DNA from: Methanoregula boonei 6A8
Lineage (GTDB): Archaea; Halobacteriota; Methanomicrobia; Methanomicrobiales; Methanospirillaceae
Reading direction: 5' to 3'
Assembly: GCF_000017625.1 (NCBI RefSeq)
Contig: NC_009712.1
Location: 496,001 to 560,000 of the forward strand
Length of the DNA: 64,000 nucleotides
In this document: positions 1 through 64,000 of the stretch, one piece after another
How positions within the stretch are numbered: position 1 is the stretch's first letter
Layout: each line of letters opens with the position of its first letter
Translations under genes and position numbers: made by a program
Notes under the pieces: generated by a model
Databases searched by the model: none
What the model saw: only the letters and a program-made list of their open reading frames with translations
What the model was told of the DNA's origin: nothing

Positions 1-335
1 TCACCCAGGTACGGGACAAAATCCCGGGAATAGAACCCGGGCAGGGTCTCGCAGGCAATGCTGCACTGCGTCAGCTCCCTTGCAGTCTCGGGGCCGATCG
101 CGATGATCCGGGGGGTCTTTTCAAGCCGCGGGGCAAGGATCTTTGCCGGCAGTGCACTCGTAAAGAATATGCAGTCGAACTCCCCGCGGTCGGTAGCGTC
201 GGCAAATGCCGCAACAACATCCTCCCGTATCTCTGATCGAAGGGGATGGATGCTGTAGCACGCATGCCCGAATGCTGCGCACCGGGCCACATCCCGGCCC
301 TCCTTTCCTGCAAGACGGGTGACTGCGATCTTCAT
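1..335 (-). CDS. hemD: Uroporphyrinogen-III synthase, C-terminal part outside window
   Basis: The reading frame begins at the ATG complementary to 333-335 and runs off the left edge, so only about 111 N-terminal residues are present. The start MKIAVTRLAGKEG, the stretch DCIFFTSALPAKIL and the segment IIAIGPETARELTQC match the first lobe of uroporphyrinogen-III synthase, which cyclises and inverts ring D of hydroxymethylbilane. In a methanogen this feeds synthesis of F430, cobamides and siroheme, all needed by the Mcr and Mtr enzymes encoded later in the window. Family assignment is from visible motifs; the catalytic cleft cannot be fully checked because the second lobe is missing. Confidence 0.75.
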   Translation of the reverse strand, partial: MKIAVTRLAGKEGRDVARCAAFGHACYSIHPLRSEIREDVVAAFADATDRGEFDCIFFTSALPAKILAPRLEKTPRIIAIGPETARELTQCSIACETLPGFYSRDFVPYLG

Positions 336-415
336 TTACGGATTCTTCACCCCGGAACGATATGAGGATATGCATTTCGGTTGATTTATGTCCCTTCTCC
401 CGTACCTTCTGGATA

Positions 416-1630
416 ATGATCGAGATCGTGATCGGGACGCTTTTGGGAGTCCTCCTTGGTACCATAAGCGGACTCATCCCCGGGGTGCATGTCAATACCC
501 TGGCCGGTACCCTTCTCGGTGCGCAGGTCCTCCTCCTTGACGTACTGGGACCGCTCGCCCTTGCCGGGACGCTCTTTGCCGCCCTGATCACGCACACGTT
601 TGTTGAGAGCGTCCCCTCCACGTTCCTGGGGATTCCCGACGCTGATACCTCACTCTCCGTCCTCCCGGCCCATGCTCTCTGCCTGGAAGGAAACGGCGAG
701 GAAGCGGTCCGGACCGCGGCGCTCGGGAGCGCTTGCGCCATGGTTATTGCAGTCCCCCTCTCCGTTCTTTGTTTCCTGTTCCTTCCCGCACTCCAGCCGT
801 TCTTTGACTGGGGCATTGGAATCCTGATCATTGCCGTTATCGGGTACATGATCGTGATGAGTGAATCCCCCGGGTGGGCGCTTGCGATCTTTTCCGTCTC
901 CGGCCTGCTGGGTGCTTTCACCCTCCATTACGCGTTCCTCGGCTGGCACACGATAGGGGGGGAGACGGCTGTGCTCATGCCGCTCCTGACCGGCCTTTTT
1001 GGGATCTCGGTCCTGCTTGTTGCCGCGCAGGGGGCGCTCCCGGCCCAGCACTTCCTAGGCCTCCGGGTGGATGCAAAAACCATTGCAAAAAGTTCGGCCC
1101 TTGGTACGCTGGCCGGCATTGCGGTTGGCTGGCTTCCCGGGCTCTCGACTGCCACCGCGAACGGTGCTCTGGCATCCATCATCGGGTACGAGAAAGATCG
1201 CCGTGCCTACATCCTTGCGACCAGCGCTGCAAATACGGCCAACGCCTTTATCGGTCTTGCCGCGCTCTTTGCCCTTTCCCGGATGAGAAATGGCGTGATG
1301 GTTGCCCTTGCGGAACTGCCCCTCCCTTCCATGAGCGAACTGGCGGTCGCCGGGGTCCTTGCTGCCTGCCTTGCCTATATCGTCACCGTGGGGCTCTCCC
1401 GTTCTGCCGGGCGGCTCAATGGGATTAATGGCCGGCTGCTCAATCGTGCTGTGATCCTTTTTGTGGTGGGCCTCTGCATTGTCCTCACCGGACCGTTCGG
1501 GCTTGTTGTCCTTATCCTTGCAACGATCCTCGGGCTCGTGCCGCATCTTGCGAATGTTTCGCGGGTCTACTGCATGGGGGCCATCATGGTACCGGTAATC
1601 TTGTACTCGTTTGGGATTGCCTGGGTCTGA
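416..1630 (+). CDS. TctA/DUF112-like multi-pass membrane protein
   Basis: This is a 404-residue polytopic membrane protein. It opens with a glycine-rich pattern (GVLLGTISGLIPGVHVNTLA) typical of the TctA permease of tripartite tricarboxylate transporters, and a second related glycine/proline motif (AGIAVGWLPGLSTATANG) lies near residue 255, as expected for the internally duplicated TctA fold. No TctB or TctC (periplasmic binding protein) gene is adjacent, so archaeal members may work alone and the substrate is unknown. The ATG at 416 is preferred because MIEIVIG starts a clean first membrane helix. An in-frame ATG at 362 would add 18 polar residues. Confidence 0.7.
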   Translation: MIEIVIGTLLGVLLGTISGLIPGVHVNTLAGTLLGAQVLLLDVLGPLALAGTLFAALITHTFVESVPSTFLGIPDADTSLSVLPAHALCLEGNGEEAVRTAALGSACAMVIAVPLSVLCFLFLPALQPFFDWGIGILIIAVIGYMIVMSESPGWALAIFSVSGLLGAFTLHYAFLGWHTIGGETAVLMPLLTGLFGISVLLVAAQGALPAQHFLGLRVDAKTIAKSSALGTLAGIAVGWLPGLSTATANGALASIIGYEKDRRAYILATSAANTANAFIGLAALFALSRMRNGVMVALAELPLPSMSELAVAGVLAACLAYIVTVGLSRSAGRLNGINGRLLNRAVILFVVGLCIVLTGPFGLVVLILATILGLVPHLANVSRVYCMGAIMVPVILYSFGIAWV

Positions 1631-1706
1631 TTCCCGGTGTGCAGGGTCCATCCCCTGATATTCGTGAGCCATTCTTTTTTTAGCCGGACGCCCCTTAGTC
1701 TGTATC

Positions 1707-2576
1707 ATGCAGTCCTGCTGGTTTGGTGATATCGATGCAGGGAAATGCACCCCGTTTACCGGTGATGCCGCCGCATACGCCCGCCGTGTCCAAGAGCTCC
1801 GGGCCAGCACGGATGCCATTGTACCCATTGACTGGCAGCAGGCCGTGGTCTGCGGGATCTGCCGTGACCGTGCTGAATACCTTATCCTGCTCCAGAAGGT
1901 CTGTATTGCAGGATCGGAGCAGGCGGTAAAAGAGCAGTACGCGGCAAAGGATGTGGAGCTGCTCCAGATGGTGCGGACCCTGGACGAGATGGACACGGTC
2001 ATTAACCTCCTGTCCGAACGGGTCGCGGACTGGTACCAGATCCGGCACCCGTCGTTCTCCCGCAAATACCGCAGGACACCGGCGCATGTGCTGGTCAGAT
2101 CCATGGGTGGAAGGGGGGGCGCTCTCGGGAAAGTTGCGACAGGTATCACCGGCCTTGCCGATACCCGGACTGCCCTTGCAAAGGTGGTATCGGCCCGGGC
2201 CTGCGAGGTGATGCCCAACACGAGTGCTCTTATTGGAGGGCTGGTTGCGGCTCGGCTTCTCTCCCAGGCAGGGGGATTAAAGGAACTCTCCCGGCTGCCT
2301 GCAAGTGTAATCCAGGTGCTTGGGGCCCGGACCGCCCTTTTTGCGCATATCAGGACAAATGCCCCCTCACCCAAGCATGGGATCATCTTCCAGCACCGGC
2401 GGGTGCATAACGCCTCCCGGGAAACGAGGGGAAAAGTTGCCCGGGTCCTTGCGGGGAAACTGGCGATTGCCGCCCGTCTGGATTATTACCGGGGATACCC
2501 GGATCCCGCTTTCCTTGAGAATGCCCAGGCACGTATCGACCAGGCAGGAGTCGGCCCGGGCGAGGTGCGGTCATGA
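1707..2576 (+). CDS. nop5: Nop5/Nop56-related box C/D RNP scaffold protein
   Basis: This 289-residue protein bridges fibrillarin and the L7Ae-bound guide RNA in archaeal box C/D RNPs, which 2'-O-methylate rRNA and tRNA. The signature Nop domain is obvious at about residues 170-265 (NTSALIGGLVAARLLSQAGG, then GARTALFAHI, APSPKHGIIFQH and RGKVARVLAGKLAIAARLDYY). A coiled-coil-like helix around residues 80-125 (RTLDEMDTVINLLSERVADWY) is in the right place. The N-terminal fibrillarin-binding part is short compared with the roughly 110 residues usual in archaea, and there is no lysine-rich tail. The stop overlaps the start of fibrillarin by four bases, which implies translational coupling. Confidence 0.9.
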   Translation: MQSCWFGDIDAGKCTPFTGDAAAYARRVQELRASTDAIVPIDWQQAVVCGICRDRAEYLILLQKVCIAGSEQAVKEQYAAKDVELLQMVRTLDEMDTVINLLSERVADWYQIRHPSFSRKYRRTPAHVLVRSMGGRGGALGKVATGITGLADTRTALAKVVSARACEVMPNTSALIGGLVAARLLSQAGGLKELSRLPASVIQVLGARTALFAHIRTNAPSPKHGIIFQHRRVHNASRETRGKVARVLAGKLAIAARLDYYRGYPDPAFLENAQARIDQAGVGPGEVRS

Positions 2577-3172
2577 TCCGTATCGGTAACATTCTTGTCT
2601 CGAAAGGTGAGGGTGGAGTCTACGGTGAGCGGATGCTTGAAGGGTACCGGGTCTGGGACCCGTACCGGAGCAAGCTTGCCGCCCTGTACCTGGTGGGAAC
2701 CGGTATTGATCTTATACCGGGCATGAAAGTCCTGTACCTTGGGGCAGCAAACGGGACCACGGTCTCCCATGTTGCCGATTACGTGGAGGTGGTGTATGCC
2801 GTGGAGTTTGCCCCGCGCCCCATGCAGGACCTGCTGGAAGTGGCCCGCAGGCGCACCAACGTTATACCAATAATGGCTGATGCTTCCCGCCCGGAGCAGT
2901 ATGCCCCGCTTGTGGAAGCGGTGGATCTCCTCTACCAGGATGTGGCCCAGCCCGACCAGGCGGCGATTGCCCTTGCAAACTGCGCTTTCCTCAAACCCGG
3001 CGGACACCTCATCCTTATGCTCAAGACCCGGAGTGTGGATATCCGCAAAGAGCCGGCAGAGATCTTCCGGGACACGCTCGATATCCTCATCTCTGCCGGG
3101 ATCACAGTACGTGAGAGTACCTGGCTTGCCCCGTACCACCAGGATCACGCCGCTATCGTGTGCACAAGATAA
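2573..3172 (+). CDS. flpA: Fibrillarin-like rRNA/tRNA 2'-O-methyltransferase
   Basis: This is the catalytic subunit of box C/D RNPs: an S-adenosylmethionine-dependent 2'-O-methyltransferase of 199 residues. Visible signatures are the SAM-binding stretch KVLYLGAANGTTVSHVADYV, the acidic motif VYAVEFAPRPMQDLL, the DASRPEQY segment and DLLYQDVAQPDQAAI, followed by LKPGGHLILMLKTRSVD. Length and motif order are normal for archaeal FlpA. It overlaps nop5 by four bases (ATGA), the standard archaeal pairing. Confidence 0.95.
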   Translation: MIRIGNILVSKGEGGVYGERMLEGYRVWDPYRSKLAALYLVGTGIDLIPGMKVLYLGAANGTTVSHVADYVEVVYAVEFAPRPMQDLLEVARRRTNVIPIMADASRPEQYAPLVEAVDLLYQDVAQPDQAAIALANCAFLKPGGHLILMLKTRSVDIRKEPAEIFRDTLDILISAGITVRESTWLAPYHQDHAAIVCTR

Positions 3173-3201
3173 CACTCACCAGTTTCCGGAAAAAAAGTAC
3201 C

Positions 3202-3927
3202 ATGCCAGACAATATCCGCGTTTATTCTGCCGGTCCCCTGACGATCATCGCGCTTCTGGTCATCATCGGGCTTGTGGTCATTGTTGTACCGTTGTTGTTT
3301 TTGGGCCTCGTGGGCAAGGCGTTTACCAACCTTGTCGGCTTGTCATGGCTCACGGCAACAGCCCTTGTGATTCTGATCCTGCTCTGCAGTCTGGTGAATA
3401 TCCCTGTCTGGAAGGTCCGGAAAGAGACGATCCGGATGCCGCATGGTGCAGCAGACCAGTTTCCCGATGCCTTTGCGCCCACCGAAACCGGTGGTCTCTG
3501 GGAGACCTCCATTGCCGTGAACCTCGGCGGGGCGATCATCCCCGTGGCTATGGCCTGCATGCTCCTGTACCGTGCCTCATCATTTATGGGAGGGGATACG
3601 CTGTACCTTCAGGTGGCGGCGGCAACTCTGATAGTTGCAGCCATAGCGTACGTGCTGACACGGCCGGTTGTGGGGATCGGGCTGCGTGCGCCCCTGTTCG
3701 TCCCGGGCATTGCGGCCCTCCTTTGCGGGATCCTGTTTGCGCAGGGCCTTGGGCTTTCTGCGGGCGTGATTGCGTTTGTCAGTACCACGTTTGGTATCCT
3801 GCTGGGTGCCGGCATTGCACATCTGCCCATTGCAGGCGACCTTGAAGTGCCGCAGATTAGCATTGGTGGATCAGGAATGTTTGGCGCAATCTTTATCGGG
3901 TGCATTCTTTCAGCGCTGATAGCGTGA
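3202..3927 (+). CDS. DUF1614-like membrane protein
   Basis: This 241-residue membrane protein has about seven hydrophobic segments. Its order of features fits the DUF1614 family: an N-terminal helix pair, a soluble loop with WETSIAVNLGGAIIP, and a C-terminal glycine-rich LLGAGIAHLPIAGDLEVPQISIGG-type stretch followed by a final helix. Family function is unknown. The ATG at 3202 (MPDNIRV) is chosen over the upstream in-frame ATG at 3160, which lies inside the end of flpA. The gene follows flpA closely and may be co-transcribed with it. Confidence 0.65.
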   Translation: MPDNIRVYSAGPLTIIALLVIIGLVVIVVPLLFLGLVGKAFTNLVGLSWLTATALVILILLCSLVNIPVWKVRKETIRMPHGAADQFPDAFAPTETGGLWETSIAVNLGGAIIPVAMACMLLYRASSFMGGDTLYLQVAAATLIVAAIAYVLTRPVVGIGLRAPLFVPGIAALLCGILFAQGLGLSAGVIAFVSTTFGILLGAGIAHLPIAGDLEVPQISIGGSGMFGAIFIGCILSALIA

Positions 3928-3991
3928 GATTGCGGTACCCGGATATCCCGCGCTCTCTCCATTTCGACACGTTGAATACCCAATCACGATA

Positions 3992-5797
3992 ATGGCATTG
4001 GTATCCCCCATGACCCGTTCCCGGAATCCTCTGCTCATCTTTACCTCCCTTGCCCTTCTCCTCCCGATCAATATCTATTATGGTGCCGGCTGGATCCGGT
4101 GTGGTCTCCAGTGGGGCCTGGTCCAGTACCAGCAAACCATCGCAAGCGATCATCTCATCTCGTTTACCTCGGATCTTTGCTCTGTTGTATCCGGGGCGTT
4201 ATCAGGAAGCGGGGCCCTGTCAACGCTCATCTGGGGCAGCGCAGTTCTCCTTCTCATAGCTGCCCTCATCCTCAATATAGTAGGAATCTACCGTATGCAG
4301 ACCCTCTGCCAGAGAGCTGCTGCCGGTCTCACGATTGCCGGAGGCCTTGGATTTCTTCTTGCAGATATAGTTCGGTATGGTGTTTTTCTCCATGGACCTG
4401 AGGGGTGGTGCATTCCTATTGGAATCCCGGCAATCATCACTCTGGGTATCTGGGGAATTTTTACGGATTTTGAAGCGGATGACAAAAGAGGTGACCCGGG
4501 GGGGACCCGAAAAGGAAAAAGAGAAAATGGCAGTTGGAGCCTGTGGCTCGATGACTCTCAGCGGAACCGTGATATTGTTACCCTCATCGTCATCTCACTT
4601 CTGGTAAAAGCAGTTGTATTCTTCTCCGGTCTCCTGCCCAATATGCCTTTTACGACCCTGACCGGGGATCTGACCCTGTATCACTGGTACGCTACGTCTC
4701 CCTTTCATGGGATATACCCGTACGTGAGCTATTATGTCCCCTACCCTCAGCTCTTTCTTGTACCGGTGTTACTTGCGCTGATCCCGGTTATCACGCTGCA
4801 AAATCCCGTCGGCTACCTGTTCTCGTTTTCCACACTTATGATCATTACCGATACCGCAACCCTGATCTGCCTCTATTCTCTTGCCTGCGGGTTCTTTGGG
4901 CGGGAGAAGGCATTTCTCTGCGGCCTTCTGTATGCAACCGCTATAGCGGCCGCATTTTTGGTCCCGATTTCGTACGATGCAGTCCCGACGTTTTTCCTTG
5001 TCTTCTCCATCTGGCTCCTTCTCTCGCAGAAAACGGTTGCATCCTATCTCTCCGCGACCGCTGCCACACTTCTGAAGTGGTTCCCTGCCTGCTGTTTCCC
5101 GTTTTACCTGGTCTATGCCTGGAAAAATGGGCACGATATGGGTATGGCTAAAAAATCACTGGCGTGGTCTGTCCTTTTTGCCGGTGCGGTTATTGCCCCG
5201 TTCCTTATCCTGAATGCATCCGGTTTTCTCAACACGTACTTGTCCCATGTCACCCGGACCCCGGAAGTCCACAGTTTCGTCTACTATCTGGATTCAGTGT
5301 CCCAGTTTCTGTTCCTGGGTGTCCCTTCGGATATCTGGTTCTTTGTCCTTCTAGCTCTCGGGGAGCTGGTTCTGTTTGTCTGGTACTTCAGAGGTCTGGA
5401 TGGGGAACCATTCACGCTGGTCTGCGTCATTTTTGCCAGCATCTTCTTCTTTGTTCTTATCAACAAGGTCTTCAGCGCTTCATACATTATCTGGCTCACG
5501 CCGTTTCTTGCCCTGATCTTGGTACAATCTCCTTGGAGAATTGTCGGGTTTTATCTCGCCCAGATCGTTATCTACCTTGAAACGCCGGTATTATTCGGGA
5601 TTGTCTACATGCCCCCTACCCTGGGTGTCTCTTCCGGGGTAACATATTCTGTTATGAGCAATGCCCTTCCGTCGTTTCCCTTCGTATTCTACACGATCAA
5701 GTTTGGCATCTTTTTTGCTCTCTTCTGGATCTGCATAAGCGATCTCCGGAAGAACGGCAGTATCCGCAAAAGCCAACCCCCGCCGGATGGCCATTGA
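3992..5797 (+). CDS. Multi-pass GT-C-like membrane protein, putative glycosyltransferase
   Basis: This is a 601-residue integral membrane protein with many hydrophobic helices. Between an N-terminal four-helix region and the rest lies a polar loop (about residues 160-190). After it, a luminal-type loop contains DLTLYHWYATSPFHGIYPYVSYYVPYPQ-like aromatic residues, and TATLLKWFPACCFPFYLVYAW plus INKVFSASYIIWLTPFLAL follow. This resembles polyprenyl-phosphate-dependent mannosyltransferases of the GT-C/GT87 type (the K-x-x-P helix and the YxxxL(T)PF motif are typical), suggesting a role in building cell-surface glycans such as S-layer N-glycans. A catalytic acidic pair (TGDLTLY) is plausible but unproven. 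An alternative start is the ATG at 4010. Confidence 0.55.
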   Translation: MALVSPMTRSRNPLLIFTSLALLLPINIYYGAGWIRCGLQWGLVQYQQTIASDHLISFTSDLCSVVSGALSGSGALSTLIWGSAVLLLIAALILNIVGIYRMQTLCQRAAAGLTIAGGLGFLLADIVRYGVFLHGPEGWCIPIGIPAIITLGIWGIFTDFEADDKRGDPGGTRKGKRENGSWSLWLDDSQRNRDIVTLIVISLLVKAVVFFSGLLPNMPFTTLTGDLTLYHWYATSPFHGIYPYVSYYVPYPQLFLVPVLLALIPVITLQNPVGYLFSFSTLMIITDTATLICLYSLACGFFGREKAFLCGLLYATAIAAAFLVPISYDAVPTFFLVFSIWLLLSQKTVASYLSATAATLLKWFPACCFPFYLVYAWKNGHDMGMAKKSLAWSVLFAGAVIAPFLILNASGFLNTYLSHVTRTPEVHSFVYYLDSVSQFLFLGVPSDIWFFVLLALGELVLFVWYFRGLDGEPFTLVCVIFASIFFFVLINKVFSASYIIWLTPFLALILVQSPWRIVGFYLAQIVIYLETPVLFGIVYMPPTLGVSSGVTYSVMSNALPSFPFVFYTIKFGIFFALFWICISDLRKNGSIRKSQPPPDGH

Positions 5798-6192
5798 CGG
5801 AGATCCTTTATTAGATTGCGACAGCACCAAAAGCGTAGTCTGATATTTTTTTAGCAGTGGTCGGTCAGGAACAATATGCCGGGAATGTTTGCGAGCGGGA
5901 TCTTTTTTGGTGTGAGCGTATCGATCTTTTTACACGCTTTTGGATTTTTTCCGGAACCCTCCTCTTCCTGCATGAGCAAAGGGTCGGGGCGACCGGCTTT
6001 GAAATTGATCGGCCCGATCGATTTTTTTGCTGAGCAGTATGCGGGGGTAGGGGGCGATCAGTTTCCGGAACCTTCCGCCAGCGATTCGGACTTTTTTAGA
6101 AATCCTCAAGCGGCCGGGTTGGTTTTTTCGGAAAATCCGGTAACCCGCACAGGGATCACTACGGATCCCGGTTAAATAATTCAACAAAAGAG
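5798..6192 (+). other. Intergenic region with repeated T-tracts
   Basis: About 395 bp without a convincing gene. It holds at least seven runs of five to seven T on the plus strand, separated by short GC-rich blocks, and two copies of a TTTCCGGAACC(C/T)TCC-like block (near 5948 and 6061). Reading frames of 99-103 codons exist on both strands but consist of low-complexity, unfamily-like sequence. The region probably serves as the 3' untranslated and termination zone of the gene ending at 5797. Confidence 0.5.
6002..6028 (+). terminator. Stem-loop followed by T-run
   Basis: A 10-bp stem (6002-6011 with 6015-6024, one G-U pair, three-base loop) overlaps a run of seven T ending at 6028. This has the shape of an intrinsic terminator and lies about 200 bp downstream of the membrane-protein gene ending at 5797. 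Archaeal RNA polymerase stops mainly on T-runs, so the hairpin may instead protect the 3' end. Confidence 0.5.
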
Positions 6193-6265
<73 letters not shown>

Positions 6266-6317
6266 ATAACTGCCTTATCCTTTTTGCTGCTGTTGCTTAA
6301 TTAAAGTGACGGCTTTT

Positions 6318-7043
6318 TTAGGCAGTCTTTGCCCGAGGGCACCGGCCACAGGCCCGGCAGACTTCCTGTACCGGCTGGATCAGATCCCCTCTTCCGCAGA
6401 ATGGTTCTATGTCGTGCATGTCCCTGAGGTAGTAGATATGGGGGACAAGCGAGATGTGCGTATAGGTACCACATTCGACGCCAAGACGCTCTGCAATGGA
6501 CTTCTGGAGCTGGACAAGAGCGTACATGTTTGCCCCAGCGGCAGTAAGCATGTCGTTGCTCCGGAAGATCACTCTCATGCACAGTTTCCCGTCCCGGAGC
6601 ACGCACTGCACGAGCTGGAGGCAGGGGCAGTCGTTGAGTTTCTCATCGATGACGGGGTTCCACGTAATGGCGATGGCCCGGCGGCTAACCGGTGACTGTC
6701 GGAGTTTGGTTGCTATATATTCGATCTGATCTACATGTACAGGTACTCCGTCTACAAAGAGCCGTTCTCCCCAGTCAAAGAGCCTGCCATGGTAATCATA
6801 TTCAAAAGACGAGTGCGATCCATGGAGAAGATCGGTTGCGTACTGCTCGACAAACTTCTGCTGGAACCGGGAATGTGGGCTTACGAGTGGCCCGGCAAGG
6901 GGGGTATCGATCTGGAGGGCCACTTCTTCAAATTCTACGGTAGCCTCGTCATCTTCGGTCTGGAGGACCCGGCCTTTCTCCAGGATCATCTTTACGACTT
7001 GCTCATGTGCCCGCCCGATTGACGGGGCCCGGATGACTCTCAT
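6318..7043 (-). CDS. thyA: Thymidylate synthase (ThyA-type, archaeal)
   Basis: This 241-residue protein makes dTMP from dUMP, using in methanogens a methylene-tetrahydromethanopterin-type C1 donor. Hallmarks are the catalytic cysteine in DCPCLQL (C141), the preceding double arginine SRRAIAITW (residues 121-122), and SNDMLTAAGANMYALVQLQ, which carries the Asp/Asn contacts with the nucleotide. The start MRVIRAP (7043) is chosen because a TATA-like element (ATATAT, near 7066-7075 on the minus strand) lies about 25 bp upstream, predicting an almost leaderless transcript. The longer frame from 7082 would begin upstream of that promoter. A C-terminal cluster CRACGRCP is a possible metal site. Confidence 0.88.
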   Translation of the reverse strand: MRVIRAPSIGRAHEQVVKMILEKGRVLQTEDDEATVEFEEVALQIDTPLAGPLVSPHSRFQQKFVEQYATDLLHGSHSSFEYDYHGRLFDWGERLFVDGVPVHVDQIEYIATKLRQSPVSRRAIAITWNPVIDEKLNDCPCLQLVQCVLRDGKLCMRVIFRSNDMLTAAGANMYALVQLQKSIAERLGVECGTYTHISLVPHIYYLRDMHDIEPFCGRGDLIQPVQEVCRACGRCPRAKTA

Positions 7044-7554
7044 GGAACAGGAGTTGGTGTCCGAATCATATATGTGTTGCAATAGGGTGGATCTGCGAGT
7101 TCTTATTTCCGTTTTCAGATCGAACCCACTATAAATATTATAACAACTTTAAGGCACAAATTTCTGTACAGTATACAGAACTCATTAGAGCTGCTCTTAA
7201 AATTGAATGTCATAAATAATATGAGTAATGGTGATAATGTAAGTAACAATAAGTTCTTGCCAGTGCGCGAATCCGGTTAACCCTATAAACAGATTCAGAG
7301 CCGGATACTCTCTGCGATCCCGGCAAGGTGGAGACTAAAAACTCCTCAAACACGCTCCGGATTTGGAAAAACGGGGCATTACATTGCGAAAACAGCGAGT
7401 AACGCCAACCACAAAGGATATATTGGCTCTTTTACAAATACTCCTCCATATTCCGTTTAAACGGAGTATGGGGCTCGCAGAATCGTTATTCGGCAAATGT
7501 CGAAACGGTTCTCCGGCTTGAAATGTATGATGTAACCTTTGGAGGATAAACACA
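7044..7554. promoter_or_regulatory. Divergent thyA / S-layer control region
   Basis: This 511-bp AT-richer region separates thyA (minus) from the S-layer gene (plus). It contains the thyA TATA element near 7066-7075, an inverted repeat TTCTGTA-N5-TACAGAA at 7162-7180, several AT-rich boxes (CTATAAATATTATAA near 7129-7143, CTATAAAC near 7284), and a likely S-layer TATA element GGATATATT near 7417-7425. No reading frame in it looks like a gene. Confidence 0.55.
7447..7470 (+). promoter_or_regulatory. Near-perfect palindrome in the S-layer leader
   Basis: A 24-bp imperfect palindrome centred on TCCGTTTAAACGGA can form an uninterrupted nine-pair RNA stem (one G-U). It sits about 25-30 bp after the likely TATA element at 7417-7425, so it would lie at the very 5' end of the S-layer mRNA. 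Such a position suggests mRNA stabilisation or regulator binding. This is inference. Confidence 0.4.
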
Positions 7555-10380
7555 ATGACTAAGCGATTAACGATTGCACTTATTGCACTCGTGGCACTGG
7601 TGCTTGTTGCAGTACTGCCGGCTTCGGCAACGTACTACAATGTCAACAACACCGTTAACGCCCCGGGCGGATCAGTGTATATTGGAGAACAGCAGTTGAA
7701 CATCCAGCCTCTTGTAAATAGCTACCCGGCAGGGGGAGCAGTCTCTATCGGCTGGTGGGCCTCCGCTGCGTCTGTCACTTCTACAGCACCGTCGCAGCAG
7801 TATAACGTAAGCTCACTTAACCCCTCCTCGTTCTATGCTTCGCCGAGCGGGTATGGAAACTACTTGGGTAACTGGTACGCGATCAATGGATCTGGTACCC
7901 CGAACACGACAGCTGCATTCTTTACTGTCGTGGACCCAAGCTTGGCTATTGATGTCTGGGATATCAACACCTCGACAACCGTATCCAGCGGTACCGTGAT
8001 TCAGGGCGACCTGCTTACCTTCCGTATTAACACGAACCTGCAGTCGGCAATCGACCCGAACTACCGTACGTCCTCTGTCACCCCAGCTGTCGGCAGCGTT
8101 GATATTCAGGTAAAGCCTTCTTCCGGAAACACCTATGCCTCGCTGTTTGTCAACTCGACCAGCGGAAGCAGCACCTACAACACTCAGAATATCCGGTTCC
8201 AGCCGGTTAACCAGTCCCTTTGGTTCTGGGGTATCGCTGGCAACGGTGTGCCCTCGACCACTGCCACTAGTGGCGCTGGCGCTATCCAGTATGCCTGGGC
8301 AACCGGTGCAACTGATTCAACCGGAAACAATGCGTATCCTGCCGGTGTCTACACCGTCACCGCCCAGTCTGACATCAACGGTCAGTACGACAACTACCTG
8401 AATGGTGGCGCGTACTATACCGGTAAGACGATCAGCCAGCCTGTAACGGTCACGATCGCGTCCAACACGGTTTCGATCTCCGCAAACGTGGACTCCGTTG
8501 TTCGCAGCAAGCCCTTCTCAGTTACTATCACGGGCAAGCCCGGAGCAACCTACCACCTGTGGGTCAAGGGCGTCAGCTCGCTGGATGGCACCTATGACAA
8601 CCAGCCGCCCATCATCTCCGCCAACCAGGTTGGAGTTACCTTTGATAACCAGTCTGACTCGAATGCATTCGCCTACTTCCCGACTTCCTCTGAGTTCCCG
8701 CTTAACGCAAACACGGCTTACGCTAACGGTAACTACACCTACCAGAATGGTGTCCAGCTCTGGAACGATGTTGCCCACGGCACGTATGGATCGACCGGTC
8801 TGATTCTCGGTAACGGTACCTTTGAGTACGCCAACGTGACCCTCAACTCCGCCGGTACCAGGACCATCCAGTGGACAACTACCAACTGGACCAAGGCCCA
8901 GCAGTACACCATCCGTGTTGAGCAGAATTTCGGTGGCGCAACCGGTTACAAGTACGATGAAGTAAAGGTGCAGGTCCAGAAGGGCGCAGTCACCATCGTC
9001 GCAGCTGGTTCCCAGAGTTACTACCTCGGTGAAGAGGTTCAGTTCTCCGGTACCAACACTGAGTCCCAGACTACATACCTGTTCATCACCGGCCCCAACC
9101 TGCCGACCCAGGGTGGAGCACTCTGGAGCACAAACCCGCGGTATGCAGGATCTGCCAACCCGGGTATCACCAATGGAAACGCCTCTGACTTCCAGCAGGT
9201 AAGTGTCAACGGTGACAACACCTGGTCCTGGAACTGGGGAACCACAACGGTTGCGCTCGATGCAGGTACCTACACGGTTTATGCAGTGAGCCAGCCCAAT
9301 GATGCAAACCACCTGAGCAACGCAGCATACGGCACGGTTTCCATCATCATCAAGAAGCCCTTCGTCAGTGCGACTGCATCCCAGTCCACCGTTGCACAGG
9401 GTGACCCAATCTACATTACCGGTACCGCAGAGGGCCAGCCCAGTCAGGGTGTCCAGCTCTGGATCCTCGGTAAGAACTACGCACTCGTAGCAACTGAAGC
9501 CGTAAACTCTGACTCGTCGTTCTCGTACGAGATCAAGGGCGCAACGACCTCAACCATGTACTCTGGTCAGTACTTCGTTGTCGTTCAGCACCCGATGCAG
9601 AACGGTGTATTTGATGTCGCACCCGCCACCGCAAGTGGTACCGTGACATACCCGCAGAACTCAAACGGCGCTTCAGTGTATGTGTGGAACGACAACCCGT
9701 CCAACCCCGGTGTCTTCACTGCAAATGGTGCAACAAATGACTTCGCTCTCACCGGTGCCGGTAGCTTACAGGGCTCCGATGCCGCAGAGGCACTGGTCCA
9801 GGCACTCAACAGCGCAAATGTTGATGATACCTACACCAAACTCCAGTTCCTCGTAGAGACCCCCGTTATCACCATCACCCCGGTTGGCGACCACTCCGTT
9901 GGTGACAAGTTCACCATCACGGCAACCACCAACCTCGCAGTAGGTGACAACGTCCTCTTCACAGTGTACTCATCATCATTCCAGCCGACTGACAAGACCC
10001 AGAGCGGTGAGTTCAGCGGCGCATCAGGCACTGTAGCAGTCACGCAGGGCACCAGCGGCCTTAACGCTCTCTCGTTCGATGTTGACGCATCCACGTTCAA
10101 GCCCGACGAGTACCTCGTTACCGCCACCGCAGTCGGTCTCCCGGACACGAACAACGTCCCGACCGGCACTGCACTGTTCAATGTCCTGCAGGCATCGGCC
10201 CAGACTGCAACCCCCACACCGGTTGCATCTGTGACCACTGCAGCAGTTCAGACAACGGTTCCAACCCCGGTTCCGACCACTGCAACCCCCACCAAGACCC
10301 CGACACAGCCCGGGTTTGGTGCACTGGTTGCACTGATTGGTCTCGGTGCAGTTGCACTCTTTGTCGTGCGCAAGCACTGA
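7555..10380 (+). CDS. S-layer glycoprotein, DUF3821-type with PGF-CTERM anchor
   Basis: This 941-residue secreted protein is very probably the main surface-layer subunit. It starts with a signal peptide (LTIALIALVALVLVAVLPASA, cleavage after about residue 26). The N-terminal domain with the pattern VYIGEQQLNIQP and GWWASAASVTS resembles DUF3821 of Methanomicrobiales S-layer proteins. Beta-rich Ig-like segments follow (for example VSISANVDSVVRSKPFSVTI). A Thr/Pro-rich spacer near residue 880 precedes PGFGALVALIGLGAVALFVVRKH-type PGF-CTERM sequence, the signal for archaeosortase processing and lipid attachment. Many N-x-S/T sequons are present. A strong Shine-Dalgarno GGAGGAT lies ten bases before the ATG. 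Confidence 0.9.
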   Translation: MTKRLTIALIALVALVLVAVLPASATYYNVNNTVNAPGGSVYIGEQQLNIQPLVNSYPAGGAVSIGWWASAASVTSTAPSQQYNVSSLNPSSFYASPSGYGNYLGNWYAINGSGTPNTTAAFFTVVDPSLAIDVWDINTSTTVSSGTVIQGDLLTFRINTNLQSAIDPNYRTSSVTPAVGSVDIQVKPSSGNTYASLFVNSTSGSSTYNTQNIRFQPVNQSLWFWGIAGNGVPSTTATSGAGAIQYAWATGATDSTGNNAYPAGVYTVTAQSDINGQYDNYLNGGAYYTGKTISQPVTVTIASNTVSISANVDSVVRSKPFSVTITGKPGATYHLWVKGVSSLDGTYDNQPPIISANQVGVTFDNQSDSNAFAYFPTSSEFPLNANTAYANGNYTYQNGVQLWNDVAHGTYGSTGLILGNGTFEYANVTLNSAGTRTIQWTTTNWTKAQQYTIRVEQNFGGATGYKYDEVKVQVQKGAVTIVAAGSQSYYLGEEVQFSGTNTESQTTYLFITGPNLPTQGGALWSTNPRYAGSANPGITNGNASDFQQVSVNGDNTWSWNWGTTTVALDAGTYTVYAVSQPNDANHLSNAAYGTVSIIIKKPFVSATASQSTVAQGDPIYITGTAEGQPSQGVQLWILGKNYALVATEAVNSDSSFSYEIKGATTSTMYSGQYFVVVQHPMQNGVFDVAPATASGTVTYPQNSNGASVYVWNDNPSNPGVFTANGATNDFALTGAGSLQGSDAAEALVQALNSANVDDTYTKLQFLVETPVITITPVGDHSVGDKFTITATTNLAVGDNVLFTVYSSSFQPTDKTQSGEFSGASGTVAVTQGTSGLNALSFDVDASTFKPDEYLVTATAVGLPDTNNVPTGTALFNVLQASAQTATPTPVASVTTAAVQTTVPTPVPTTATPTKTPTQPGFGALVALIGLGAVALFVVRKH

Positions 10381-10387
10381 ACTAAAA

Positions 10388-10407
10388 TCTAAATTTTTCT
10401 TTTTTGT
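10388..10407 (+). terminator. T-rich terminator after the S-layer gene
   Basis: Immediately after the S-layer stop codon the plus strand carries two adjacent runs of five and six T (near 10394-10406), the usual archaeal termination signal. Confidence 0.55.
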
Positions 10408-10605
10408 CAGCTCTGAAAGTTTCAGTCAGTCTTTAATCAGACTCTCGTTTCCGGTGTTTTTAGCAAAGGCCTCCCGGTATTTCTGTGCCCTCGCATTCTT
10501 GTGTATCCGGGATCGGGAGGAGTTTTTATGATGAACCGTTCTATGATCCTTTGACAGTGTATATTCCTGGTAAAAATGGGATATCCCTGGGGCGTGGTGA
10601 ACCAT

Positions 10606-12132
10606 ATGAAATATTCCGTAAGGATTCTCGATATTGCAACGCGGAGCGGGATACTGCTCAATTACCTTGATGCCCGAAACATTGGTGTTCTGGATGGTGA
10701 CCGGGTCCAGCTGATCAACCCAAAAAATAGTCTGGCCGTTACTGCGGTCGTGACAACAACCTCGACCCTTGAAGGACAGGGTACTGCTGGTGTGTACCGG
10801 GGCACTAACCGACGCCTAAACCTCACCGAAGGGGAGGAGATCGAAATACGGGAAGCAGATCGGCCGGCATCGCTTGATTTCATCAAGAAAAAAATGGACG
10901 GTGGTCGCCTTACCAAGGAAGAAACCCTGACGATCATTAAGGATGTGGTCAACGATGAGATCTCCGCCGCCGAGCTCACTGCGTTTATTACTGCATCCTA
11001 CATTAATCCGCTCGACATGGAAGAAGTGGAACATCTCACCCGGGCTATGGTCGAAACCGGGGAACGGATAAAATTTGCATCACGTCCTATTGTCGATAAG
11101 CATTCTATCGGAGGGGTACCTGGCAACAAGATCTCCCTTCTTGTGGTTCCCATTATTGCTGCCAGCGGGTTAAAGATCCCCAAAACCAGCTCGCGTGCCA
11201 TCACAGGCGCCGGCGGAACTGCCGATCTTATGGAGGTACTTGCCAATGTGGAATTCTCCGCCCGCGAAGTTCAGGAAATGACAGAAAAGGTTGGGGGAAC
11301 CATTGTCTGGGGCGGAGCCACCAACATCGCCCCGGCAGACGATCGCATTATCCTCCAGGAATACCCGTTTAAGATCGATGCCCGTGGTCAGATGCTTGCA
11401 AGTGTGATGGCAAAAAAATATGCCGTCGGGGCAAACCTGGTGGTCATCGATATCCCGGTGGGGAGTCATACCAAGGTTCCCACAGTACAGGAGGGCAGAA
11501 AACTAGCCCGGGAATTTATCGAACTGGGAGAACGATTGGGTATGAAAGTCGAGTGCGCCCTGACCTATGGAGACATTCCGGTGGGCTATAGTATCGGCCC
11601 CAATCTCGAGGTTCGGGAAGCACTCCGCGTTCTCGAAGGCGCAACCGAACCGAATTCGTTTATCCAGAAAAGTGTCTCTCTTGCCGGAATCGCGCTTGAA
11701 ATGTCCGGAAAAGCAGCCCGGGGAACAGGTGCGCAGATGGCACAGGATATCCTTTCCTCGGGAAAAGCACTGGAGAAATTCCGGCAGATCATCGAGATAC
11801 AGGGAGGAGACCCGAAAGTAAAATCAGAGGATATACTGCCCGGGGAGCACCAGTTCGTGGTTAATGCCCCGGCGTCAGGCTACATTGTTGAGATGAACAA
11901 TGTGTCCCTGATCACACTTGCGCGTCTTGCCGGAGCCCCTCATGACCGGGGAGCGGGCATTCTGCTCCATGCAAAGAAAGGAACCCTTATCAAAGCCGGC
12001 GAGCCCCTGTTTACGATCTATGCCGAACGGGAGTGGCGGCTCCAGAAGGCCGTAGAAGAAGGGCGGCATCTTGTACCAGTGCTGGTGGAAGGTATGCTGC
12101 TTGACCGCGTGCCTTCCCAGTCTGAAGTGTAA
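10606..12132 (+). CDS. deoA: AMP phosphorylase
   Basis: This 508-residue enzyme of the thymidine-phosphorylase fold releases adenine from AMP and yields ribose-1,5-bisphosphate, which feeds the archaeal type III Rubisco AMP salvage route. An N-terminal beta domain (residues 1-80) precedes the catalytic part with the [20 protein letters not shown] phosphate-binding signature, [21 protein letters not shown] and [15 protein letters not shown]. The C-terminal swivelling domain ([15 protein letters not shown]) is complete. The ATG at 10606 ([13 protein letters not shown]) matches the family start and follows GGTGA. The ORF could open at 10576, but that is less likely. The rest of the AMP pathway is not visible here. 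Confidence 0.9.
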
Positions 12133-12189
12133 AAAGACGGTACAGAAAAACCGATGGGATAAAATACGAGCAGGGAGGGATTATTTACT

Positions 12190-13581
12190 ATGAATGCATC
12201 TCGTATTCGTTTCCTTTTTGCGCTGCTCTGCATTCTTGCCTTCTGCGGCGCAGTACAGGCGACGAACCTGCTGATCACGGTGCAGGACAGTCTTGACAAC
12301 ACTTCCATCCCCCATGCAACAGTGTACCTTAACGGGGCCAATGTAGGCCTCACCAATAATGCCGGCCAGTTCCTGCTCCAGTCCGGCCAAGGCGATTTCA
12401 ACCTCCTTGTATCTATGGACGGCTATGATGACTGGTCGGAAGTGGTCAGCAGCAATACCACTGCACTTTCCGTCACCCTCAACCGCAGGTCTCTCCTCCT
12501 GAACGTCACCCTCTTTGATTCCAATACCCTCGATCCGGTATCCGGAGCTACTCTCGTTCTGACCTCGGCGAACGCCACCCAGAATGCGGCTACGGATACC
12601 TACGGATCAGCATCGTTCGGTGTTACCGCATATACGATGTATTCCCTCAATATCACCGCACCGAATTACCAGCCGCGCAGTGAATCGGTCGAGGTGGATT
12701 CCACAAACCAGAACGTTCAGTACTGGCTTTTGTCCACAAACCAGTACTCCTTTGTTATCCGGGATCAGAACACCAATCTCCCGGTGACCGGTGCAAGTAT
12801 TACCGTGAATTCCGTGCTCCTTGGGACAACCAATTCACGCGGGGTCCTGATTACACCCATCAGCAGGAATGTCCCCCTTACCATCGTTGTACAAAAAACA
12901 GGTTACCAGACCCTGAACCAGTATCTCACCATCGGTCCCAACGAGGCTGTTGACTCTGTCAGCCTGATCCCTGTTCCTGTCAGTGGTTTTGTCTTTGTGT
13001 ACGATAAGCAGAACCAGCCGGTCAGCGGCGCGGATGTCTCTCTCAACGGGACGGTGGTGGCAACCACTTCGGAATATGGCAGCGCTGCACTCCAGAATCT
13101 GGCACCCGGTACATACGCCATTGTGGTGAGCAAGGCCGGTTATCTCCCGGCAAACCAGCAGATCGATATCTCCAGCGGATCCAGCCAGTTCCCGGTGACT
13201 CTCTCCCTTGCCACGGTCAGCCAGACACTCTATGTCCAGGACTCTGACCAGAAAAACGTTGCCGGAGCGGCGGTTCTCCTGAACGGGGCGTATGCGGGAA
13301 CGACGGATACCCGGGGCGAGCTGGATACTCAGCTGGTCTATAACACGACATATAATATCACCGTGACCCATGACGGGTATCTCCCCCAGACAGTCCAGCA
13401 GATCGTTCCTCTGGGGAATACCACCACGCCGCTTACCATCACCCTCCAGAAGAACATGGACTGGGGATTTGTAACTCTTCTTGGGATAGGAATTCTTATC
13501 GTGCTCTTCATCTTTGTTATCATCCGTCTTGCCGGGCGCAGGACCCCCCACCATTCGTCAGGAAGACGTGACGAGATATAA
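12190..13581 (+). CDS. Surface protein with carboxypeptidase-regulatory/PEGA-like repeats
   Basis: This 463-residue protein has a signal peptide (FLFALLCILAFCGAVQA) and about five tandem beta-sandwich units of roughly 85 residues. Each unit has the pattern 'V-x-x-A-x-V-x-L-N-G ... G-x-x-x-T-x-x-x-G ... Y-x-I-x-V-x-x-x-G-Y', as in SIPHATVYLNGANVGLTNNAGQF, VSGADVSLNGTVVATTSEYGS and VAGAAVLLNGAYAGTTDTRGE. The order matches carboxypeptidase-regulatory or PEGA domains of archaeal surface proteins. A C-terminal membrane helix (VTLLGIGILIVLFIFVIIRLAG) and a basic tail anchor it with the bulk outside. Binding partner is unknown; it is likely associated with the cell envelope. Confidence 0.75.
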   Translation: MNASRIRFLFALLCILAFCGAVQATNLLITVQDSLDNTSIPHATVYLNGANVGLTNNAGQFLLQSGQGDFNLLVSMDGYDDWSEVVSSNTTALSVTLNRRSLLLNVTLFDSNTLDPVSGATLVLTSANATQNAATDTYGSASFGVTAYTMYSLNITAPNYQPRSESVEVDSTNQNVQYWLLSTNQYSFVIRDQNTNLPVTGASITVNSVLLGTTNSRGVLITPISRNVPLTIVVQKTGYQTLNQYLTIGPNEAVDSVSLIPVPVSGFVFVYDKQNQPVSGADVSLNGTVVATTSEYGSAALQNLAPGTYAIVVSKAGYLPANQQIDISSGSSQFPVTLSLATVSQTLYVQDSDQKNVAGAAVLLNGAYAGTTDTRGELDTQLVYNTTYNITVTHDGYLPQTVQQIVPLGNTTTPLTITLQKNMDWGFVTLLGIGILIVLFIFVIIRLAGRRTPHHSSGRRDEI

Positions 13582-13696
13582 GGGAATATTTTTTTCTAGT
13601 GCCGGTAGTACTGCCCGGTTTTTAAAAAAGCACAGATGCCCGTTTCAGTTTTTTGTCCGGTATCATTCGTGACAATTATGTGATGGGGCAAAAAAG

Positions 13697-13768
13697 CGGA
13701 CCCAGCGGGAATCGAACCCGCGTCCTTGGGTTCGAAGCCCAAGAGGATATCCTCTACCCCATGGATCC
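13697..13768 (-). tRNA. tRNA-Arg (TCG)
   Basis: On the minus strand the acceptor strands GGATCCA and TGGGTCC pair (one U-G), with discriminator G. The anticodon stem TTGGG/CCCAA encloses loop CTTCGAA, giving anticodon TCG (arginine). The T-arm GCGGGTTCGATTCCCGC is perfect. No intron and no encoded CCA. Confidence 0.93.
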
Positions 13769-13824
13769 TTCCCAACCTATTTCCATCAAAAGATATTAAG
13801 CATTCTCTACCGATAGACTAATGA

Positions 13825-14268
13825 ATGATATTGTCTGCAGCGGAGATTTCCCGTCGGTTATCAAGTTCACATGCAGATGAAAAACTCACTATTATGCCCT
13901 ATACCCAAGAGTGCCAGCAGCCGGCATCGTATGATCTGAGGGTTGCTGATGATATCTTCCTCGCCCGGGGAACGTGTACCCTTGTCCCGAGTATGGAACG
14001 GGTGGAGTTTCCCCCGGATCTTGCCGGGACGCTCCGATGCCGGTCCTCATTTGGCCGTCGGGGGGTGCTGTTGGGAGGGGGTTTTGTCGACCCGGGCTTC
14101 CGTGGACAGTTGACACTCTGCCTGACAAACATGGGACCGGAAGATATCCACCTGCGCAAGGCCGAGCGTGTGGTCCAGATGATCCTGCATGAAGTGAGGA
14201 ACGGGAACGAACGTTATGCCGGGCGTTACCAGGACAGCACCGGTGCAGTGGGAGCAAAAAAGGCATGA
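13825..14268 (+). CDS. dcd: dCTP deaminase/dUTPase family protein
   Basis: This 147-residue protein of the trimeric dUTPase fold begins MILSAAEI like Dcd and has the family motifs ASYDLRVADD, LRCRSSFGRRGV, GGFVDPGFRGQLTLCLTN and the C-terminal YQDSTGA. In dCTP deaminases the segment after FRG reads TLE, and that glutamate is the catalytic base for deamination; here it is TLC. The nucleotide-binding and diphosphatase-related residues are kept, so the protein may be a dUTPase-like or altered enzyme. It is also shorter than most Dcd proteins. The stop codon overlaps the nrpR-like start by four bases. Confidence 0.75.
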   Translation: MILSAAEISRRLSSSHADEKLTIMPYTQECQQPASYDLRVADDIFLARGTCTLVPSMERVEFPPDLAGTLRCRSSFGRRGVLLGGGFVDPGFRGQLTLCLTNMGPEDIHLRKAERVVQMILHEVRNGNERYAGRYQDSTGAVGAKKA

Positions 14269-15218
14269 TACGCACTGAACGCAAGTATATCGAAATCCTG
14301 CGCATCCTCAAAGAGCACCGTGACCCGGTCGGGGCCAAAAGGCTCTCGGAACTGATGGCAGAAAGAGGTTTTGTCCTGAGCGACCGGGCAGTCCAGTACT
14401 ACCTGAGTTACCTGGATTCAATGGGATTTACCGAGAAAATAGGCAACCAGGGGCGTATTTTGACCCCGGCGGGGGTTCTGGAGACCGATAATGCCCTGGT
14501 TGACGACCGGATTGGTTTTGTCATCTCCAAACTCGAACGTCTTGCTTTCCGGAGCACCTTTGATCCTGCAACAGGAACCGGGGATGTAGCTTATAATCTA
14601 TCGTTTGTACAAAAAGACGACCTTGACCGGGCCCTCGTGGCTTTCGACGAGGTCAACCGGGCCGGCTGTGGTTTTTTCAACTCTTACCGGATCCTTGACG
14701 ATGATCCAAGGGTGCCTTCGGACTGCGTAGGCGTGATCACCCTGTGCAGCATCACCATGGATGGCCTTTTCCAGAGAAATGGTATCCCGGTAAAGATGGC
14801 GTATGGCGGGAGACTGGAGATCGAGAATAATGTGCCCCAGCGGTTCCGCGACCTGATAGGTTACCGTGGCACCACGATCGATCCTCTCGAACTTTTTATT
14901 TCATCAGGTCTGACTTCGATTCACGACTTTACCCGGACAAAGACCGGCATTGCTCTTGCAAACGTCCGTGAAGTTCCCCGATCGGCACAGGGCGAGATCA
15001 AGCAGATCATCCGGTTGATGAATGACTGCGGCTTTATCTACCCCGTAACGATGGGCAATCACATCTTCAACCTGCCCGATTCTTCGTATCGGCTTTCGAT
15101 TGTAGCGTACAGCGGGCTCAATTACATCGGTAATTGTGTGGAACAGGGGATTGCAATCCGGACAGAGATCGGAGCTGGGAACATCCCGTTCTCAAAAGTA
15201 GCCGATATCAACCGTTGA
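14265..15218 (+). CDS. nrpR: NrpR-type transcriptional regulator
   Basis: This 317-residue protein has an N-terminal winged helix-turn-helix (residues 5-75, AKRLSELMAERGFVLSDRAV) followed by one NrpR regulatory domain (DUF128), recognisable by DALVDDRIGFVISKLERLAFRSTFD, ITMDGLFQRNGIPVKMAYGGR, FRDLIGYRGTTIDPLELFISSGLTS and EIGAGNIPFSKVADINR-type sequence. NrpR represses nitrogen-assimilation genes in methanogens and is released by 2-oxoglutarate. Proteins with HTH plus one domain often work with a partner or as dimers. It is translationally coupled to the dcd-like gene. Confidence 0.85.
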   Translation: MIRTERKYIEILRILKEHRDPVGAKRLSELMAERGFVLSDRAVQYYLSYLDSMGFTEKIGNQGRILTPAGVLETDNALVDDRIGFVISKLERLAFRSTFDPATGTGDVAYNLSFVQKDDLDRALVAFDEVNRAGCGFFNSYRILDDDPRVPSDCVGVITLCSITMDGLFQRNGIPVKMAYGGRLEIENNVPQRFRDLIGYRGTTIDPLELFISSGLTSIHDFTRTKTGIALANVREVPRSAQGEIKQIIRLMNDCGFIYPVTMGNHIFNLPDSSYRLSIVAYSGLNYIGNCVEQGIAIRTEIGAGNIPFSKVADINR

Positions 15219-15222
15219 TCTT

Positions 15223-17520
15223 TTAGGTTCGGTCGTCATCCGGTGAGAGTCTCCCTTTTTTTTGGAAGGCGGAAGGTGAGGTTTGTCCGGACTCTCCGGT
15301 GTTATTCTCCTCATCCGTCACGAATCGGATCTTCCGGGGTTTGAGTTCTGCCTGAAGCAGTGCGGCATCTTTTGCCCGTAACGGTGCTTTTGTGGGAATT
15401 GCCTTTCCCAGAAAGATATCATCGCGCGCCGGCTGCGGGCGATCCCTGATCCCGATTTTTGTCTCTTCGCTTGGCGTGGATGTCGAAATGTGATCTTCCC
15501 CGAGTACGGGTTCCAGTTCCTCCTGGCGGACGAGACCTGTGTTGTCAATATATTCTAGGGGGCGCTCCGGTCCCTCTTCAGGAAGTGGTTCTTTTTTCTT
15601 GTGCCGAATGATCATTTTATGTGGCTGCTCTGGTTGTACCTGCTCACCTCCTTCCCGTGGGGAACCTGTGTTGTGCGTGGGTGATTTTGCCACTACCTTC
15701 CGCACAATGGCTCTTGTGTCAGACGGCCGGGAATCTCGTTGCGGTGAGGCAATGTCTCTTCTCTCCGGAAGTACCGGTTGCGCCGGTTTTTGCAGATCCT
15801 GATGCGATATCTGCGGAACCGGTGTCCTCCGCTGGACCGGGGACGGCCTTAACGGCAGGCTTCCTTCATAGCCGGATTCCAGCGTCCTTTTTGCCGATGG
15901 CCTTGCCGGCTCGTGGCCGGAAGATGTGGCGCCCTGTCCAAATCTCTGTACAGAAGGGGATCCCATTTGTTCGCTTTTTCCTGAAGGGGTGCCCGGGAGG
16001 ATTCTCCGCGAAGCAACAGGATCTATGGAACGATCACTGCGTACTGGCGCGGGGGAATGCAGCAACCTTTCCTTCGGCAGATTTTCTTCCTGTATGCGGG
16101 GGCGTACTGATTCATGCCGAAGATTTTCCGCAGGTGATGAAGACGACGTCCGGGAGGGTGTCTGCGTAAGCGCCCGCTCTTCTTCTTCCTCATGATGGCG
16201 ATGAACTAATCCCTTCGAGGATCGCTCTCCCGGGAACGTGATCATCTCGTCCTGTATCTCTGCGCCGCTCCAGACCGTTGTGATCGCCGATGCTCCGCCG
16301 GTTTTCCGCAGATCTCCCCCTGCCGGTGGAAGATTAAGGGAATGAGAGGCTGGCCGGGAGATGCCGGCCCGGCTCTGATCGCGAATTTCGCGGAGCTCAG
16401 TGATCCGCGGGATGTTTTCAAGGCCACTCAGGACCACGATAATTGCCACGTTTTCCGAATTGGTGACCGGGTAATCGCCGGATCGCATTTCCATTCCCGC
16501 AATACTGCGATCAAGCCATTTTCTGACGGTCATGAATCCTTTCATGGAGATCTCATGGGACGGGCCGGCAACGAGGATCAATGCCTTTGCGGCACTGGTC
16601 ATGTCGCAGGGAACCGATACCTCCTGGTAGATGGCCTGTTTGGCAAGTTCAATAATCCGCTCGGCGCTCCTTCTCTGTTCCTGGGCGGAATCGGTGCCGC
16701 GCAACCGCGCAATAAAGGCAAGCGGTCCTTGGGAGATATTCTCTACAGCATACCCTACAGAGATAAATCCCATCCCTCGGATGGTGTTGAGCACTTCGCT
16801 TGAATCCAGCACAACTTCGGCAAGATCGATGCCACCGTCGGCCCGGAATTCCCCGGCACGCAGGAGGAGACTGATCCGCCGGATAATGCTCTGGTTGAGG
16901 AGTTTGTCTGTAATCTCTTTTGGGGTTAGTTTCGGCGAGTTCCTCCCAAGCCCGAAGAGGCCCGGACCTTTCGAGAGTTCCTCTACCAGCGCGTCGCGCC
17001 GCGCTGCGATCTTTTTGAGCCAGGTCTCGTTATCAAACAGGATAATCCCGTCAAGAAGAGGGGAGATCGCATCGATATCATCTCCTGCTTTTGCCGCTCT
17101 CCTCTCCCCTTCGGACAGGGCCGGTAGGGTGACCAGCCCGAAGATCGGTTCGGTGACGGATTCCCTGAGCGCAGCTACGAGCCGTGGCACTGCATCCGCC
17201 ATCCTGCCACCAAGTCCACAGCAGACCAGGATCGCATCGGTCTCGCCATGCTCCATGTTCTGGATCCGGGCCAATACCTCCCCGATGTCCACTGCCGCAG
17301 GATCTGCCCCGGGCATCTCCCCGGGAATACCGGGCTCAAGTGCGGAAAAGTCGATCTTTGCCTGGTCGGGAAGTGCCTTGAGCTTGGCAAGCGCTTCGCT
17401 ATCGACATCAATGGCAAGAGCCTGGACACAGGTCACCTTACTGCTCTTCCGGTCATTGGCATAGAGGGCTTCGGCAATCCGACAGCCTGCCCCTCCCATG
17501 CCGAGTGCAAGTATCCGCAT
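15223..17520 (-). CDS. Divergent FtsZ/CetZ-like protein with long disordered tail
   Basis: This 765-residue protein has two parts. Residues 1 to about 400 resemble the tubulin/FtsZ fold: the opening loop MRILALGMGGAGCRIAEAL, the strand DAILVCCGLGGRMADAV in the place of the GTP-binding GGGTGSG loop, and FGLVTLPALSEGERRAAKAGDDI with a later DNETW. The GGGTG(S/T)G signature itself is not conserved. Residues about 400-765 are polar, proline- and charge-rich, and look disordered. The ATG at 17520 is chosen because MRILALG starts the first beta strand. Likely a cytoskeletal or regulatory paralogue; polymerisation and GTPase activity are uncertain. Confidence 0.65.
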   Translation of the reverse strand: MRILALGMGGAGCRIAEALYANDRKSSKVTCVQALAIDVDSEALAKLKALPDQAKIDFSALEPGIPGEMPGADPAAVDIGEVLARIQNMEHGETDAILVCCGLGGRMADAVPRLVAALRESVTEPIFGLVTLPALSEGERRAAKAGDDIDAISPLLDGIILFDNETWLKKIAARRDALVEELSKGPGLFGLGRNSPKLTPKEITDKLLNQSIIRRISLLLRAGEFRADGGIDLAEVVLDSSEVLNTIRGMGFISVGYAVENISQGPLAFIARLRGTDSAQEQRRSAERIIELAKQAIYQEVSVPCDMTSAAKALILVAGPSHEISMKGFMTVRKWLDRSIAGMEMRSGDYPVTNSENVAIIVVLSGLENIPRITELREIRDQSRAGISRPASHSLNLPPAGGDLRKTGGASAITTVWSGAEIQDEMITFPGERSSKGLVHRHHEEEEERALTQTPSRTSSSSPAENLRHESVRPRIQEENLPKERLLHSPAPVRSDRSIDPVASRRILPGTPSGKSEQMGSPSVQRFGQGATSSGHEPARPSAKRTLESGYEGSLPLRPSPVQRRTPVPQISHQDLQKPAQPVLPERRDIASPQRDSRPSDTRAIVRKVVAKSPTHNTGSPREGGEQVQPEQPHKMIIRHKKKEPLPEEGPERPLEYIDNTGLVRQEELEPVLGEDHISTSTPSEETKIGIRDRPQPARDDIFLGKAIPTKAPLRAKDAALLQAELKPRKIRFVTDEENNTGESGQTSPSAFQKKGRLSPDDDRT

Positions 17521-17872
17521 GATCTTTCTGTGATACAAATCCTGGAGGATATCTATTGGTTATTGTACTTATTCTCCTCTGAAGTTCAATATCTTATAGG
17601 AATAACCTACCTAAAAATGTGTACCGGCCCTCCCCGTTGTGCCCATTGAAAAAAGGAGTTTCCCTTCTTTCACAGTCCGGCAAATCCAAAATTGGGGCTT
17701 GGATAACGAAAAATCCTTTGCGTTTCTCCCGGATTAGTGATTCCGTTCCGGCAGATTGTGCCAAAATCCCCTTTATCGGGCTCAAATCCGAGCCTTATCG
17801 CTTCTGCGCCCAGATTTAAATGATAATTTATTTAAATGCGTGTACGGTAATACTCCATGAGGTGAACAAGCC
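17521..17872. promoter_or_regulatory. Divergent promoter region, FtsZ-like gene / mer
   Basis: This 352-bp region has no credible gene. Toward mer it holds an AT-rich element ATTTATTTAAATG at about 17824-17837, about 20-25 bp before the expected transcript start, and the Shine-Dalgarno GAGGTGA at about 17858-17865. On the minus strand CCTATAAGAT (near 17589-17600) is a possible TATA element for the FtsZ-like gene. Confidence 0.55.
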
Positions 17873-18859
17873 TTGACATATGGAATTGAATTTGTACCTG
17901 GGAATGTCAATGTAAAGCAGGTTGTTAACTTCTGTAAACTTGCTGAATCCAAAGATATCGACTTTGCGTGGATCACCAATCACTACAACAACAGGCACTG
18001 CTATGCAGTCCTTGCCGCTGTTGCACAGGCAACCACCACCCTGAAGATGGGGCCGGGCATCATGAACTCCTTTACCGATACACCGGCGGCAATGGCCTCG
18101 TTCATGTGCACCCTCAATGAAATTTCCGATGGGCGTGCAGTACTCGGCATTGGACCTGGTGACCTCTCGACACTGCCAAAGATTGCAATACACCCGGAGA
18201 AGCCGGTGGCCCGCCTCGAAGAGGCAGTCATCCAGTTCAGGAAGCTTGTTGCCGGTGAACAGGTAAACAAGTCTGGCCTGCACTTCTTTGACTACGATGG
18301 AGCAAAGCTGACCGGTGTCACCCTCCCCGGAAAGAAGGGAATCCCGGTATACATTGGTGCACAGGGTCCCAAGGTGCTTGAGCTTGCCGGAAAGATCGGC
18401 GATGGGGCATTAATTAATGCATCCAACCCCAAGGACTTCCAGGTTGCGATCCCGATCATCCAGAAGGCCGCCGAAGCAGTCGGAAAGAAGGGCTTCGATG
18501 TCGGTGCGTACACTGCCATGTCCATCGACAAGAGCGAGAAGAAGGCACGCAATGCAGCAAAGATCGTTGCCGCATTCATTGCAGCAGGCTCCCCGCCCGA
18601 GCTGCTCACCCGCCACGGTCTTGACCTCAACAACGTTGCCAAAATCAAGGCAGCACTTGGGAAGTTTGACTTCAAAACAGTCGGAGAGCTTGTGGGAGAC
18701 AAGGAGATCGATGCATTCACCATTGCAGGCACCCCTGAAATGGTCAAGGCAAAGTGCGAAGACCTTACCAAGGCCGGCGTCACCCAGATCATCTTTGGTT
18801 CACCACTCGGTCCCGACATGACCACCTCTATCCGCCTCCTCGGCAAGTATATCGTATAA
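17873..18859 (+). CDS. mer: F420-dependent methylene-H4MPT reductase
   Basis: This 328-residue enzyme reduces methylene- to methyl-tetrahydromethanopterin with F420H2 in the CO2-to-methane path. It is a bacterial-luciferase-like TIM barrel; visible family sequence includes MTYGIEFVPGNVN at the start, DFAWITNHYNNRHCYAVLAAVA, MGPGIMNSFTDTPAAMASF, ISDGRAVLGIGPGDLSTL and GAQGPKVLELAGKIGDG. The start codon is TTG at 17873, supported by a well-placed GAGGTGA Shine-Dalgarno and by alignment of TYGIEF with the family start. Its product is the substrate of the Mtr complex at 42-48 kb. Confidence 0.96.
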   Translation: MTYGIEFVPGNVNVKQVVNFCKLAESKDIDFAWITNHYNNRHCYAVLAAVAQATTTLKMGPGIMNSFTDTPAAMASFMCTLNEISDGRAVLGIGPGDLSTLPKIAIHPEKPVARLEEAVIQFRKLVAGEQVNKSGLHFFDYDGAKLTGVTLPGKKGIPVYIGAQGPKVLELAGKIGDGALINASNPKDFQVAIPIIQKAAEAVGKKGFDVGAYTAMSIDKSEKKARNAAKIVAAFIAAGSPPELLTRHGLDLNNVAKIKAALGKFDFKTVGELVGDKEIDAFTIAGTPEMVKAKCEDLTKAGVTQIIFGSPLGPDMTTSIRLLGKYIV

Positions 18860-18860
18860 A

Positions 18861-18945
18861 GCAGATCTTTCATCTGCCAGCGATACTGCTGGATCTGGCA
18901 TGGTGCCAGGGCAGATAGATAAAATCCATTTTTTTCTTTTTCTCT
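18861..18945 (+). terminator. Three tandem stem-loops and T-run after mer
   Basis: Just after the mer stop codon there are three perfect small hairpins: GCAGAT/ATCTGC (18861-18877), CCAGC/GCTGG (18877-18892) and CTGGCA/TGCCAG (18895-18909). A T-rich stretch follows from about 18929 to 18945. This is a likely termination and 3'-end protection zone for an abundantly expressed mRNA. Confidence 0.6.
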
Positions 18946-19048
18946 CAACAATCCACACACTGTGTTTTTGTTTGTCTTCTGTCTCTTCCCTCGCGAGATC
19001 TGTGCAAATGTCTATCTAGGTTACCGGTGTTTTTGTACCTGTAACGAT

Positions 19049-19972
19049 ATGTTCACGACAACGGACGTAGCCACCAAAAGAGGGATATTGCAGTACCGTG
19101 AGGAGCGATTTACCGGCATCAGATGCCGGATCAGTCCTGAACGGGTCAAGCGCCATACATCCCAGACACTCACCTTTCCGCGGGATTCGGCAGACTGTCC
19201 ATTCTGCGAACAGAATATTTTTTCGATTACCCCGGTCTTTCCCGATGGAAAGCGTATCCTCGTGGGGGAGAGCGTTACATTCCCGAACATGTTCCCGTTT
19301 GCTGAAGGGCACACCGTTACCGTGATCACCCGTGCGCATACCGTACCGGAGTTTACCCGGGCCCAGATCGCCGATGCGCTTCGGGCCCAGATTGAATCTC
19401 TTCTCCGTTATGGGGGATACCCCAGCATCAACTGGAACTATCTCCCTTCTGCCGGGGCAAGTATCCTTCATCCCCATATGCAGGGAATAAGCGACAGGTG
19501 CCCCACATGGCTCGTGGAGAGATACCTGTGCGCCGGGAAAGAATACCGGGCGAAGATCGGGGCATCGTACTGGGATGCCGTGCGGGAACAGGAACGCTCT
19601 TCAGATCGTTTCCTGTTTGGGGACGAGATCCTCTGGTCTGCCCATGCGGTTCCCGTAGGAGAGCGGGAAGTCCGGGGAATCCTTCCTATTTCAAGCCTTA
19701 AGGAACTGGAGGACTATATGGAACCTCTTTCCGAAGGGATACTCAGGATAATCACTTTTTACCGAAACCTCGGAACACAGGCTTTTAACATGTCAATCTA
19801 TTGCTGCCGGGATGAGAGTGAAGACTTTTCTGCATTCTGCTCGCTGATATCCCGGATAAACCCAAATCCTCTCTCGACCAGCGACTCGGCATTCATGGAA
19901 CGGATGCATTGTGAGCCGGTCATTATGACCCTCCCGGAAGAGATGGGAGAAATGTACCGGGATCAAAATTAA
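19049..19972 (+). CDS. galT: Galactose-1-phosphate uridylyltransferase-like (HIT superfamily)
   Basis: This 307-residue protein matches GalT, which exchanges UMP between UDP-glucose and galactose-1-phosphate through a uridylylated histidine. The active-site region GASILHPHMQGISD gives the H-x-H-x-Q motif at about residues 141-145, and CPFCEQN near residue 51 is the usual zinc-binding pair. MFPFAEGHTVTVITRAH is the paired beta strand. The ATG at 19049 is preferred; the upstream stretch from 18962 encodes a Cys/Phe-rich, non-homologous extension. Probably used in nucleotide-sugar supply for surface glycans; true substrate in methanogens is not certain. Confidence 0.8.
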   Translation: MFTTTDVATKRGILQYREERFTGIRCRISPERVKRHTSQTLTFPRDSADCPFCEQNIFSITPVFPDGKRILVGESVTFPNMFPFAEGHTVTVITRAHTVPEFTRAQIADALRAQIESLLRYGGYPSINWNYLPSAGASILHPHMQGISDRCPTWLVERYLCAGKEYRAKIGASYWDAVREQERSSDRFLFGDEILWSAHAVPVGEREVRGILPISSLKELEDYMEPLSEGILRIITFYRNLGTQAFNMSIYCCRDESEDFSAFCSLISRINPNPLSTSDSAFMERMHCEPVIMTLPEEMGEMYRDQN

Positions 19973-19987
19973 AAAAAAAGGAAAAAA
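19970..19987 (-). terminator. A/T tract between convergent galT and mtd
   Basis: Between the two convergent genes the plus strand reads a run of nine A followed by six A, that is T-runs on the minus strand directly after the mtd stop codon. It would terminate mtd transcription. Confidence 0.5.
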
Positions 19988-19988
19988 T

Positions 19989-20828
19989 TTACTCGAATTT
20001 TGCTACGAGTTTGGTCTTGCGGACGAGGACGCCATCCTTCTTGTGGGGCTGGCGGAGAATACCGTCGCCGGCCTTCTCGATCTCGCGGGCCTCATCGCAG
20101 AGCACGGCTGCAATCCTCATCATTTCGTGGGCGCTTGCAACGATCGGGATGTACTTCTCCCACTCCTTGGTCATGAAACAGCCCTTGACATTCTGGCCTG
20201 CTACCGCAATCGCGATCTCGTGGGCGGCGCGTGCCTTTGCCAGTGCATAGTCGTTAGTAAATTCTCCGTCGACTGCCTTGTCTGTGGTCATGACGATCTT
20301 GGGGAGCTCAATTTCTGTACCCTTCTTGCCGGCCTTGACCTGGTCGATGACCTTGTCGAGTGCAAGCTGGAGCTTGCGGAATGCACCGGTGATGGCCAGA
20401 ACCTTGACAAGGTTGCCATTGAAGTCGGCCATTTCGATGGGGTCAAGGAACTCACGGCGTGCACCAATCATGGAGTCTGCCTTCATGATGATGTACCCGA
20501 ACTTGCTGTTCTTGACCTCTTCCCATTCCTTCTTGGTGGTTACATCATCAGTGATGATGATGACCGGGATACCGGCAGCGGCAAGCTGCTCACGGGCACC
20601 GGTCGGGCCGGGCAGGACACCGTTGGGGGAGACCACAATGGCGAAATCGGGTTTCCATGCCTTCATGTTGGAAACGACACGGTCGATATCCTCAGGCTGG
20701 AGCTTGGTTCCGCTGGTAGCCATGAATGTCTGCATATCCTCACGGTCTGCTCTCTCATCAAGAAGCAGCTCTGCCATTACACCACTTGCAATATTGCCTA
20801 ACTTGGCAACGCCTACTTTAACAACCAT
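19989..20828 (-). CDS. mtd: F420-dependent methylene-H4MPT dehydrogenase
   Basis: This 279-residue enzyme reversibly reduces methenyl- to methylene-tetrahydromethanopterin with F420H2, the step before Mer. Family sequence is clear from [31 protein letters not shown] at the start, through [40 protein letters not shown], and the C-terminal [24 protein letters not shown]. The start at 20828 follows the Shine-Dalgarno AGGTGA. A minus-strand TATA element TTTATAAG lies near 20876-20883. The gene is divergent from tfx, with about 200 bp between them. Confidence 0.96.
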
Positions 20829-21032
20829 TGAAATTTCACCTCGAATTGTTGTATAGCACGTAATATGACCCGGTATTCTTATAAAGATTTTGAAATCGCT
20901 TTTACGCCGGATATTCGCCCCTTTGGGAAAGCAAATGCAGCATTTTCGTGCAGCCTGCCTCTTCCGGCCAATTCCCGGGGGCACAGGGAGGTTAACGAAA
21001 AGTGTTTAAATCCCCGGAATGGAATGGATAGT

Positions 21033-21437
21033 ATGAAGGATGGTCTTCTCACCGACAGGCAGATGGAAGTGCTCCGGTACCGAAAGCAGGGAATGACCCA
21101 GCAGCAGATCGCAGATATTATTCACACCTCGAAAGCAAATGTCTGCACCATCGAGAAATCTGCAATGGAGAATATCCGACGAGCAAAAGAGACGCTTGAA
21201 TTTTTGTACACTCTTGATGCTACGCATCTCTGCACCATCCCGTCAGGGACTGACCTGTTTGAAGTGCCCGGGATGATCTTTGCCGAAGCCGAAAAGGCCA
21301 AGATCAAGGTAAAGTACGATACGATCTCCCTTATCAACCGGCTACGGGAGGCACGGCCCCAGTCCTACAAGGCCCGGTGCATCTGCGAGGATGTGCAGAT
21401 CTATATCACTGATGACGGAGAGATTTATTTCGGATAA
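21033..21437 (+). CDS. tfx: Tfx-family DNA-binding protein
   Basis: This 134-residue protein has an N-terminal helix-turn-helix (LLTDRQMEVLRYRKQGMTQQQIADIIHTSKANVCTIEKSAMENIRRA-type, residues 4-50) and a small C-terminal domain (KIKVKYDTISLINRLREARP). This is the architecture of Tfx, first described in Methanothermobacter as binding downstream of the fmd promoter for molybdenum formylmethanofuran dehydrogenase. The ATG at 21033 is chosen because a TATA-like GTTTAAAT (about 21004-21011) lies 25 bp upstream, predicting a leaderless mRNA; ATG 21024 is the alternative. Divergent placement from mtd suggests, but does not prove, control of C1 genes. Confidence 0.85.
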   Translation: MKDGLLTDRQMEVLRYRKQGMTQQQIADIIHTSKANVCTIEKSAMENIRRAKETLEFLYTLDATHLCTIPSGTDLFEVPGMIFAEAEKAKIKVKYDTISLINRLREARPQSYKARCICEDVQIYITDDGEIYFG

Positions 21438-21500
21438 AGCGGACAAAAATTGGTTCGCAGAATCGCCAGTTACTGTGGAGGCTCTGATCCCCCGGGGCGC

Positions 21501-21520
21501 TGGCATAAATATATATGCCA
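21501..21520. promoter_or_regulatory. Operator-like inverted repeat TGGCATA-N6-TATGCCA
   Basis: Perfect seven-base arms (21501-21507 and 21514-21520) with an AT-only spacer sit directly upstream of a TATA-like element AATATTTAAGG at about 21530-21538. The geometry is that of a dimeric regulator site next to a promoter reading rightward into the structured region and the ribosomal operon. It lies 64 bp after the tfx stop codon. Confidence 0.5.
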
Positions 21521-21540
21521 TTTTAATCAATATTTAAGGA

Positions 21541-22050
21541 AGCCGATATGGGGATATCCCTGCCGCTCTTGTCTTCAGAGATGAGGTGGCTCCGGCGGAA
21601 ACGGGCCCGAAACGACACCGGGAACGGTACTGCCGTGGGTATTTCCCGATTGGTGACCTCCTCATTTCGTGAGGAGGATCCCGAGAAGGAGTTGTGATCC
21701 GTCACAACGGGCTGACAGAGTTGGATCTGACCGCGACGCATGGGTGGACGTTTAAAAAACGAGCCTGGTTCCCTGAATCATCAGGGAATGCGTCAGTGTC
21801 AGGGTCTTCTTTCGCGAGGAAAAAAGCGGAGATCCCTTGAGGGTGGGAGAAAGCTCTCTCCCTCTGCAGGTCTCCAGGCTAACCGGTTCACGGGCAGGGT
21901 GAGTATGCTCCCGCGCATCACGTGCGGGAAAAATCGTCCTGCAAGATGACACCGGATCGCGTGTTGGCTTACCGGACAGGCAAGTGAGAGCACTTCCGTC
22001 TCGGATTCATCTCTCTAGTTCGTGTCAAAAAGATCCAAAACACGAATGTA
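21541..22050 (+). ncRNA. Candidate structured RNA or long leader of the ribosomal operon
   Basis: About 510 bp between tfx and the uL3 gene carry no family-like protein but many perfect stems: 21657-21677 (eight pairs, loop TTTCG), 21691-21708 (seven pairs, loop TCCG), 21769-21788 (eight pairs, loop ATCA), 21845-21862 (six pairs), 21910-21928 (seven pairs, one G-U) and 22019-22046 (seven pairs, the last just upstream of the uL3 Shine-Dalgarno). A TATA-like element at 21530-21538 and another, TTTAAAAAA, at about 21751-21759 could start one or two transcripts. I could not match it to RNase P, SRP or other known archaeal RNAs. Confidence 0.45.
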
Positions 22051-22066
22051 CAGGAATGATTGACAC

Positions 22067-23080
22067 ATGCCAAAGATAAACAGACCACGCCGAGGCTCGC
22101 TGGCATTCAGCCCACGGAAACGTGCACAGAGCCCCATTCCCAAATACAAGTCCTGGCCCGAGCACAGCGGCGCACCCGCGCTGCTGGGTTTTGCCGGCTA
22201 TAAGGTGGGCATGACGCATGTCCTCATGGTCGATGACCACAAGGACAGCCCGACCGAGGGTAAGGAGATCATGGTTCCGGTGACGATCATCGAGATCCCG
22301 ACCATGAAGGTTGCCGCTCTGCGGGTATACACAAAGGACACTTACGGCAAGCACGCGCTTACGGAGATCTGGGCGGAGCCGCTGGACAGCCAGCTCTCCC
22401 GCAGGGTAACCTCACCCAAGAACTACGACAGCACGGCAGCAAAGAAGAAGTATTCAGATGCACTTGCCGCCGGGCTGGTTGCTGAGATCTACGCACTTGC
22501 GTACACCCAGCCGGCCACGATGAGTGGTGTACCCAAAAAGGTGCCCGATCTCATGGAGATCAAGGTTGCCGGCGGGGACATTGCCAAGCAGTACGAGTAC
22601 GCCTTCGGGCTTCTCGGAAAGGAGATCCGGCTCAGCAACGTGATTGAGACTGGTGCGTACGCCGATATTACCGCAATCACCATCGGTAAGGGTACGCAGG
22701 GCCCGGTCAAGCGCTGGGGTGTTACCCTCCGTAAGAGAAAACACTCCGTCGGCGGAAAAGAACGCCATGTCGGAACCCTTGGGCCATGGAATCCCCACCA
22801 CGTCCGCTGGGAAGTTCCCCAGAGTGGCCAAATGGGCTACCAGCAGCGCACCGAGTTCAACAAGCGCATTTTAAAGATCGGTGAGAACGGTGCGGAGATT
22901 ACACCGGCAGGTGGTTTCCTTAACTACGGCGTTATCAGGAACGCATACGTTGTGATCAAGGGCTCGATTCCCGGCCCGGCAAAGCGCCTGATTCGTATCC
23001 GCCCGGCAATCCGCCAGGGAGAACATGTTGTCCGGTCGCCCGCGATCCAGTTCGTGAGCGTCCAGAGCAAGCAGGGGTGA
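22067..23080 (+). CDS. rpl3: Ribosomal protein uL3
   Basis: First gene of the long ribosomal operon, 337 residues as usual for archaeal L3. It opens [20 protein letters not shown] and contains the conserved loop [28 protein letters not shown] that reaches the peptidyl-transferase centre. L3 is an early 50S assembly protein. Its ATG follows AGGA by about a dozen bases and a leader hairpin at 22019-22046, a plausible site for autogenous control of the whole operon. Confidence 0.97.
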
Positions 23081-23086
23081 TCAGAG

Positions 23087-23833
23087 ATGAAAGCGCAGGT
23101 TAAAACAATCGAAGGCGGCGTGGCAAAGGATATCGAACTCCCGGCCATGTTCTCCGAGGAGTACCGCCCGGACCTGATCAGGAAGGCAGTACTGGCACTC
23201 CAGAGCACCCGGCGCCAGCCGCACGGGTCCTATCCGTATGCCGGCATCTGTTCTTCTGCAGTGGGCTGGGGAAGCGGCCGCGGCGCATCTCATGTACCGC
23301 GTCTCAAGAACGGTTCCCGTGCCGCCAAGGTTCCGCAGGCAAAGGGCGGACGTGAGGCACACCCGCCGGTCACCGCCAAGGTGCTGATAAAAGAGATCAA
23401 TGCAAAAGAGAAGCAGAAGGCATTCCGATCCGCTGTTGCAGCAAGCATCCGTGCCGACCTCATCAGCAGCAGGGGTCACCGGTTCGAAGGAACAGTCCCA
23501 CTGATCTTCGAGGACAAGTTCGAGAACCTGGCAAAAACCCAGGAAGTCATATCCGCACTGACAAATATTGGCGTGTACAGTGATATCGAGCGTTCAAAGG
23601 AGAGCAGGAAGGTCCGCGCCGGCCGTGGCAAGCTCCGTGGCCGCAGGTACAAGCAGAGAAAGAGCCTGCTTATCGTTACCTCGGGCCCCGAATTCCGCGC
23701 CGCACGCAATCTTGCCGGTGTAGACGTCGTGACTGTAGATCAGCTCAACGTTGAGCACCTCGCGCCGGGCATGCAGGCAGGACGCCTGACAGTCTGGACC
23801 GAGAGCGCCGTTATCCGCTTGGAGGGAAGGTAA
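23087..23833 (+). CDS. rpl4: Ribosomal protein uL4
   Basis: 248-residue large-subunit protein lining the exit tunnel. Recognised by RQPHGSYPYAGICSSAVGWGSGRGASHVPRLKNGSRAAKVPQAKGGREAHPP-type sequence (tunnel loop, about residues 44-95) and by the basic RKVRAGRGKLRGRRYKQRKS segment. In bacteria L4 autoregulates its operon; the same in archaea is unproven. Six bases separate it from uL3. Confidence 0.97.
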   Translation: MKAQVKTIEGGVAKDIELPAMFSEEYRPDLIRKAVLALQSTRRQPHGSYPYAGICSSAVGWGSGRGASHVPRLKNGSRAAKVPQAKGGREAHPPVTAKVLIKEINAKEKQKAFRSAVAASIRADLISSRGHRFEGTVPLIFEDKFENLAKTQEVISALTNIGVYSDIERSKESRKVRAGRGKLRGRRYKQRKSLLIVTSGPEFRAARNLAGVDVVTVDQLNVEHLAPGMQAGRLTVWTESAVIRLEGR

Positions 23834-24085
23834 ATGGCAACCCTGAAACACCCGTTTGTCACAGAAAAGGCCATGGTCCTTCTGGAAAACGAAAGCAAGC
23901 TTCAGTTCCTTGTGGACCGGAAGGCCACCAAGCAGGACATCAAGCGCGAGATTGAGAAGGCGTTCGACCAGAAGGTAAAGAGCGTCCACACGCTGATGTC
24001 GATGCACGGTGAGAAAAAGGCCGTAGTGAGCTTCGAGAACGCAAAGGCCGCTGAGGAAATCCTGAGCCGGCTTGGCATTATGTAA
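23834..24085 (+). CDS. rpl23: Ribosomal protein uL23
   Basis: 83-residue protein at the tunnel exit that docks SRP and the translocon. The opening LKHPFVTEKAMVLLENESKLQFLVDRKA and the VKSVHTLMSMHGEKKAVVSF strand are diagnostic. It starts one base after the uL4 stop, so it is coupled. Confidence 0.97.
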   Translation: MATLKHPFVTEKAMVLLENESKLQFLVDRKATKQDIKREIEKAFDQKVKSVHTLMSMHGEKKAVVSFENAKAAEEILSRLGIM

Positions 24086-24095
24086 GGTGGGGAAC

Positions 24096-24812
24096 ATGGG
24101 ACATCGAATTACTACACAGAACCGTGGCAGGGGAGGCCCGACCTATCGCGCCCCATCCCACCGGTACAAGGCTGCATTAAAGCACATCGGTGACGGAACC
24201 AAGAGTATCTCCGGTTCAATTATCGATATCGAACACGACCCGGCACGGAATGCCCCGATTGCCCTGGTGCAGCTCGAGGATGGATCAAAAGTTTACATCC
24301 TTGTAACCGAAGGAATTGGCATCGGTGAGACCGTTGCATGGGGAGCAGATGTCAAGGTCAAGAACGGGAACACGCTTCCGCTCCAGAGCATCCCGACCGG
24401 TTCTTACATCTGCAATATCGAATCGCGCCCCAATGATGGTGGCAAGTTCGTCCGCTCAACCGGTGTCCAGGCCGTTGTGGTTGACAAGATTGGCGACCGC
24501 ATTGGTGTGCGGATGCCCAGCGGCAAGACCAAGTGGTTCAACGCACGCTGCCGCGCTACCGTAGGTATCGTTGCCGGTGGCGGGCGCGTGGAGAAGCCGT
24601 TTGTAAAAGCCGGCAACAAGTCACACAAGATGAGGAACACCGCGTCCAACTGGCCGCGCGTCCGTGGTGTTGCCATGAACGTCATCGACCATCCGTTCGG
24701 TGGCGGTGGGCACCAGCACCCCGGTCGTCCCAAGACCATTGCCCGGGGTACTTCACCGGGTCGTACAGTCGGACATGTGGCAGCACGCCAGACAGGTAGA
24801 AGCAGGAAGTGA
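24096..24812 (+). CDS. rpl2: Ribosomal protein uL2
   Basis: 238-residue 23S rRNA-binding protein required for subunit joining and peptidyl transfer. The start MGHRITTQNRGRGGPTYRAP is typical of archaea, and the C-terminal VRGVAMNVIDHPFGGGGHQHPGRP carries the conserved histidine near the active centre. The ATG at 24096 is used, not the upstream frame opening at 24072 that overlaps uL23. Confidence 0.97.
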   Translation: MGHRITTQNRGRGGPTYRAPSHRYKAALKHIGDGTKSISGSIIDIEHDPARNAPIALVQLEDGSKVYILVTEGIGIGETVAWGADVKVKNGNTLPLQSIPTGSYICNIESRPNDGGKFVRSTGVQAVVVDKIGDRIGVRMPSGKTKWFNARCRATVGIVAGGGRVEKPFVKAGNKSHKMRNTASNWPRVRGVAMNVIDHPFGGGGHQHPGRPKTIARGTSPGRTVGHVAARQTGRSRK

Positions 24813-24817
24813 ACGGT

Positions 24818-25237
24818 ATGGCAGCACCAAAAAAGACCCAGAAGAGAATGCCCAGACGGCGTGAGGAGTTCACCTACCGCGGGTACAAGATCGATGAGCT
24901 TAAGGCGATGGGATTAAGCGAACTCATCCCCCTGATGCCCGCCCGTGCACGCCGCAAATTCAACCGCGGGCTCAACCGCGGTGAAGAGACATTGCTTGAA
25001 AAGATCCGGGGCGGGGACGAGAAGATCCGGACCCACCTGCGTGAAATGATCGTCATGCCCGAGATGATAGGGAAGAGCATCGAGATCTACAATGGCAAGG
25101 AATTCTTAAAAGTCGAGTTCCAGCCCGAGTCGGTCTTCCACTATCTGGGCGAATTTGCCCTCACCAGAAAGAGGGTCACCCACGGTTCCGCTGGTATCGG
25201 TGCAACGAGGGGCAGCAAATACGTACCGCTGAAGTGA
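24818..25237 (+). CDS. rps19: Ribosomal protein uS19
   Basis: 139-residue small-subunit head protein. Diagnostic segments are [37 protein letters not shown] and the C-terminal [30 protein letters not shown]. The ATG at 24818 fits the family; a GTG at 24809 overlapping the uL2 stop would add three residues. Confidence 0.96.
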
Positions 25238-25242
25238 TGGAA

Positions 25243-25707
25243 ATGGCACGCATCGCATATTCTACAAAGATTGAAGGCGACAACCTCGCCAGAGGAAAAG
25301 CAAACGAGCTTTCCATCTCTCCCAAGCACTCGATCGAGATCGCGGATTTCATCCGGCACCAGCGCGTCAACGATGCGCTCGCGTACCTTGCGGATGTCGT
25401 TGCGCTCAAGAAGGCAATCCCGTTCCGGCACTTCAACCGGAACGTTGCCCACAAGCGCGGCCTTCCCGGCAACTGGGATGCAGGCCGGTACCCGGTCAAG
25501 GCTTCCAAGGCCTACATACGGATCCTCGAATCGATCAAGAAGAATGCGGAATACACGGGTCTTGACACCGAGAATCTGGAGATTATCCATGCCTCGGCCA
25601 ACCGCGGGCGCGCCCAAAAGGCCTATTTCCCTCGGGCAATGGGTCGTGCATCCCCCAAGGTCAGGGAAACCGTAAACATCGAGATTGTGGTTCGGGAAGT
25701 GGCATAA
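25243..25707 (+). CDS. rpl22: Ribosomal protein uL22
   Basis: 154-residue tunnel protein. [38 protein letters not shown] opens it and the extended hairpin ends in [18 protein letters not shown]. In-frame GTG (25234) and ATG (25237) lie upstream and overlap the uS19 stop; ATG 25243 is chosen because MARI is the usual start. Confidence 0.95.
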
Positions 25708-25708
25708 C

Positions 25709-26404
25709 ATGGCCGTTGAAAGGAAATTTATTGCAGAAGGCGCCCGCAAGGCCCGGGTTGAGAAATATCTCACCAAAGAGCTCAAGCGCGCGGGGTTCGG
25801 CGGCATGGATATTGCCCGTACCCCTCTGGGGACGCAGGTCACCATCTTCGCGGAAAAACCGGGGATCGTGATTGGGAAGGGTGGCAAGCTTGTTCACCAA
25901 CTGACCCAGGATCTTGCCCAGAACTACGGTGTCGAGTCACCGCAGATCGAGGTTCAGCAGGTCCAGAACCCCAGCTTCAACGCTCAGATCATGGCAGAGA
26001 GGCTGGCAAACGCCCTTGAACGCGGCTGGTACTTCCGTAAGGCAGGTTCCAGCATCATGCGCCGGGTCATGGACTCCGGAGCACTGGGCTGCGAGGTTGT
26101 TATCGCCGGGAAGCTCACCGGTGCGCGTGCCCGTACCCAGAAATTCACCGAAGGCTACATCAAGCACTGCGGTGAACCGAGCAACACCATCGTGGAAAAG
26201 GGCTACGCTATTGCCATCAAGAAGCTTGGTGTCATCGGAGTTCAGGTCAAGATTGTTCCCGCAGACGCAAAGATGCCTGACCACTTTGCGATTATCGAGC
26301 AGGAAAAGAAACTCCCTGCTCCGAAGACCACAGTCACAGCGGTCATCGAGACTGACAATGAAGAGCCCGCCCTTCCTGACGAGAACATTGACGAGGAGGT
26401 GTGA
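25709..26404 (+). CDS. rps3: Ribosomal protein uS3
   Basis: 231-residue small-subunit protein with a KH domain (GIVIGKGGKLVHQLTQDL, about residues 51-68) and the C-terminal S3 domain (SGALGCEVVIAGKLTGARA). It lines the mRNA entry channel. The last 30 residues are acidic, as in many archaeal S3 proteins. ATG 25709 overlaps nothing and starts two bases after the uL22 stop. Confidence 0.97.
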   Translation: MAVERKFIAEGARKARVEKYLTKELKRAGFGGMDIARTPLGTQVTIFAEKPGIVIGKGGKLVHQLTQDLAQNYGVESPQIEVQQVQNPSFNAQIMAERLANALERGWYFRKAGSSIMRRVMDSGALGCEVVIAGKLTGARARTQKFTEGYIKHCGEPSNTIVEKGYAIAIKKLGVIGVQVKIVPADAKMPDHFAIIEQEKKLPAPKTTVTAVIETDNEEPALPDENIDEEV

Positions 26405-26407
26405 GAC

Positions 26408-26611
26408 ATGGCCATCTTACGTGCACACGATGTCAGCCAGCTCACCGATGTCGAACTGCAGGAACAGATGGGTAAACTCCGGATGGAGCTTGTCCAGCAC
26501 TACGGCAAGGTCAGCGCCGGTGGTGCAACCGAGAATCCCGGTCACATCCGGGAACTCAGACGCACCATTGCACGCCTGATGACCGAGAAGAATCGCAGGA
26601 GCCGCGTATGA
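26408..26611 (+). CDS. rpl29: Ribosomal protein uL29
   Basis: 67-residue coiled helical-hairpin protein at the tunnel exit (LTDVELQEQMGKLRMELVQHYGKV, then NPGHIRELRRTIARLMTEKNRR). Its end overlaps the rnp1 start by four bases. The SUI1/eIF1 gene often found between uL29 and rnp1 in archaea is absent here. Confidence 0.96.
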   Translation: MAILRAHDVSQLTDVELQEQMGKLRMELVQHYGKVSAGGATENPGHIRELRRTIARLMTEKNRRSRV

Positions 26612-26874
26612 TCTCCTGCCAGAACGTCACCCGACACGAACTGATTGGGCTTGATGTTCTGGTAGCCGGCGCCACAAACCCCCTTCACCAGGGAGTAAGC
26701 GGACATATCATCGATGAGACAAGGAATCTTGTTGCCATCAGGACGCAGGTTGGAATAAAGAAGATCCCCAAAGCGGGATCTCTATTCCGCCTTTCTCTTC
26801 CTGACAACACCCTTGTTGAGATACATGGATCCGCACTGATACTGGCTCCGGAAAAGAGGCTCAAGCGAGCGTAA
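26608..26874 (+). CDS. rnp1: RNase P protein component 1 (Pop4/Rpp29)
   Basis: 88-residue Sm-like barrel protein of archaeal RNase P, homologous to eukaryotic Rpp29. Visible features are [37 protein letters not shown] and the closing strand [19 protein letters not shown]. Its place between uL29 and uS17 is conserved in euryarchaea. Confidence 0.93.
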
Positions 26875-26891
26875 ACAAAGAGGATACCATA

Positions 26892-27218
26892 ATGGCACAA
26901 AACATTGGATTGAACGTTCAGCCCCCAAAGCAGGAGTGCAAGGACGTTAATTGTCCGTTCCACGGCACTTTACCGGTGCGCGGCCAGGTGATCACCGGTA
27001 AAGTCGTGAGCGACAAGATGATGGGAACGGTCGTAGTTGCCCGGGATTACCTGCACTATGTCCGGAAGTACAACCGGTACGAGAAGCGCATCTCGAAGCT
27101 TCACGCCCACAACCCGCCCTGCATCCAGGCAAAGGTGGGAGATCTCGTGAAGATCGCTGAGTGCAGACCGTTATCGAAGAGCACGACGTACGTCGTTGTC
27201 GAGGTGCAGCAGCCATGA
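26892..27218 (+). CDS. rps17: Ribosomal protein uS17
   Basis: 108-residue OB-fold protein of the 30S body. [38 protein letters not shown] is diagnostic. Two cysteines near the N-terminus ([11 protein letters not shown]) are the usual archaeal extension. Overlaps uL14 by four bases. Confidence 0.96.
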
Positions 27219-27613
27219 AGGCAAAGCAGTCCAAGACGCCGAGGGCGCTTGCGACTGGAACCAAGCTGACTTGCGCCGACAATACCGGCGCACGGATCGT
27301 ACAGATCGTCTCGGTCTTCGGCTACCATGGGGTTCGCCGGCGTCAGCCCAAGATGGGCCTTGGGGACATCGCGACGGTAACCGTGAAGAAGGGCACGCCC
27401 GACATGAGGAAAAAACTAGTCCGGGCTGTCGTCATCCGCCAGAAAAAGGAGATGCGCCGCCCCAATGGACTCCGCGTTTCCTTCGATGACAACGCTGTCG
27501 TTGTTGTGGATGAGAAGAACGAACCCAAAGGAACCGAGATCAAGGGGCCGGTTGCCCGTGAAGTAGCAGAGCGGTACCCGAAGCTCGGGTCGATGGCTAC
27601 CATCATTGTGTAA
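27215..27613 (+). CDS. rpl14: Ribosomal protein uL14
   Basis: 132-residue beta-barrel protein at the subunit interface. Conserved [24 protein letters not shown] and [48 protein letters not shown]-type sequence. ATG 27215 overlaps the uS17 stop; upstream codons in this frame belong to uS17. Confidence 0.97.
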
Positions 27614-27624
27614 GGTGAGAACGA

Positions 27625-27990
27625 ATGGTAAGGATTGAAAGTTCACAGCCGCGCAAACAGAGAAAGGCACGGTATGACGCTCCCTCGCACATGAGGTCCA
27701 AGTTCCTTAATGCACCCCTCTCGGCAACGCTCCGTGAGACCTACGAAAAGAAGACGATTCGGGTCATCAAGGGCGATACAGTCAAGGTTACCCGCGGGGA
27801 CCATGTCGGCGAGGAAGGAATCGTTGACGGGATTGACACCCGCAACGTGAAGATCATTGTTCACGGGGTCTCATCAACCAAGGTAGATGGTACCGAAGTC
27901 CCGCGCCCGATCGATGCATCCAAAGTCGAGATCACCAAGCTCAAGCTTGATGACAAGCGCCGCGTTGAAAAACTTGGGGGTAAGGAGTAA
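27625..27990 (+). CDS. rpl24: Ribosomal protein uL24
   Basis: 121-residue assembly initiator with a KOW motif (IRVIKGDTVKVTRGDHVGEEGIVDGI, about residues 45-72). The N-terminal SSQPRKQRKARYDAPSHMRSK is typical of archaeal/eukaryotic L26. The stop overlaps the eS4 start by one base. Confidence 0.96.
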   Translation: MVRIESSQPRKQRKARYDAPSHMRSKFLNAPLSATLRETYEKKTIRVIKGDTVKVTRGDHVGEEGIVDGIDTRNVKIIVHGVSSTKVDGTEVPRPIDASKVEITKLKLDDKRRVEKLGGKE

Positions 27991-28715
27991 TGTCAGATCA
28001 TTTAAAGAGACTCAACGCGCCGGACTCGTGGCATATCACAAAGAAGACCACGAAATTTGTTGCAAAGACCGCGCCGGGCCCGCACAATGCAAATGCCATG
28101 CCCGTTGCGGTCTGGCTCAGGGATCAGCAGGGTCTTGCCCGCACCATGAAGGAAGTCAAGCAGATCCTTAAGCAGAAGGATGTTGTTATTAACGGCAGAC
28201 CTGTTCGCGACCCCAAGATGGGTATCGGCATCTTCGATGTTATCGCCCTTCCGCGGATCGGCAAGTACTTCCGTGTACTCAGGGATCTCAAGGGCCGGCA
28301 CAAGACCGTTGAGATCGATGCGGAAGCAGCCCAGAAGCGGCTCTGCAAGATCGAGAACAAGACGATTGTTCCCGGTGGAAAAGTCCAGTTAAACCTCAGG
28401 TACGGGGCAAACATCATCGCCGACAATACCTACAAGTCAAACGACTCGGTTGTTATCTCGCTCAAGCCTGAGGACCGGTTTAAGATTCTCGAGCACTATC
28501 CGTTCGTTGCCGGCAACATGGCAACGATTATAGGCGGCCGGCACTCCGGCAAGGTGGCGCGGATCATCGAGATCATCAAGACCCCGGGGAGCGTTCCCAA
28601 CAAGGTGATTCTCGAGGATGAGAAAACCAAGGAGCGGTTTGACACCATCACTCCCTATATCTACATGATCGGAAAAGAGACCGTTTCAAAAGCCAGCTGG
28701 GGGCTTGACCAGTGA
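27990..28715 (+). CDS. rps4e: Ribosomal protein eS4
   Basis: 241-residue archaeal/eukaryotic-specific small-subunit protein. [34 protein letters not shown] opens it; an S4-like RNA-binding part ([20 protein letters not shown]) and a KOW-like part ([22 protein letters not shown]) follow. Its end overlaps uL5 by four bases. Confidence 0.96.
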
Positions 28716-29218
28716 CCGCAATGCGCGATGTCCACATCGACAAGGTTGTGGTTCACATGGGCGTTGGCGAGAGTGGTGAAAAACTCGTCAAGGCCGAGAA
28801 CATCATGAAGACGATCACCAAGCAGACCCCTATCCGCAGCGTTGCAAAGATGACTCAGCCGGCGTTTAACATCAGGAAGGGCGCCCCGATCGGATGCAAG
28901 GTCACGCTCCGCGGCAAACCGGCAGAGGACTTTATCAAGACCTCCTTAAACATCGTCAACAAGACGATCTTCGAGAGCCAGTTTGACAAGAGCGGGAACT
29001 TTTCGTTTGGTATCGAAGAGCATACGGATTTCCCCGGTATGTCCTACGATCCGCAGATTGGGATCTTCGGGATGGACATCAACGTCGTGCTCGAAAGGAA
29101 CGGCATCAGGATCACCCGCCGGAGAATGCAGAAGAAAAAGCTTCCCGAGAAACAGCGCGTGAAAAAAGAGGATGCAATTGCGTTCCTCAAGAAGGAATAT
29201 TCCGTGGAGGTGCGCTAA
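28712..29218 (+). CDS. rpl5: Ribosomal protein uL5
   Basis: 168-residue 5S rRNA-binding protein. Diagnostic are [27 protein letters not shown] and [35 protein letters not shown]. The stop abuts the uS14 ATG directly (TAA then ATG). Confidence 0.97.
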
Positions 29219-29374
29219 ATGGGCGGCGAAAGGAAGAAAATCTACGGTCGCGGTGCAAACGAGTGCAAGATGTGCGGGCGCAAGCAGGGCCTTGTCCGCC
29301 GGTACCACATCATGTTCTGCCGGCAGTGCTTCCGTGAGTGGGCACAGAAGATGGGCTTTAAGAAGATGAACTGA
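29219..29374 (+). CDS. rps14: Ribosomal protein uS14, zinc-binding type
   Basis: 51-residue protein of the 30S head, beginning [20 protein letters not shown] and ending KMGFKKMN. Four cysteines (C16, C19, C34, C37) form the zinc ribbon of the Z-type S14. It starts with no gap after uL5. Small size but fully conserved family sequence. Confidence 0.96.
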
Positions 29375-29388
29375 GGAGTGACTGCACC

Positions 29389-29781
29389 ATGACACGATTA
29401 AACACTATCGCAGACGGGATGAGTGCGTTAAAGAACGCAGGTGACACCGGCAAGTCCGAGGTTACTATCGAACCCGCAAGCAAGCTCCTCGGCGCGATGC
29501 TGCGCATCATGCAGGACGCCGGCTACATTGCCGGTTTCGAATTCATTGAGGATGGCCGCGGAGGCCAGCTCAAGGTGCATCTCACTGGAAAGATCAACAA
29601 ATGCGGCGCCATCTGCCCGCGTTTCTCGGTCCAGCTGGATGAGATGGAATACTGGGAGAAGCAGTACCTGCCCGGCAAGAACTTCGGGCTCATGATCCTT
29701 TCCACCTCGCACGGCGTTATGTCGCACGTGCAGGCCCGCAGGGAAGGAATCGGCGGCGAACTGCTCGGGTACGTCTACTAG
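29389..29781 (+). CDS. rps8: Ribosomal protein uS8
   Basis: 130-residue central-domain assembly protein. [25 protein letters not shown] and the C-terminal [37 protein letters not shown], with the [12 protein letters not shown] signature, identify it. GAGGAG lies upstream of the ATG. Confidence 0.97.
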
Positions 29782-29790
29782 GGGTGAATC

Positions 29791-30315
29791 ATGGCAAGCG
29801 TAAGAAAAGTCAGGATCCCCGACGGCGTCAAGGTCAAGCTCGAGCAATCGCAGCTCACCATCACCGGACCCAAGGGCGCACTCGTCCGCAGCGTCCGGTT
29901 CCCGCAGGTCAGTGTGACCTGTGATGGCAAGGAGATCACGATCGCTACCGAGTCCGGCCGCAAGGAAATTACCGCTATGGTCGGGACGTTCGAGGCGCAC
30001 GCAAAGAACATGTGCCGGGGCGTCACGGATGGATTTGAGTACCGCATGAAGGTAGTATACAGCCACTTCCCTATCCAGCTCAAACTGCAGGGCCAGAGGC
30101 TCGAGATTGCCAATTTCCTGGGAGAGAAGAAAGCCCGGTACGCCGATATCGCTGAAGGTGTCATCGCCAAGGTGGCAAACGACGAAGTCGTGCTGACCGG
30201 CATTGACCGCGAAAAGGTAGGAAATACCGCGGCAAACATCGAACACGCCACCCATATCCGTAACCGGGACCCGCGGGTTTTCCAGGACGGCATATACATG
30301 GTACAGAGGGGCTGA
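29791..30315 (+). CDS. rpl6: Ribosomal protein uL6
   Basis: 174-residue protein of two similar domains near the factor-binding site. IPDGVKVKLEQSQLTITGPKGALVRSV and GVTDGFEYRMKVVYSHFPI are characteristic, and the C-terminal GNTAANIEHATHIRNRDPRVFQDGIYMV is typical of archaea. Confidence 0.97.
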   Translation: MASVRKVRIPDGVKVKLEQSQLTITGPKGALVRSVRFPQVSVTCDGKEITIATESGRKEITAMVGTFEAHAKNMCRGVTDGFEYRMKVVYSHFPIQLKLQGQRLEIANFLGEKKARYADIAEGVIAKVANDEVVLTGIDREKVGNTAANIEHATHIRNRDPRVFQDGIYMVQRG

Positions 30316-30323
30316 ACTGAACA

Positions 30324-31064
30324 ATGACAACTGAAACCAAGCGACTGATCCGTGTGCGCACCGAGAAGGGTGCCGTCTTCAAGCGCCACGGGTTTGGTAC
30401 AAAACCACAACTCTCCGATTCATGGAGAAAGCCCCGTGGACAGCACAACAAACAGCGAGAGCAAAAAAAGGCTAAGGGAAATCTTCCCAAGCCCGGCTTT
30501 GGCAGCCCGATTGCGGTGCGCGGCATGCACCCCAGTGGGTTTTTTGAAGTGCTGGTCTTTACGGAAAAGGATCTCGAAAACCTTGACGTGAAAACCCAGG
30601 CGATCCGGATATCAGCCGGCGTCGGGGCACGCAAGCGCAAGGCCCTCCAGGAGAAGGCCGCCGCGTCGGGTATCAAGATCCTCAACGCCCGCGTGATCAA
30701 GGAACGCGTTGCCGAAGAAAAGCCGGCTGAGCCGGCAAAAGAAGCGGCAAAGGCAAAGAAGGACGCAAAGGAAAATCCGGCAAAGAAGAGTGCTTCCAAG
30801 GTGACCTCCTCAAAAAAGAAAGGCACCGAAGAGAAGAAGCCGGTGAAATCTGCCCCATCCAAGGCCAAGCCTGCAGCAAAGGAAACTGAAAAGAAGGCAG
30901 AAAAAGCCGAAAAGCCCAAGGCAAAGGAATCTGCAAAGGCACCTGCCAAAAAGCCCGCGGCAAAAGAAGCCGAAAAGAAGCCTGCCACAGCTGCAAAGAA
31001 ATCCCCGGCAGAGAAGACCGCTCCCAAGAAAAAGTCCTCGTCAGGAGTGAAGAAGAATGAGTGA
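30324..31064 (+). CDS. rpl32e: Ribosomal protein eL32 with long Lys/Ala-rich tail
   Basis: 246 residues: the first roughly 130 are eL32 (FKRHGFGTKPQLSDSWRKPRGQHNKQREQKKAKGNLPKPGFGSP and GMHPSGFFEVLVFTEKDLENL). The remaining 110 or so are a low-complexity basic tail built from K/A/P/E units such as PAKKSASKV, KSAPSKAKPAAKE and PKAKESAKAPAKKPAAKE, like histone H1 tails. Archaeal eL32 is normally about 130-150 residues, so the tail is an addition. It remains in frame and overlaps the eL19 start by eight bases. Confidence 0.93.
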   Translation: MTTETKRLIRVRTEKGAVFKRHGFGTKPQLSDSWRKPRGQHNKQREQKKAKGNLPKPGFGSPIAVRGMHPSGFFEVLVFTEKDLENLDVKTQAIRISAGVGARKRKALQEKAAASGIKILNARVIKERVAEEKPAEPAKEAAKAKKDAKENPAKKSASKVTSSKKKGTEEKKPVKSAPSKAKPAAKETEKKAEKAEKPKAKESAKAPAKKPAAKEAEKKPATAAKKSPAEKTAPKKKSSSGVKKNE

Positions 31065-31509
31065 TGTCGCCAGCCAGAAACGCATCGCAGCATCGATCCT
31101 AAAGTGCGGTGTCAACCGTGTCTGGTTCGATCCCGAGCGTCTCTCCGATATCCAGAATGCAATCTCCCGCGAGGACCTGCGCGGGCTTATCACAGATGGT
31201 GCCATTAAAGCGCACCAGAAGAAAGGTGTGAGCCGCGGCCGGGCACGTGTGCGGACCGCACAGCGGGCATACGGCCACCGCAAGGGTGCCGGGAAACGGA
31301 AAGGTGCGCAGGGCGCACGGACCCCGAGCAAGCGCTCGTGGATCCAGAAGATCCGCGCCATCAGAAAAGTTTTGGTCACGCTCCGTGACGAAGGCACTAT
31401 CGACCGGCACCTGTACCGGGTACTCTACCGCAAGGCAGCCGGTGGACAGTTCCGGAGTGTCGCACATATGAAAGCACAGATGGAGATCATTGCCGGGAGG
31501 CTGAAGTAA
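31057..31509 (+). CDS. rpl19e: Ribosomal protein eL19
   Basis: 150-residue archaeal/eukaryotic large-subunit protein. [39 protein letters not shown] followed by the very basic [28 protein letters not shown] segment is diagnostic. Starts inside the end of eL32. Confidence 0.97.
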
Positions 31510-31510
31510 C

Positions 31511-32035
31511 ATGGCGACAGGACCACGGTATCTAGTCGCTTTCCGCAGGCGGAGAGAAGGCAGGACCGATTATTACCAGAGAACCAAGCTCGTTGTCGCC
31601 GATGCACCCCGTATGGTGGTGCGCAGGACCAACCGCCACATCATCGTCCAGCTGGTTACTGCCGAAATGGAGGGGGACAAGACGCTGGTGTCGGCCAACT
31701 CCGCTGAACTTGAGAAGTACGGGTACACCGGGGCTACGGCGAACACTCCCGCAGCATACCTGACCGGCCTGCTCTTTGCCGCAAAGGCCAAGAAGGCAGG
31801 ACAGGACAGTGCAATCCTCGATATCGGCCTTAACCGGGCCACCCCGGGTGCGCGGGTTTTTGCTGCGCTCAAGGGTGCCGTTGACGGCGGTCTTGAGATC
31901 CCGTACGGTGAGAGTATCCTCCCCTCCGAGGACAGGCTCAAGGGAGAGCACATTGCCGCCTACAACGAGAAGGCAGGCGATATTGTCAAGAATGTCGAGC
32001 AGGTGGCAGCCGCCATAAAGAAGGAGCTGGTGTAA
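31511..32035 (+). CDS. rpl18: Ribosomal protein uL18
   Basis: 174-residue 5S rRNA-binding protein. [23 protein letters not shown] and [30 protein letters not shown] are the archaeal signatures. Its stop abuts the uS5 ATG. Confidence 0.97.
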
Positions 32036-32653
32036 ATGGCATACGAAAAAGCAGAGTGGCGCCCGGTCACCGGTCTTGGCAAGCAGGTTGCCTCGGGGGA
32101 GATCAAGAGCATTGATCAGGTTCTCGAGAGCGGCAGGCCGATCAAGGAACCCGAGATTGTGGACATGTTCCTCCCGGATCTCGAAGACGAGGTTCTTGAC
32201 ATCGCCATGATGCAGAGGATGACCGACTCGGGCCGCCGTGTCCAGTTCCGTGCCGTAGTAATTGTCGGCAACCGGAACGGGTACATTGGCTTTGGCCAAG
32301 GTAAGGACGTTCAGGTCGGTGACGCTATCAAGAAGGCGATCACCAAGGCCAAGATGAACCTTGTCAAGGTTCGCCGCGGATGCGGCAGCTGGGAATGCGG
32401 GTGCGCGGTTCTGCACTCTATACCGATGCAGGTGGAAGGGACGGCCGGCAGTGTCCGGGTCACCCTCAAGCCCGCCCCACAGGGTATCGGCCTTGTTACC
32501 GGTGATATCAGCAAGAAAGTGCTCGAACTTGCCGGGATCAAGGATGCGTGGACGTTCGCGCGCGGACAGACCCGTACCACGATCAATTTCGCAAAGGCAA
32601 CGTTCAACGCATTAAAAGAGACCAACATGATCCGCACCGGGAGGTCGGAGTAA
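32036..32653 (+). CDS. rps5: Ribosomal protein uS5
   Basis: 205-residue protein with the double-stranded RNA-binding-like motif [41 protein letters not shown] (about residues 65-105) and the archaeal cysteines in GCGSWECGC. It acts in decoding fidelity. Directly followed by uL30. Confidence 0.97.
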
Positions 32654-33118
32654 ATGTACGCAGTCGTGCAGGTCCGCGGCGTGGTCAACACGCGCAAAGA
32701 CATCAAGGACACCTTAAAGATGCTCCGTCTGCACCACATCAACCACTGTGTGCTGGTGGCAGACACCCCGGAAAACCTGGGTATGATCCGCAAGGTCAAG
32801 GACTATGTTGCCTATGGGGAAGTGGACGCAGCGACACTTGAGACCATCCTTAAGACACGTGGTCGCGTAATCGGTGATGACCCCTTAACGGACGAGTATA
32901 TCAAGTCGAATTCATCGACCTATAGCAGCATCGTCGAGTTTGCACAGGCACTTGCCAAGGGGGAGTCCCGGCTCCGCGACATTCCCGGCCTCAAGCCGGT
33001 CCTTCGTCTCCACCCTCCGCGCAAAGGTTACAAGACCACCAAGCGTACATTTGTTCAGGGTGGAGCGCTTGGCTATTATGGTCCGGAGATCAATACTCTC
33101 CTCTACAAGATGAGGTGA
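32654..33118 (+). CDS. rpl30: Ribosomal protein uL30
   Basis: 154-residue large-subunit protein. MYAVVQVRGVVNTRKDIKDTLKMLRLHHINHCVLV is the ferredoxin-like core; the C-terminal extension with LHPPRKGYKTTKRTFVQGGALGYYG is typical of archaea and eukaryotes (L7). Confidence 0.97.
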   Translation: MYAVVQVRGVVNTRKDIKDTLKMLRLHHINHCVLVADTPENLGMIRKVKDYVAYGEVDAATLETILKTRGRVIGDDPLTDEYIKSNSSTYSSIVEFAQALAKGESRLRDIPGLKPVLRLHPPRKGYKTTKRTFVQGGALGYYGPEINTLLYKMR

Positions 33119-33122
33119 AGAG

Positions 33123-33551
33123 ATGCCAACCAACAAACGTTCAAAATACCGCGGATCGCGGACATGCGGCGGAGGTACCCATAAGAACCGCCGGGGTGCA
33201 GGTAACCGCGGCGGAAGGGGCAGGGCAGGTATCAATGCCCACCACTTCGTCAAGTGGTACGTAGAGATGGGAGGCCCGGTCTTTGGAAAGGACGGGTTCT
33301 TCCATAACCCCGCCACTTCCGTCTCCGCCATGGATGTCGGGATTATCGACCAGATTGTGCCTTCGCTTCTGGCTCAGGGAATTGCCAAGCAGGAAGGAGA
33401 TGCGGTTGCCATCAACGCTGCTGACATCGGCATCGAAAAGGTGCTGGGCAGCGGCAGGGTGATCCGGAAACTCAACATCTCCGCAGCTGCGTTCTCTGCC
33501 CAGGCAAAGGCAAAGATCGAAAAGACCGGTGGAAAGGCACAGGTCATCTGA
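33123..33551 (+). CDS. rpl15: Ribosomal protein uL15
   Basis: 142-residue late-assembly protein. The glycine/arginine-rich N-terminus (KYRGSRTCGGGTHKNRRGAGNRGGRGRAG) and HHFVKWYVEMGGPVFGKDGF are diagnostic. Last ribosomal protein of the operon, followed by secY after 25 bases. Confidence 0.96.
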   Translation: MPTNKRSKYRGSRTCGGGTHKNRRGAGNRGGRGRAGINAHHFVKWYVEMGGPVFGKDGFFHNPATSVSAMDVGIIDQIVPSLLAQGIAKQEGDAVAINAADIGIEKVLGSGRVIRKLNISAAAFSAQAKAKIEKTGGKAQVI

Positions 33552-33576
33552 TCATCCGTAATTTTTTGGTGAAATA

Positions 33577-35010
33577 ATGGGAGATCTGCTGGATCGAATG
33601 GAACCCATTCTTGCTGCGATGCCCGCAGTCAAGAGCCCTGAGGGCCATGTCCATTTCAAGAACAAGCTGTTGTGGACTCTGGGAATCTTAATTCTGTATT
33701 TTGCGCTTACGAATATTCAGCTGTTCGGGCTTGCCCCCTCATCGCAGGATCTGTTTACTGCCTGGCGGGCCCTGCTTGCCGGTGCCAACGGATCGATTGT
33801 TTATCTCGGTATCGGGCCGATCGTCACCGCATCCATCGTCCTCCAGCTCCTGAAAGGTGCAGATATCCTGCATATTGACACGAGCGAGGCCCGTGGTCAG
33901 GTCATGTACATGGGTCTCCAGAAGATCCTTATCCTTGTCATGATCGTGATCGAGGCCGCACCCAACCTCATCGGCGGGTTTATGCAGCCCGATCCCACTA
34001 TCGCGGCGCAGTTCTTCGGGGGCAACCTCTTTGCGGTTTCGCTCCTCATCTTCATCCAGATCTGTATCGGTGGTGTCCTGATCTTCCTCATGGATGAAGT
34101 GGTCACCAAGTGGGGTATCGGATCCGGTGTCGGGCTCTTCATCATTGCCGGGATCTCCCAAGCCCTTGTCAATGGTTTCATCAACTGGACCGCTGTCAGC
34201 GACCCCTACCCGGTCGGGTTCTTCCCGCGCCTTGTGGCGGTGGTGCTTGATGGTGCAAATTTCCTCCAGTATTTTGGGACAAACCTTCTGGCATTTGCAA
34301 CCACCATCATCATCTTCCTCATCATCGTGTATGTAGAATCCACCCGCATTGAGATCCCCCTTGCCCATGCCCAGGTAAGAGGTGCGCGGGCCCGGTTCCC
34401 GGTCAAGCTGATCTATGCCAGTGTTCTGCCGATGATCCTTGTCAGGGTGCTCCAGGCAAACATCCAGATGATCGGTATGTTCCTGTCCAATATCGGCATC
34501 ACTATCCTTGGTAAATTCAATGGCCAGACTCCCCAAGGCGGACTGATGTACTTCCTTGCGCCGATTAACGGCCCCACTGACTGGATGTGGTGGACAACGG
34601 ACCTTGGTCATGCGCCCTGGGAGGTTCTCCTCAGGATGGGTATCGATACGACCTTCATGGTGGTGGGCGGAGCAATCTTTGCACTCTTCTGGATCAAGAC
34701 CGCGGGTCTTGATTCAAAGGATGTGGCCCGGCAGATCCAGCTCTCCGGCATGTCGATCCCCGGTTACCGGCGAAATCCCCAAGTGCTGGAAAAGTACCTG
34801 GACCGGTACATCCCCCGTGTTACAATCATCGGTGGGGTCTTTATTGGTATCCTCAGTGTAGTGGCAAATCTGTTTGGTGTGATCGGGGCGGTGAGCGGAA
34901 CCGGCCTGCTCCTGACGGTGAGTATCACGTACCGGTTGTACGAGGAGATCGCCAGCCAGCAGATCATGGAGATGTATCCGTTCATGCGGACGTTCTTTGG
35001 TAAAGAATGA
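33577..35010 (+). CDS. secY: Protein translocase subunit SecY (Sec61 alpha)
   Basis: 477-residue channel subunit of the Sec translocon with about ten membrane helices. Signatures include the plug-region sequence YLGIGPIVTASIVLQLLKGADIL, FLMDEVVTKWGIGSGVGLFIIAGI, YVESTRIEIPLAHAQVRGARARFPVKLIYASVLPMILV-type sequence (cytosolic loop that binds the ribosome) and RLYEEIASQQIMEMYP at the end. The gene order uL15-secY-adk is conserved. Confidence 0.97.
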   Translation: MGDLLDRMEPILAAMPAVKSPEGHVHFKNKLLWTLGILILYFALTNIQLFGLAPSSQDLFTAWRALLAGANGSIVYLGIGPIVTASIVLQLLKGADILHIDTSEARGQVMYMGLQKILILVMIVIEAAPNLIGGFMQPDPTIAAQFFGGNLFAVSLLIFIQICIGGVLIFLMDEVVTKWGIGSGVGLFIIAGISQALVNGFINWTAVSDPYPVGFFPRLVAVVLDGANFLQYFGTNLLAFATTIIIFLIIVYVESTRIEIPLAHAQVRGARARFPVKLIYASVLPMILVRVLQANIQMIGMFLSNIGITILGKFNGQTPQGGLMYFLAPINGPTDWMWWTTDLGHAPWEVLLRMGIDTTFMVVGGAIFALFWIKTAGLDSKDVARQIQLSGMSIPGYRRNPQVLEKYLDRYIPRVTIIGGVFIGILSVVANLFGVIGAVSGTGLLLTVSITYRLYEEIASQQIMEMYPFMRTFFGKE

Positions 35011-35031
35011 TAAAAATGAAGGGAATTGGGA

Positions 35032-35604
35032 ATGGCAGGGAAAAAGGTCATTATCACGGGTGTGCCCGGGGTCGGCAAGACCACGGTTATCAATGAGGCG
35101 TTAGCGAAACTCAAAAGCGAAGGGGTGGATTACCAGCCCATCAATTTTGGCTCATTCATGTTCGAGGTAGCCAAAAATGAAGGGCTTGTGGCAAACCGCG
35201 ACCAGATGAGAACGCTTGACCGGGCCGATCAGAAACGGCTCCAGCAGCATGCGGCCCAGGCGATTGCCAAGATCCCCGGTAACGTCATGATCGATACGCA
35301 CGCCTCGGTAAAGACCCCCAAGGGATATCTTGCCGGACTCCCCGAGTGGGTACTGCGCGAGCTCATGCCCGATGTCATTATCCTTGTCGAGACAGACAAC
35401 GACCAGATCCTTATGCGGCGCCTGACAGATGATACACGTAACCGTGATAAGGAAGGTGCCCGGTCCATTTCTGAACACCAGGAATTTAACCGGTCGATTG
35501 CCGCGGCCTACGCTATGATGACCGGATGCACCATCAAGATCATCATTAATTCCGACCACCTGCTTGACTTCGCGGCAGCAGAGATGGCCGATGTCCTACG
35601 GTAA
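35032..35604 (+). CDS. adkA: Archaeal adenylate kinase
   Basis: 190-residue archaeal-type AMP kinase. The P-loop GVPGVGKT sits at residues 9-16, followed by the AMP-binding region GSFMFEVAKNEGLVANRDQMRTL and IDTHASVKTPKGYLAGLPEWVL. DDTRNRDKEGARSISEHQEFNR is the lid-like arginine segment. ATG 35032 is preferred to a TTG at 35026. Confidence 0.95.
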   Translation: MAGKKVIITGVPGVGKTTVINEALAKLKSEGVDYQPINFGSFMFEVAKNEGLVANRDQMRTLDRADQKRLQQHAAQAIAKIPGNVMIDTHASVKTPKGYLAGLPEWVLRELMPDVIILVETDNDQILMRRLTDDTRNRDKEGARSISEHQEFNRSIAAAYAMMTGCTIKIIINSDHLLDFAAAEMADVLR

Positions 35605-35628
35605 TTACTCTCGTTAAGGTGGCCTCGC

Positions 35629-36240
35629 ATGGACTTTGGGAAATTCTGGGAAAAATACGGATTGTACGTTGCGCTCCTCTTCATGTTTGTCATGATGTGG
35701 ACCTACACGGTTCCCTGGCTGCGCACGGGAGTCGGGAAAGGGATTGACGGGGTCTTTGCCCCGGTTGTTACGGAGTTCAACATCCCGTTCTTTATCCTGA
35801 TTGTGATCCTCTCTGCTTTGACCGGTCTGTACTCTTCCATTATCCAGAAGTACACGATCGATTACGAACGGATGACGGAAGTCCAGGACCGGATGAAGGA
35901 GTTCCAGAAGGAATACCGGGAAGCCATGCTCTCCCAGGATGAAAAGCGGATCAAGAAGCTGGATGTAAAAAAGGACCGCATGATGAAAGAGCAGCTCGAG
36001 CTCTCCCAACAGCAGTTCAAGCCCATGGGCTATATCCTTGTTCTTACGGTCCCGATCTTCTTCTGGCTCCTGTACCGGCTCCAGGAGGCCACCACAACCA
36101 TCACCCTTCCGTACTACGGAACCCTCAGCCTCACAGCGCCCCTTATCTGGGTCATCCCCGTCTGGATGGTCTGGTACATGATCTGTTCGATAACCATCAG
36201 CCAGGTGATAAGGAAGTCCCTTAACATCGGGGGGATCTGA
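35629..36240 (+). CDS. EMC3/TMCO1 (DUF106) family membrane insertase
   Basis: 203-residue protein of the Oxa1/YidC/EMC3/TMCO1 superfamily. It has a first helix (YVALLFMFVMMWTYT), a second helix (FFILIVILSALTGLYSSIIQKY), a charged cytosolic coiled coil (about residues 80-125, KEFQKEYREAMLSQDEKRIKKL) and two or three C-terminal helices. Its archaeal homologue (Mj0480) binds ribosomes. Position next to secY in the ribosomal operon fits a role in co-translational membrane insertion. Confidence 0.88.
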   Translation: MDFGKFWEKYGLYVALLFMFVMMWTYTVPWLRTGVGKGIDGVFAPVVTEFNIPFFILIVILSALTGLYSSIIQKYTIDYERMTEVQDRMKEFQKEYREAMLSQDEKRIKKLDVKKDRMMKEQLELSQQQFKPMGYILVLTVPIFFWLLYRLQEATTTITLPYYGTLSLTAPLIWVIPVWMVWYMICSITISQVIRKSLNIGGI

Positions 36241-36242
36241 TT

Positions 36243-36791
36243 TTGCGGATCACCGTGAGCGGGCTTCCCGGCAGCGGGACCACCTCGCTCTCACGGTACC
36301 TTTCCGAGCGCTACGGCTTTACCATGATCTCAGCCGGCGAGGTTTTCCGGCAGTGTGCAAAAGAGCACAACATGGAACTCGCCGAGTTTGGCCGTCTTGC
36401 AGAAAAAGACCCGGCCTATGACAAGATGATCGATGCCCGGCAAAAAGAGATTGCCGAGAAAAGCGACAACATCATTGTCGAGGGCCGGCTTTCGGGCTGG
36501 ATGGTGGAGAATGCGGATCTCAAGATCTGGCTCTTTGCCCCTATTTCCTGCCGGCTCGACCGGATCGTATTCCGCGACCAAATTGCCGATGTGGAAACGG
36601 CAAAGGCCATCACTCTTGAACGCGAACACTGCGAGGCAATCAGGTACCAGCAGTACTATTCTATCGATATTAACGATCACTCGGTTTACCATCTTATCCT
36701 CAATTCAGAGCACTGGGGAGTCGATGATCTTGGAAAGATTGTCGCCGCTGCGATAGACCAGCTCAAAAAGACACCTTTTGCAGCCTCTTAA
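36243..36791 (+). CDS. cmk: Archaeal cytidylate kinase
   Basis: 182-residue NMP kinase that phosphorylates CMP/dCMP. The P-loop GLPGSGTTS is at residues 7-15, then SAGEVFRQCAKEHNMELAEFGRLAEKDPAYDKMID and EGRLSGWMVENADLKIWLFAP, all matching archaeal Cmk. The start codon is TTG at 36243, two bases after the preceding stop; MRITVSGLPGSGTTSLSRYL is the family start. It closes the ribosomal operon here; truB and eL14/eL34 genes are not adjacent. Confidence 0.93.
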   Translation: MRITVSGLPGSGTTSLSRYLSERYGFTMISAGEVFRQCAKEHNMELAEFGRLAEKDPAYDKMIDARQKEIAEKSDNIIVEGRLSGWMVENADLKIWLFAPISCRLDRIVFRDQIADVETAKAITLEREHCEAIRYQQYYSIDINDHSVYHLILNSEHWGVDDLGKIVAAAIDQLKKTPFAAS

Positions 36792-36983
36792 AGACCGTGC
36801 AGATATTTCGGGAATATCCCGTCGGAATTCAGTATCCCCTGTCTTTTTAGGATTTTTTTGGTACGCACGTGATCGGGCAGCGCTGTGATTCCTGATACTT
36901 TATTTCAGGAGGGTTACCGACCCTTATTTGTAGTCCCGGCGGAAATACCGGTTAACAGTTTTTTCATTCGAGGCAGCGGGGAA

Positions 36984-37412
36984 ATGAATTCAGATTATGA
37001 GATCCGGGTCGATCTTGCCAGCATATGGGACCCGGCTGATATCGTCGCCCTGTACCGGGCCGGGGGATGGTGGAAGGATGAATACGATCCCGGCGAGATT
37101 CCCCGGCTTATCCGTGGCAGTTTTGCATTTGCCGTTGCCGTTGACCCGGCAAAGGGAAAAGCTGTCGGGATGGGCCGGGTGATTTCTGACGGTGTTTCCG
37201 ATGCGTATGTCCAGGATATCGTTGTGCTGCCGGAATACCGGAACCGGGATATCGGCACCCGGATTGTCGCGCTCCTGCTTGAAACCTGTCAGAGAGCCGG
37301 TCTTACGTGGATTGCCCTTATTGCCGAGCCCGGATCCGAGGTGTTCTACCTTCCGCTCGGGTTTTCCCGTATGGTGGGGCATGTTCCCCTGATCTATCGG
37401 GGTGAGGCCTGA
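36984..37412 (+). CDS. GNAT-family N-acetyltransferase
   Basis: 142-residue acetyltransferase. The acetyl-CoA-binding motif A is VQDIVVLPEYRNRDIGTRIVALLLETC (R/Q-x-x-G-x-G/A variant R-N-R-D-I-G-T), followed by FYLPLGFSRM, the motif B aromatic strand. Substrate is unknown. The start at 36984 (MNSDYEIRVD) is preferred to a frame opening at 36885. It overlaps the next gene by one base, so the two are coupled. Confidence 0.8.
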   Translation: MNSDYEIRVDLASIWDPADIVALYRAGGWWKDEYDPGEIPRLIRGSFAFAVAVDPAKGKAVGMGRVISDGVSDAYVQDIVVLPEYRNRDIGTRIVALLLETCQRAGLTWIALIAEPGSEVFYLPLGFSRMVGHVPLIYRGEA

Positions 37413-38350
37413 TGCTTTCCCAGGAGGATTTCCGCCCGGTAACGCTTGCCGACCGGGCATTCTTCGAACGTCATTATGCGCGCTATCCGCAGAGCCACAG
37501 CGACAACACGTTCACGAATATGGTCTGCTGGAATCACATCGCCCAGTACCGGTATGCGTATGTGAACGGGAGCGTGATCCTGGCAAGCACGCTCTTTGGG
37601 GTAACCCGTTTCCGGCCACCCATCGGACCCCGTGACCCTGACCTCATGAGGGATGTAATCCGGTTTGCAATGGAGTTTGCCGACGATACTCCGATGGTAC
37701 TTATCGATCCGGAAACTGCCCGGTGGATGAAAGAACTTGATCCCTCCCTTACCCTTGTCCCGGACCGGAATCACTCCGAGTATGTCTACCTCGCATCGGA
37801 CCTTGCCGAGCTGCCGGGAAAACACTATCTCAAGATCCGTAACCAGATCAACAAATTCCGAAAGAACTGTTCACACACGATCGAGCCAGTTACGGGTGAA
37901 AACCGGGAAGAGGTGATGCAGTTCCTGGTAAAGTGGTGCGAGTGGAAGGGGTGCGAAAACGATCTCGTCCTTGCCCACGAGAAAGATGCGGTCTTTTATG
38001 CGATTGAGCACTTCACCGAACTCCCCCTGCGGGGCCTGATGATCCGGGTTGACTCCCAGGTCGCTGCCATCTCCCTGTTCGAGCGCCTCAACGAGGATAC
38101 GGCGCTTGTCCACTTCGAAAAAGGGCTCCCGGACTGCGAAGGGATCTACAAGGCTGTAAACCAGGCAACCGCTGCCCTTCTCGTCCATGAGGTAAAGTAC
38201 ATCAACCGGGAAAGCGACCTCGGTGTAGCCGGCCTCCGTGAGGCAAAATTACGGTACCATCCTCACCATATGGTCGATGTCTGGTCCCTCAAGAGTAAAG
38301 AGGATGCATCCGCGTCAAACCGCACTTCTCTTCAGGTATCCGAATTGTAA
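37412..38350 (+). CDS. DUF2156 (phosphatidylglycerol lysyltransferase C-terminal-like) protein
   Basis: 312-residue protein with two GNAT-like lobes, as in the soluble domain of MprF-type aminoacyltransferases. Visible are NTFTNMVCWNHIAQYRYAYVNGSVIL, LPGKHYLKIRNQINKFRKNC, GLMIRVDSQVAAISLFERLNEDTALVHFEKGL and the closing YINRESDLGVAGLREAKLRYHPHHMVDVW. No membrane helices are seen. A role in transferring an aminoacyl group to lipid or another acceptor is possible but untested. Coupled to the GNAT gene upstream. Confidence 0.72.
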   Translation: MLSQEDFRPVTLADRAFFERHYARYPQSHSDNTFTNMVCWNHIAQYRYAYVNGSVILASTLFGVTRFRPPIGPRDPDLMRDVIRFAMEFADDTPMVLIDPETARWMKELDPSLTLVPDRNHSEYVYLASDLAELPGKHYLKIRNQINKFRKNCSHTIEPVTGENREEVMQFLVKWCEWKGCENDLVLAHEKDAVFYAIEHFTELPLRGLMIRVDSQVAAISLFERLNEDTALVHFEKGLPDCEGIYKAVNQATAALLVHEVKYINRESDLGVAGLREAKLRYHPHHMVDVWSLKSKEDASASNRTSLQVSEL

Positions 38351-38422
38351 ATCCACGGAAATACCGGAAACAGGCTGGCGACCCTTTTTTTAGCCTGTCT
38401 AAACAAGGTCGGGAAAATCCCT

Positions 38423-39028
38423 TCAGATATGGATGGACAGGCCAAGGGTCCCGATAATCCCGGAGAAGATAATCTTGACTGCGATACCTGCAACAAGCAT
38501 CCCCAGTACCCGCCCCATAATATCTGTAATAACTGTCCCGAGGATATTCTGGATAGCGGCTGAATAATAGAGGATAACCCAGGTTGCCGCAAGCGAGAGG
38601 GATATGGCAATAAAGGGAATGAGAATACCGTAGTCATTGGAAAGGAGCATTACCGTTGTAATTGCACCCGGCCCGCAGAGAAGAGGCGTTCCTATAACCA
38701 CTCCGGCAGCGGTCGGGACCTGCTCTTTTGATTTGCAGAGATCGATACCCAGTGCCATCTCCATCCCCAGCAGGAACAGGAGGATACCGCCGGCAATCTG
38801 GAACGTGGAGAGAGTAAGGCCAAGTACAGAGAAGATCGCGGTGTTGAAGACAAGGAAAATATACATCAGGATGCCGGCAACGGCGACCGCGATGAATGCC
38901 TGCTTGTGGATCTCCCTCGCGGACTGCCCCTTGGTCATACCCGCAAAGATCGGGACTGACAGGATCGGATCGAGGATGATAAAGAGGGCTGCAAACGCAT
39001 AGATAATTCCGGAAATAATGTCAGTCAT
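38423..39028 (-). CDS. MarC-family integral membrane protein
   Basis: 201-residue protein with six membrane helices, typical of MarC/UPF0056. AFAALFIILDPILSVPIFAGMTKG and the glycine-rich FQIAGGILLFLLGMEMALG plus GTPLLCGPGAITTVMLLS are family signatures. Despite the name, a transport or resistance function is not established. ATG 39028 is preferred to ATG 39046, since the latter lacks a ribosome-binding site. Confidence 0.85.
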   Translation of the reverse strand: MTDIISGIIYAFAALFIILDPILSVPIFAGMTKGQSAREIHKQAFIAVAVAGILMYIFLVFNTAIFSVLGLTLSTFQIAGGILLFLLGMEMALGIDLCKSKEQVPTAAGVVIGTPLLCGPGAITTVMLLSNDYGILIPFIAISLSLAATWVILYYSAAIQNILGTVITDIMGRVLGMLVAGIAVKIIFSGIIGTLGLSIHI

Positions 39029-39196
39029 ATCAATACTTCTGATCATGGGCTTTTTTTACGGATAAATTCAGGGGTTTTCCCTCTGCGGGAAAGCCCGGGA
39101 AGACTGTTTATCCCCGATCTCGAATTTTTTATGCCGTCCTGTTTTGCATCATTCATAATATATATTACCCGGTAACGGCTATCCTCCGTGAGAACG

Positions 39197-39251
39197 GGTG
39201 TTCTGAGGCCAAAGGAGAGGCGCGGTCCGGACTACCCGATCGGAGAACACC
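39197..39251 (+). promoter_or_regulatory. Complementary leader segments upstream of the rubredoxin gene
   Basis: GGTGTTCT (39197-39204) is perfectly complementary to AGAACACC (39244-39251), which touches the Shine-Dalgarno GGAG and ends one base before the ATG. The first segment can instead pair with AGAAC at 39191-39195. The two stems exclude each other, a possible translational switch. A TATA-like CATAATATATATTA lies at about 39152-39166. Confidence 0.35.
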
Positions 39252-39252
39252 T

Positions 39253-39840
39253 ATGCCAGGAACAAGGAAGAGTACCGGTTCTGCCGGAAAAAAACCAGCA
39301 TCGCGGGCAAAACCCCCGGCCACATCATCGGCCCGGCCAAAGAAAGCAGCGGCGGCAACAACTACTGTTGCTGCAAAGAAGAGTCCTGTTGCAAAAAAGA
39401 CCAAAGCCGGCTCAGCAAAACCGGGAACAAAATCCCCGGCAAAAAAGATCCCGGCGTACAAACTGAAGCGGTACCGGTGCAGGCTCTGCGGCTATGTGTA
39501 CTCGCCGCTCCGCGGGGAACCACATAACGGTATCCCGGCAGGTACCCCCTTTGAAGACCTTCCCGAGGATTACGTCTGCCCGGTCTGTGGGTACGAGGGC
39601 AGGGGAAAGATTGGGAAATGGGGTTTTGACGAATGGGCTCCCACCCGGTACATCTGCTCCATCTGCGGGTACGTGTACGATGAGAAACGCGGCGAACCGC
39701 ACCGGGGCATCAAACCCGGCACAAAATTTGACGACCTTCCGGATGATTACAAATGTCCTGTCTGTGCCCAGGATCCCAAGATCAATGTCCAGTTCGGAAA
39801 AGTACTCAAGCAAGGATTCGAGCCGCTCTACACGGGGTAG
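39253..39840 (+). CDS. Tandem rubredoxin with basic N-terminal tail
   Basis: 195 residues with two complete rubredoxin domains. Domain 1 has CxxC pairs C76/C79 and C109/C112 ([27 protein letters not shown]); domain 2 has C135/C138 and C168/C171 ([27 protein letters not shown]). Residues 1-68 are a Lys/Ala/Pro/Ser-rich low-complexity tail like that on eL32 in this window. Rubredoxins are one-electron iron carriers, in methanogens linked to oxidative-stress reduction of oxygen and peroxide. Two-domain rubredoxins exist, but the basic tail is unusual and may bind nucleic acid or acidic partners. Confidence 0.88.
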
Positions 39841-39988
39841 AGACACTGGGACGTCTCCCTGTCCAAACTCCTTTTTTCTTTTACCCCGTGTAAAATCCCG
39901 GGTGTGAACGGCGTATCTTAATATCTTATACATCCATGCTGAATGTGCATACATAAACGCGCACGATCCCACGTGTGCGGGGTGCCAG

Positions 39989-40444
39989 ATGCACAACAGT
40001 CAGGATCCGGTGATGCAGCAGAAACGCGAGGTGCTCGCCCGGTTCCTTGGCGTAGGTACAGCTGATCTCCGCGTCTCGAACGGGCACCTGTACGGGTTTA
40101 AGGCATTTTTCTATGGTAATGATGCTGCATACCTGGTGCTCTCTGATGCAGAGGCCACCAGGGCGGCAGAAAACTCCGTGCAGGAAAAGCTCTGGCTGAT
40201 CTGCCTGGAATCCCTCTTTGCCTATTTTGATATCGATTCCACACCTCCGGATCTGGTAGGAAAGATAAAGACAAAGGAGATCCGGCAGGCAAACGAGGAG
40301 ATCAAAAAGCTGATCCATCACACCTGCGGGATGGAGCCGCTCAAAAAACGGATGCTTGCCTTTGGCAACCGCAAGAACCTGCTTGCCGATTACGATCAGG
40401 CCGAGCATTACCTGGACGGTTTTTTCATATACCGGTTGTATTGA
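39989..40444 (+). CDS. Hypothetical protein
   Basis: 151-residue soluble protein that I do not recognise. It is rich in charged residues, predicted mainly helical, with GHLYGFKAFFYGNDAAYLVLSDAEATRA and a tail ADYDQAEHYLDGFFIYRLY. A TATA-like stretch TTAATATCTTATAC (about 39918-39931) lies some 60 bp upstream. Codon use looks like the neighbours'. It stands alone between the rubredoxin and TPR genes. Confidence 0.55.
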   Translation: MHNSQDPVMQQKREVLARFLGVGTADLRVSNGHLYGFKAFFYGNDAAYLVLSDAEATRAAENSVQEKLWLICLESLFAYFDIDSTPPDLVGKIKTKEIRQANEEIKKLIHHTCGMEPLKKRMLAFGNRKNLLADYDQAEHYLDGFFIYRLY

Positions 40445-40580
40445 TTACTGTCAGCCTTAGATGTACCCGCTGCGGCGGGGGCTTCGCATTACTGTCAGAA
40501 GCGCGGGCCGTCTCTTTCCTCTATGACCATTCACCGGCCATTTTATTATGAATGGGACACAGGTTCTCTATTGATACGAT

Positions 40581-41189
40581 ATGGACACTGCGGCCCTGCT
40601 TGAGGAAGCGCATCGACTTGCCCGGATCGGGCGGTACAACGAAGCCCTTGCGGAATATGATAAGGCTCTTGAATCCGACCCTTCGAATACCACGGCCCTT
40701 GAGCGGAAAGGCGGGGTCTTTTATGCTCTTGGGAGGCACGAAGATGCCCTCGCCTGCTATGACCGTGCACTTGCGATAAACCCCCACCTCCTGACAACGT
40801 GGTACGAGAAGGGGTATACCCTGCGCAAGATCGGCCGGTACGTGGAAGCGATCACCTGTTTTGAGCAGGCACTTGCCCTTGACCCGGAGTACATGCTCGC
40901 CCTTGCAAACAAAGGGTACGCATTAAACGAACTCGGGCGGTTCGACCAGGCGCTTGCCTGTTTTGAGCGCCTTCTTGAAACGAGTCCAAGCAATATCCGG
41001 GCGATGACGGCAAAGGGCATTGCCCTGACAGGTCTCGGGCGTAACAAGGAGGCACTCGCCACGTTCGACCAGGCAATCGGTCTCAATGCGATCAATTCCT
41101 TTGTCTGGCAGCACCGGGCCGAGGCCCTGCGCAGGCTTGGGCGGACAGCGGAAGCCGAAGAGAGCCTCCGTCATATATCCGGAACATAA
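40581..41189 (+). CDS. TPR-repeat protein
   Basis: 202 residues made almost wholly of tetratricopeptide repeats of 34 residues: about five units with the W/G-Y-A-P pattern, for example ALAEYDKALESDPSNTTALERKGGVFYALGRHEDALACYDRALAINPH and its successors. TPR arrays bind other proteins; the partner is unknown. No signal peptide, so probably cytoplasmic. Confidence 0.88.
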   Translation: MDTAALLEEAHRLARIGRYNEALAEYDKALESDPSNTTALERKGGVFYALGRHEDALACYDRALAINPHLLTTWYEKGYTLRKIGRYVEAITCFEQALALDPEYMLALANKGYALNELGRFDQALACFERLLETSPSNIRAMTAKGIALTGLGRNKEALATFDQAIGLNAINSFVWQHRAEALRRLGRTAEAEESLRHISGT

Positions 41190-41293
41190 TCCCGGATAGA
41201 ACGAAGGCCGCGCACAAAAGAACCGGTTTTTCCTTTTTTGATCAAAGGCAAAAACCGATAATTTACCGGAGATTGTTGTTAACCGGCAAAAAA

Positions 41294-41515
41294 TTATTTG
41301 TGTGTGTCATCAAATTTTTGGGATTTGTCACTGCCTTTCGTGCAGAATTGCATGTGAGATACCCCTGCTTGTTTCCCAAGATCGCAGGTCGGACATTTAC
41401 AATTCTTGGATACAGAGAACTGAAAGCTTGATCCATGCGAGCAATAGGAATTTTCATTTGCCGTTTTCGCGCCATTGGTAAACGACGTGCATGTGTTACA
41501 GATACATGAAGCCAT
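41294..41515 (-). CDS. Small cysteine-rich DUF2769-like protein
   Basis: 73-residue protein with eight cysteines (C4, C6, C9, C25, C39, C41, C44, C58) in the order C-x-C-x2-C ... C-x2-G ... C-x-C-x2-C ... C-T-K-G, as in the DUF2769 family of methanogens. It probably binds metal or a cluster. The ATG at 41515 follows GTGAGG; an in-frame GTG at 41527 is the alternative. Confidence 0.65.
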   Translation of the reverse strand: MASCICNTCTSFTNGAKTANENSYCSHGSSFQFSVSKNCKCPTCDLGKQAGVSHMQFCTKGSDKSQKFDDTHK

Positions 41516-41563
41516 TGTTTTCCTCACCTACTCTCCCGATGTCATAACTGAGACAACGGGTAT

Positions 41564-41595
41564 ATGTTTCAGAAACGACAGGTTGGCTGAAACAT
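41564..41595. promoter_or_regulatory. Inverted repeat ATGTTTCAG-N14-CTGAAACAT
   Basis: Perfect nine-base arms at 41564-41572 and 41587-41595, just upstream of the DUF2769-like gene (start 41515) and at the edge of a roughly 160-bp AT-rich region that also serves the plus-strand gene at 41762. Likely a dimeric regulator site. Confidence 0.4.
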
Positions 41596-41761
41596 GAAGA
41601 GAAATTTAATTATAAATATTTAAATTCAGCTTATTTTTATTACAGCATTTCTTTAATTAACTTAATTCACAAAACAAAATATTTATTATTCAATGATAAA
41701 ATAAATTAAAATAATATTGTAAATTATCTTTATGTTGTGATGTGAACATCTCAACGATAGT

Positions 41762-42226
41762 ATGGAGACCACCCATAAAATCCAGATTTCAATCTCTGCA
41801 CTTATTCTAGCCATTGCTATTGCATCTTTTCTTTTTGGCTCAGGTGCCATGACCCGGCTTATGAGTACCGGTCCTCCTGCACAAATCTCCCAGAATGCTA
41901 CAGAGAAAAACATAATTGTGGGTGTGTGGCAACTAAACTCATCGAGCCATTCTCCGGATAAGGACAAAGATCAGGATCCGGACCAAGATCAGGTCCGTAC
42001 CAATTTGGTGGAAAACTGGACATTTTATCCGGATGGGACATTTGCGGAAAGCCACACTTCAGTGGGCAGCGATATGCCTCCCATTTACGACAACGGGATA
42101 TGGACGTATCTGGGTAACAGCAGTTATGTTGTTTCAATGAATGGAGAAGAGATGCATCTGATCAGAACAGGAAACATTCTGACAAATGAAGACGACCAGT
42201 GCGTTTTCAACCGGATCGAATCCTGA
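41762..42226 (+). CDS. Membrane-anchored hypothetical protein
   Basis: 154 residues with one N-terminal hydrophobic segment (ISALILAIAIASFLFG) and an extracellular part. That part has an acidic Asp/Gln repeat (about residues 65-78) and beta strands such as VENWTFYPDGTFAES and NGIWTYLGNSSYVVSMNG, reminiscent of small lipocalin-like or 'WTF-pattern' secreted domains in methanogens. Function is unknown. Composition is more AT-rich than neighbours, hinting at separate history. Confidence 0.55.
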   Translation: METTHKIQISISALILAIAIASFLFGSGAMTRLMSTGPPAQISQNATEKNIIVGVWQLNSSSHSPDKDKDQDPDQDQVRTNLVENWTFYPDGTFAESHTSVGSDMPPIYDNGIWTYLGNSSYVVSMNGEEMHLIRTGNILTNEDDQCVFNRIES

Positions 42227-42278
42227 ATTATGCATACGAACACACTTCTGACAGACTCCATTCCGCCAAAACGTCCGC

Positions 42279-42308
42279 AAAAAAAAGTTTGATACCCGGT
42301 TGTCCGGG
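42279..42308 (-). terminator. mtr operon terminator
   Basis: On the minus strand, directly after mtrH, a CCCGG-ACAA-CCGGG hairpin (42295-42308) is followed by eight T (42279-42286). Confidence 0.7.
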
Positions 42309-42310
42309 AC

Positions 42311-43348
42311 TCAGATGAGTTTAAAGATGGGGTGGCTTTCTGATTTGCATTCAACGCCGAGCTGGCGGGTGGCCTCAAGGACCGTGATATCCGTATAGGC
42401 CTGCGCGGTGATCATTGCTTCGACGTTTTCGATAGGTCCGTACATAATGAGGTCGGCACCGAGCGTGCTTGCAATCATGTTGCAGCCGATATCGGGTGCG
42501 GACCAGGCTGCCTGCCTCATACCGTCCATGCCGCCAATATAGTGGTGGCCCATCTGTTCGAGGAGCGCATCCTTGCCCTTGTAGCCTGCTGCCTGAACTG
42601 AGGGAGTCTTGCTTGTTCCCTTCCAGCGCTTGAGCCAGGTCCAGGAGACCGTCATGTTGTGGTATGCACCACCGGTTGGCAGGCCGTGGATCGCTTTGCA
42701 GGCGAGGATCTCACGGTAGGAACCACCGGAGCCAAGACCGAGCGGGGTCGCTGCGGTATCGAGGATCGGGCGGGTGATACCGCACTCTTCTGCGATCTGG
42801 AGCATACCCTTGGTCTGTCCTGCGACACCGCCTTCGGTGAGCACCTTTTCACGGCCGGCAACGGACGGGTCGCCGGGGTTGAACGCGAGCACAATGGCTG
42901 CGTCAACGTCACTGTTCTTTAAGGCCTCGACGTTCTCGGGCGGGATCGAACCGTTGATCGAGTTGTAGATCGCACGGTGTGCAAGCCCGACCTCGGTCAC
43001 ATACTTGCATGCGTGAGCGAGCGCCTTGGGGGCTGACGAGTCCATCAGGAACGCAGTCTTGTTGTCGATGCTGTCGAACCAGCTGAAATAGCTCTCGAAT
43101 GCCTCTCCGTATTCCGCAATGATCTGGATGAAATGCGGAACACCGGTCAGATCAGAGAGTTCCTGACAGCGGTTCCAGAGTGCCTCTGCCTTTACCTTGT
43201 CGATCTTTCCCGTGTGGTCGTCAAGGACAATCTCCTGCTTGTTGTAGAAGATCGAAGCACCTAATACGGTCGGGTATTCGCCAGGCTGGCCACCAATTTT
43301 GGTGCCGTTGAAGTCCCAGACCTTCTGTTCTTTCTCAAACTTGAACAT
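42311..43348 (-). CDS. mtrH: H4MPT S-methyltransferase subunit H
   Basis: 345-residue soluble subunit that moves the methyl group from methyl-tetrahydromethanopterin to the cobamide on MtrA. It is a TIM-barrel protein of the methyl-pterin-binding type. FNGTKIGGQPGEYPTVLGASIFYNKQEIV at the start, FIQIIAEYGEAFESYFSWF, NSINGSIPPENVEAL and ATPLGLGSGGSYREILACKAIHGLPTGGAYHNM are all characteristic. Last gene of the operon. Confidence 0.97.
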   Translation of the reverse strand: MFKFEKEQKVWDFNGTKIGGQPGEYPTVLGASIFYNKQEIVLDDHTGKIDKVKAEALWNRCQELSDLTGVPHFIQIIAEYGEAFESYFSWFDSIDNKTAFLMDSSAPKALAHACKYVTEVGLAHRAIYNSINGSIPPENVEALKNSDVDAAIVLAFNPGDPSVAGREKVLTEGGVAGQTKGMLQIAEECGITRPILDTAATPLGLGSGGSYREILACKAIHGLPTGGAYHNMTVSWTWLKRWKGTSKTPSVQAAGYKGKDALLEQMGHHYIGGMDGMRQAAWSAPDIGCNMIASTLGADLIMYGPIENVEAMITAQAYTDITVLEATRQLGVECKSESHPIFKLI

Positions 43349-43363
43349 GTTTATTACACCTCA

Positions 43364-44104
43364 TTACACCAATGCCATCAATTTCTGGAGCATGAACAGC
43401 AGCATGACAAATACGACAAGTCCAGCGACGAGGCCGTACAGTATGCCGATATCTCTCCCGATCTTTCGTCCAACACGCTGTGCCACTTCAGCATCCACGA
43501 ACTCGAGTCTCTTCTCGATCTTGTCGAGTCTCTTCTCGATCTCGAGGAACTGGGGGTTTGCCCCCGCTGCAGCGACTTCAGCACCGCCGGCTGCTGCTTC
43601 CTTGACCTCTACAACGAGGGGGTCAGCGGCGAACGCGCCGGGGTCTTTGGCCTTGAGTTCATTGATCTTGGCCTTGATGGCGTTCAGGTCCTCGGTCTCC
43701 ATGATATTGACAATGGAAACCTGCTCCTGGAAGCGCTTGATAGCCGCGTCATTGAGATTTTCAATGAAGGGGATAGCGCCTTCGGCACCGACGATTCTTC
43801 CGTCTTTGACACCGCCCTTGTGGAGGGCTACAAGAGACTGGGCCGAAAGGTGGCCCTTGACTTCGGTACCACAGAGGAGCACGAACCTGATGTTGGGGTT
43901 GGCGATGTAGTTGGCGATGACCTTTTCCAGGCCGAGATTCTCGGTCTTACAGGAACCGCACATCGCAGCGCCGGCATCGCAGATACCCTGTTCATCGAGG
44001 TGGGATCCCATGGTGATAACAGCGACTGGGCTGTTTGCATCTCCGGAGTGGAAGTCGCCTTTGACAAGCGGCCATCCAGTTGCGGGTGATTTCTTATCTG
44101 CCAT
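43364..44104 (-). CDS. MtrA-MtrG fusion: second cobamide domain joined to MtrG
   Basis: 246 residues occupying the mtrG position of the operon. Residues 1-174 are an almost exact copy of MtrA (only two substitutions seen: T/S at 9 and V/I at 92), keeping the cobalt-ligand histidine H85 in [13 protein letters not shown]. From about residue 180 the sequence becomes Mtr[42 protein letters not shown] and one membrane helix. There is no separate mtrG. The product could bring an extra corrinoid-carrying domain to the Mtr complex. See findings. Confidence 0.9.
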
Positions 44105-44115
44105 TTGTCTTCACC

Positions 44116-44316
44116 TCAGATCAGTAACGCCGGCACCACGATCAGGATCACCGCGACGAGCAGTCCCGCAACAAATGCGATAAGGCCGTTTGTTGAACTG
44201 GCCGACTCGACTTTGTTGGTTCGTGCAAGGATCTGCGATTTATAGCGGACGTTCTCGACCATATTGTCGATTGCGACCATCCTGACTGGTCCTGCAGATT
44301 TTTCTTCTTCTGCCAT
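44116..44316 (-). CDS. mtrF: H4MPT S-methyltransferase subunit F
   Basis: 66-residue small membrane subunit: a cytoplasmic part with VRMVAIDNMVENVRYKSQILARTNKVES, then one C-terminal helix (LIAFVAGLLVAVILIVVPALLI). The MtrF pattern resembles the MtrA C-terminal anchor. The start at 44316 overlaps the mtrA end at 44322 closely. Confidence 0.93.
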   Translation of the reverse strand: MAEEEKSAGPVRMVAIDNMVENVRYKSQILARTNKVESASSTNGLIAFVAGLLVAVILIVVPALLI

Positions 44317-44321
44317 CTTTT

Positions 44322-45047
44322 TCACCCCACCCACATGAATCCGATCAGGGCAAACGAGACGATCAGGCCGATCATAAGCCCCTCGATCTTCCCTGCATAG
44401 ACACCAGCGGCAAACCTGTCGCGGTACCCGATGTCAGTGACCATCTTCTCGATGACCTTGATGCGTGCGGTAATGAGTGCCATCTCGCCGGAGATCGGGC
44501 GGACTTCCCCGCCTGCCTCTTCGCCACCGCCGGCTGCTGCTTCCTTGACCTCTACAACGAGGGGGTCAGCGGCGAACGCGCCGGGGTCTTTGGCCTTGAG
44601 TTCATTGATCTTGGCCTTGATGGCGTTCAGGTCCTCGGTCTCCATGATATTGACAATGGAAACCTGCTCCTGGAAGCGCTTGATAGCCGCGTCATTGAGA
44701 TTTTCAATGAAGGGGATAGCGCCTTCGGCACCGACGATTCTTCCGTCTTTGACACCGCCCTTGTGGAGGGCTATGAGAGACTGGGCCGAAAGGTGGCCCT
44801 TGACTTCGGTACCACAGAGGAGCACGAACCTGATGTTGGGGTTGGCGATGTAGTTGGCGATGACCTTTTCCAAGCCGAGGTTCTCGGTCTTACAGGAACC
44901 GCACATCGCAGCGCCGGCATCGCAGATACCCTGTTCATCGAGGTGGGAACCCATGGTGATAACCGCAACGGGGCTGTTTGCGTCCCCGGAGTGGAAGTCG
45001 CCTTTGACAAGCGGCCAGCCGCTTGCCGGTGATTTCTTGTCTGCCAT
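44322..45047 (-). CDS. mtrA: H4MPT S-methyltransferase subunit A
   Basis: 241-residue corrinoid-binding subunit. The soluble domain (residues 1-170) binds 5-hydroxybenzimidazolyl-cobamide with H85 as lower ligand; the tail ([35 protein letters not shown], then a membrane helix) is the true MtrA anchor. It accepts the methyl group from MtrH and passes it to coenzyme M, coupled to sodium export by MtrE. Cysteines in [11 protein letters not shown] are conserved between both copies. Confidence 0.97.
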
Positions 45048-45048
45048 C

Positions 45049-45342
45049 TTAGCTCACCTTGATCAGCTGGAATGCAATGACTCCTGCAACGAGTAATCCG
45101 ATGGCAAGACCATACCAGAAGGCGTTGATGCTGCCGCCGATAGCAAGTGTCTTCTCACGTCCCGGGAAGGATGCAACATAGTTTCCTTCGCCTGAGAGCA
45201 TGTTGACGAGATCGTCTGCCGAGGCCTCAAGGATTGCTACCTTGTCAAGGACCGGGGAGAGCGATTCGCCTGCGGTTGTCACGATACCGACAACCGGGTC
45301 GGCAACCAGGCCGAATTCCGGGAGAACAACAACATATCCCAT
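45049..45342 (-). CDS. mtrB: H4MPT S-methyltransferase subunit B
   Basis: 97-residue subunit beginning [21 protein letters not shown], with DELVNML-like [30 protein letters not shown] and one C-terminal helix. The start at 45342 is used; a longer frame to 45453 lies inside mtrC. The order C-B-A is the standard one. Confidence 0.94.
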
Positions 45343-45343
45343 G

Positions 45344-46195
45344 TTAGTGTCCCTCCACGTCCGGAATCGGTTTTGAGTCAAGCCATGCATATGCATCGCG
45401 CTTCGAGAGCCTGATGTACTCACAGTAGGTGTATACCCAGCCGATGAGTGCAATGATCAGGGATATGATCGCTGATCCGGCACTGACGAGTGCAAACGAC
45501 ATGATAGCTGCCACAATCATGGAGAGGAATCCGCATTCTGCGGTGAGCATGAGCATCCGGTCCTGTTTCCAGCCGGGTCCCAGGCACGCGTTGAACGGGT
45601 GCTGGATTGCAATTGAGCCGAGCAGGAATGCAACTGCCGTCAGTCCGCCACCAATAAACGAGAGCTGGTAGCTGGGCATGGACAGTGCGCCAAACAGGGT
45701 TACGGATCCCGTGGTCAGGCCGGTGAATGTGAAGCTGCCGGTGATAAGGACGGCAAAGCCCATGATGGTGAGAGCACCGACAATCGCAAGCTCGGTAAGA
45801 GCCTGGATCATGGCCGGGATCTTCATGTTGAGGACCTCATTTGCGAGGTACCCAAGGATGAGCCCGATGACCGCTGCAAGGACGAGTGCAACGATGGGTG
45901 CTGCAACGCCGAACTTGGTTGCAAGGAGCATTGCTATGACACCGGAACCGAACGCAATCATACCTGCCGAGGGAACACCGGTACCGATACCGTAGCTGCA
46001 CAGCACCTTGATGGTGTGGCTTCCCCAGATGAGGGCTGCGACTGCCGCAAGGCCGCCAAAGAACGAGAACATCTCGGTGTTGGTGAGCACATTGAGATAG
46101 GAGAGGTACAGGCACACAAGCGTAGCGATGACTCCTGCGATGAGGATCTTGTTGTGCGGGACGCCTCCTTCGATTACTTCAACTTTTACGGTCAT
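45344..46195 (-). CDS. mtrC: H4MPT S-methyltransferase subunit C
   Basis: 283-residue integral membrane subunit with about seven to eight helices. HTIKVLCSYGIGTGVPSAGMIAFGSGVIAMLL and NPFNACLGPGWKQDRMLM-like HPFNACLGPGWKQDRMLMLTAECGF are family signatures. Forms the sodium-translocating membrane part with MtrD and MtrE. Confidence 0.96.
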   Translation of the reverse strand: MTVKVEVIEGGVPHNKILIAGVIATLVCLYLSYLNVLTNTEMFSFFGGLAAVAALIWGSHTIKVLCSYGIGTGVPSAGMIAFGSGVIAMLLATKFGVAAPIVALVLAAVIGLILGYLANEVLNMKIPAMIQALTELAIVGALTIMGFAVLITGSFTFTGLTTGSVTLFGALSMPSYQLSFIGGGLTAVAFLLGSIAIQHPFNACLGPGWKQDRMLMLTAECGFLSMIVAAIMSFALVSAGSAIISLIIALIGWVYTYCEYIRLSKRDAYAWLDSKPIPDVEGH

Positions 46196-46204
46196 TTCAA
46201 CACC

Positions 46205-47038
46205 TCAAAACGTGACGATGAGGATCGCCACAAGACCGCAGAGTGCCGATGCAACCGCGGATGCAACAACCGACCGTGGCCAGCGCTTGAACTTGGGGTC
46301 GTGCGGGCCCTCGATGGTTCCGGTGATGTTGTATGCGGTCAGCACCGAGTTTACAAGGAACATGCCGATGGCAAAGATACCTGCTGTGGCAACTGCGATC
46401 GGGAGTGCCTGTGCAGCGGAGATGCTCATGATGTTCGGGAGCGTTGCCTTGTACAGGCTGAGAAGCTCGAGATAGATGAGCGTGCCGCCTGCACCGCCGA
46501 GAACGCCGCCGAGAACGCCGCCGACAAAGGAGACGAACGGCAGGCCATGGCCTTCGGTACCCTGCGACTTGTATTCAGGCTGGGAGTCCCCGGTGATCGG
46601 GTCCTTTAATACCTTGCCTGAAGCTGCGGGAATGCCCATGCCGAAGATGTACACGAAGTTGACCATCATACAGGTGATGGCCATCATCATGCCGCCGCCG
46701 ACACCGCCCGTGATAATGGCGATGACAAATCCCTGGTCAGCTGCCCAGGCGCCTCCGAAGAGTCCGGCAAGCCCTGCACCTGCTGCGAGCATGGCGACAC
46801 CGGTTGCGATACCGGGTGCCTGGCCCATTGCTGCGGGTGCGCCGCCGACCGGCACGAAGTGGACGCCGAATCCGATCAGGACGCCGCCGATGACCACGCC
46901 GATCAGGGCCATGAGGCCGAGACCCGGTGAGACCACGTAGGCGATCCCGAGCAGGATGATGAGCATGACGATACCGATCACCATGGCGGTGGGGTTTATT
47001 GCCGAGCCTGCTGCCGGCTTTGCTGCTACTGCGGTCAT
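46205..47038 (-). CDS. mtrD: H4MPT S-methyltransferase subunit D
   Basis: 277-residue membrane subunit. The glycine-rich VGGGMMMAITCMMVNFVYIFGMGIPAASGK and the loop DPITGDSQPEYKSQGTEGHGLPFVSFVGG are diagnostic. Overlaps mtrE by four bases. Confidence 0.96.
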   Translation of the reverse strand: MTAVAAKPAAGSAINPTAMVIGIVMLIILLGIAYVVSPGLGLMALIGVVIGGVLIGFGVHFVPVGGAPAAMGQAPGIATGVAMLAAGAGLAGLFGGAWAADQGFVIAIITGGVGGGMMMAITCMMVNFVYIFGMGIPAASGKVLKDPITGDSQPEYKSQGTEGHGLPFVSFVGGVLGGVLGGAGGTLIYLELLSLYKATLPNIMSISAAQALPIAVATAGIFAIGMFLVNSVLTAYNITGTIEGPHDPKFKRWPRSVVASAVASALCGLVAILIVTF

Positions 47039-47940
47039 GGTGCTGCCTCCTTTACGGGTGCAGTGTAGGGACCGTAGTTCTTGCGTGCCCAGACCTCGAT
47101 GTACCGGTCAACGACCGTGAAGACGAGGATGATCAGGACACCGACGATGATTGCGCCCCAGCCTGCTCCGATCTTGTCAAAGAGGATGGTACGCCAGAGT
47201 TCGAGGAATACGATCAGGCCAAAGCAGAGACCCGATGCGGGGCCGCCAAACTTTGCGGTGAAGAACCCGTTGTCGATTGAGTTGCGCTCTCCGGCTTCAG
47301 CATACCGGACGATATTTCCTGATGCTGAGATCGGGACACCGGCACCGAACTTCTGGTTCTGGTACTGGCGTTCCTTGCCGTAGTACGGGTTGCCTGTTGC
47401 TGACCCTGCTGCCCCGAGGGTGATTCCCCAGATGAACCCGAGCAGCGGCAGCGGGAACGGGTGTCCCAGCGCGACGTTGATCAGGTAACAGATGGTGACG
47501 GTACAGAAAACTGCTACAAAAGCATGAGCCATGGCAACCGTTGTCATGGACTTTAAGATGTCCACGTAGACCGGCTGGCCAAACTTGGAAAGGCTTGCTG
47601 TCCTGCCCAGGTATGCGGTTGTCGCATAGATTCCCTGAACGAAGACTGCAAGAAGAGAGCCCAGGACAATCGCGAGGACCGCGTTGATCTGCATAGCGAG
47701 AAACGCCCATGCAAGTCCTGCTCCCAGAGCACACCACAGGCCGTACGCTGGGGGTTCGCCTGCAACCGCCTTGTTGAAGATACGGTGCACGAATCCCATC
47801 TGCGGAGCGAGCTGAACCTGTGAGTTCGGGTCTCCCTGCGACCCGATGTTGGATTCAGTGTCTTCCGCGGAACCGGCTACGGTGGCAAGGGCTCCTGCCA
47901 ATGCAGTAATTCCAATGCCAAATACAATATTATCTACCAT
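47035..47940 (-). CDS. mtrE: H4MPT S-methyltransferase subunit E
   Basis: 301-residue membrane subunit containing the conserved intramembrane acidic region proposed as the sodium path. Sequence such as GSAEDTESNIGSQGDPNSQVQLAPQMGFVHRIFNKAVAGEPPAYGLWC and GNPYYGKERQYQNQKFGAGVPISASGNIVRYAEAGERNSIDN-type segments identify it. First gene of the operon, preceded by the strong Shine-Dalgarno GGGAGGAGG. Confidence 0.96.
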   Translation of the reverse strand: MVDNIVFGIGITALAGALATVAGSAEDTESNIGSQGDPNSQVQLAPQMGFVHRIFNKAVAGEPPAYGLWCALGAGLAWAFLAMQINAVLAIVLGSLLAVFVQGIYATTAYLGRTASLSKFGQPVYVDILKSMTTVAMAHAFVAVFCTVTICYLINVALGHPFPLPLLGFIWGITLGAAGSATGNPYYGKERQYQNQKFGAGVPISASGNIVRYAEAGERNSIDNGFFTAKFGGPASGLCFGLIVFLELWRTILFDKIGAGWGAIIVGVLIILVFTVVDRYIEVWARKNYGPYTAPVKEAAP

Positions 47941-48355
47941 TTAGCCTCCTCCCTGCGTGATTTTTACACGAGAGTATTCAAAATGCAATGCCACGCACAT
48001 CGAGTTAAACTCTTAAACTCTTTGTGGTCATGGTAAAATTAGTGAGATCTTGATTAAAAGGTTTCGAAATCACATTCGGGAAAATCGGGGTATTTAAAGC
48101 CCGAATTATAAAATTGGGGGCAGATTACGGATTTTTGGGTCATGTGAACTTTCGTTAATGAAAGACAGGTTGTTTTGGGGGCAAGCAGTCTTGTTCAGTC
48201 CGACGAAGCAGAGTTCGACAGGGAAGCCGGAGTGCAGGGCCGGGCGGGTTGCACTTATTTAGATAGTGCATTGGCCCGGTCCGGGCTGGGCCGGTAACTC
48301 TTCGGGAAAGGTGCATTTGTTCTCCTCATCTCTAGTGGACTGGCGGGGAGTACTA
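47941..48355. promoter_or_regulatory. mtr promoter region and downstream zone of the next gene
   Basis: About 415 bp with no gene. On the minus strand a TATA-like element (TTTAAATA, complement of 48090-48097) lies about 150 bp before mtrE, implying a leader of roughly 120 bases. The leader contains GAGTT-A-AACTC (48002-48012), an 11-base palindrome beside a second AAACTC copy. A second AT-rich element lies at 48105-48113. The stretch 48150-48355 shows nothing recognisable. Confidence 0.5.
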
Positions 48356-48859
48356 TCATCCCAGTGCCGGGACGCTGTCCGCCCAGTTCTCGATCCGGGT
48401 CCTGATCCTTTCGTCTTCGTACGACGAGAGGGTGACCTGCCGGCGGGAGAGGTTGACGTAGTAGATCTCCCCGGTTGGGTCGTGGCAGCGGAGTGTTGCG
48501 GAATAGCTGTCTGCGTCCGGGGTACGGACCGGGTTCCCTTTATGGGCGGCGGTGTTGGCGGTGTTTGCGAGCAGCGCAACGACACCGTCGTTGAATCCCG
48601 CAACGGTATTGTAGGTCTCTGAGGCAACGCCAACGGTCTTTGCCGTGCTGTCCCGGTAAGCGATCCGCGCCGTGTAGGTCTCGCGGACTTTTTTTACGGG
48701 CGCCTGGTGTCCGTTCCGCGTCATGTATGCGGAGCAGCCGAACGGGTTATGCACGATGACGGACTGGACAATGGCGTTTAAGACGCCGATGTCCGGGATG
48801 GGCCCGGCCAGCATCCGGATGGCACATTTCACGCTGTGGTTCTGTACAAAGTCGGCCAT
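48356..48859 (-). CDS. Unknown protein with a strong ribosome-binding site
   Basis: 167 residues starting MADFVQNHSVKCAIRML. No family recognised. The sequence alternates beta-like segments (ETYTARIAYRDSTAKTVGVASETYN, YSATLRCHDPTGEIYYVNLSRRQVTLSSY) and ends with a charged helix (EDERIRTRIENWADSVPALG). AAAGGAGGTGAAAC is an excellent Shine-Dalgarno, and a TATA element lies within the 12-base palindrome AGCATATATGCT at about 48938-48949. These suggest a highly expressed stand-alone gene. Confidence 0.6.
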   Translation of the reverse strand: MADFVQNHSVKCAIRMLAGPIPDIGVLNAIVQSVIVHNPFGCSAYMTRNGHQAPVKKVRETYTARIAYRDSTAKTVGVASETYNTVAGFNDGVVALLANTANTAAHKGNPVRTPDADSYSATLRCHDPTGEIYYVNLSRRQVTLSSYEDERIRTRIENWADSVPALG

Positions 48860-49090
48860 GGTTGTTTCACCTCCTTTTTTGGTTCTTTTCTTCCTGTTTG
48901 TCTCGGGCGCCCTTTGACACGGAATTATGAGCAGTCTTAGCATATATGCTTGCGAAAGGCTTTGGATCCGGGGCAGGAAAATGGCAGATTTGAGGATCCG
49001 GGCGGTTTGGTGTGCGGAGAGTGTAAAAGGGGAGGGATTGGGGAAATTAAAATAGATCTGTAATAGTCTCTTTAGTATTCAATTTTCAAT

Positions 49091-50620
49091 CTACAATCCT
49101 ATTCCAAAATCAGATAAATCGCGTGAATCTTTTTTATATTCAAATGTAATTTTTGCATCTTTTGTTGCAAATTCGTTAAATTTTAAACCGAACTCCTCTT
49201 CAAACAGTTCTATCCCTTTATCCTGTGCACGTTGTCGATATTTTTCATTAGAAAAAATATGGCCCTTCCATTTATTGGCAAGATACGATTCTAACCATCC
49301 AGTTTTTATATCTTCGCTAACAGCGACAAAGCCATCATGAAGTTTTATTATTTTTTGATCTAACTCCCCCAATTTTGGAGTTTTTGGTAAATCTATTGCA
49401 ACATCAAACTGAGTACAATTCTCTCCTATTCTTTCAATCAAATTTTGGTTTAAATTTAACATATCTTGCGGCTTTTCGGAATATTTTATCAAATCTAAAA
49501 ATAGATCTTGGAAATTATCTGTTCTTTTTCTATCAATCGTTTTGGGAGATATTACCAGAGACCGTTTAAAAATTTTTCTCATTTTGATAGATTTACATAA
49601 ATTTGAAGTTTCAGTATCGCTTGATGCAAAATTCAAAATGTCATAATCATCAATTAACAAAAAATCTAATGGTGATTTTATAGTATGGCCAGAAATTTCC
49701 TTTTTCTCTCTAACAATTTTCCGTAATAAGGGAATGATCATATAGTCAATAGCCCGAACTTTTTGATGAAGATATATTGAATAATTTAACATAATTTTTG
49801 CAATTAGAATTTGTTCTAATGGCATCAGCCCTTTTTCGTTTACGATTAATTTTCTTTTCATACCATCAAAACAAGAAATTTTGTCTACCCCTAACGACAG
49901 TAATAAACGATCTATTCCAAGGGCTAATTTAACCCCTGTAAAGTTACTATCTCTTGCAATGTAATCTAATTTATCTGCGTCACATTGGCCGTTAATTAAA
50001 TCCGCCAAATATTGATCATCCTTTGGATTATCTACTTTTCCAATGATATAATTTGCAATATTACTTGGTGAGATATCAATTTTGTAATGTTTGTTTAATT
50101 CCGCAAAAAAATTTTGAAATTTTTCGGTCTGTAACATTTTATATGCTAATAATTCGTGTGGTTTGCAACCTTCTTTAATTGCTTCTTTCTCTATCGGTTC
50201 ATATTCGCTCATTATTATCTCAGAAACATGGGAGAATGGACCATGCCCAATATCATGTAATAACCCCGCAATTCGGAGTTCAATATAATTGTTTTTCCTA
50301 ATATTGCGATCTCGTATATGCTCTAATTGATGATTCTCTTCAAGTGATTTGAACATTTTATCTACCATTATTGATACGCCTAAAGAATGTTCAAATCGAG
50401 TATGGCGCGCTGTTGGGAATACGCTGTAAGCTAATCCCAATTGTGAAATATATCTCAATCGTTGTACAATTGGTGTATCGATTATCGCGATTTCGTAATT
50501 TTCGAATTGATGTGTTCCCGTTTTTGCAAAATGAACCACTTTGGATTCTATAATGTTTGGAACTGCAATGGAGTTATAGGTCTTATTTACTAATGTATTG
50601 ACTTCATCAAGTAAAGTCAT
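49091..50620 (-). CDS. HD-domain dNTP triphosphohydrolase-like protein (SAMHD1/YwfO type)
   Basis: 509 residues with an N-terminal metal-dependent HD domain. Visible are QRLRYISQLGLAYSVFPTARHTRFEHSLGV (H73 and H79 region), LRIAGLLHDIGHGPFSHVSE (H122-D123 pair) and NGQCDADKLDYIARDS (second Asp near 224), the set found in SAMHD1-like dNTPases. The C-terminal 250 residues are unfamiliar. Base composition is far more AT-rich than the surrounding genome, pointing to transfer. The upstream 129-codon gene is seven bases away, so the two form one unit. A role in nucleotide control or antiviral defence is inference. Confidence 0.75.
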   Translation of the reverse strand: MTLLDEVNTLVNKTYNSIAVPNIIESKVVHFAKTGTHQFENYEIAIIDTPIVQRLRYISQLGLAYSVFPTARHTRFEHSLGVSIMVDKMFKSLEENHQLEHIRDRNIRKNNYIELRIAGLLHDIGHGPFSHVSEIIMSEYEPIEKEAIKEGCKPHELLAYKMLQTEKFQNFFAELNKHYKIDISPSNIANYIIGKVDNPKDDQYLADLINGQCDADKLDYIARDSNFTGVKLALGIDRLLLSLGVDKISCFDGMKRKLIVNEKGLMPLEQILIAKIMLNYSIYLHQKVRAIDYMIIPLLRKIVREKKEISGHTIKSPLDFLLIDDYDILNFASSDTETSNLCKSIKMRKIFKRSLVISPKTIDRKRTDNFQDLFLDLIKYSEKPQDMLNLNQNLIERIGENCTQFDVAIDLPKTPKLGELDQKIIKLHDGFVAVSEDIKTGWLESYLANKWKGHIFSNEKYRQRAQDKGIELFEEEFGLKFNEFATKDAKITFEYKKDSRDLSDFGIGL

Positions 50621-50626
50621 AAAAGA

Positions 50627-51016
50627 TCATGAAGATAATTGATGGCCAAGATCTTTGAGAATTGAAAGATCCGTCGAATCGATTTTTGGTTGAAGATTTT
50701 GTTCAACGTAGTTTTTCGAGTTTTCTCTAATTTGAATCTCAGAAAAATCTGGATTTTCCGTTTTTATAACTCTGGAGATTTTTGCTCTATGGATAATCCT
50801 CTCAAGTAGTTGAGAATATGGATAAGTACCATTCATTCTAAAATTAAATTCTTCAAATAATTCAGGGTGCACTTGTTTTGCTTTATAGATGATAGTATGC
50901 AATTTTTCATCATTAAATGTGAAATGAGTATTCTTGCGCTCTTCAAAGGCATATTTCAAAATAATTCGTATTTTATCATCTGGAAATATCCTTGTTTTAT
51001 CAATTGCTAAAACCAT
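50627..51016 (-). CDS. Small unknown partner of the HD hydrolase
   Basis: 129-residue, AT-rich gene immediately upstream of the HD gene. It begins MVLAIDKTRIFPDDKIRIILKYAFEE and contains a central NGTYPYSQLLERIIHRAKISRVI segment, mostly helical by eye. No family recognised. On the minus strand a TATA-like TTAAATACTA (complement of about 51052-51061) lies some 40 bp upstream and no clear Shine-Dalgarno exists, so the mRNA may be short-leadered. Could be a regulator, antitoxin-like or nucleic-acid-binding partner. Confidence 0.6.
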   Translation of the reverse strand: MVLAIDKTRIFPDDKIRIILKYAFEERKNTHFTFNDEKLHTIIYKAKQVHPELFEEFNFRMNGTYPYSQLLERIIHRAKISRVIKTENPDFSEIQIRENSKNYVEQNLQPKIDSTDLSILKDLGHQLSS

Positions 51017-51186
51017 TGTATACAGTCTCTTTTTATTGAATTCTAAACAAATAGTATTTAATCATTATTATTTGTTTTTGGGCTTTCTTCATAGGTAATA
51101 CTGACAGATCCTGAATGTCTAAATCGATTTTGGCATCCCCTCATTTTAATTTTGTTTCACCAGGGAAATGGGGTATCTCCCCACTA

Positions 51187-51430
51187 TGATCACACAAGGG
51201 GGGTGGGAGGGGGGCACCCCCCTCCCATTAGTTTCCGAAAAACGGCACCTGTTTTGCACGGCCGCGACATCTATTTCGCGTGGAATCTTCGTCGTGAATG
51301 GGAAATATTCGGATTATTTTGGAAAATCCGGATTGCCCGTTTTTTGTATTTGAAGGGGGGTGGGTGCCCCGGTTTTTTCCGGATCAGGGGGAGGGGGTAC
51401 CCCCCACCCCCTCCCCCCCCTGTGATCTTT
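51187..51430. repeat. G/C-tract element with inverted ends
   Basis: The block GATCACA-x-GGGGGG...GGGAGGGGG...CCCCC at 51187-51228 recurs inverted at about 51388-51430 (as CCCCC...CCCCC-TGTGATC). Each end is itself nearly palindromic (GGGGGG-CA-CCCCCC and GGGGGTA-CCCCC type), and a third G-tract (GGGGGGTGGG) lies at about 51354. The interior has no credible gene. It lies just beyond the AT-rich HD cassette and may be a small non-autonomous element or a G-quadruplex-rich boundary. Confidence 0.45.
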
Positions 51431-51615
51431 GGCACCTGTGCGGTCTCCCTCTTTTCCCGTGGCCCGGGGCCTGCCCTTCCGATATTGACCTTTTTTGTGT
51501 ACACCTCTATATGGTTTATAGCGATTCTGGAAACAGTTTGTAACCCTTTCCCGGCCGGCCGTTTTCCCTTGCAGAAACCGTTGCACTCATTACCTTCCGC
51601 TCCCCACGCATTTTC

Positions 51616-51999
51616 ATGCCAAACCTCACGCACTTCATGATCCCGGCTGACGATGTGGACCGGGCAAAACGGTTCTACGCCGCCCTCCTGAACTGGAAGA
51701 TCGACCCGGTTGTTCCCTCTCGTGACCCCGGCGGGATAGCCGCGATGCAGTACCATGAGATAACGACCGGCCCGGTGGAGCCCGGTGCCCTCAACACCGG
51801 AGGGTTGTACAAACGGCACCAGAAGGAACCGATCCTCTCGTTTGTCAGGGTTGAGGATATCGAAGGCGTTGTCTCGAAGGTGGAGATGCTGGGCGGGAAG
51901 ATCATGATGCCGGTATCCGAGATCCCGGGTGTTGGGCTGACCGCGATGATCCTCGATACCGAAGGGAACCTGATTGGTATCTGGACGCCGATTGAATAA
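51616..51999 (+). CDS. VOC-superfamily (glyoxalase-like) protein
   Basis: 127 residues, two beta-alpha-beta-beta-beta units. MPNLTHFMIPADDVDRAKRFYAALLNWKID opens the first, and LSFVRVEDIEGVVSKVEMLGGKIMMPVSEIPGVGLTAMILDTEGNLIGIW forms the second, ending in the usual D-x-x-G-N-x-x-G. Metal-binding residues H6 and E near 118 are plausible. Substrate unknown. Confidence 0.85.
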   Translation: MPNLTHFMIPADDVDRAKRFYAALLNWKIDPVVPSRDPGGIAAMQYHEITTGPVEPGALNTGGLYKRHQKEPILSFVRVEDIEGVVSKVEMLGGKIMMPVSEIPGVGLTAMILDTEGNLIGIWTPIE

Positions 52000-52154
52000 T
52001 TCTCTCGGGGTTTACTCTCCTCTTTTTTGGCCCGATCCGTTTCTCCCCCAAAAGAGCATTCCCCGGGGCTCACCCGTCTTCGGTCTCATCCTCCTGGAAT
52101 TATGGGAGTTTTTCGGTAGGTTTATGGGAACCTCGCCGGAATATCCCGATAAAG

Positions 52155-52742
52155 GTGAGGAGACTGGCAGCATCTTCCAACGAACCGGTCACGGTAGTAC
52201 GTATCCACTACGTAAAGGCAGGCTGCGAACCGCAGTTTGAAGCAGAACTCAGAAAATACATGGGCGCATTCACATCAATCCCGGCGAACCTCGGAATCAC
52301 GATCTTCCGGCCGGGAGAGTATCATGACGGGATATACCGGCTGGTCTACAAGTTTGCGTCCCGGGATGCACTCGATGCATGGCATGCGACGCCGATATAC
52401 CGTGCATGGCTGGAGACAGAAAAGACACTCACGATCGCCCCGCCCCATACAGAGGAACTCTCCGGCCTTGAGACCTGGTTTACGCTCCCCGGCCAGAACG
52501 TTCTCAGGCCGCCGACAAAGGCCCGCCAGGCCGTTGTCACCTGGATTGCCGCCCTGCCGGTCTCGATCATCATCACCCTTGTCACCGACCCGTTTCTCGA
52601 TAACCAGCCATTCCTGGTCCAGAAAGTGGTTTTTATCACCCTCCTTGTGATCATCCTCACCTGGGGTGTAATGCCGCTTGCCACCCGGCTCTTTGCCCGC
52701 TGGCTCTATTCCGACAGCTACCCGCCTATGGGTTCGGACTGA
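52155..52742 (+). CDS. ABM-domain protein with C-terminal membrane anchor
   Basis: 195 residues. Residues 12-105 resemble the antibiotic-biosynthesis-monooxygenase (ferredoxin-like) domain: VVRIHYVKAGCEPQFEAELRKYMGAF, GITIFRPG, YRLVYKFASRDALDAWHATPIYRAWLE. Two membrane helices follow (VVTWIAALPVSIIITLV, VVFITLLVIILTWGVMPL), a layout known as the ABM membrane-anchored type. GTG 52155 is the start taken, but no better Shine-Dalgarno-supported start is seen. Function unknown. Confidence 0.7.
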   Translation: MRRLAASSNEPVTVVRIHYVKAGCEPQFEAELRKYMGAFTSIPANLGITIFRPGEYHDGIYRLVYKFASRDALDAWHATPIYRAWLETEKTLTIAPPHTEELSGLETWFTLPGQNVLRPPTKARQAVVTWIAALPVSIIITLVTDPFLDNQPFLVQKVVFITLLVIILTWGVMPLATRLFARWLYSDSYPPMGSD

Positions 52743-52895
52743 AACGGGGAGATTTTGCCCGGTGTGCTATCCGCGTCCCGGTTGCAAAAATCCGCGCATA
52801 ATACGCCCGGATTTCCTGCACGAGAACAAAGCGTATATCCCGGTATTAAGAGAACAAGAGAATGTGGCACATACCACAAAAAACGATAAAAGGAA

Positions 52896-52994
52896 GTGAT
52901 TACTACGTCAAAGAAACTCAACAAGGCAGCCGCCGCGAAAAATGTGTCGGCAAATGACAAGGCTGCCCCCAAGGACTCAAAGAAGAGTGCATAA
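52896..52994 (+). CDS. Lys/Ala-rich 32-codon peptide, possible radical SAM substrate
   Basis: From GTG 52896 the frame encodes MITTSKKLNKAAAAKNVSAN followed by DKAAPKDSKKSA and stop. AAAGGAAG precedes it; an ATT start one codon later would give MTTSKKL and a better spacing. The gene is convergent with the radical SAM/SPASM gene ending at 53105, only 110 bp away, and from memory small Lys/Ala-rich peptides accompany such enzymes in Methanomicrobiales. That link needs a search. The peptide lacks cysteine, so any modification would not be a thioether. Confidence 0.5.
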   Translation: MITTSKKLNKAAAAKNVSANDKAAPKDSKKSA

Positions 52995-53104
52995 CCTCCC
53001 ATCATTTTCTCATTTTTATCCGGCATTTCTCGTTGGAGCAGATTCTTATCCGTTTTCACGTGGGGATCTCCGTCTCCGGGAAGACACAGATCATTTCCCG
53101 GGTG

Positions 53105-54274
53105 TTACCGCATTGCGTTCCTGCGCATCAGCGTCATCACGCCGGGTTTTTCCTTTTTCGCCGGCTTCTGCACGGATGGCATCCCGAATCCGCCCATCTC
53201 CATGGGTGGTGCGGCAAACATCTCCCTGTTGAGCCGGTCGCCGATCTCGTCGAATATCCGCGTATACGCCGTGCAGTGCGGGTCCACGCCCTCGATCCTG
53301 CCCGGTGTCGGGGCCATCGCGTTGTACGGGCACCCGCCCCGGCAGTACTTGATATGTTTGCATTCTGCGCAGGCCGTATCAACGTAGTCCTTGAACGCAA
53401 GCATCAGTTTTCCCGCAGGAGATTCCATCAGGGTTTCCAGAGACGGGCGGTCTGCAACATTTCCCATCACGTACTCCGGCATCCCGACAAACCGGTAGCA
53501 GGGGTAGATGCTTCCGTCGGGTCCGATGGCAAACGTGCTCCCCATGCAGTCCACGTACGTGCAGACGCTTCCCCGGCGGACAAAAACGCACCGGCAGAGA
53601 TCGTTAATGTTCATTACCTCAATCTCACCCATGTGGTCGAGCGCCTGGTCGAGGAGGTACACGAGGAGTTCGCCGTACTCGGAAGGTTCCAGCGCCCACT
53701 CCTTCGGGTTCTCCGACCGGATCGAGGGAAGCGCCGGGTGCAGCTTCAGGGTGAAGCCCTTGTCGAGGAAGAATTGGAAGATCTCTTCCTTATTCTTCAC
53801 CGACTTGTTCGTGAACGTGCAGATGAACCGCACATCGAGACCGTGGGCCTTTGCGATCCCGTACCCCTTCATCGTCTTCTGGTAGTACCCGTCCCCCCGC
53901 TGGGAATCGGTGATCGCCTCGGGCCCGTCGATGCTCGACCCGATTGGCACCCGGTAAGCTGCGAGGGCATCAGCGATCTCCGGGGTCATGCGCCAGAGAT
54001 TGGTCTGCATCGCAAACTCCGGGTGCATCTGGGCAAGGCCGTCGGCGAGGAGAGGCAGTGCCTGGCGGTAAAAATCTGCCCCGGCAAGGAGCGGCTCCCC
54101 CCCGTGGAAGGTAAAGGTTACCCGATCCCGGGGGATATCCTGGAGCCATACCACGATCTCATGAACCGTCTCCACGCTCATGATTGGCGATCCCTCCTCG
54201 GAACTCCAGCAGTACTTGCACTTCGAGGGGCAGCCCAGCGTCGGGATGATCATCACGTGGAACGGGTTTTTCAT
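53105..54274 (-). CDS. Radical SAM/SPASM peptide-modifying enzyme
   Basis: 389 residues. The radical SAM [4Fe-4S] motif is C15-x3-C19-x2-C22 (GCPSKCKYCWS), followed by TFHGGEPLLAG. A C-terminal SPASM region has many cysteines (LCRCVFVRRGSVCTYVDCMGS, GSIYPCYRF, CAECKHIKYCRGGCPYNAM), as in sulfatase-maturase-like and peptide-modifying enzymes. The extreme C-terminus is Lys/Pro-rich (KPAKKEKPG). The likely substrate is a small peptide; the candidate lies at 52896. Mechanism is SAM cleavage to a 5'-deoxyadenosyl radical, by family. Confidence 0.88.
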   Translation of the reverse strand: MKNPFHVMIIPTLGCPSKCKYCWSSEEGSPIMSVETVHEIVVWLQDIPRDRVTFTFHGGEPLLAGADFYRQALPLLADGLAQMHPEFAMQTNLWRMTPEIADALAAYRVPIGSSIDGPEAITDSQRGDGYYQKTMKGYGIAKAHGLDVRFICTFTNKSVKNKEEIFQFFLDKGFTLKLHPALPSIRSENPKEWALEPSEYGELLVYLLDQALDHMGEIEVMNINDLCRCVFVRRGSVCTYVDCMGSTFAIGPDGSIYPCYRFVGMPEYVMGNVADRPSLETLMESPAGKLMLAFKDYVDTACAECKHIKYCRGGCPYNAMAPTPGRIEGVDPHCTAYTRIFDEIGDRLNREMFAAPPMEMGGFGMPSVQKPAKKEKPGVMTLMRRNAMR

Positions 54275-54357
54275 TATGCTTTTTTCCCTTCCGCAGGGGA
54301 TAAGGGTTCTCTTTCCTGCCCCCGGTAACCCGGGGCCTTTTTGCCTGATAAAAAAAG

Positions 54358-55068
54358 TTATTTTGAACCGGCAGCCCCGGTAACGATGGGCAGCGCGGTG
54401 ACGAGCTCCGGCAGCATCTCGGCCGGGAATCCCATCACCAGTTCGTCATCGCCGATGCCGGAGAACCGTCGGGACCCGTCGCAGCCCAGCGAGAAGTTCG
54501 GCCGGCCCGAGAGAAATGGGTATGCGGTTGCATCTGCACAGACCGACTGGATACCGGCAAATTCTGCACAGATCCGCCCCCCGAGACGGAAAAGGCTGCT
54601 CTGCGCAAGCTTGAGCATGTTCCGGGGCGTTGTCACGATCACGATCACCTGCGGGGAAAACGGCGTTGTTTCCAGCGGCGCATAGAGCGTGGCATAGGTC
54701 TCACCGGTCTCCAGGTGCGGGATCCGCTCTATCGTTCGCTTGCAGGCAGCATCACTGTCAAATTTACCCAGTTTAAAATAGAATTCACCGTTCTTAAGGG
54801 TCGGCGTGATCTCCTTTAATCCCAGGGACCACGCCCCCCCGTTACAGTCATGCCGGTCAGCGGTGGCATAGAAGATCTTCTGCTCCATACGGGCCATGTT
54901 TACCATGGAACAGTGCCGGATGGTCTTGTCCAGCGCCGGGATCCCGGCCGGGATATCGGCTTTGGTGGGTGCAAACCGGATGGCAACCGGCGATCCCTTC
55001 AGGTTCAGGATCTTCTTAAGCGACTCCGAAGCCTCGTGGTAATTAACTGCTATTTTCTCGGAACTCAT
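54358..55068 (-). CDS. DUF169-family protein
   Basis: 236 residues matching the DUF169 pattern: LKGSPVAIRFAPTKADIPAG at the start, HCSMVNMARMEQKIFYATADRHDCNGGAWSLGL, ERIPHLETGETYATLYAPLETTPFSPQVIVIVTTPRNMLKLAQ, and the closing GCDGSRRFSGIGDDELVMGFPAEMLPELV. The family is widespread in methanogens and has conserved cysteines; function is unknown. It sits between the radical SAM gene and the mcr terminator. Confidence 0.8.
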   Translation of the reverse strand: MSSEKIAVNYHEASESLKKILNLKGSPVAIRFAPTKADIPAGIPALDKTIRHCSMVNMARMEQKIFYATADRHDCNGGAWSLGLKEITPTLKNGEFYFKLGKFDSDAACKRTIERIPHLETGETYATLYAPLETTPFSPQVIVIVTTPRNMLKLAQSSLFRLGGRICAEFAGIQSVCADATAYPFLSGRPNFSLGCDGSRRFSGIGDDELVMGFPAEMLPELVTALPIVTGAAGSK

Positions 55069-55205
55069 AACGCATCTCCTCCTCCTCCTTCCCTGCGAAC
55101 GGAGTAATTACCCATATGAGCAGAACCCTAAAAAGGTGACGGAAAGGCACCGTGTAAAAACCGTGAGACTCGTATTCCTTGAGGAAATCTCCTCTTTTTG
55201 GAAGT

Positions 55206-55226
55206 ATGCAAAAAAGAAAAAAAATT
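55206..55226 (-). terminator. mcr operon terminator
   Basis: About 20 bp after the mcrA stop, the minus strand has long T-runs (complement of the A-runs at 55210-55226, eight consecutive). Confidence 0.6.
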
Positions 55227-55245
55227 GGGTTGGGGACGATCGTGC

Positions 55246-56931
55246 TTACCTTGCGGGGATGATCAGCGAGCGCTCGCCAGCGGGCATAAACTCGCGGATT
55301 GCACCACGTGCAAACTCGCGGCGCGGCTCGGAGAAGTCGAACTTGAGCGACGGGTCGGCGAAGGTGATCTTCATGAGCGGGGACAGTACCCATGCGTCCT
55401 GGCGTCCGTAGTGGGCGGCGGATGCAATGGCTGCGTACTCTCCCTGGTGTCCGACGTTCATTGCGTAGTTCGGGTAGTTCGGGCCACGGAGTTCGCCCAG
55501 GCAGCCCTCGTCGGGCCGGACGGACATACAGTTCGCGGAACCGCACTGGTCCTGCAGGTCGTAGCCGAAGAAGCCGAGACGTGACCAGCCTTCCTTGTGC
55601 AGGAGCATGGACTGATACCAGGCATTGAGACCTGCATTGGAGTTGAAGGTACCAAGCGAGGCGGAGATACCGGATGCTGCTGCAAGGACGGATGCACGCT
55701 GGGAACCGCCGAAGTGGTCCTCGAGTGCAGTCGGGTACTGCTCGTACTGCTCCATACCGTAGAGCGTGACTTCGGATGCAATGTCGCTGACTGCTTCCTG
55801 GGTCAGTTTTGCCTTGCCGAGACCGCCGTGGTTCTTCTTGACATAGTCAAGACCGTAGTAGCAGTAGTCGTCAAGGATGTTGTCGGTGTATGCAGCGGTT
55901 GCATACTGGGTGAATCCGACACCGCCGGACATGTAGCTGCCCAGCCAGATCTGGTCGAAGAGCATCGCACCAGCACCGACGACCTCAAGGGTTGCCTTGA
56001 CGGGGTCGTTGGGGTACTTGCGGTCGGCCTGGATCATGTCACCGAAGTGACCGAACTTGATGCCACCTGGCTCGTTCGGGCCACGGGCACGGCGGGCCGG
56101 CAGGATGTCTGCCATCTGGATGACACCGGCGTGCTTTGCGGCGAATGCAAGGTCGGAAACTGCTGCCTCACCGGCGCACATCTTGTACGCACCGATAAAG
56201 GACATACCGATCTGCATTGCGGACCACCGGGAGGTCGTTCCGCCATCGCAGGTCCTGGAGACCGTGGTCGGGATGTGGACAGCCTGCCACATGGACTTGC
56301 CGACTGCTGCCTTGAGGGCTGCTGCCTGCTTTGCCGGGAAGAGCTTGTCGAGGTTTAAGACGAACTGGGGCTCGATGTCGTCGGCCATTTCGTCGTCGCC
56401 AGTGAAGATCTTGACGTAGCAGTCATCGACGAGTGCCGGGTGGGTCTCGACCATGTGTTCCTGCACGACGGCTGCGCCGGGCATTGCATGGTTGAGCACG
56501 TGGAGGTACTCGTTAATGGTTTCAGGGGTAACTTCCTTGCCCAGGCGCTTCTGGAGGGTTCCGTGAGCAAGGTCAAGGCTGACGATGATGGTCCGGCGGA
56601 TGTCGTCCCACATCTGCTGCATGGCAGCGTTGTTGACGAAGTGAAGGTCATCGCCCTCAACAAAGACGCCGGTGCCGCTGACCTCGTAGGTCATGAGCTG
56701 GCGCTGACCGAGCGGGATACCACCGCAGTGGCAGCGCTTGGGGTCGTACATGGAGATGCCGCGGTCCAGAGCGACTTTCTGGCCTTCTTTTAAGAACTCC
56801 ATCTTGCGCGGGGACTGCTCGAGACCTGCACGGGCAAACACGGTTGAGGTTGCCTGGGGGTCTTCTGCAAACTTCTCCTTCATTGCCTTCAGGAAGAGCT
56901 TCTGGGTTCTCTCGATTTTTGCCTTTGCCAT
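55246..56931 (-). CDS. mcrA: Methyl-coenzyme M reductase subunit alpha
   Basis: 561-residue catalytic subunit that releases methane from methyl-CoM and coenzyme B using F430. Expected sites are present: [25 protein letters not shown] (methyl-His and methyl-Arg), [33 protein letters not shown], and [22 protein letters not shown], which holds the thioglycine site. Sequence such as [35 protein letters not shown] is of the Methanomicrobiales kind. Last gene of the operon. Confidence 0.98.
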
Positions 56932-56937
56932 GTCTTA

Positions 56938-57702
56938 TCACTCCTTTGGCATGAAGCCGTATTTTACCCTCAGCGCGTGGATGCGCTGAATGTATTCAAC
57001 ATACTCCGCATCGTCGCGGAAGCCGGTACCGACAAGCGAGTGGTACATCGTGGTGTGGCTCTTGAGCCACTTCTCGTCCTGTGCCTTGCCGACCTTGACT
57101 TCGGAGTCAAGGGGAACGCCGACCTGGTCCTTGACGTACTTGATCACGCCGCTCTTCTTGTCGAGGATGCAGCGCTGGAGCATATCGAACATGAGTCCGT
57201 TCTCATCGAGACGGAGGGAGTGCCCGTGCACGGTGCAGCCGCGGACGCCGGTAAGTGCCGGGTCGAAGAGCTCGGTGTTGACGAGTTCTTTTGCGTACTT
57301 CTCAAGGTCTCTCTCACGGCACTCGATGATCTGACGGCCGGAAAGGGTACCCGGGTCGATACCACGGTAGCGGTAGGACTCGAGCCAGGACCTCTGGTAC
57401 GGCTGGCAGGGTGCGTTGTACATCGAGTCGGAGAACTGGATGTAGCGGACGCGGTCGCCGGCCTTTGCGCCGTCGGTCGGGGTCACGATCTTGCGGATCG
57501 GGCAGGCAGGTTCCTGCTGCTCGGACAGGGGCGGGTGGACAGCCCTGTAGGCTGAGCCGGGTGCACGGTGTCCCATGATAAGGACGAGGTCCTTGTCGGT
57601 TACATCGCGAATCTTTTCCAGCTTGTGGTTGGGGTCCAGCTGCTTGCGCCGGTTCTCGGCGACCTGCGTCTGGCCGGGACAATACTGGGGTTTGTATGCC
57701 AT
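56938..57702 (-). CDS. mcrG: Methyl-coenzyme M reductase subunit gamma
   Basis: 254-residue structural/catalytic subunit of the alpha2beta2gamma2 enzyme. MAYKPQYCPGQTQVAENRRKQLDP, VLIMGHRAPGSAYRAVHPPL and GRQIIECRERDLEKYAKELV are the archaeal McrG signatures. Complete, six bases before mcrA. Confidence 0.98.
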   Translation of the reverse strand: MAYKPQYCPGQTQVAENRRKQLDPNHKLEKIRDVTDKDLVLIMGHRAPGSAYRAVHPPLSEQQEPACPIRKIVTPTDGAKAGDRVRYIQFSDSMYNAPCQPYQRSWLESYRYRGIDPGTLSGRQIIECRERDLEKYAKELVNTELFDPALTGVRGCTVHGHSLRLDENGLMFDMLQRCILDKKSGVIKYVKDQVGVPLDSEVKVGKAQDEKWLKSHTTMYHSLVGTGFRDDAEYVEYIQRIHALRVKYGFMPKE

Positions 57703-57709
57703 TGTCTAA

Positions 57710-58348
57710 TCACTCCAATGTTGGTTCCTTCTTTTTCACGATTCTCATGACCGATGAAATGACTTCCGCCATTTTCTCTCGCGTCGGGGTCTGACCCCGG
57801 GTTACGCCGCTGATGATCGCCATCACCGTACCTTTGGTACGGATCTTGTCGGCCGGCGGCATGACCATCGCAGTCTTCACGCCCTCTTTTGCGAGATCCT
57901 CGTAATCAATCGGGGACTGGGAAACGACAATCGCCTTCACGTCACAGGCCTCAAGAACGTATCGGACCTTGGCGACAACATGGGATCGGACGTTCCCATG
58001 GTGAAGTATGGCAACCTTGTGTCTCTCAATCTGCACAATTTCCTTATCGGTAAGCCCAAAATATGCGCCGATAACCCCGCCGGCAATATTGGGGGCGTCC
58101 GGGGGGACGCCACTGCCGGCGTTCAGCACGAGCGTGCTGATACTGTATTCGACGCCCTGCTGCCGCAGCCCCGAGGTGATGTCGCACACCGGCTTGGTGA
58201 CGTGGCGGCGTCCTGGGGACATCCCGACCACGATCACGTCCGGGTACCGGCATTCGGAGATGGTGCCCCTCTGGGCGAGCCCGCCTCCTTTTCCCATGCC
58301 CATCGCCTCGCGGCAGTCAACAACCTGGGTTACGCGTCCTATCGGCAT
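57710..58348 (-). CDS. mcrC: Methyl-coenzyme M reductase operon protein C
   Basis: 212-residue accessory protein of Mcr activation. MPIGRVTQVVDCREAMGMGKGGGLAQRGTISECR and IAGGVIGAYFGLTDKEIVQIERHKVAILHHGNVRSHV are family markers. McrC is part of the complex that reduces F430 in an ATP-dependent manner. It overlaps mcrD by one base. Confidence 0.95.
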   Translation of the reverse strand: MPIGRVTQVVDCREAMGMGKGGGLAQRGTISECRYPDVIVVGMSPGRRHVTKPVCDITSGLRQQGVEYSISTLVLNAGSGVPPDAPNIAGGVIGAYFGLTDKEIVQIERHKVAILHHGNVRSHVVAKVRYVLEACDVKAIVVSQSPIDYEDLAKEGVKTAMVMPPADKIRTKGTVMAIISGVTRGQTPTREKMAEVISSVMRIVKKKEPTLE

Positions 58349-58818
58349 TATTTGATTCCCTGAATGATAGTGGGCCTGGACTTGCTGCTTGGATCAGCAA
58401 GCCCGAGGACTGATTTATCCGCATCCGGCCCGTACTTGCAGTAATCTACAAGCGAGGGCTCGGTCTTCATGTATTTCCCTTCCTGAATACGGAAGGCAAA
58501 ATGGGTAAAGACCTCTTCGCATGCGGCCTTCAGTGCCGGGATAACATCGCGGCTCTCCACCTCGAGAAGCACCGTGCCTACATGAACCTGGAGATCCATA
58601 TCCTGGTCGCCTACGTGGATTGCTCTCCTCATCGAATGAGGATTGGGCATTCCTTTTGCAGGGCCATACGTAACGATAGCCGGGAGGCGGGGTCCGTTAA
58701 GGACCATGCGCCGGATACCGGGGATATCGACCAGCCTGTTAAGCAGGAGCTCGGTAGTCTCGGGATTAAGCAGCCGTTCTGTAACGATCCGGCACTGGGG
58801 GAACGTGGCTTCTGTCAT
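58348..58818 (-). CDS. mcrD: Methyl-coenzyme M reductase operon protein D
   Basis: 156-residue chaperone-like protein that binds apo-Mcr. CRIVTERLLNPETTELLLNRLVDIPGIRRMVLNGPRLP and VGTVLLEVESRDVIPALKAACEEVF identify it. Order B-D-C-G-A is the usual one in class I/II methanogens. Confidence 0.95.
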   Translation of the reverse strand: MTEATFPQCRIVTERLLNPETTELLLNRLVDIPGIRRMVLNGPRLPAIVTYGPAKGMPNPHSMRRAIHVGDQDMDLQVHVGTVLLEVESRDVIPALKAACEEVFTHFAFRIQEGKYMKTEPSLVDYCKYGPDADKSVLGLADPSSKSRPTIIQGIK

Positions 58819-58835
58819 TTACATCAAAATGAGGG

Positions 58836-60149
58836 TTATACACCCTTTGCGATGGTCTGAATCGGTCTCTTGAACGCGTCAATCTGACCGAATGTGTCCT
58901 GGTAGACCTTGGATGTGGCCTCGGGGCCAAACATCTGGGTGCCTGCATCAAGGGCGCATGCTGCGACGATACAGGGCATACCGACACCGGCTGCGTGACG
59001 GGTAACGACGTGGTTACCGTTGAATCCACCGGGGCCGCCACCGCCGTAGATCGAGTGGCTGAAGAATGAGAATCCGACTGCTACACCCATTGCACGGCCG
59101 AAGTCAGAGCCGGGCAGGCCGGTCTCGTGCTCGAGCAGGTCGTTGAAGTAGAGCAGGGTTGCGGATACTGCCTGGGCAAACCGTCCCGCACCACAGTTGA
59201 CCATGGTTGCGGCAAGGGTACCTGCCGAGGCGTAGGCGTTCCACAGCATCGGGTCCTTGGTGTCGTAGAAGATATAGCCGCTCTTGCCCTTCTTGCCTGC
59301 CTTGATGACCTTGTCCTCAATGGCACGCTCGACGAGGCTCTGCACGACAGTACCGATGGTACCGGTCTTGCCGTTCTTCTTGACGAGGTCGTAGACGATG
59401 TTGTTTGCGTTTAAGCCCTGGTATGCGTAGAGCAGGAGCTGTGCACGCTCGAACGGGCCGATTGCTGCGCCCATCTCGAACTCTCCGGCCTGCTCAAAGG
59501 TAGCCGAAAGTGCTGCACCCTGCATTGCATTCCGGTGGGTCATCATGACCGCGTGGTTGGCCGGGATGTTACGGAGTGCATAGCCGAGACCTTCGTTGTT
59601 CTGGGGGATGGACAGGATAGAAACGACGTTGCCGCCCTGCATGTCCATGGTCTGCGGGTAGGTACCCCAGACTGCACCCTTGACATAGGAACCATCGAAC
59701 ATGTTGACCTTGTACTGGTCAATCAGTGCGTAGGTGGTTGCGGATGCCACAGAGGTCGAGGTTGCATCGTAGGTTGCTGATGCGTTGATACGTGAAGACG
59801 GGACTTCAACGAGAAGCATCTTTCCGCCGCCGATCTTGGTGATCTTGGTGTTGTCACCGTCGGTGACCTGGATCATGTCCTTGATCTTGGCTGAAATTGC
59901 GTCGGCATCCTTGACAATGCTGTAGTTCAGGCCACGGCCGAGAATCTGGTTGGACTTGCCGCCCATCTTTCCGGTCTTGAGTGCTTCCTCGATACCGCCG
60001 AGGTTGACTGCCACGGTCCTCTTGGTGAGGTCGATAAGCTCAAGCGCTCCCTTGTTGGTCAGCGGGCTGATCTTATCGATCGTGACGTTGCTCTTTAAGA
60101 GCTTACCCTCATCGTCGTAGAGGTCAATCGTATCCTTGTATTTTGCCAT
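58836..60149 (-). CDS. mcrB: Methyl-coenzyme M reductase subunit beta
   Basis: 437-residue subunit. MAKYKDTIDLYDDEGKLLKSNV opens it, and LLYAYQGLNANNIVYDLVKKNGKTGTIGTVVQSLVERAIEDKVI, SKQG-like GKSGYIFYDTKDPMLWNAYASAGTLAATMVNCGAGR and GGPGGFNGNHVVTRHAAGVGMPC are signatures. ATG 60149 follows TTGGAGG. First gene of the operon. Confidence 0.98.
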   Translation of the reverse strand: MAKYKDTIDLYDDEGKLLKSNVTIDKISPLTNKGALELIDLTKRTVAVNLGGIEEALKTGKMGGKSNQILGRGLNYSIVKDADAISAKIKDMIQVTDGDNTKITKIGGGKMLLVEVPSSRINASATYDATSTSVASATTYALIDQYKVNMFDGSYVKGAVWGTYPQTMDMQGGNVVSILSIPQNNEGLGYALRNIPANHAVMMTHRNAMQGAALSATFEQAGEFEMGAAIGPFERAQLLLYAYQGLNANNIVYDLVKKNGKTGTIGTVVQSLVERAIEDKVIKAGKKGKSGYIFYDTKDPMLWNAYASAGTLAATMVNCGAGRFAQAVSATLLYFNDLLEHETGLPGSDFGRAMGVAVGFSFFSHSIYGGGGPGGFNGNHVVTRHAAGVGMPCIVAACALDAGTQMFGPEATSKVYQDTFGQIDAFKRPIQTIAKGV

Positions 60150-60179
60150 GTTTAATTCCTCCAAATAGGATTGTAATTG

Positions 60180-60192
60180 CTGTACCGTACAG
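60180..60192. promoter_or_regulatory. Palindrome CTGTAC-C-GTACAG in the mcr leader
   Basis: Perfect six-base arms around one base, about 30 bp before the mcrB start. Farther upstream are three copies of AGTCRCT (60208, 60221, 60241). These may be regulator or RNA-structure elements in the leader. Confidence 0.35.
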
Positions 60193-60261
60193 TATCTGAA
60201 CGCTGGTAGTCACTAACAGGAGTCACTGATAATGAATGAGAGTCGCTATTGCACGTCCCCT

Positions 60262-60302
60262 AAATTGGGACATTGATTAATTCCCAATTTCGGCTTATAA
60301 GT
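60262..60302 (-). promoter_or_regulatory. mcr core promoter with inverted repeat at the start site
   Basis: On the minus strand the TATA-like element ACTTATAAG (complement of about 60294-60302) is followed by the perfect inverted repeat AAATTGGGA-N11-TCCCAATTT (60262-60290). It covers the predicted transcription start near 60270 and leaves a leader of about 120 bases. A repressor or RNA 5'-stem-loop is plausible. Confidence 0.5.
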
Positions 60303-60450
60303 ATTCCGCTTTTATCTCCGAGGATTATTTTATAGAAATTCAACAATATTACATAAAATGGAAGGAATGTTCAAATATTACATATATCTGGGCTTTCCTT
60401 TTTTTACGCAGTATTACTAAAATCAGAAAATGTATCACTTCATCGCATAA
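60303..60450. other. AT-rich spacer upstream of mcr
   Basis: About 150 bp of AT-rich DNA containing further TATA-like stretches and no gene. It separates the mcr promoter from the end of the hdr-mvhD operon. Confidence 0.4.
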
Positions 60451-60480
60451 AAACAAAAAAATGCACCTGTTTTCCGGTGC
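60451..60480 (-). terminator. hdr-mvhD terminator
   Basis: On the minus strand a GCACC-N8-GGTGC stem-loop (60463-60480) is followed by seven T (complement of 60455-60461). It lies about 55 bp after mvhD. Confidence 0.65.
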
Positions 60481-60534
60481 GCTTCTTATAAAAAATATTG
60501 GGTGTTGACAGGGTTTTGCAAAGGCTGTTGGGGA

Positions 60535-60993
60535 TTATTGCTGGTTTTCCGTAATCGGGCTCGGACCGAGCTCATTGATCGTCTTTACGACGTCGGTGAT
60601 AACCTTTCCCCATTTTGCACCTTCCGATGCAGAGACAAAGGTCATACGGAACCGGCGGTCGTCAAGGCCGATGCTCTTCATCAGCCTCTTGACCATGAAC
60701 ATTCTCTTTGCTGCCTTGTAGTTGCCTTCAAGGTAGTGGCAGTCCCCGAAGTGGCATCCGGATATGAGAACACCGTCTGCCCCATCGGCAAATGCCTTGA
60801 GGACAAAGAGTGCATCGAACCGTCCAGTGCACATCACACGGATGATACGTACATCGGGCGGGTACTGGATACGCCCCCCACCGGCAAGATCTGCTCCTGC
60901 ATAGGAGCACCAGTTACAGACCATGCCGAGGATCTTGGGCTGCCAGAAACCGGGCCCACGCTTGGGGATAGGGAAATCTCCTGGTGCAGACAT
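60535..60993 (-). CDS. mvhD: F420-non-reducing hydrogenase / heterodisulfide-linked iron-sulfur subunit D
   Basis: 152-residue [2Fe-2S] subunit that passes electrons from MvhAG (or formate dehydrogenase/FrhB in Methanomicrobiales) to HdrA. Family sequence is ILGMVCNWCSYAGADLAGGGRIQYPPDVRIIRVMCTGRFDALFVLKAF and VLISGCHFGDCHYLEGNYKAAKRM, with five cysteines conserved. No mvhA/mvhG genes lie near, consistent with electron input from a formate dehydrogenase or other hydrogenase, an inference for this lineage. Confidence 0.95.
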   Translation of the reverse strand: MSAPGDFPIPKRGPGFWQPKILGMVCNWCSYAGADLAGGGRIQYPPDVRIIRVMCTGRFDALFVLKAFADGADGVLISGCHFGDCHYLEGNYKAAKRMFMVKRLMKSIGLDDRRFRMTFVSASEGAKWGKVITDVVKTINELGPSPITENQQ

Positions 60994-63150
60994 TTACTGC
61001 TCACCTCCGAGCAGGAATGCATCGATCTGTGCAACGATCTGCGGGGTGGTAAAGTGCTGCATCCAGATGGCCCCACCGGGGCAGAACCCTCCACAGGTAC
61101 CGCAACCCTTGCATTTGGCCTCGGTGACCTGCATGACGGTTCTCCCGTCCTTCTCGACAAGAGAAAGGGCACTGTACGGGCAGAGATTCACGCACATGCC
61201 GCAGCCTGCGCACTTCTCTTCGATACACATGGCAAAGTACGGCTCGAGTTCGACTTCTCCCATGTGGATCGGGATACTTGCAGCCGACGCCGCACCTTCT
61301 GCCTGTGCTACCGTGTCAGGGATATCCTTGGGGCCCTGGCAGACACCGGCGAGGAAGACACCGGCGGTGGTGGTTCCGCAGGGGTTGAGTTTCGGGTGGG
61401 CTTCAAGCAGCCATCCGTCCATGGAACAGGAGACACCGAAGAGTTTCCTGGTCCGGTTGGTGTCTTCTTTGGGCTGGATTGCTGCTGCGAGCACGACGAG
61501 ATCGACTTCCATGTCGACCGGGCGGTCGAGCAGGGTGTCGTCCGCGTAGACGTGCAGGTTCTTGGTTTTGGGATCCTCAAGGATGTTTGCCACACGGCCG
61601 CGGATGAACTTCGCGCCTTCGTCCTGGATGCGGTAGTAGAACTCTTCGTACATCTTACCGAATGACCGGATATCCATGTAGAAGATGTAGGGAATCGCGC
61701 CGGGGATCTTTTCAGTGATCTGGTGGGCGTGCTTCAGTGAGTACATGCAGCAGAACCGGGAACAGTACGGCTTGCCGATACCCGTGTTGTCACGCGACCC
61801 TGCACAGAGTACAAAGGCGATCCGTTTAGGGGTCTCGCCATCGCTCGGGCGGACAAGGTGGCCGCCGGTCGGGCCGGATGCGCAGATAAGGCGCTCGAAC
61901 TCAAGGCTGGTGATAACGTTCTCGTACCGCTTGTATCCCCATTCTTCTTTCTTCTCGATGGGGAAGATATCGTACCCGGTAGCGAGGATGACCGTTCCGA
62001 CCTTGACCTTGATAAACTCGTCTTTCATCTCGAGGTCAATGGCACGCTTCTCGGGACCGCACGCGGTCACGCAGAGGCCGCATTTGACACACGTATTGAA
62101 GTCGATCGTGTAGATCAGAGGGACGACCTGCGGGTGGTTGATGTAGATCGCTTTTCTCGGCTTCATGCCGATTTCAAACTCGTTGGGCTTGACTACCGGG
62201 CAGACTGTATCACAGTCACCGCAGCCGTTGCAGCCGCCGCCCACAATACCCCTGGCTTCCGCTTCCTTGGGGGTCATCACGCCACGGGCCTTCTTTCTGA
62301 TGGTGACATCGAAGTTGCCGATGTACCCTTCGACTTCGTGGACTTCAGACCAGGTCATGAGCTCGATCTTGTCGCTCCTGCCGACATCCACCATTTTCGG
62401 GGTTAAGATACACTGCGAGCAGTCGAGTGTCGGGAAGGTCTTATCGAGCTGGGACATGCGCCCGCCGATACTCATATCGGATTCGATGAGGTAGGTCTTG
62501 ATCCCTGCTGCCGCAAGGTCAAGGGCTGCCTGCATACCGCCGACACCGGCGCCGACGACCATCGCGGTCTTCTCGACCGGCACGGACTTCGGGTAGAGAT
62601 CCTGGAGGAGTGCAGCCTTTGCAACAGCAATACGGACTGCGTCCTTTGCCTTTTCGGTGGAACCCTCACGGTCGTGCATGTGCACCCATGAGTTCTGGTC
62701 ACGGATGTTGGCCATCTCGAACCGGAAGGGGTTTAAGCCTGCATCCTTGGTTGCCGTCCGGAAGGTCGGCTCGTGGAGACGCGGGGTGCATGCAGCGACA
62801 ACGACGCCGGTCAGCTTGTGTTCATGGACTGCCTTACTGATGACGGTCTGCCCGGGCATTGAGCACATGTACTTATAATTGTCAACATAGGCCACATTGG
62901 GGATGGTCTTGGCATATTCCTCGACTGCCGGAATATCCATTGACCCGGCAATGTTGGTACCGCAGTGGCAGATGAAAACACCGATCCGGGCCTCCTGCTT
63001 TGTGGTTGAGCCTGCTGCCGCTGGTGCACTGGCAGCTGCTGCCGGTGCGGGAGCCTGCTTCTTGACTTCCTGTTTCACGGGAGCCTCCTTTTTGGTATCC
63101 TGCTTCTTGGTTTCGGTCTTTTTAGCAGTAGTTTTCTTCTTTTCAACCAT
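60994..63150 (-). CDS. hdrA: Heterodisulfide reductase subunit A
   Basis: About 718 residues. The N-terminal 60 residues are Lys/Ala/Pro-rich. Then comes IGVFICHCGTNIAGSMD, the FAD-binding GAGVGGMQAALDLAAAGIKTYLIE, two internal ferredoxin motifs (CNGCGDCDTVCP, CVKCGLCVTACG) and a C-terminal pair (CAGCGMCVNLCP, CKGCGTCGGFCPGG). HdrA performs flavin-based electron bifurcation to ferredoxin and CoM-S-S-CoB. All cluster ligands are Cys; no in-frame UGA/selenocysteine. ATG 63150 is preferred (RBS GGTGGG); ATG 63153 and GTG 63159 are alternatives. Confidence 0.96.
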   Translation of the reverse strand: MVEKKKTTAKKTETKKQDTKKEAPVKQEVKKQAPAPAAAASAPAAAGSTTKQEARIGVFICHCGTNIAGSMDIPAVEEYAKTIPNVAYVDNYKYMCSMPGQTVISKAVHEHKLTGVVVAACTPRLHEPTFRTATKDAGLNPFRFEMANIRDQNSWVHMHDREGSTEKAKDAVRIAVAKAALLQDLYPKSVPVEKTAMVVGAGVGGMQAALDLAAAGIKTYLIESDMSIGGRMSQLDKTFPTLDCSQCILTPKMVDVGRSDKIELMTWSEVHEVEGYIGNFDVTIRKKARGVMTPKEAEARGIVGGGCNGCGDCDTVCPVVKPNEFEIGMKPRKAIYINHPQVVPLIYTIDFNTCVKCGLCVTACGPEKRAIDLEMKDEFIKVKVGTVILATGYDIFPIEKKEEWGYKRYENVITSLEFERLICASGPTGGHLVRPSDGETPKRIAFVLCAGSRDNTGIGKPYCSRFCCMYSLKHAHQITEKIPGAIPYIFYMDIRSFGKMYEEFYYRIQDEGAKFIRGRVANILEDPKTKNLHVYADDTLLDRPVDMEVDLVVLAAAIQPKEDTNRTRKLFGVSCSMDGWLLEAHPKLNPCGTTTAGVFLAGVCQGPKDIPDTVAQAEGAASAASIPIHMGEVELEPYFAMCIEEKCAGCGMCVNLCPYSALSLVEKDGRTVMQVTEAKCKGCGTCGGFCPGGAIWMQHFTTPQIVAQIDAFLLGGEQ

Positions 63151-63161
63151 CATTCCCACCT

Positions 63162-64000
63162 CTAGAGCACCTTCTGCAGGAATGGTTCACAGCTGATCGC
63201 GTGCAGGTCAAGCCCGAGTTCCTGCGGGCTCATTCCCTGTGCAAGGCCGAGCAGTTCGGCGAAGTGCAGCACGGGCAGGCCGTAACTGACACCGAACTTC
63301 TCCTGGATCTCGATCTGGCCGCGGTCGAACTGGAGCTGGCAGAACGGACAGATATCCGTAAGAGCGTCCACCTTTACCTCTTTGAGGTTGATCAGCTTTT
63401 CGTTGGTGATATCCAGCGAGTGGACAATGTCGTATCCGCGGACACCGCCGCCGGCACCGCAGCACTGCATCTTGTTGCGGTACTCGACCGGGGTTGCGCC
63501 AAGGGCTGCAACCAGTTCTTCCATCCAGACCGGGTGCTCGGTGTTTAACATGACCTCTTTCTCGAACTCACGGTCCTTGTGAGGCTTGGTGAGGTGGCAG
63601 CCGTAGTGGACGGCGATACGGGCACCGGTCAGGGGGTTGACAACCGTATCCTTGATCTTTGCGACACCGGCATACTTGTCGTTGTAGAGAAGTTCGGCGA
63701 GATGATAGACGTTGATGGTGCCCTTGAACTCCATGTCTACTTCCTTGAGCACTTCGTTGACGCCGTCGCGGAGATCCTGATTGTGCTTGAGCTTGTGGTT
63801 GACTTCCCAGATTGATTTGTAGCAGCCGTTGCAGACCAGTGCGATATCGGTCTTCATCTGCTCGGCGAGCACGAGGTTGCGTGCTGCCATCGCATAGAAG
63901 ACATTCAGGTCAATGGAACCGAAGGCACCGGGGGCAGGGCAGCAGCTTGCACCCTTGAGGGGGACAAGGTCGATGCCCAGTTTCTTGCAACCCTTGATGG
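63162..64000 (-). CDS. hdrB: Heterodisulfide reductase subunit B, N-terminus outside window
   Basis: At least 279 residues, running off the right edge. The two CCG (cysteine-rich) domains are visible: KGASCCPAPGAFGSID and CNGCYKSIW for the first, then HYGCHLTKPHKDRE, QCCGAGGGVRGYD and DICPFCQLQFDRGQ for the second. HdrB holds two non-cubane [4Fe-4S] clusters that cleave the heterodisulfide. Shorter in-frame ATG starts inside the window are not the true start. HdrC would lie beyond 64000. Confidence 0.95.
   Translation of the reverse strand, partial: IKGCKKLGIDLVPLKGASCCPAPGAFGSIDLNVFYAMAARNLVLAEQMKTDIALVCNGCYKSIWEVNHKLKHNQDLRDGVNEVLKEVDMEFKGTINVYHLAELLYNDKYAGVAKIKDTVVNPLTGARIAVHYGCHLTKPHKDREFEKEVMLNTEHPVWMEELVAALGATPVEYRNKMQCCGAGGGVRGYDIVHSLDITNEKLINLKEVKVDALTDICPFCQLQFDRGQIEIQEKFGVSYGLPVLHFAELLGLAQGMSPQELGLDLHAISCEPFLQKVL

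Follow-up and report, generated by a model that had tools for sequence, protein, structure and literature searches.

The gene in the mtrG position of the Methanoregula boonei 6A8 mtr operon encodes a fusion of MtrA and MtrG in which the MtrA cobamide domain is intact (43364-44104, minus strand; positions refer to the window, the whole 64,000-nucleotide stretch of DNA that was analyzed). The fusion corresponds to mtrA-2b, a subunit of the Na+-pumping Mtr complex that occurs throughout the order, and the conservation of its sequence makes a second working cobamide arm per protomer the best reading and a likely one. The fusion itself is already known. The preliminary description of this DNA had presented a fusion with a second cobamide domain; that domain fits the ligands, the docking residues, and the purifying selection reported here, but the novelty is lost, since the fusion was published in 2015 (PMC4632066).

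The fusion gene and its genomic context

The fusion gene is an intact open reading frame of 246 amino acids (~26 kDa by length) that matched MtrA and MtrG in Pfam and mtrA and mtrG in NCBIfam, both NCBIfam assignments lying above the curated cut-offs. The MtrA cobamide-binding domain covers fusion residues 4-172 (43589-44095, minus strand; Pfam PF04208, E 1.2e-82). Within it, the codon for His85, the lower axial cobalt ligand, reads CAC (43850-43852, minus strand). A Gly/Ala-rich linker formed by residues 173-184 (43553-43588, minus strand), recognized by low pLDDT and by alignment with standalone MtrG, leads to the MtrG stalk and membrane helix, residues 185-236 (43397-43552, minus strand; Pfam PF04210, E 6.2e-23, profile positions 11-62). 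The coordinates, domain extents, and residue count of the preliminary description were all right.

The mtr operon is complete according to Pfam and lies on the minus strand in the order mtrE, mtrD, mtrC, mtrB, mtrA, mtrF, fusion, and mtrH. It comprises mtrE (47035-47940, PF04206), mtrD (46205-47038, PF04207), mtrC (45344-46195, PF04211), mtrB (45049-45342, PF05440, E 1.1e-30), mtrA-1 (44322-45047, TIGR01111, E 1.5e-101), a standalone mtrF (44116-44316, PF09472, E 1.2e-19), the fusion gene, and mtrH for the methyl-H4MPT:corrinoid methyltransferase (42311-43348, PF02007), with inferred internal ATG starts for mtrB and mtrF. mtrA-1 encodes the canonical MtrA of 241 amino acids and is the gene-conversion partner of the fusion; its His85 codon is located at 44793-44795 (minus strand). 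The two MtrA domains show up as a long, nearly identical direct repeat of ~0.5 kb.

The whole genome, a single contig of 2,542,943 bases, contained two MtrA places at the search sensitivity used and one MtrG place. An intact mtrG elsewhere had been named beforehand as a finding that would undo the fusion reading; no second mtrG besides the fusion was found across this contig, and the reading stands. The host, Methanoregula, belongs to the order Methanomicrobiales, which agrees with the taxonomic range of mtrA-2b.

Distribution of the fusion

Of the 232 genomes of the class that were searched for MtrG, 179 gave a match. The complete fusion was read in 49 loci from six families of Methanomicrobiales, with both complete domains comparable in 46 species, so that the N-terminal MtrA domain suggested as a check on the MtrG proteins of this order is present order-wide. 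No standalone mtrG was seen at Methanomicrobiales loci with enough contig in the six families fetched. A named-collection search returned 80 loci, most of them spanning the whole query, in the genera Methanoregula, Methanolinea, Methanoculleus, Methanofollis, Methanocorpusculum, Methanospirillum, Methanogenium, Methanomicrobium, and Methanocalculus.

Eight short reading frames were candidates for a standalone mtrG in some Methanomicrobiales, and seven of them were rejected as the fusion running off the contig end (L034-L037 and L039-L041), most of these contig ends falling visibly inside the MtrA repeat. At locus L038 (genome G135), a frameshift splits the fused MtrA domain near residue 136, either as a sequencing error or as a real change. 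Eight genomes with no mtrG match were also checked: four lacked any MtrA match, two had an MtrA truncated by the end of the contig, in one an MtrA domain lay close to a contig end, and G127 carried an additional fragment at the end of a contig; these eight give no evidence of real absence. The near-identical mtrA repeat is a frequent breakpoint in metagenome assemblies (L034-L041; genomes G151 and G098), and mtrA-2/mtrG is therefore truncated or missing in many draft genomes, where the truncated gene can pass wrongly for gene loss or for a standalone mtrG.

The near identity of the ~0.5 kb repeat, and the fact that short-read assemblies do break there, are what one would expect if the fusion were an assembly artefact or a pseudogene arising from duplicated sequence. 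However, the same junction was recovered in many independent assemblies across the order, single-contig genomes included, the gene shows species-specific differences and strong purifying selection, and the M. boonei genome has no other mtrG. An artefact at the fusion junction, which the preliminary description had listed as a possible refutation, is ruled out by the recurrence of the junction across the order, and we give this explanation as a whole practically no chance.

Outside the order, no fusion was found among the matches listed and 18 follow-up genomes, in which mtrG was standalone in frames of 57-143 amino acids. In three genomes of family f14 (G239, G254, and G260), a frame of ~250 amino acids immediately upstream of standalone mtrG contains a second MtrA domain, the arrangement that the Methanocella A-F fusion would give. 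Another genome of this family (G247) has no second MtrA domain upstream of mtrG, and G260 contains two mtrG matches in tandem.

Cobamide ligands and proposed docking residues

The fusion MtrA domain contains both His84/85, the lower axial ligand, and Glu54/55, with which it pairs. His85 of Methanosarcina mazei MtrA ligates cobalt, and His85 of the fusion is its equivalent (PMC12774963). When 46 mtrA-1 and 48 mtrA-2 copies were compared, D17, K53, T54, E55, N65, H85, and the GAI-F-EN segment were invariant, and nearly all of GAIPFIEN was the same throughout. His85 in particular was kept in 48 of 48 fusion copies and 46 of 46 mtrA-1 copies; its retention in both MtrA copies of M. boonei, as reported earlier, was confirmed in the sequence.

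Residues of MtrA that contact MtrH and MtrCDE have been proposed (PMC10998594). Between-copy differences at these positions numbered 0 of 690, compared with 176 of 7154 elsewhere; as the docking residues are conserved in MtrA generally, this identity is weak evidence and establishes no more than their retention in both copies.

Gene conversion and selection on the fused domain

The fusion MtrA domain and mtrA-1 of M. boonei share 98.8% identity in protein and 97.1% in DNA. Over the MtrA domain, the copies differ by 15 nucleotides and two residues; the two substitutions of the preliminary description correspond to S9T and I92V in the alignment, and among the 172 codons compared there are no nucleotide differences past codon 92. 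The best match of the fusion MtrA domain in another species reaches only 84.4% DNA identity, and in the DNA tree the domain is the sister of mtrA-1 from the same genome. This pattern is general, as within-species MtrA pairs from the 46 species had a mean identity of 97.7% in protein and 96.2% in DNA, compared with 75.8% in DNA between species. In a FastTree DNA tree, the two copies were sisters in 40 of the 46 species, a few of them weakly supported, and the remaining six pairs fell inside pairs of close relatives. Wang et al. described the MtrA domains as homogenized by gene conversion, with a mean identity of 92.4% within Methanomicrobiales species, and stated that recent duplications cannot be wholly excluded under the gene-conversion model (PMC4632066).

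Frequent conversion, with sister pairs in most species and the gap between within-species and between-species identity, would also be seen if the second MtrA domain were a structural or spare copy, able to fold and perhaps to bind cobamide, yet with no part in turnover and resembling mtrA-1 only through overwriting. Five species with diverged pairs speak against such a spare copy (G024, G043, G114, G119, and G120; dS 0.55-0.98), since their dN/dS is 0.07-0.11 and all ligands are intact in both copies of all five. Because the diverged pairs combine this low dN/dS with intact ligands, the fused MtrA domain is selected on its own account and is not merely a fresh overwrite. A further argument against a spare copy is the essentiality of both paralogs, for which Wang et al. 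cite Sarmiento et al. (PMC4632066). We consider a spare domain unlikely and retain the reading of a second working arm. The study by Sarmiento et al. was reportedly carried out on Methanococcus maripaludis of the Methanococcales, in which the second copy is said to be an A-F fusion.

The loci at which gene conversion has lapsed, with dS in the range given above, are L048, L058, L052, L053, and L062. In the tree, the mtrA-1 copies of G024 and G043 cluster together, as do their mtrA-2 copies, and the lapse of conversion is therefore older than the split of these two species.

The likeness of the domains could also be maintained after translation, with connectase, an MtrA-specific ligase, exchanging the domain on the MtrA-1 anchor for the one on the MtrG anchor at the shared motif (K/R)DPGA. 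DPGA was present in both copies of every species read, connectase (PF09894) occurs in 41 of 106 Methanomicrobiales genomes, and carriers have the more similar pairs. The M. boonei genome lacks connectase, yet the copies there are 97.1% identical in DNA; connectase-mediated exchange is thereby ruled out for M. boonei, and as an explanation for the second domain it is extremely improbable. The DNA identity of the MtrA copies was 98.8% in connectase carriers and 95.0% in non-carriers (11 and 30 species, respectively; p 0.003, phylogeny ignored).

Fold, linker, and stalk

In the AlphaFold model of the fusion, the MtrA domain is well predicted, residues 170-183 form a disordered linker (pLDDT < 50), and residues 184-245 form a single helix. 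Foldseek identified the Rossmann-like fold of MtrA in the model. Alignment of the modeled MtrA domain with cobalamin-bound MtrA (5LAA) gave an rmsd of 1.7-2.1 Å and a Foldseek E-value of 1.4e-20, and the domain also matched M. mazei MtrA (9QTR).

In the MtrG part, the PF04210 match and the alignment showed that the conserved cytosolic/membrane helix with the GRDIGILYG segment is kept. The N-terminal strand of standalone MtrG (IPxVVVD) is absent from the fusion, and the Gly/Ala-rich linker stands in its place. The MtrG profile match, which starts at position 11 in M. boonei, starts at 8-11 in most of the listed fusions and at 5-6 in a few, compared with 1-3 in most standalone MtrG proteins. The spacing between DPGA and the stalk motif was 23-26 residues in the fusions and 24-27 residues in the 29 mtrA-1 copies where the motif was found.

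In the published complexes, the MtrG helices lie in the membrane as a bundle of three on the threefold axis, and the N-termini of the MtrA, MtrB, MtrF, and MtrG helices point into the cytosol at the stalk end (PMC10998594, PMC12774963). Because of this orientation, a domain added to the MtrG N-terminus adjoins the exit of the MtrA arm. In M. mazei, the N-termini of MtrB, MtrF, and MtrG come together in a sheet where MtrH attaches (PMC12774963), and since the fusion is without the N-terminal strand of MtrG, the stalk packing near MtrB and MtrH may differ.

A proposed second cobamide arm

We propose that the MtrG helix at the center of the membrane stalk carries the second MtrA cobamide domain at its cytosolic end, connected through the disordered linker. 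Each protomer would then have a swinging cobamide arm on MtrA-1 and another on MtrG, and both would load methyl groups from the MtrH dimer and deliver them to coenzyme M at MtrCDE, with gene conversion keeping the two arms interchangeable. In M. mazei, three MtrH dimers provide six barrels with opposite directions, and only the proximal barrel is thought to serve the single MtrA (PMC12774963). Speculatively, and by analogy with that complex, two arms would equalize the numbers of cobamide domains and MtrH barrels. On balance, we favor two catalytically competent arms per protomer, placed on different stalk helices and serving methyl transfer and Na+ pumping; a trimer would then have six arms, as many as there are MtrH barrels.

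The opposite orientation of the active sites in the MtrH dimer, where a single MtrA leaves the distal site without an evident partner (PMC12774963), together with the exit of the two arms from different stalk helices, could also be accommodated by specialized arms, for example one for the membrane-proximal and one for the distal MtrH barrel, or one for transfer and one for stalk assembly or reductive reactivation. Such a division of labor is hard to reconcile with the repeated homogenization of the whole domain, which keeps the arms equivalent, and across species no position had a consistent one-way difference between the copies. We judge it quite improbable and prefer two equivalent arms. The papers searched contained no cobamide stoichiometry, proteomics, expression data, mutant, or complex structure for Mtr of Methanomicrobiales.

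Among the methyl transfers of methanogenesis, only the one catalyzed by Mtr pumps Na+. The two published structures of the complex were obtained from species that have a single cobamide domain in each protomer. Two MtrA domains are found in the whole order Methanomicrobiales and, independently, in Methanococcales. If both arms are loaded, mechanistic models with one arm per protomer miss these methanogens.

Comparison with known systems

Wang et al. (2015, G3) reported the mtrA-2b A-G fusion in eight of eight complete Methanomicrobiales genomes, including that of Methanoregula boonei 6A8 (PMC4632066), and a survey from 2018 reached the same conclusion (PMC6053082). The fusion described here is the same as mtrA-2b, with the same position between mtrF and mtrH, a homogenized MtrA domain, and no structural difference. 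Added to the work of Wang et al. are a larger survey, the conservation of ligands and docking residues in both copies, the dN/dS of the pairs that have diverged, and the observation that the fusion lacks the N-terminal strand of MtrG.

The A-F fusion mtrA-2a of Methanococcales and Methanocella arvoryzae likewise places a second MtrA domain, homogenized with mtrA-1, on a single-helix stalk subunit. It differs in that the anchor is MtrF and not MtrG, the gene lies between mtrA-1 and mtrG, and its origin is independent according to Wang et al. (PMC4632066). The canonical Mtr complexes of Methanothermobacter marburgensis (8Q3V, PMC10998594) and Methanosarcina mazei (9QTQ-9QTS, PMC12774963) share all eight subunit families with M. 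boonei, as well as the MtrA domain, the disordered linker, and the stalk of MtrA, MtrB, MtrF, and MtrG helices. In contrast to the fusion, however, their MtrG is encoded on its own, is 72-86 residues long, and carries no MtrA domain, which leaves one cobamide domain in each protomer.
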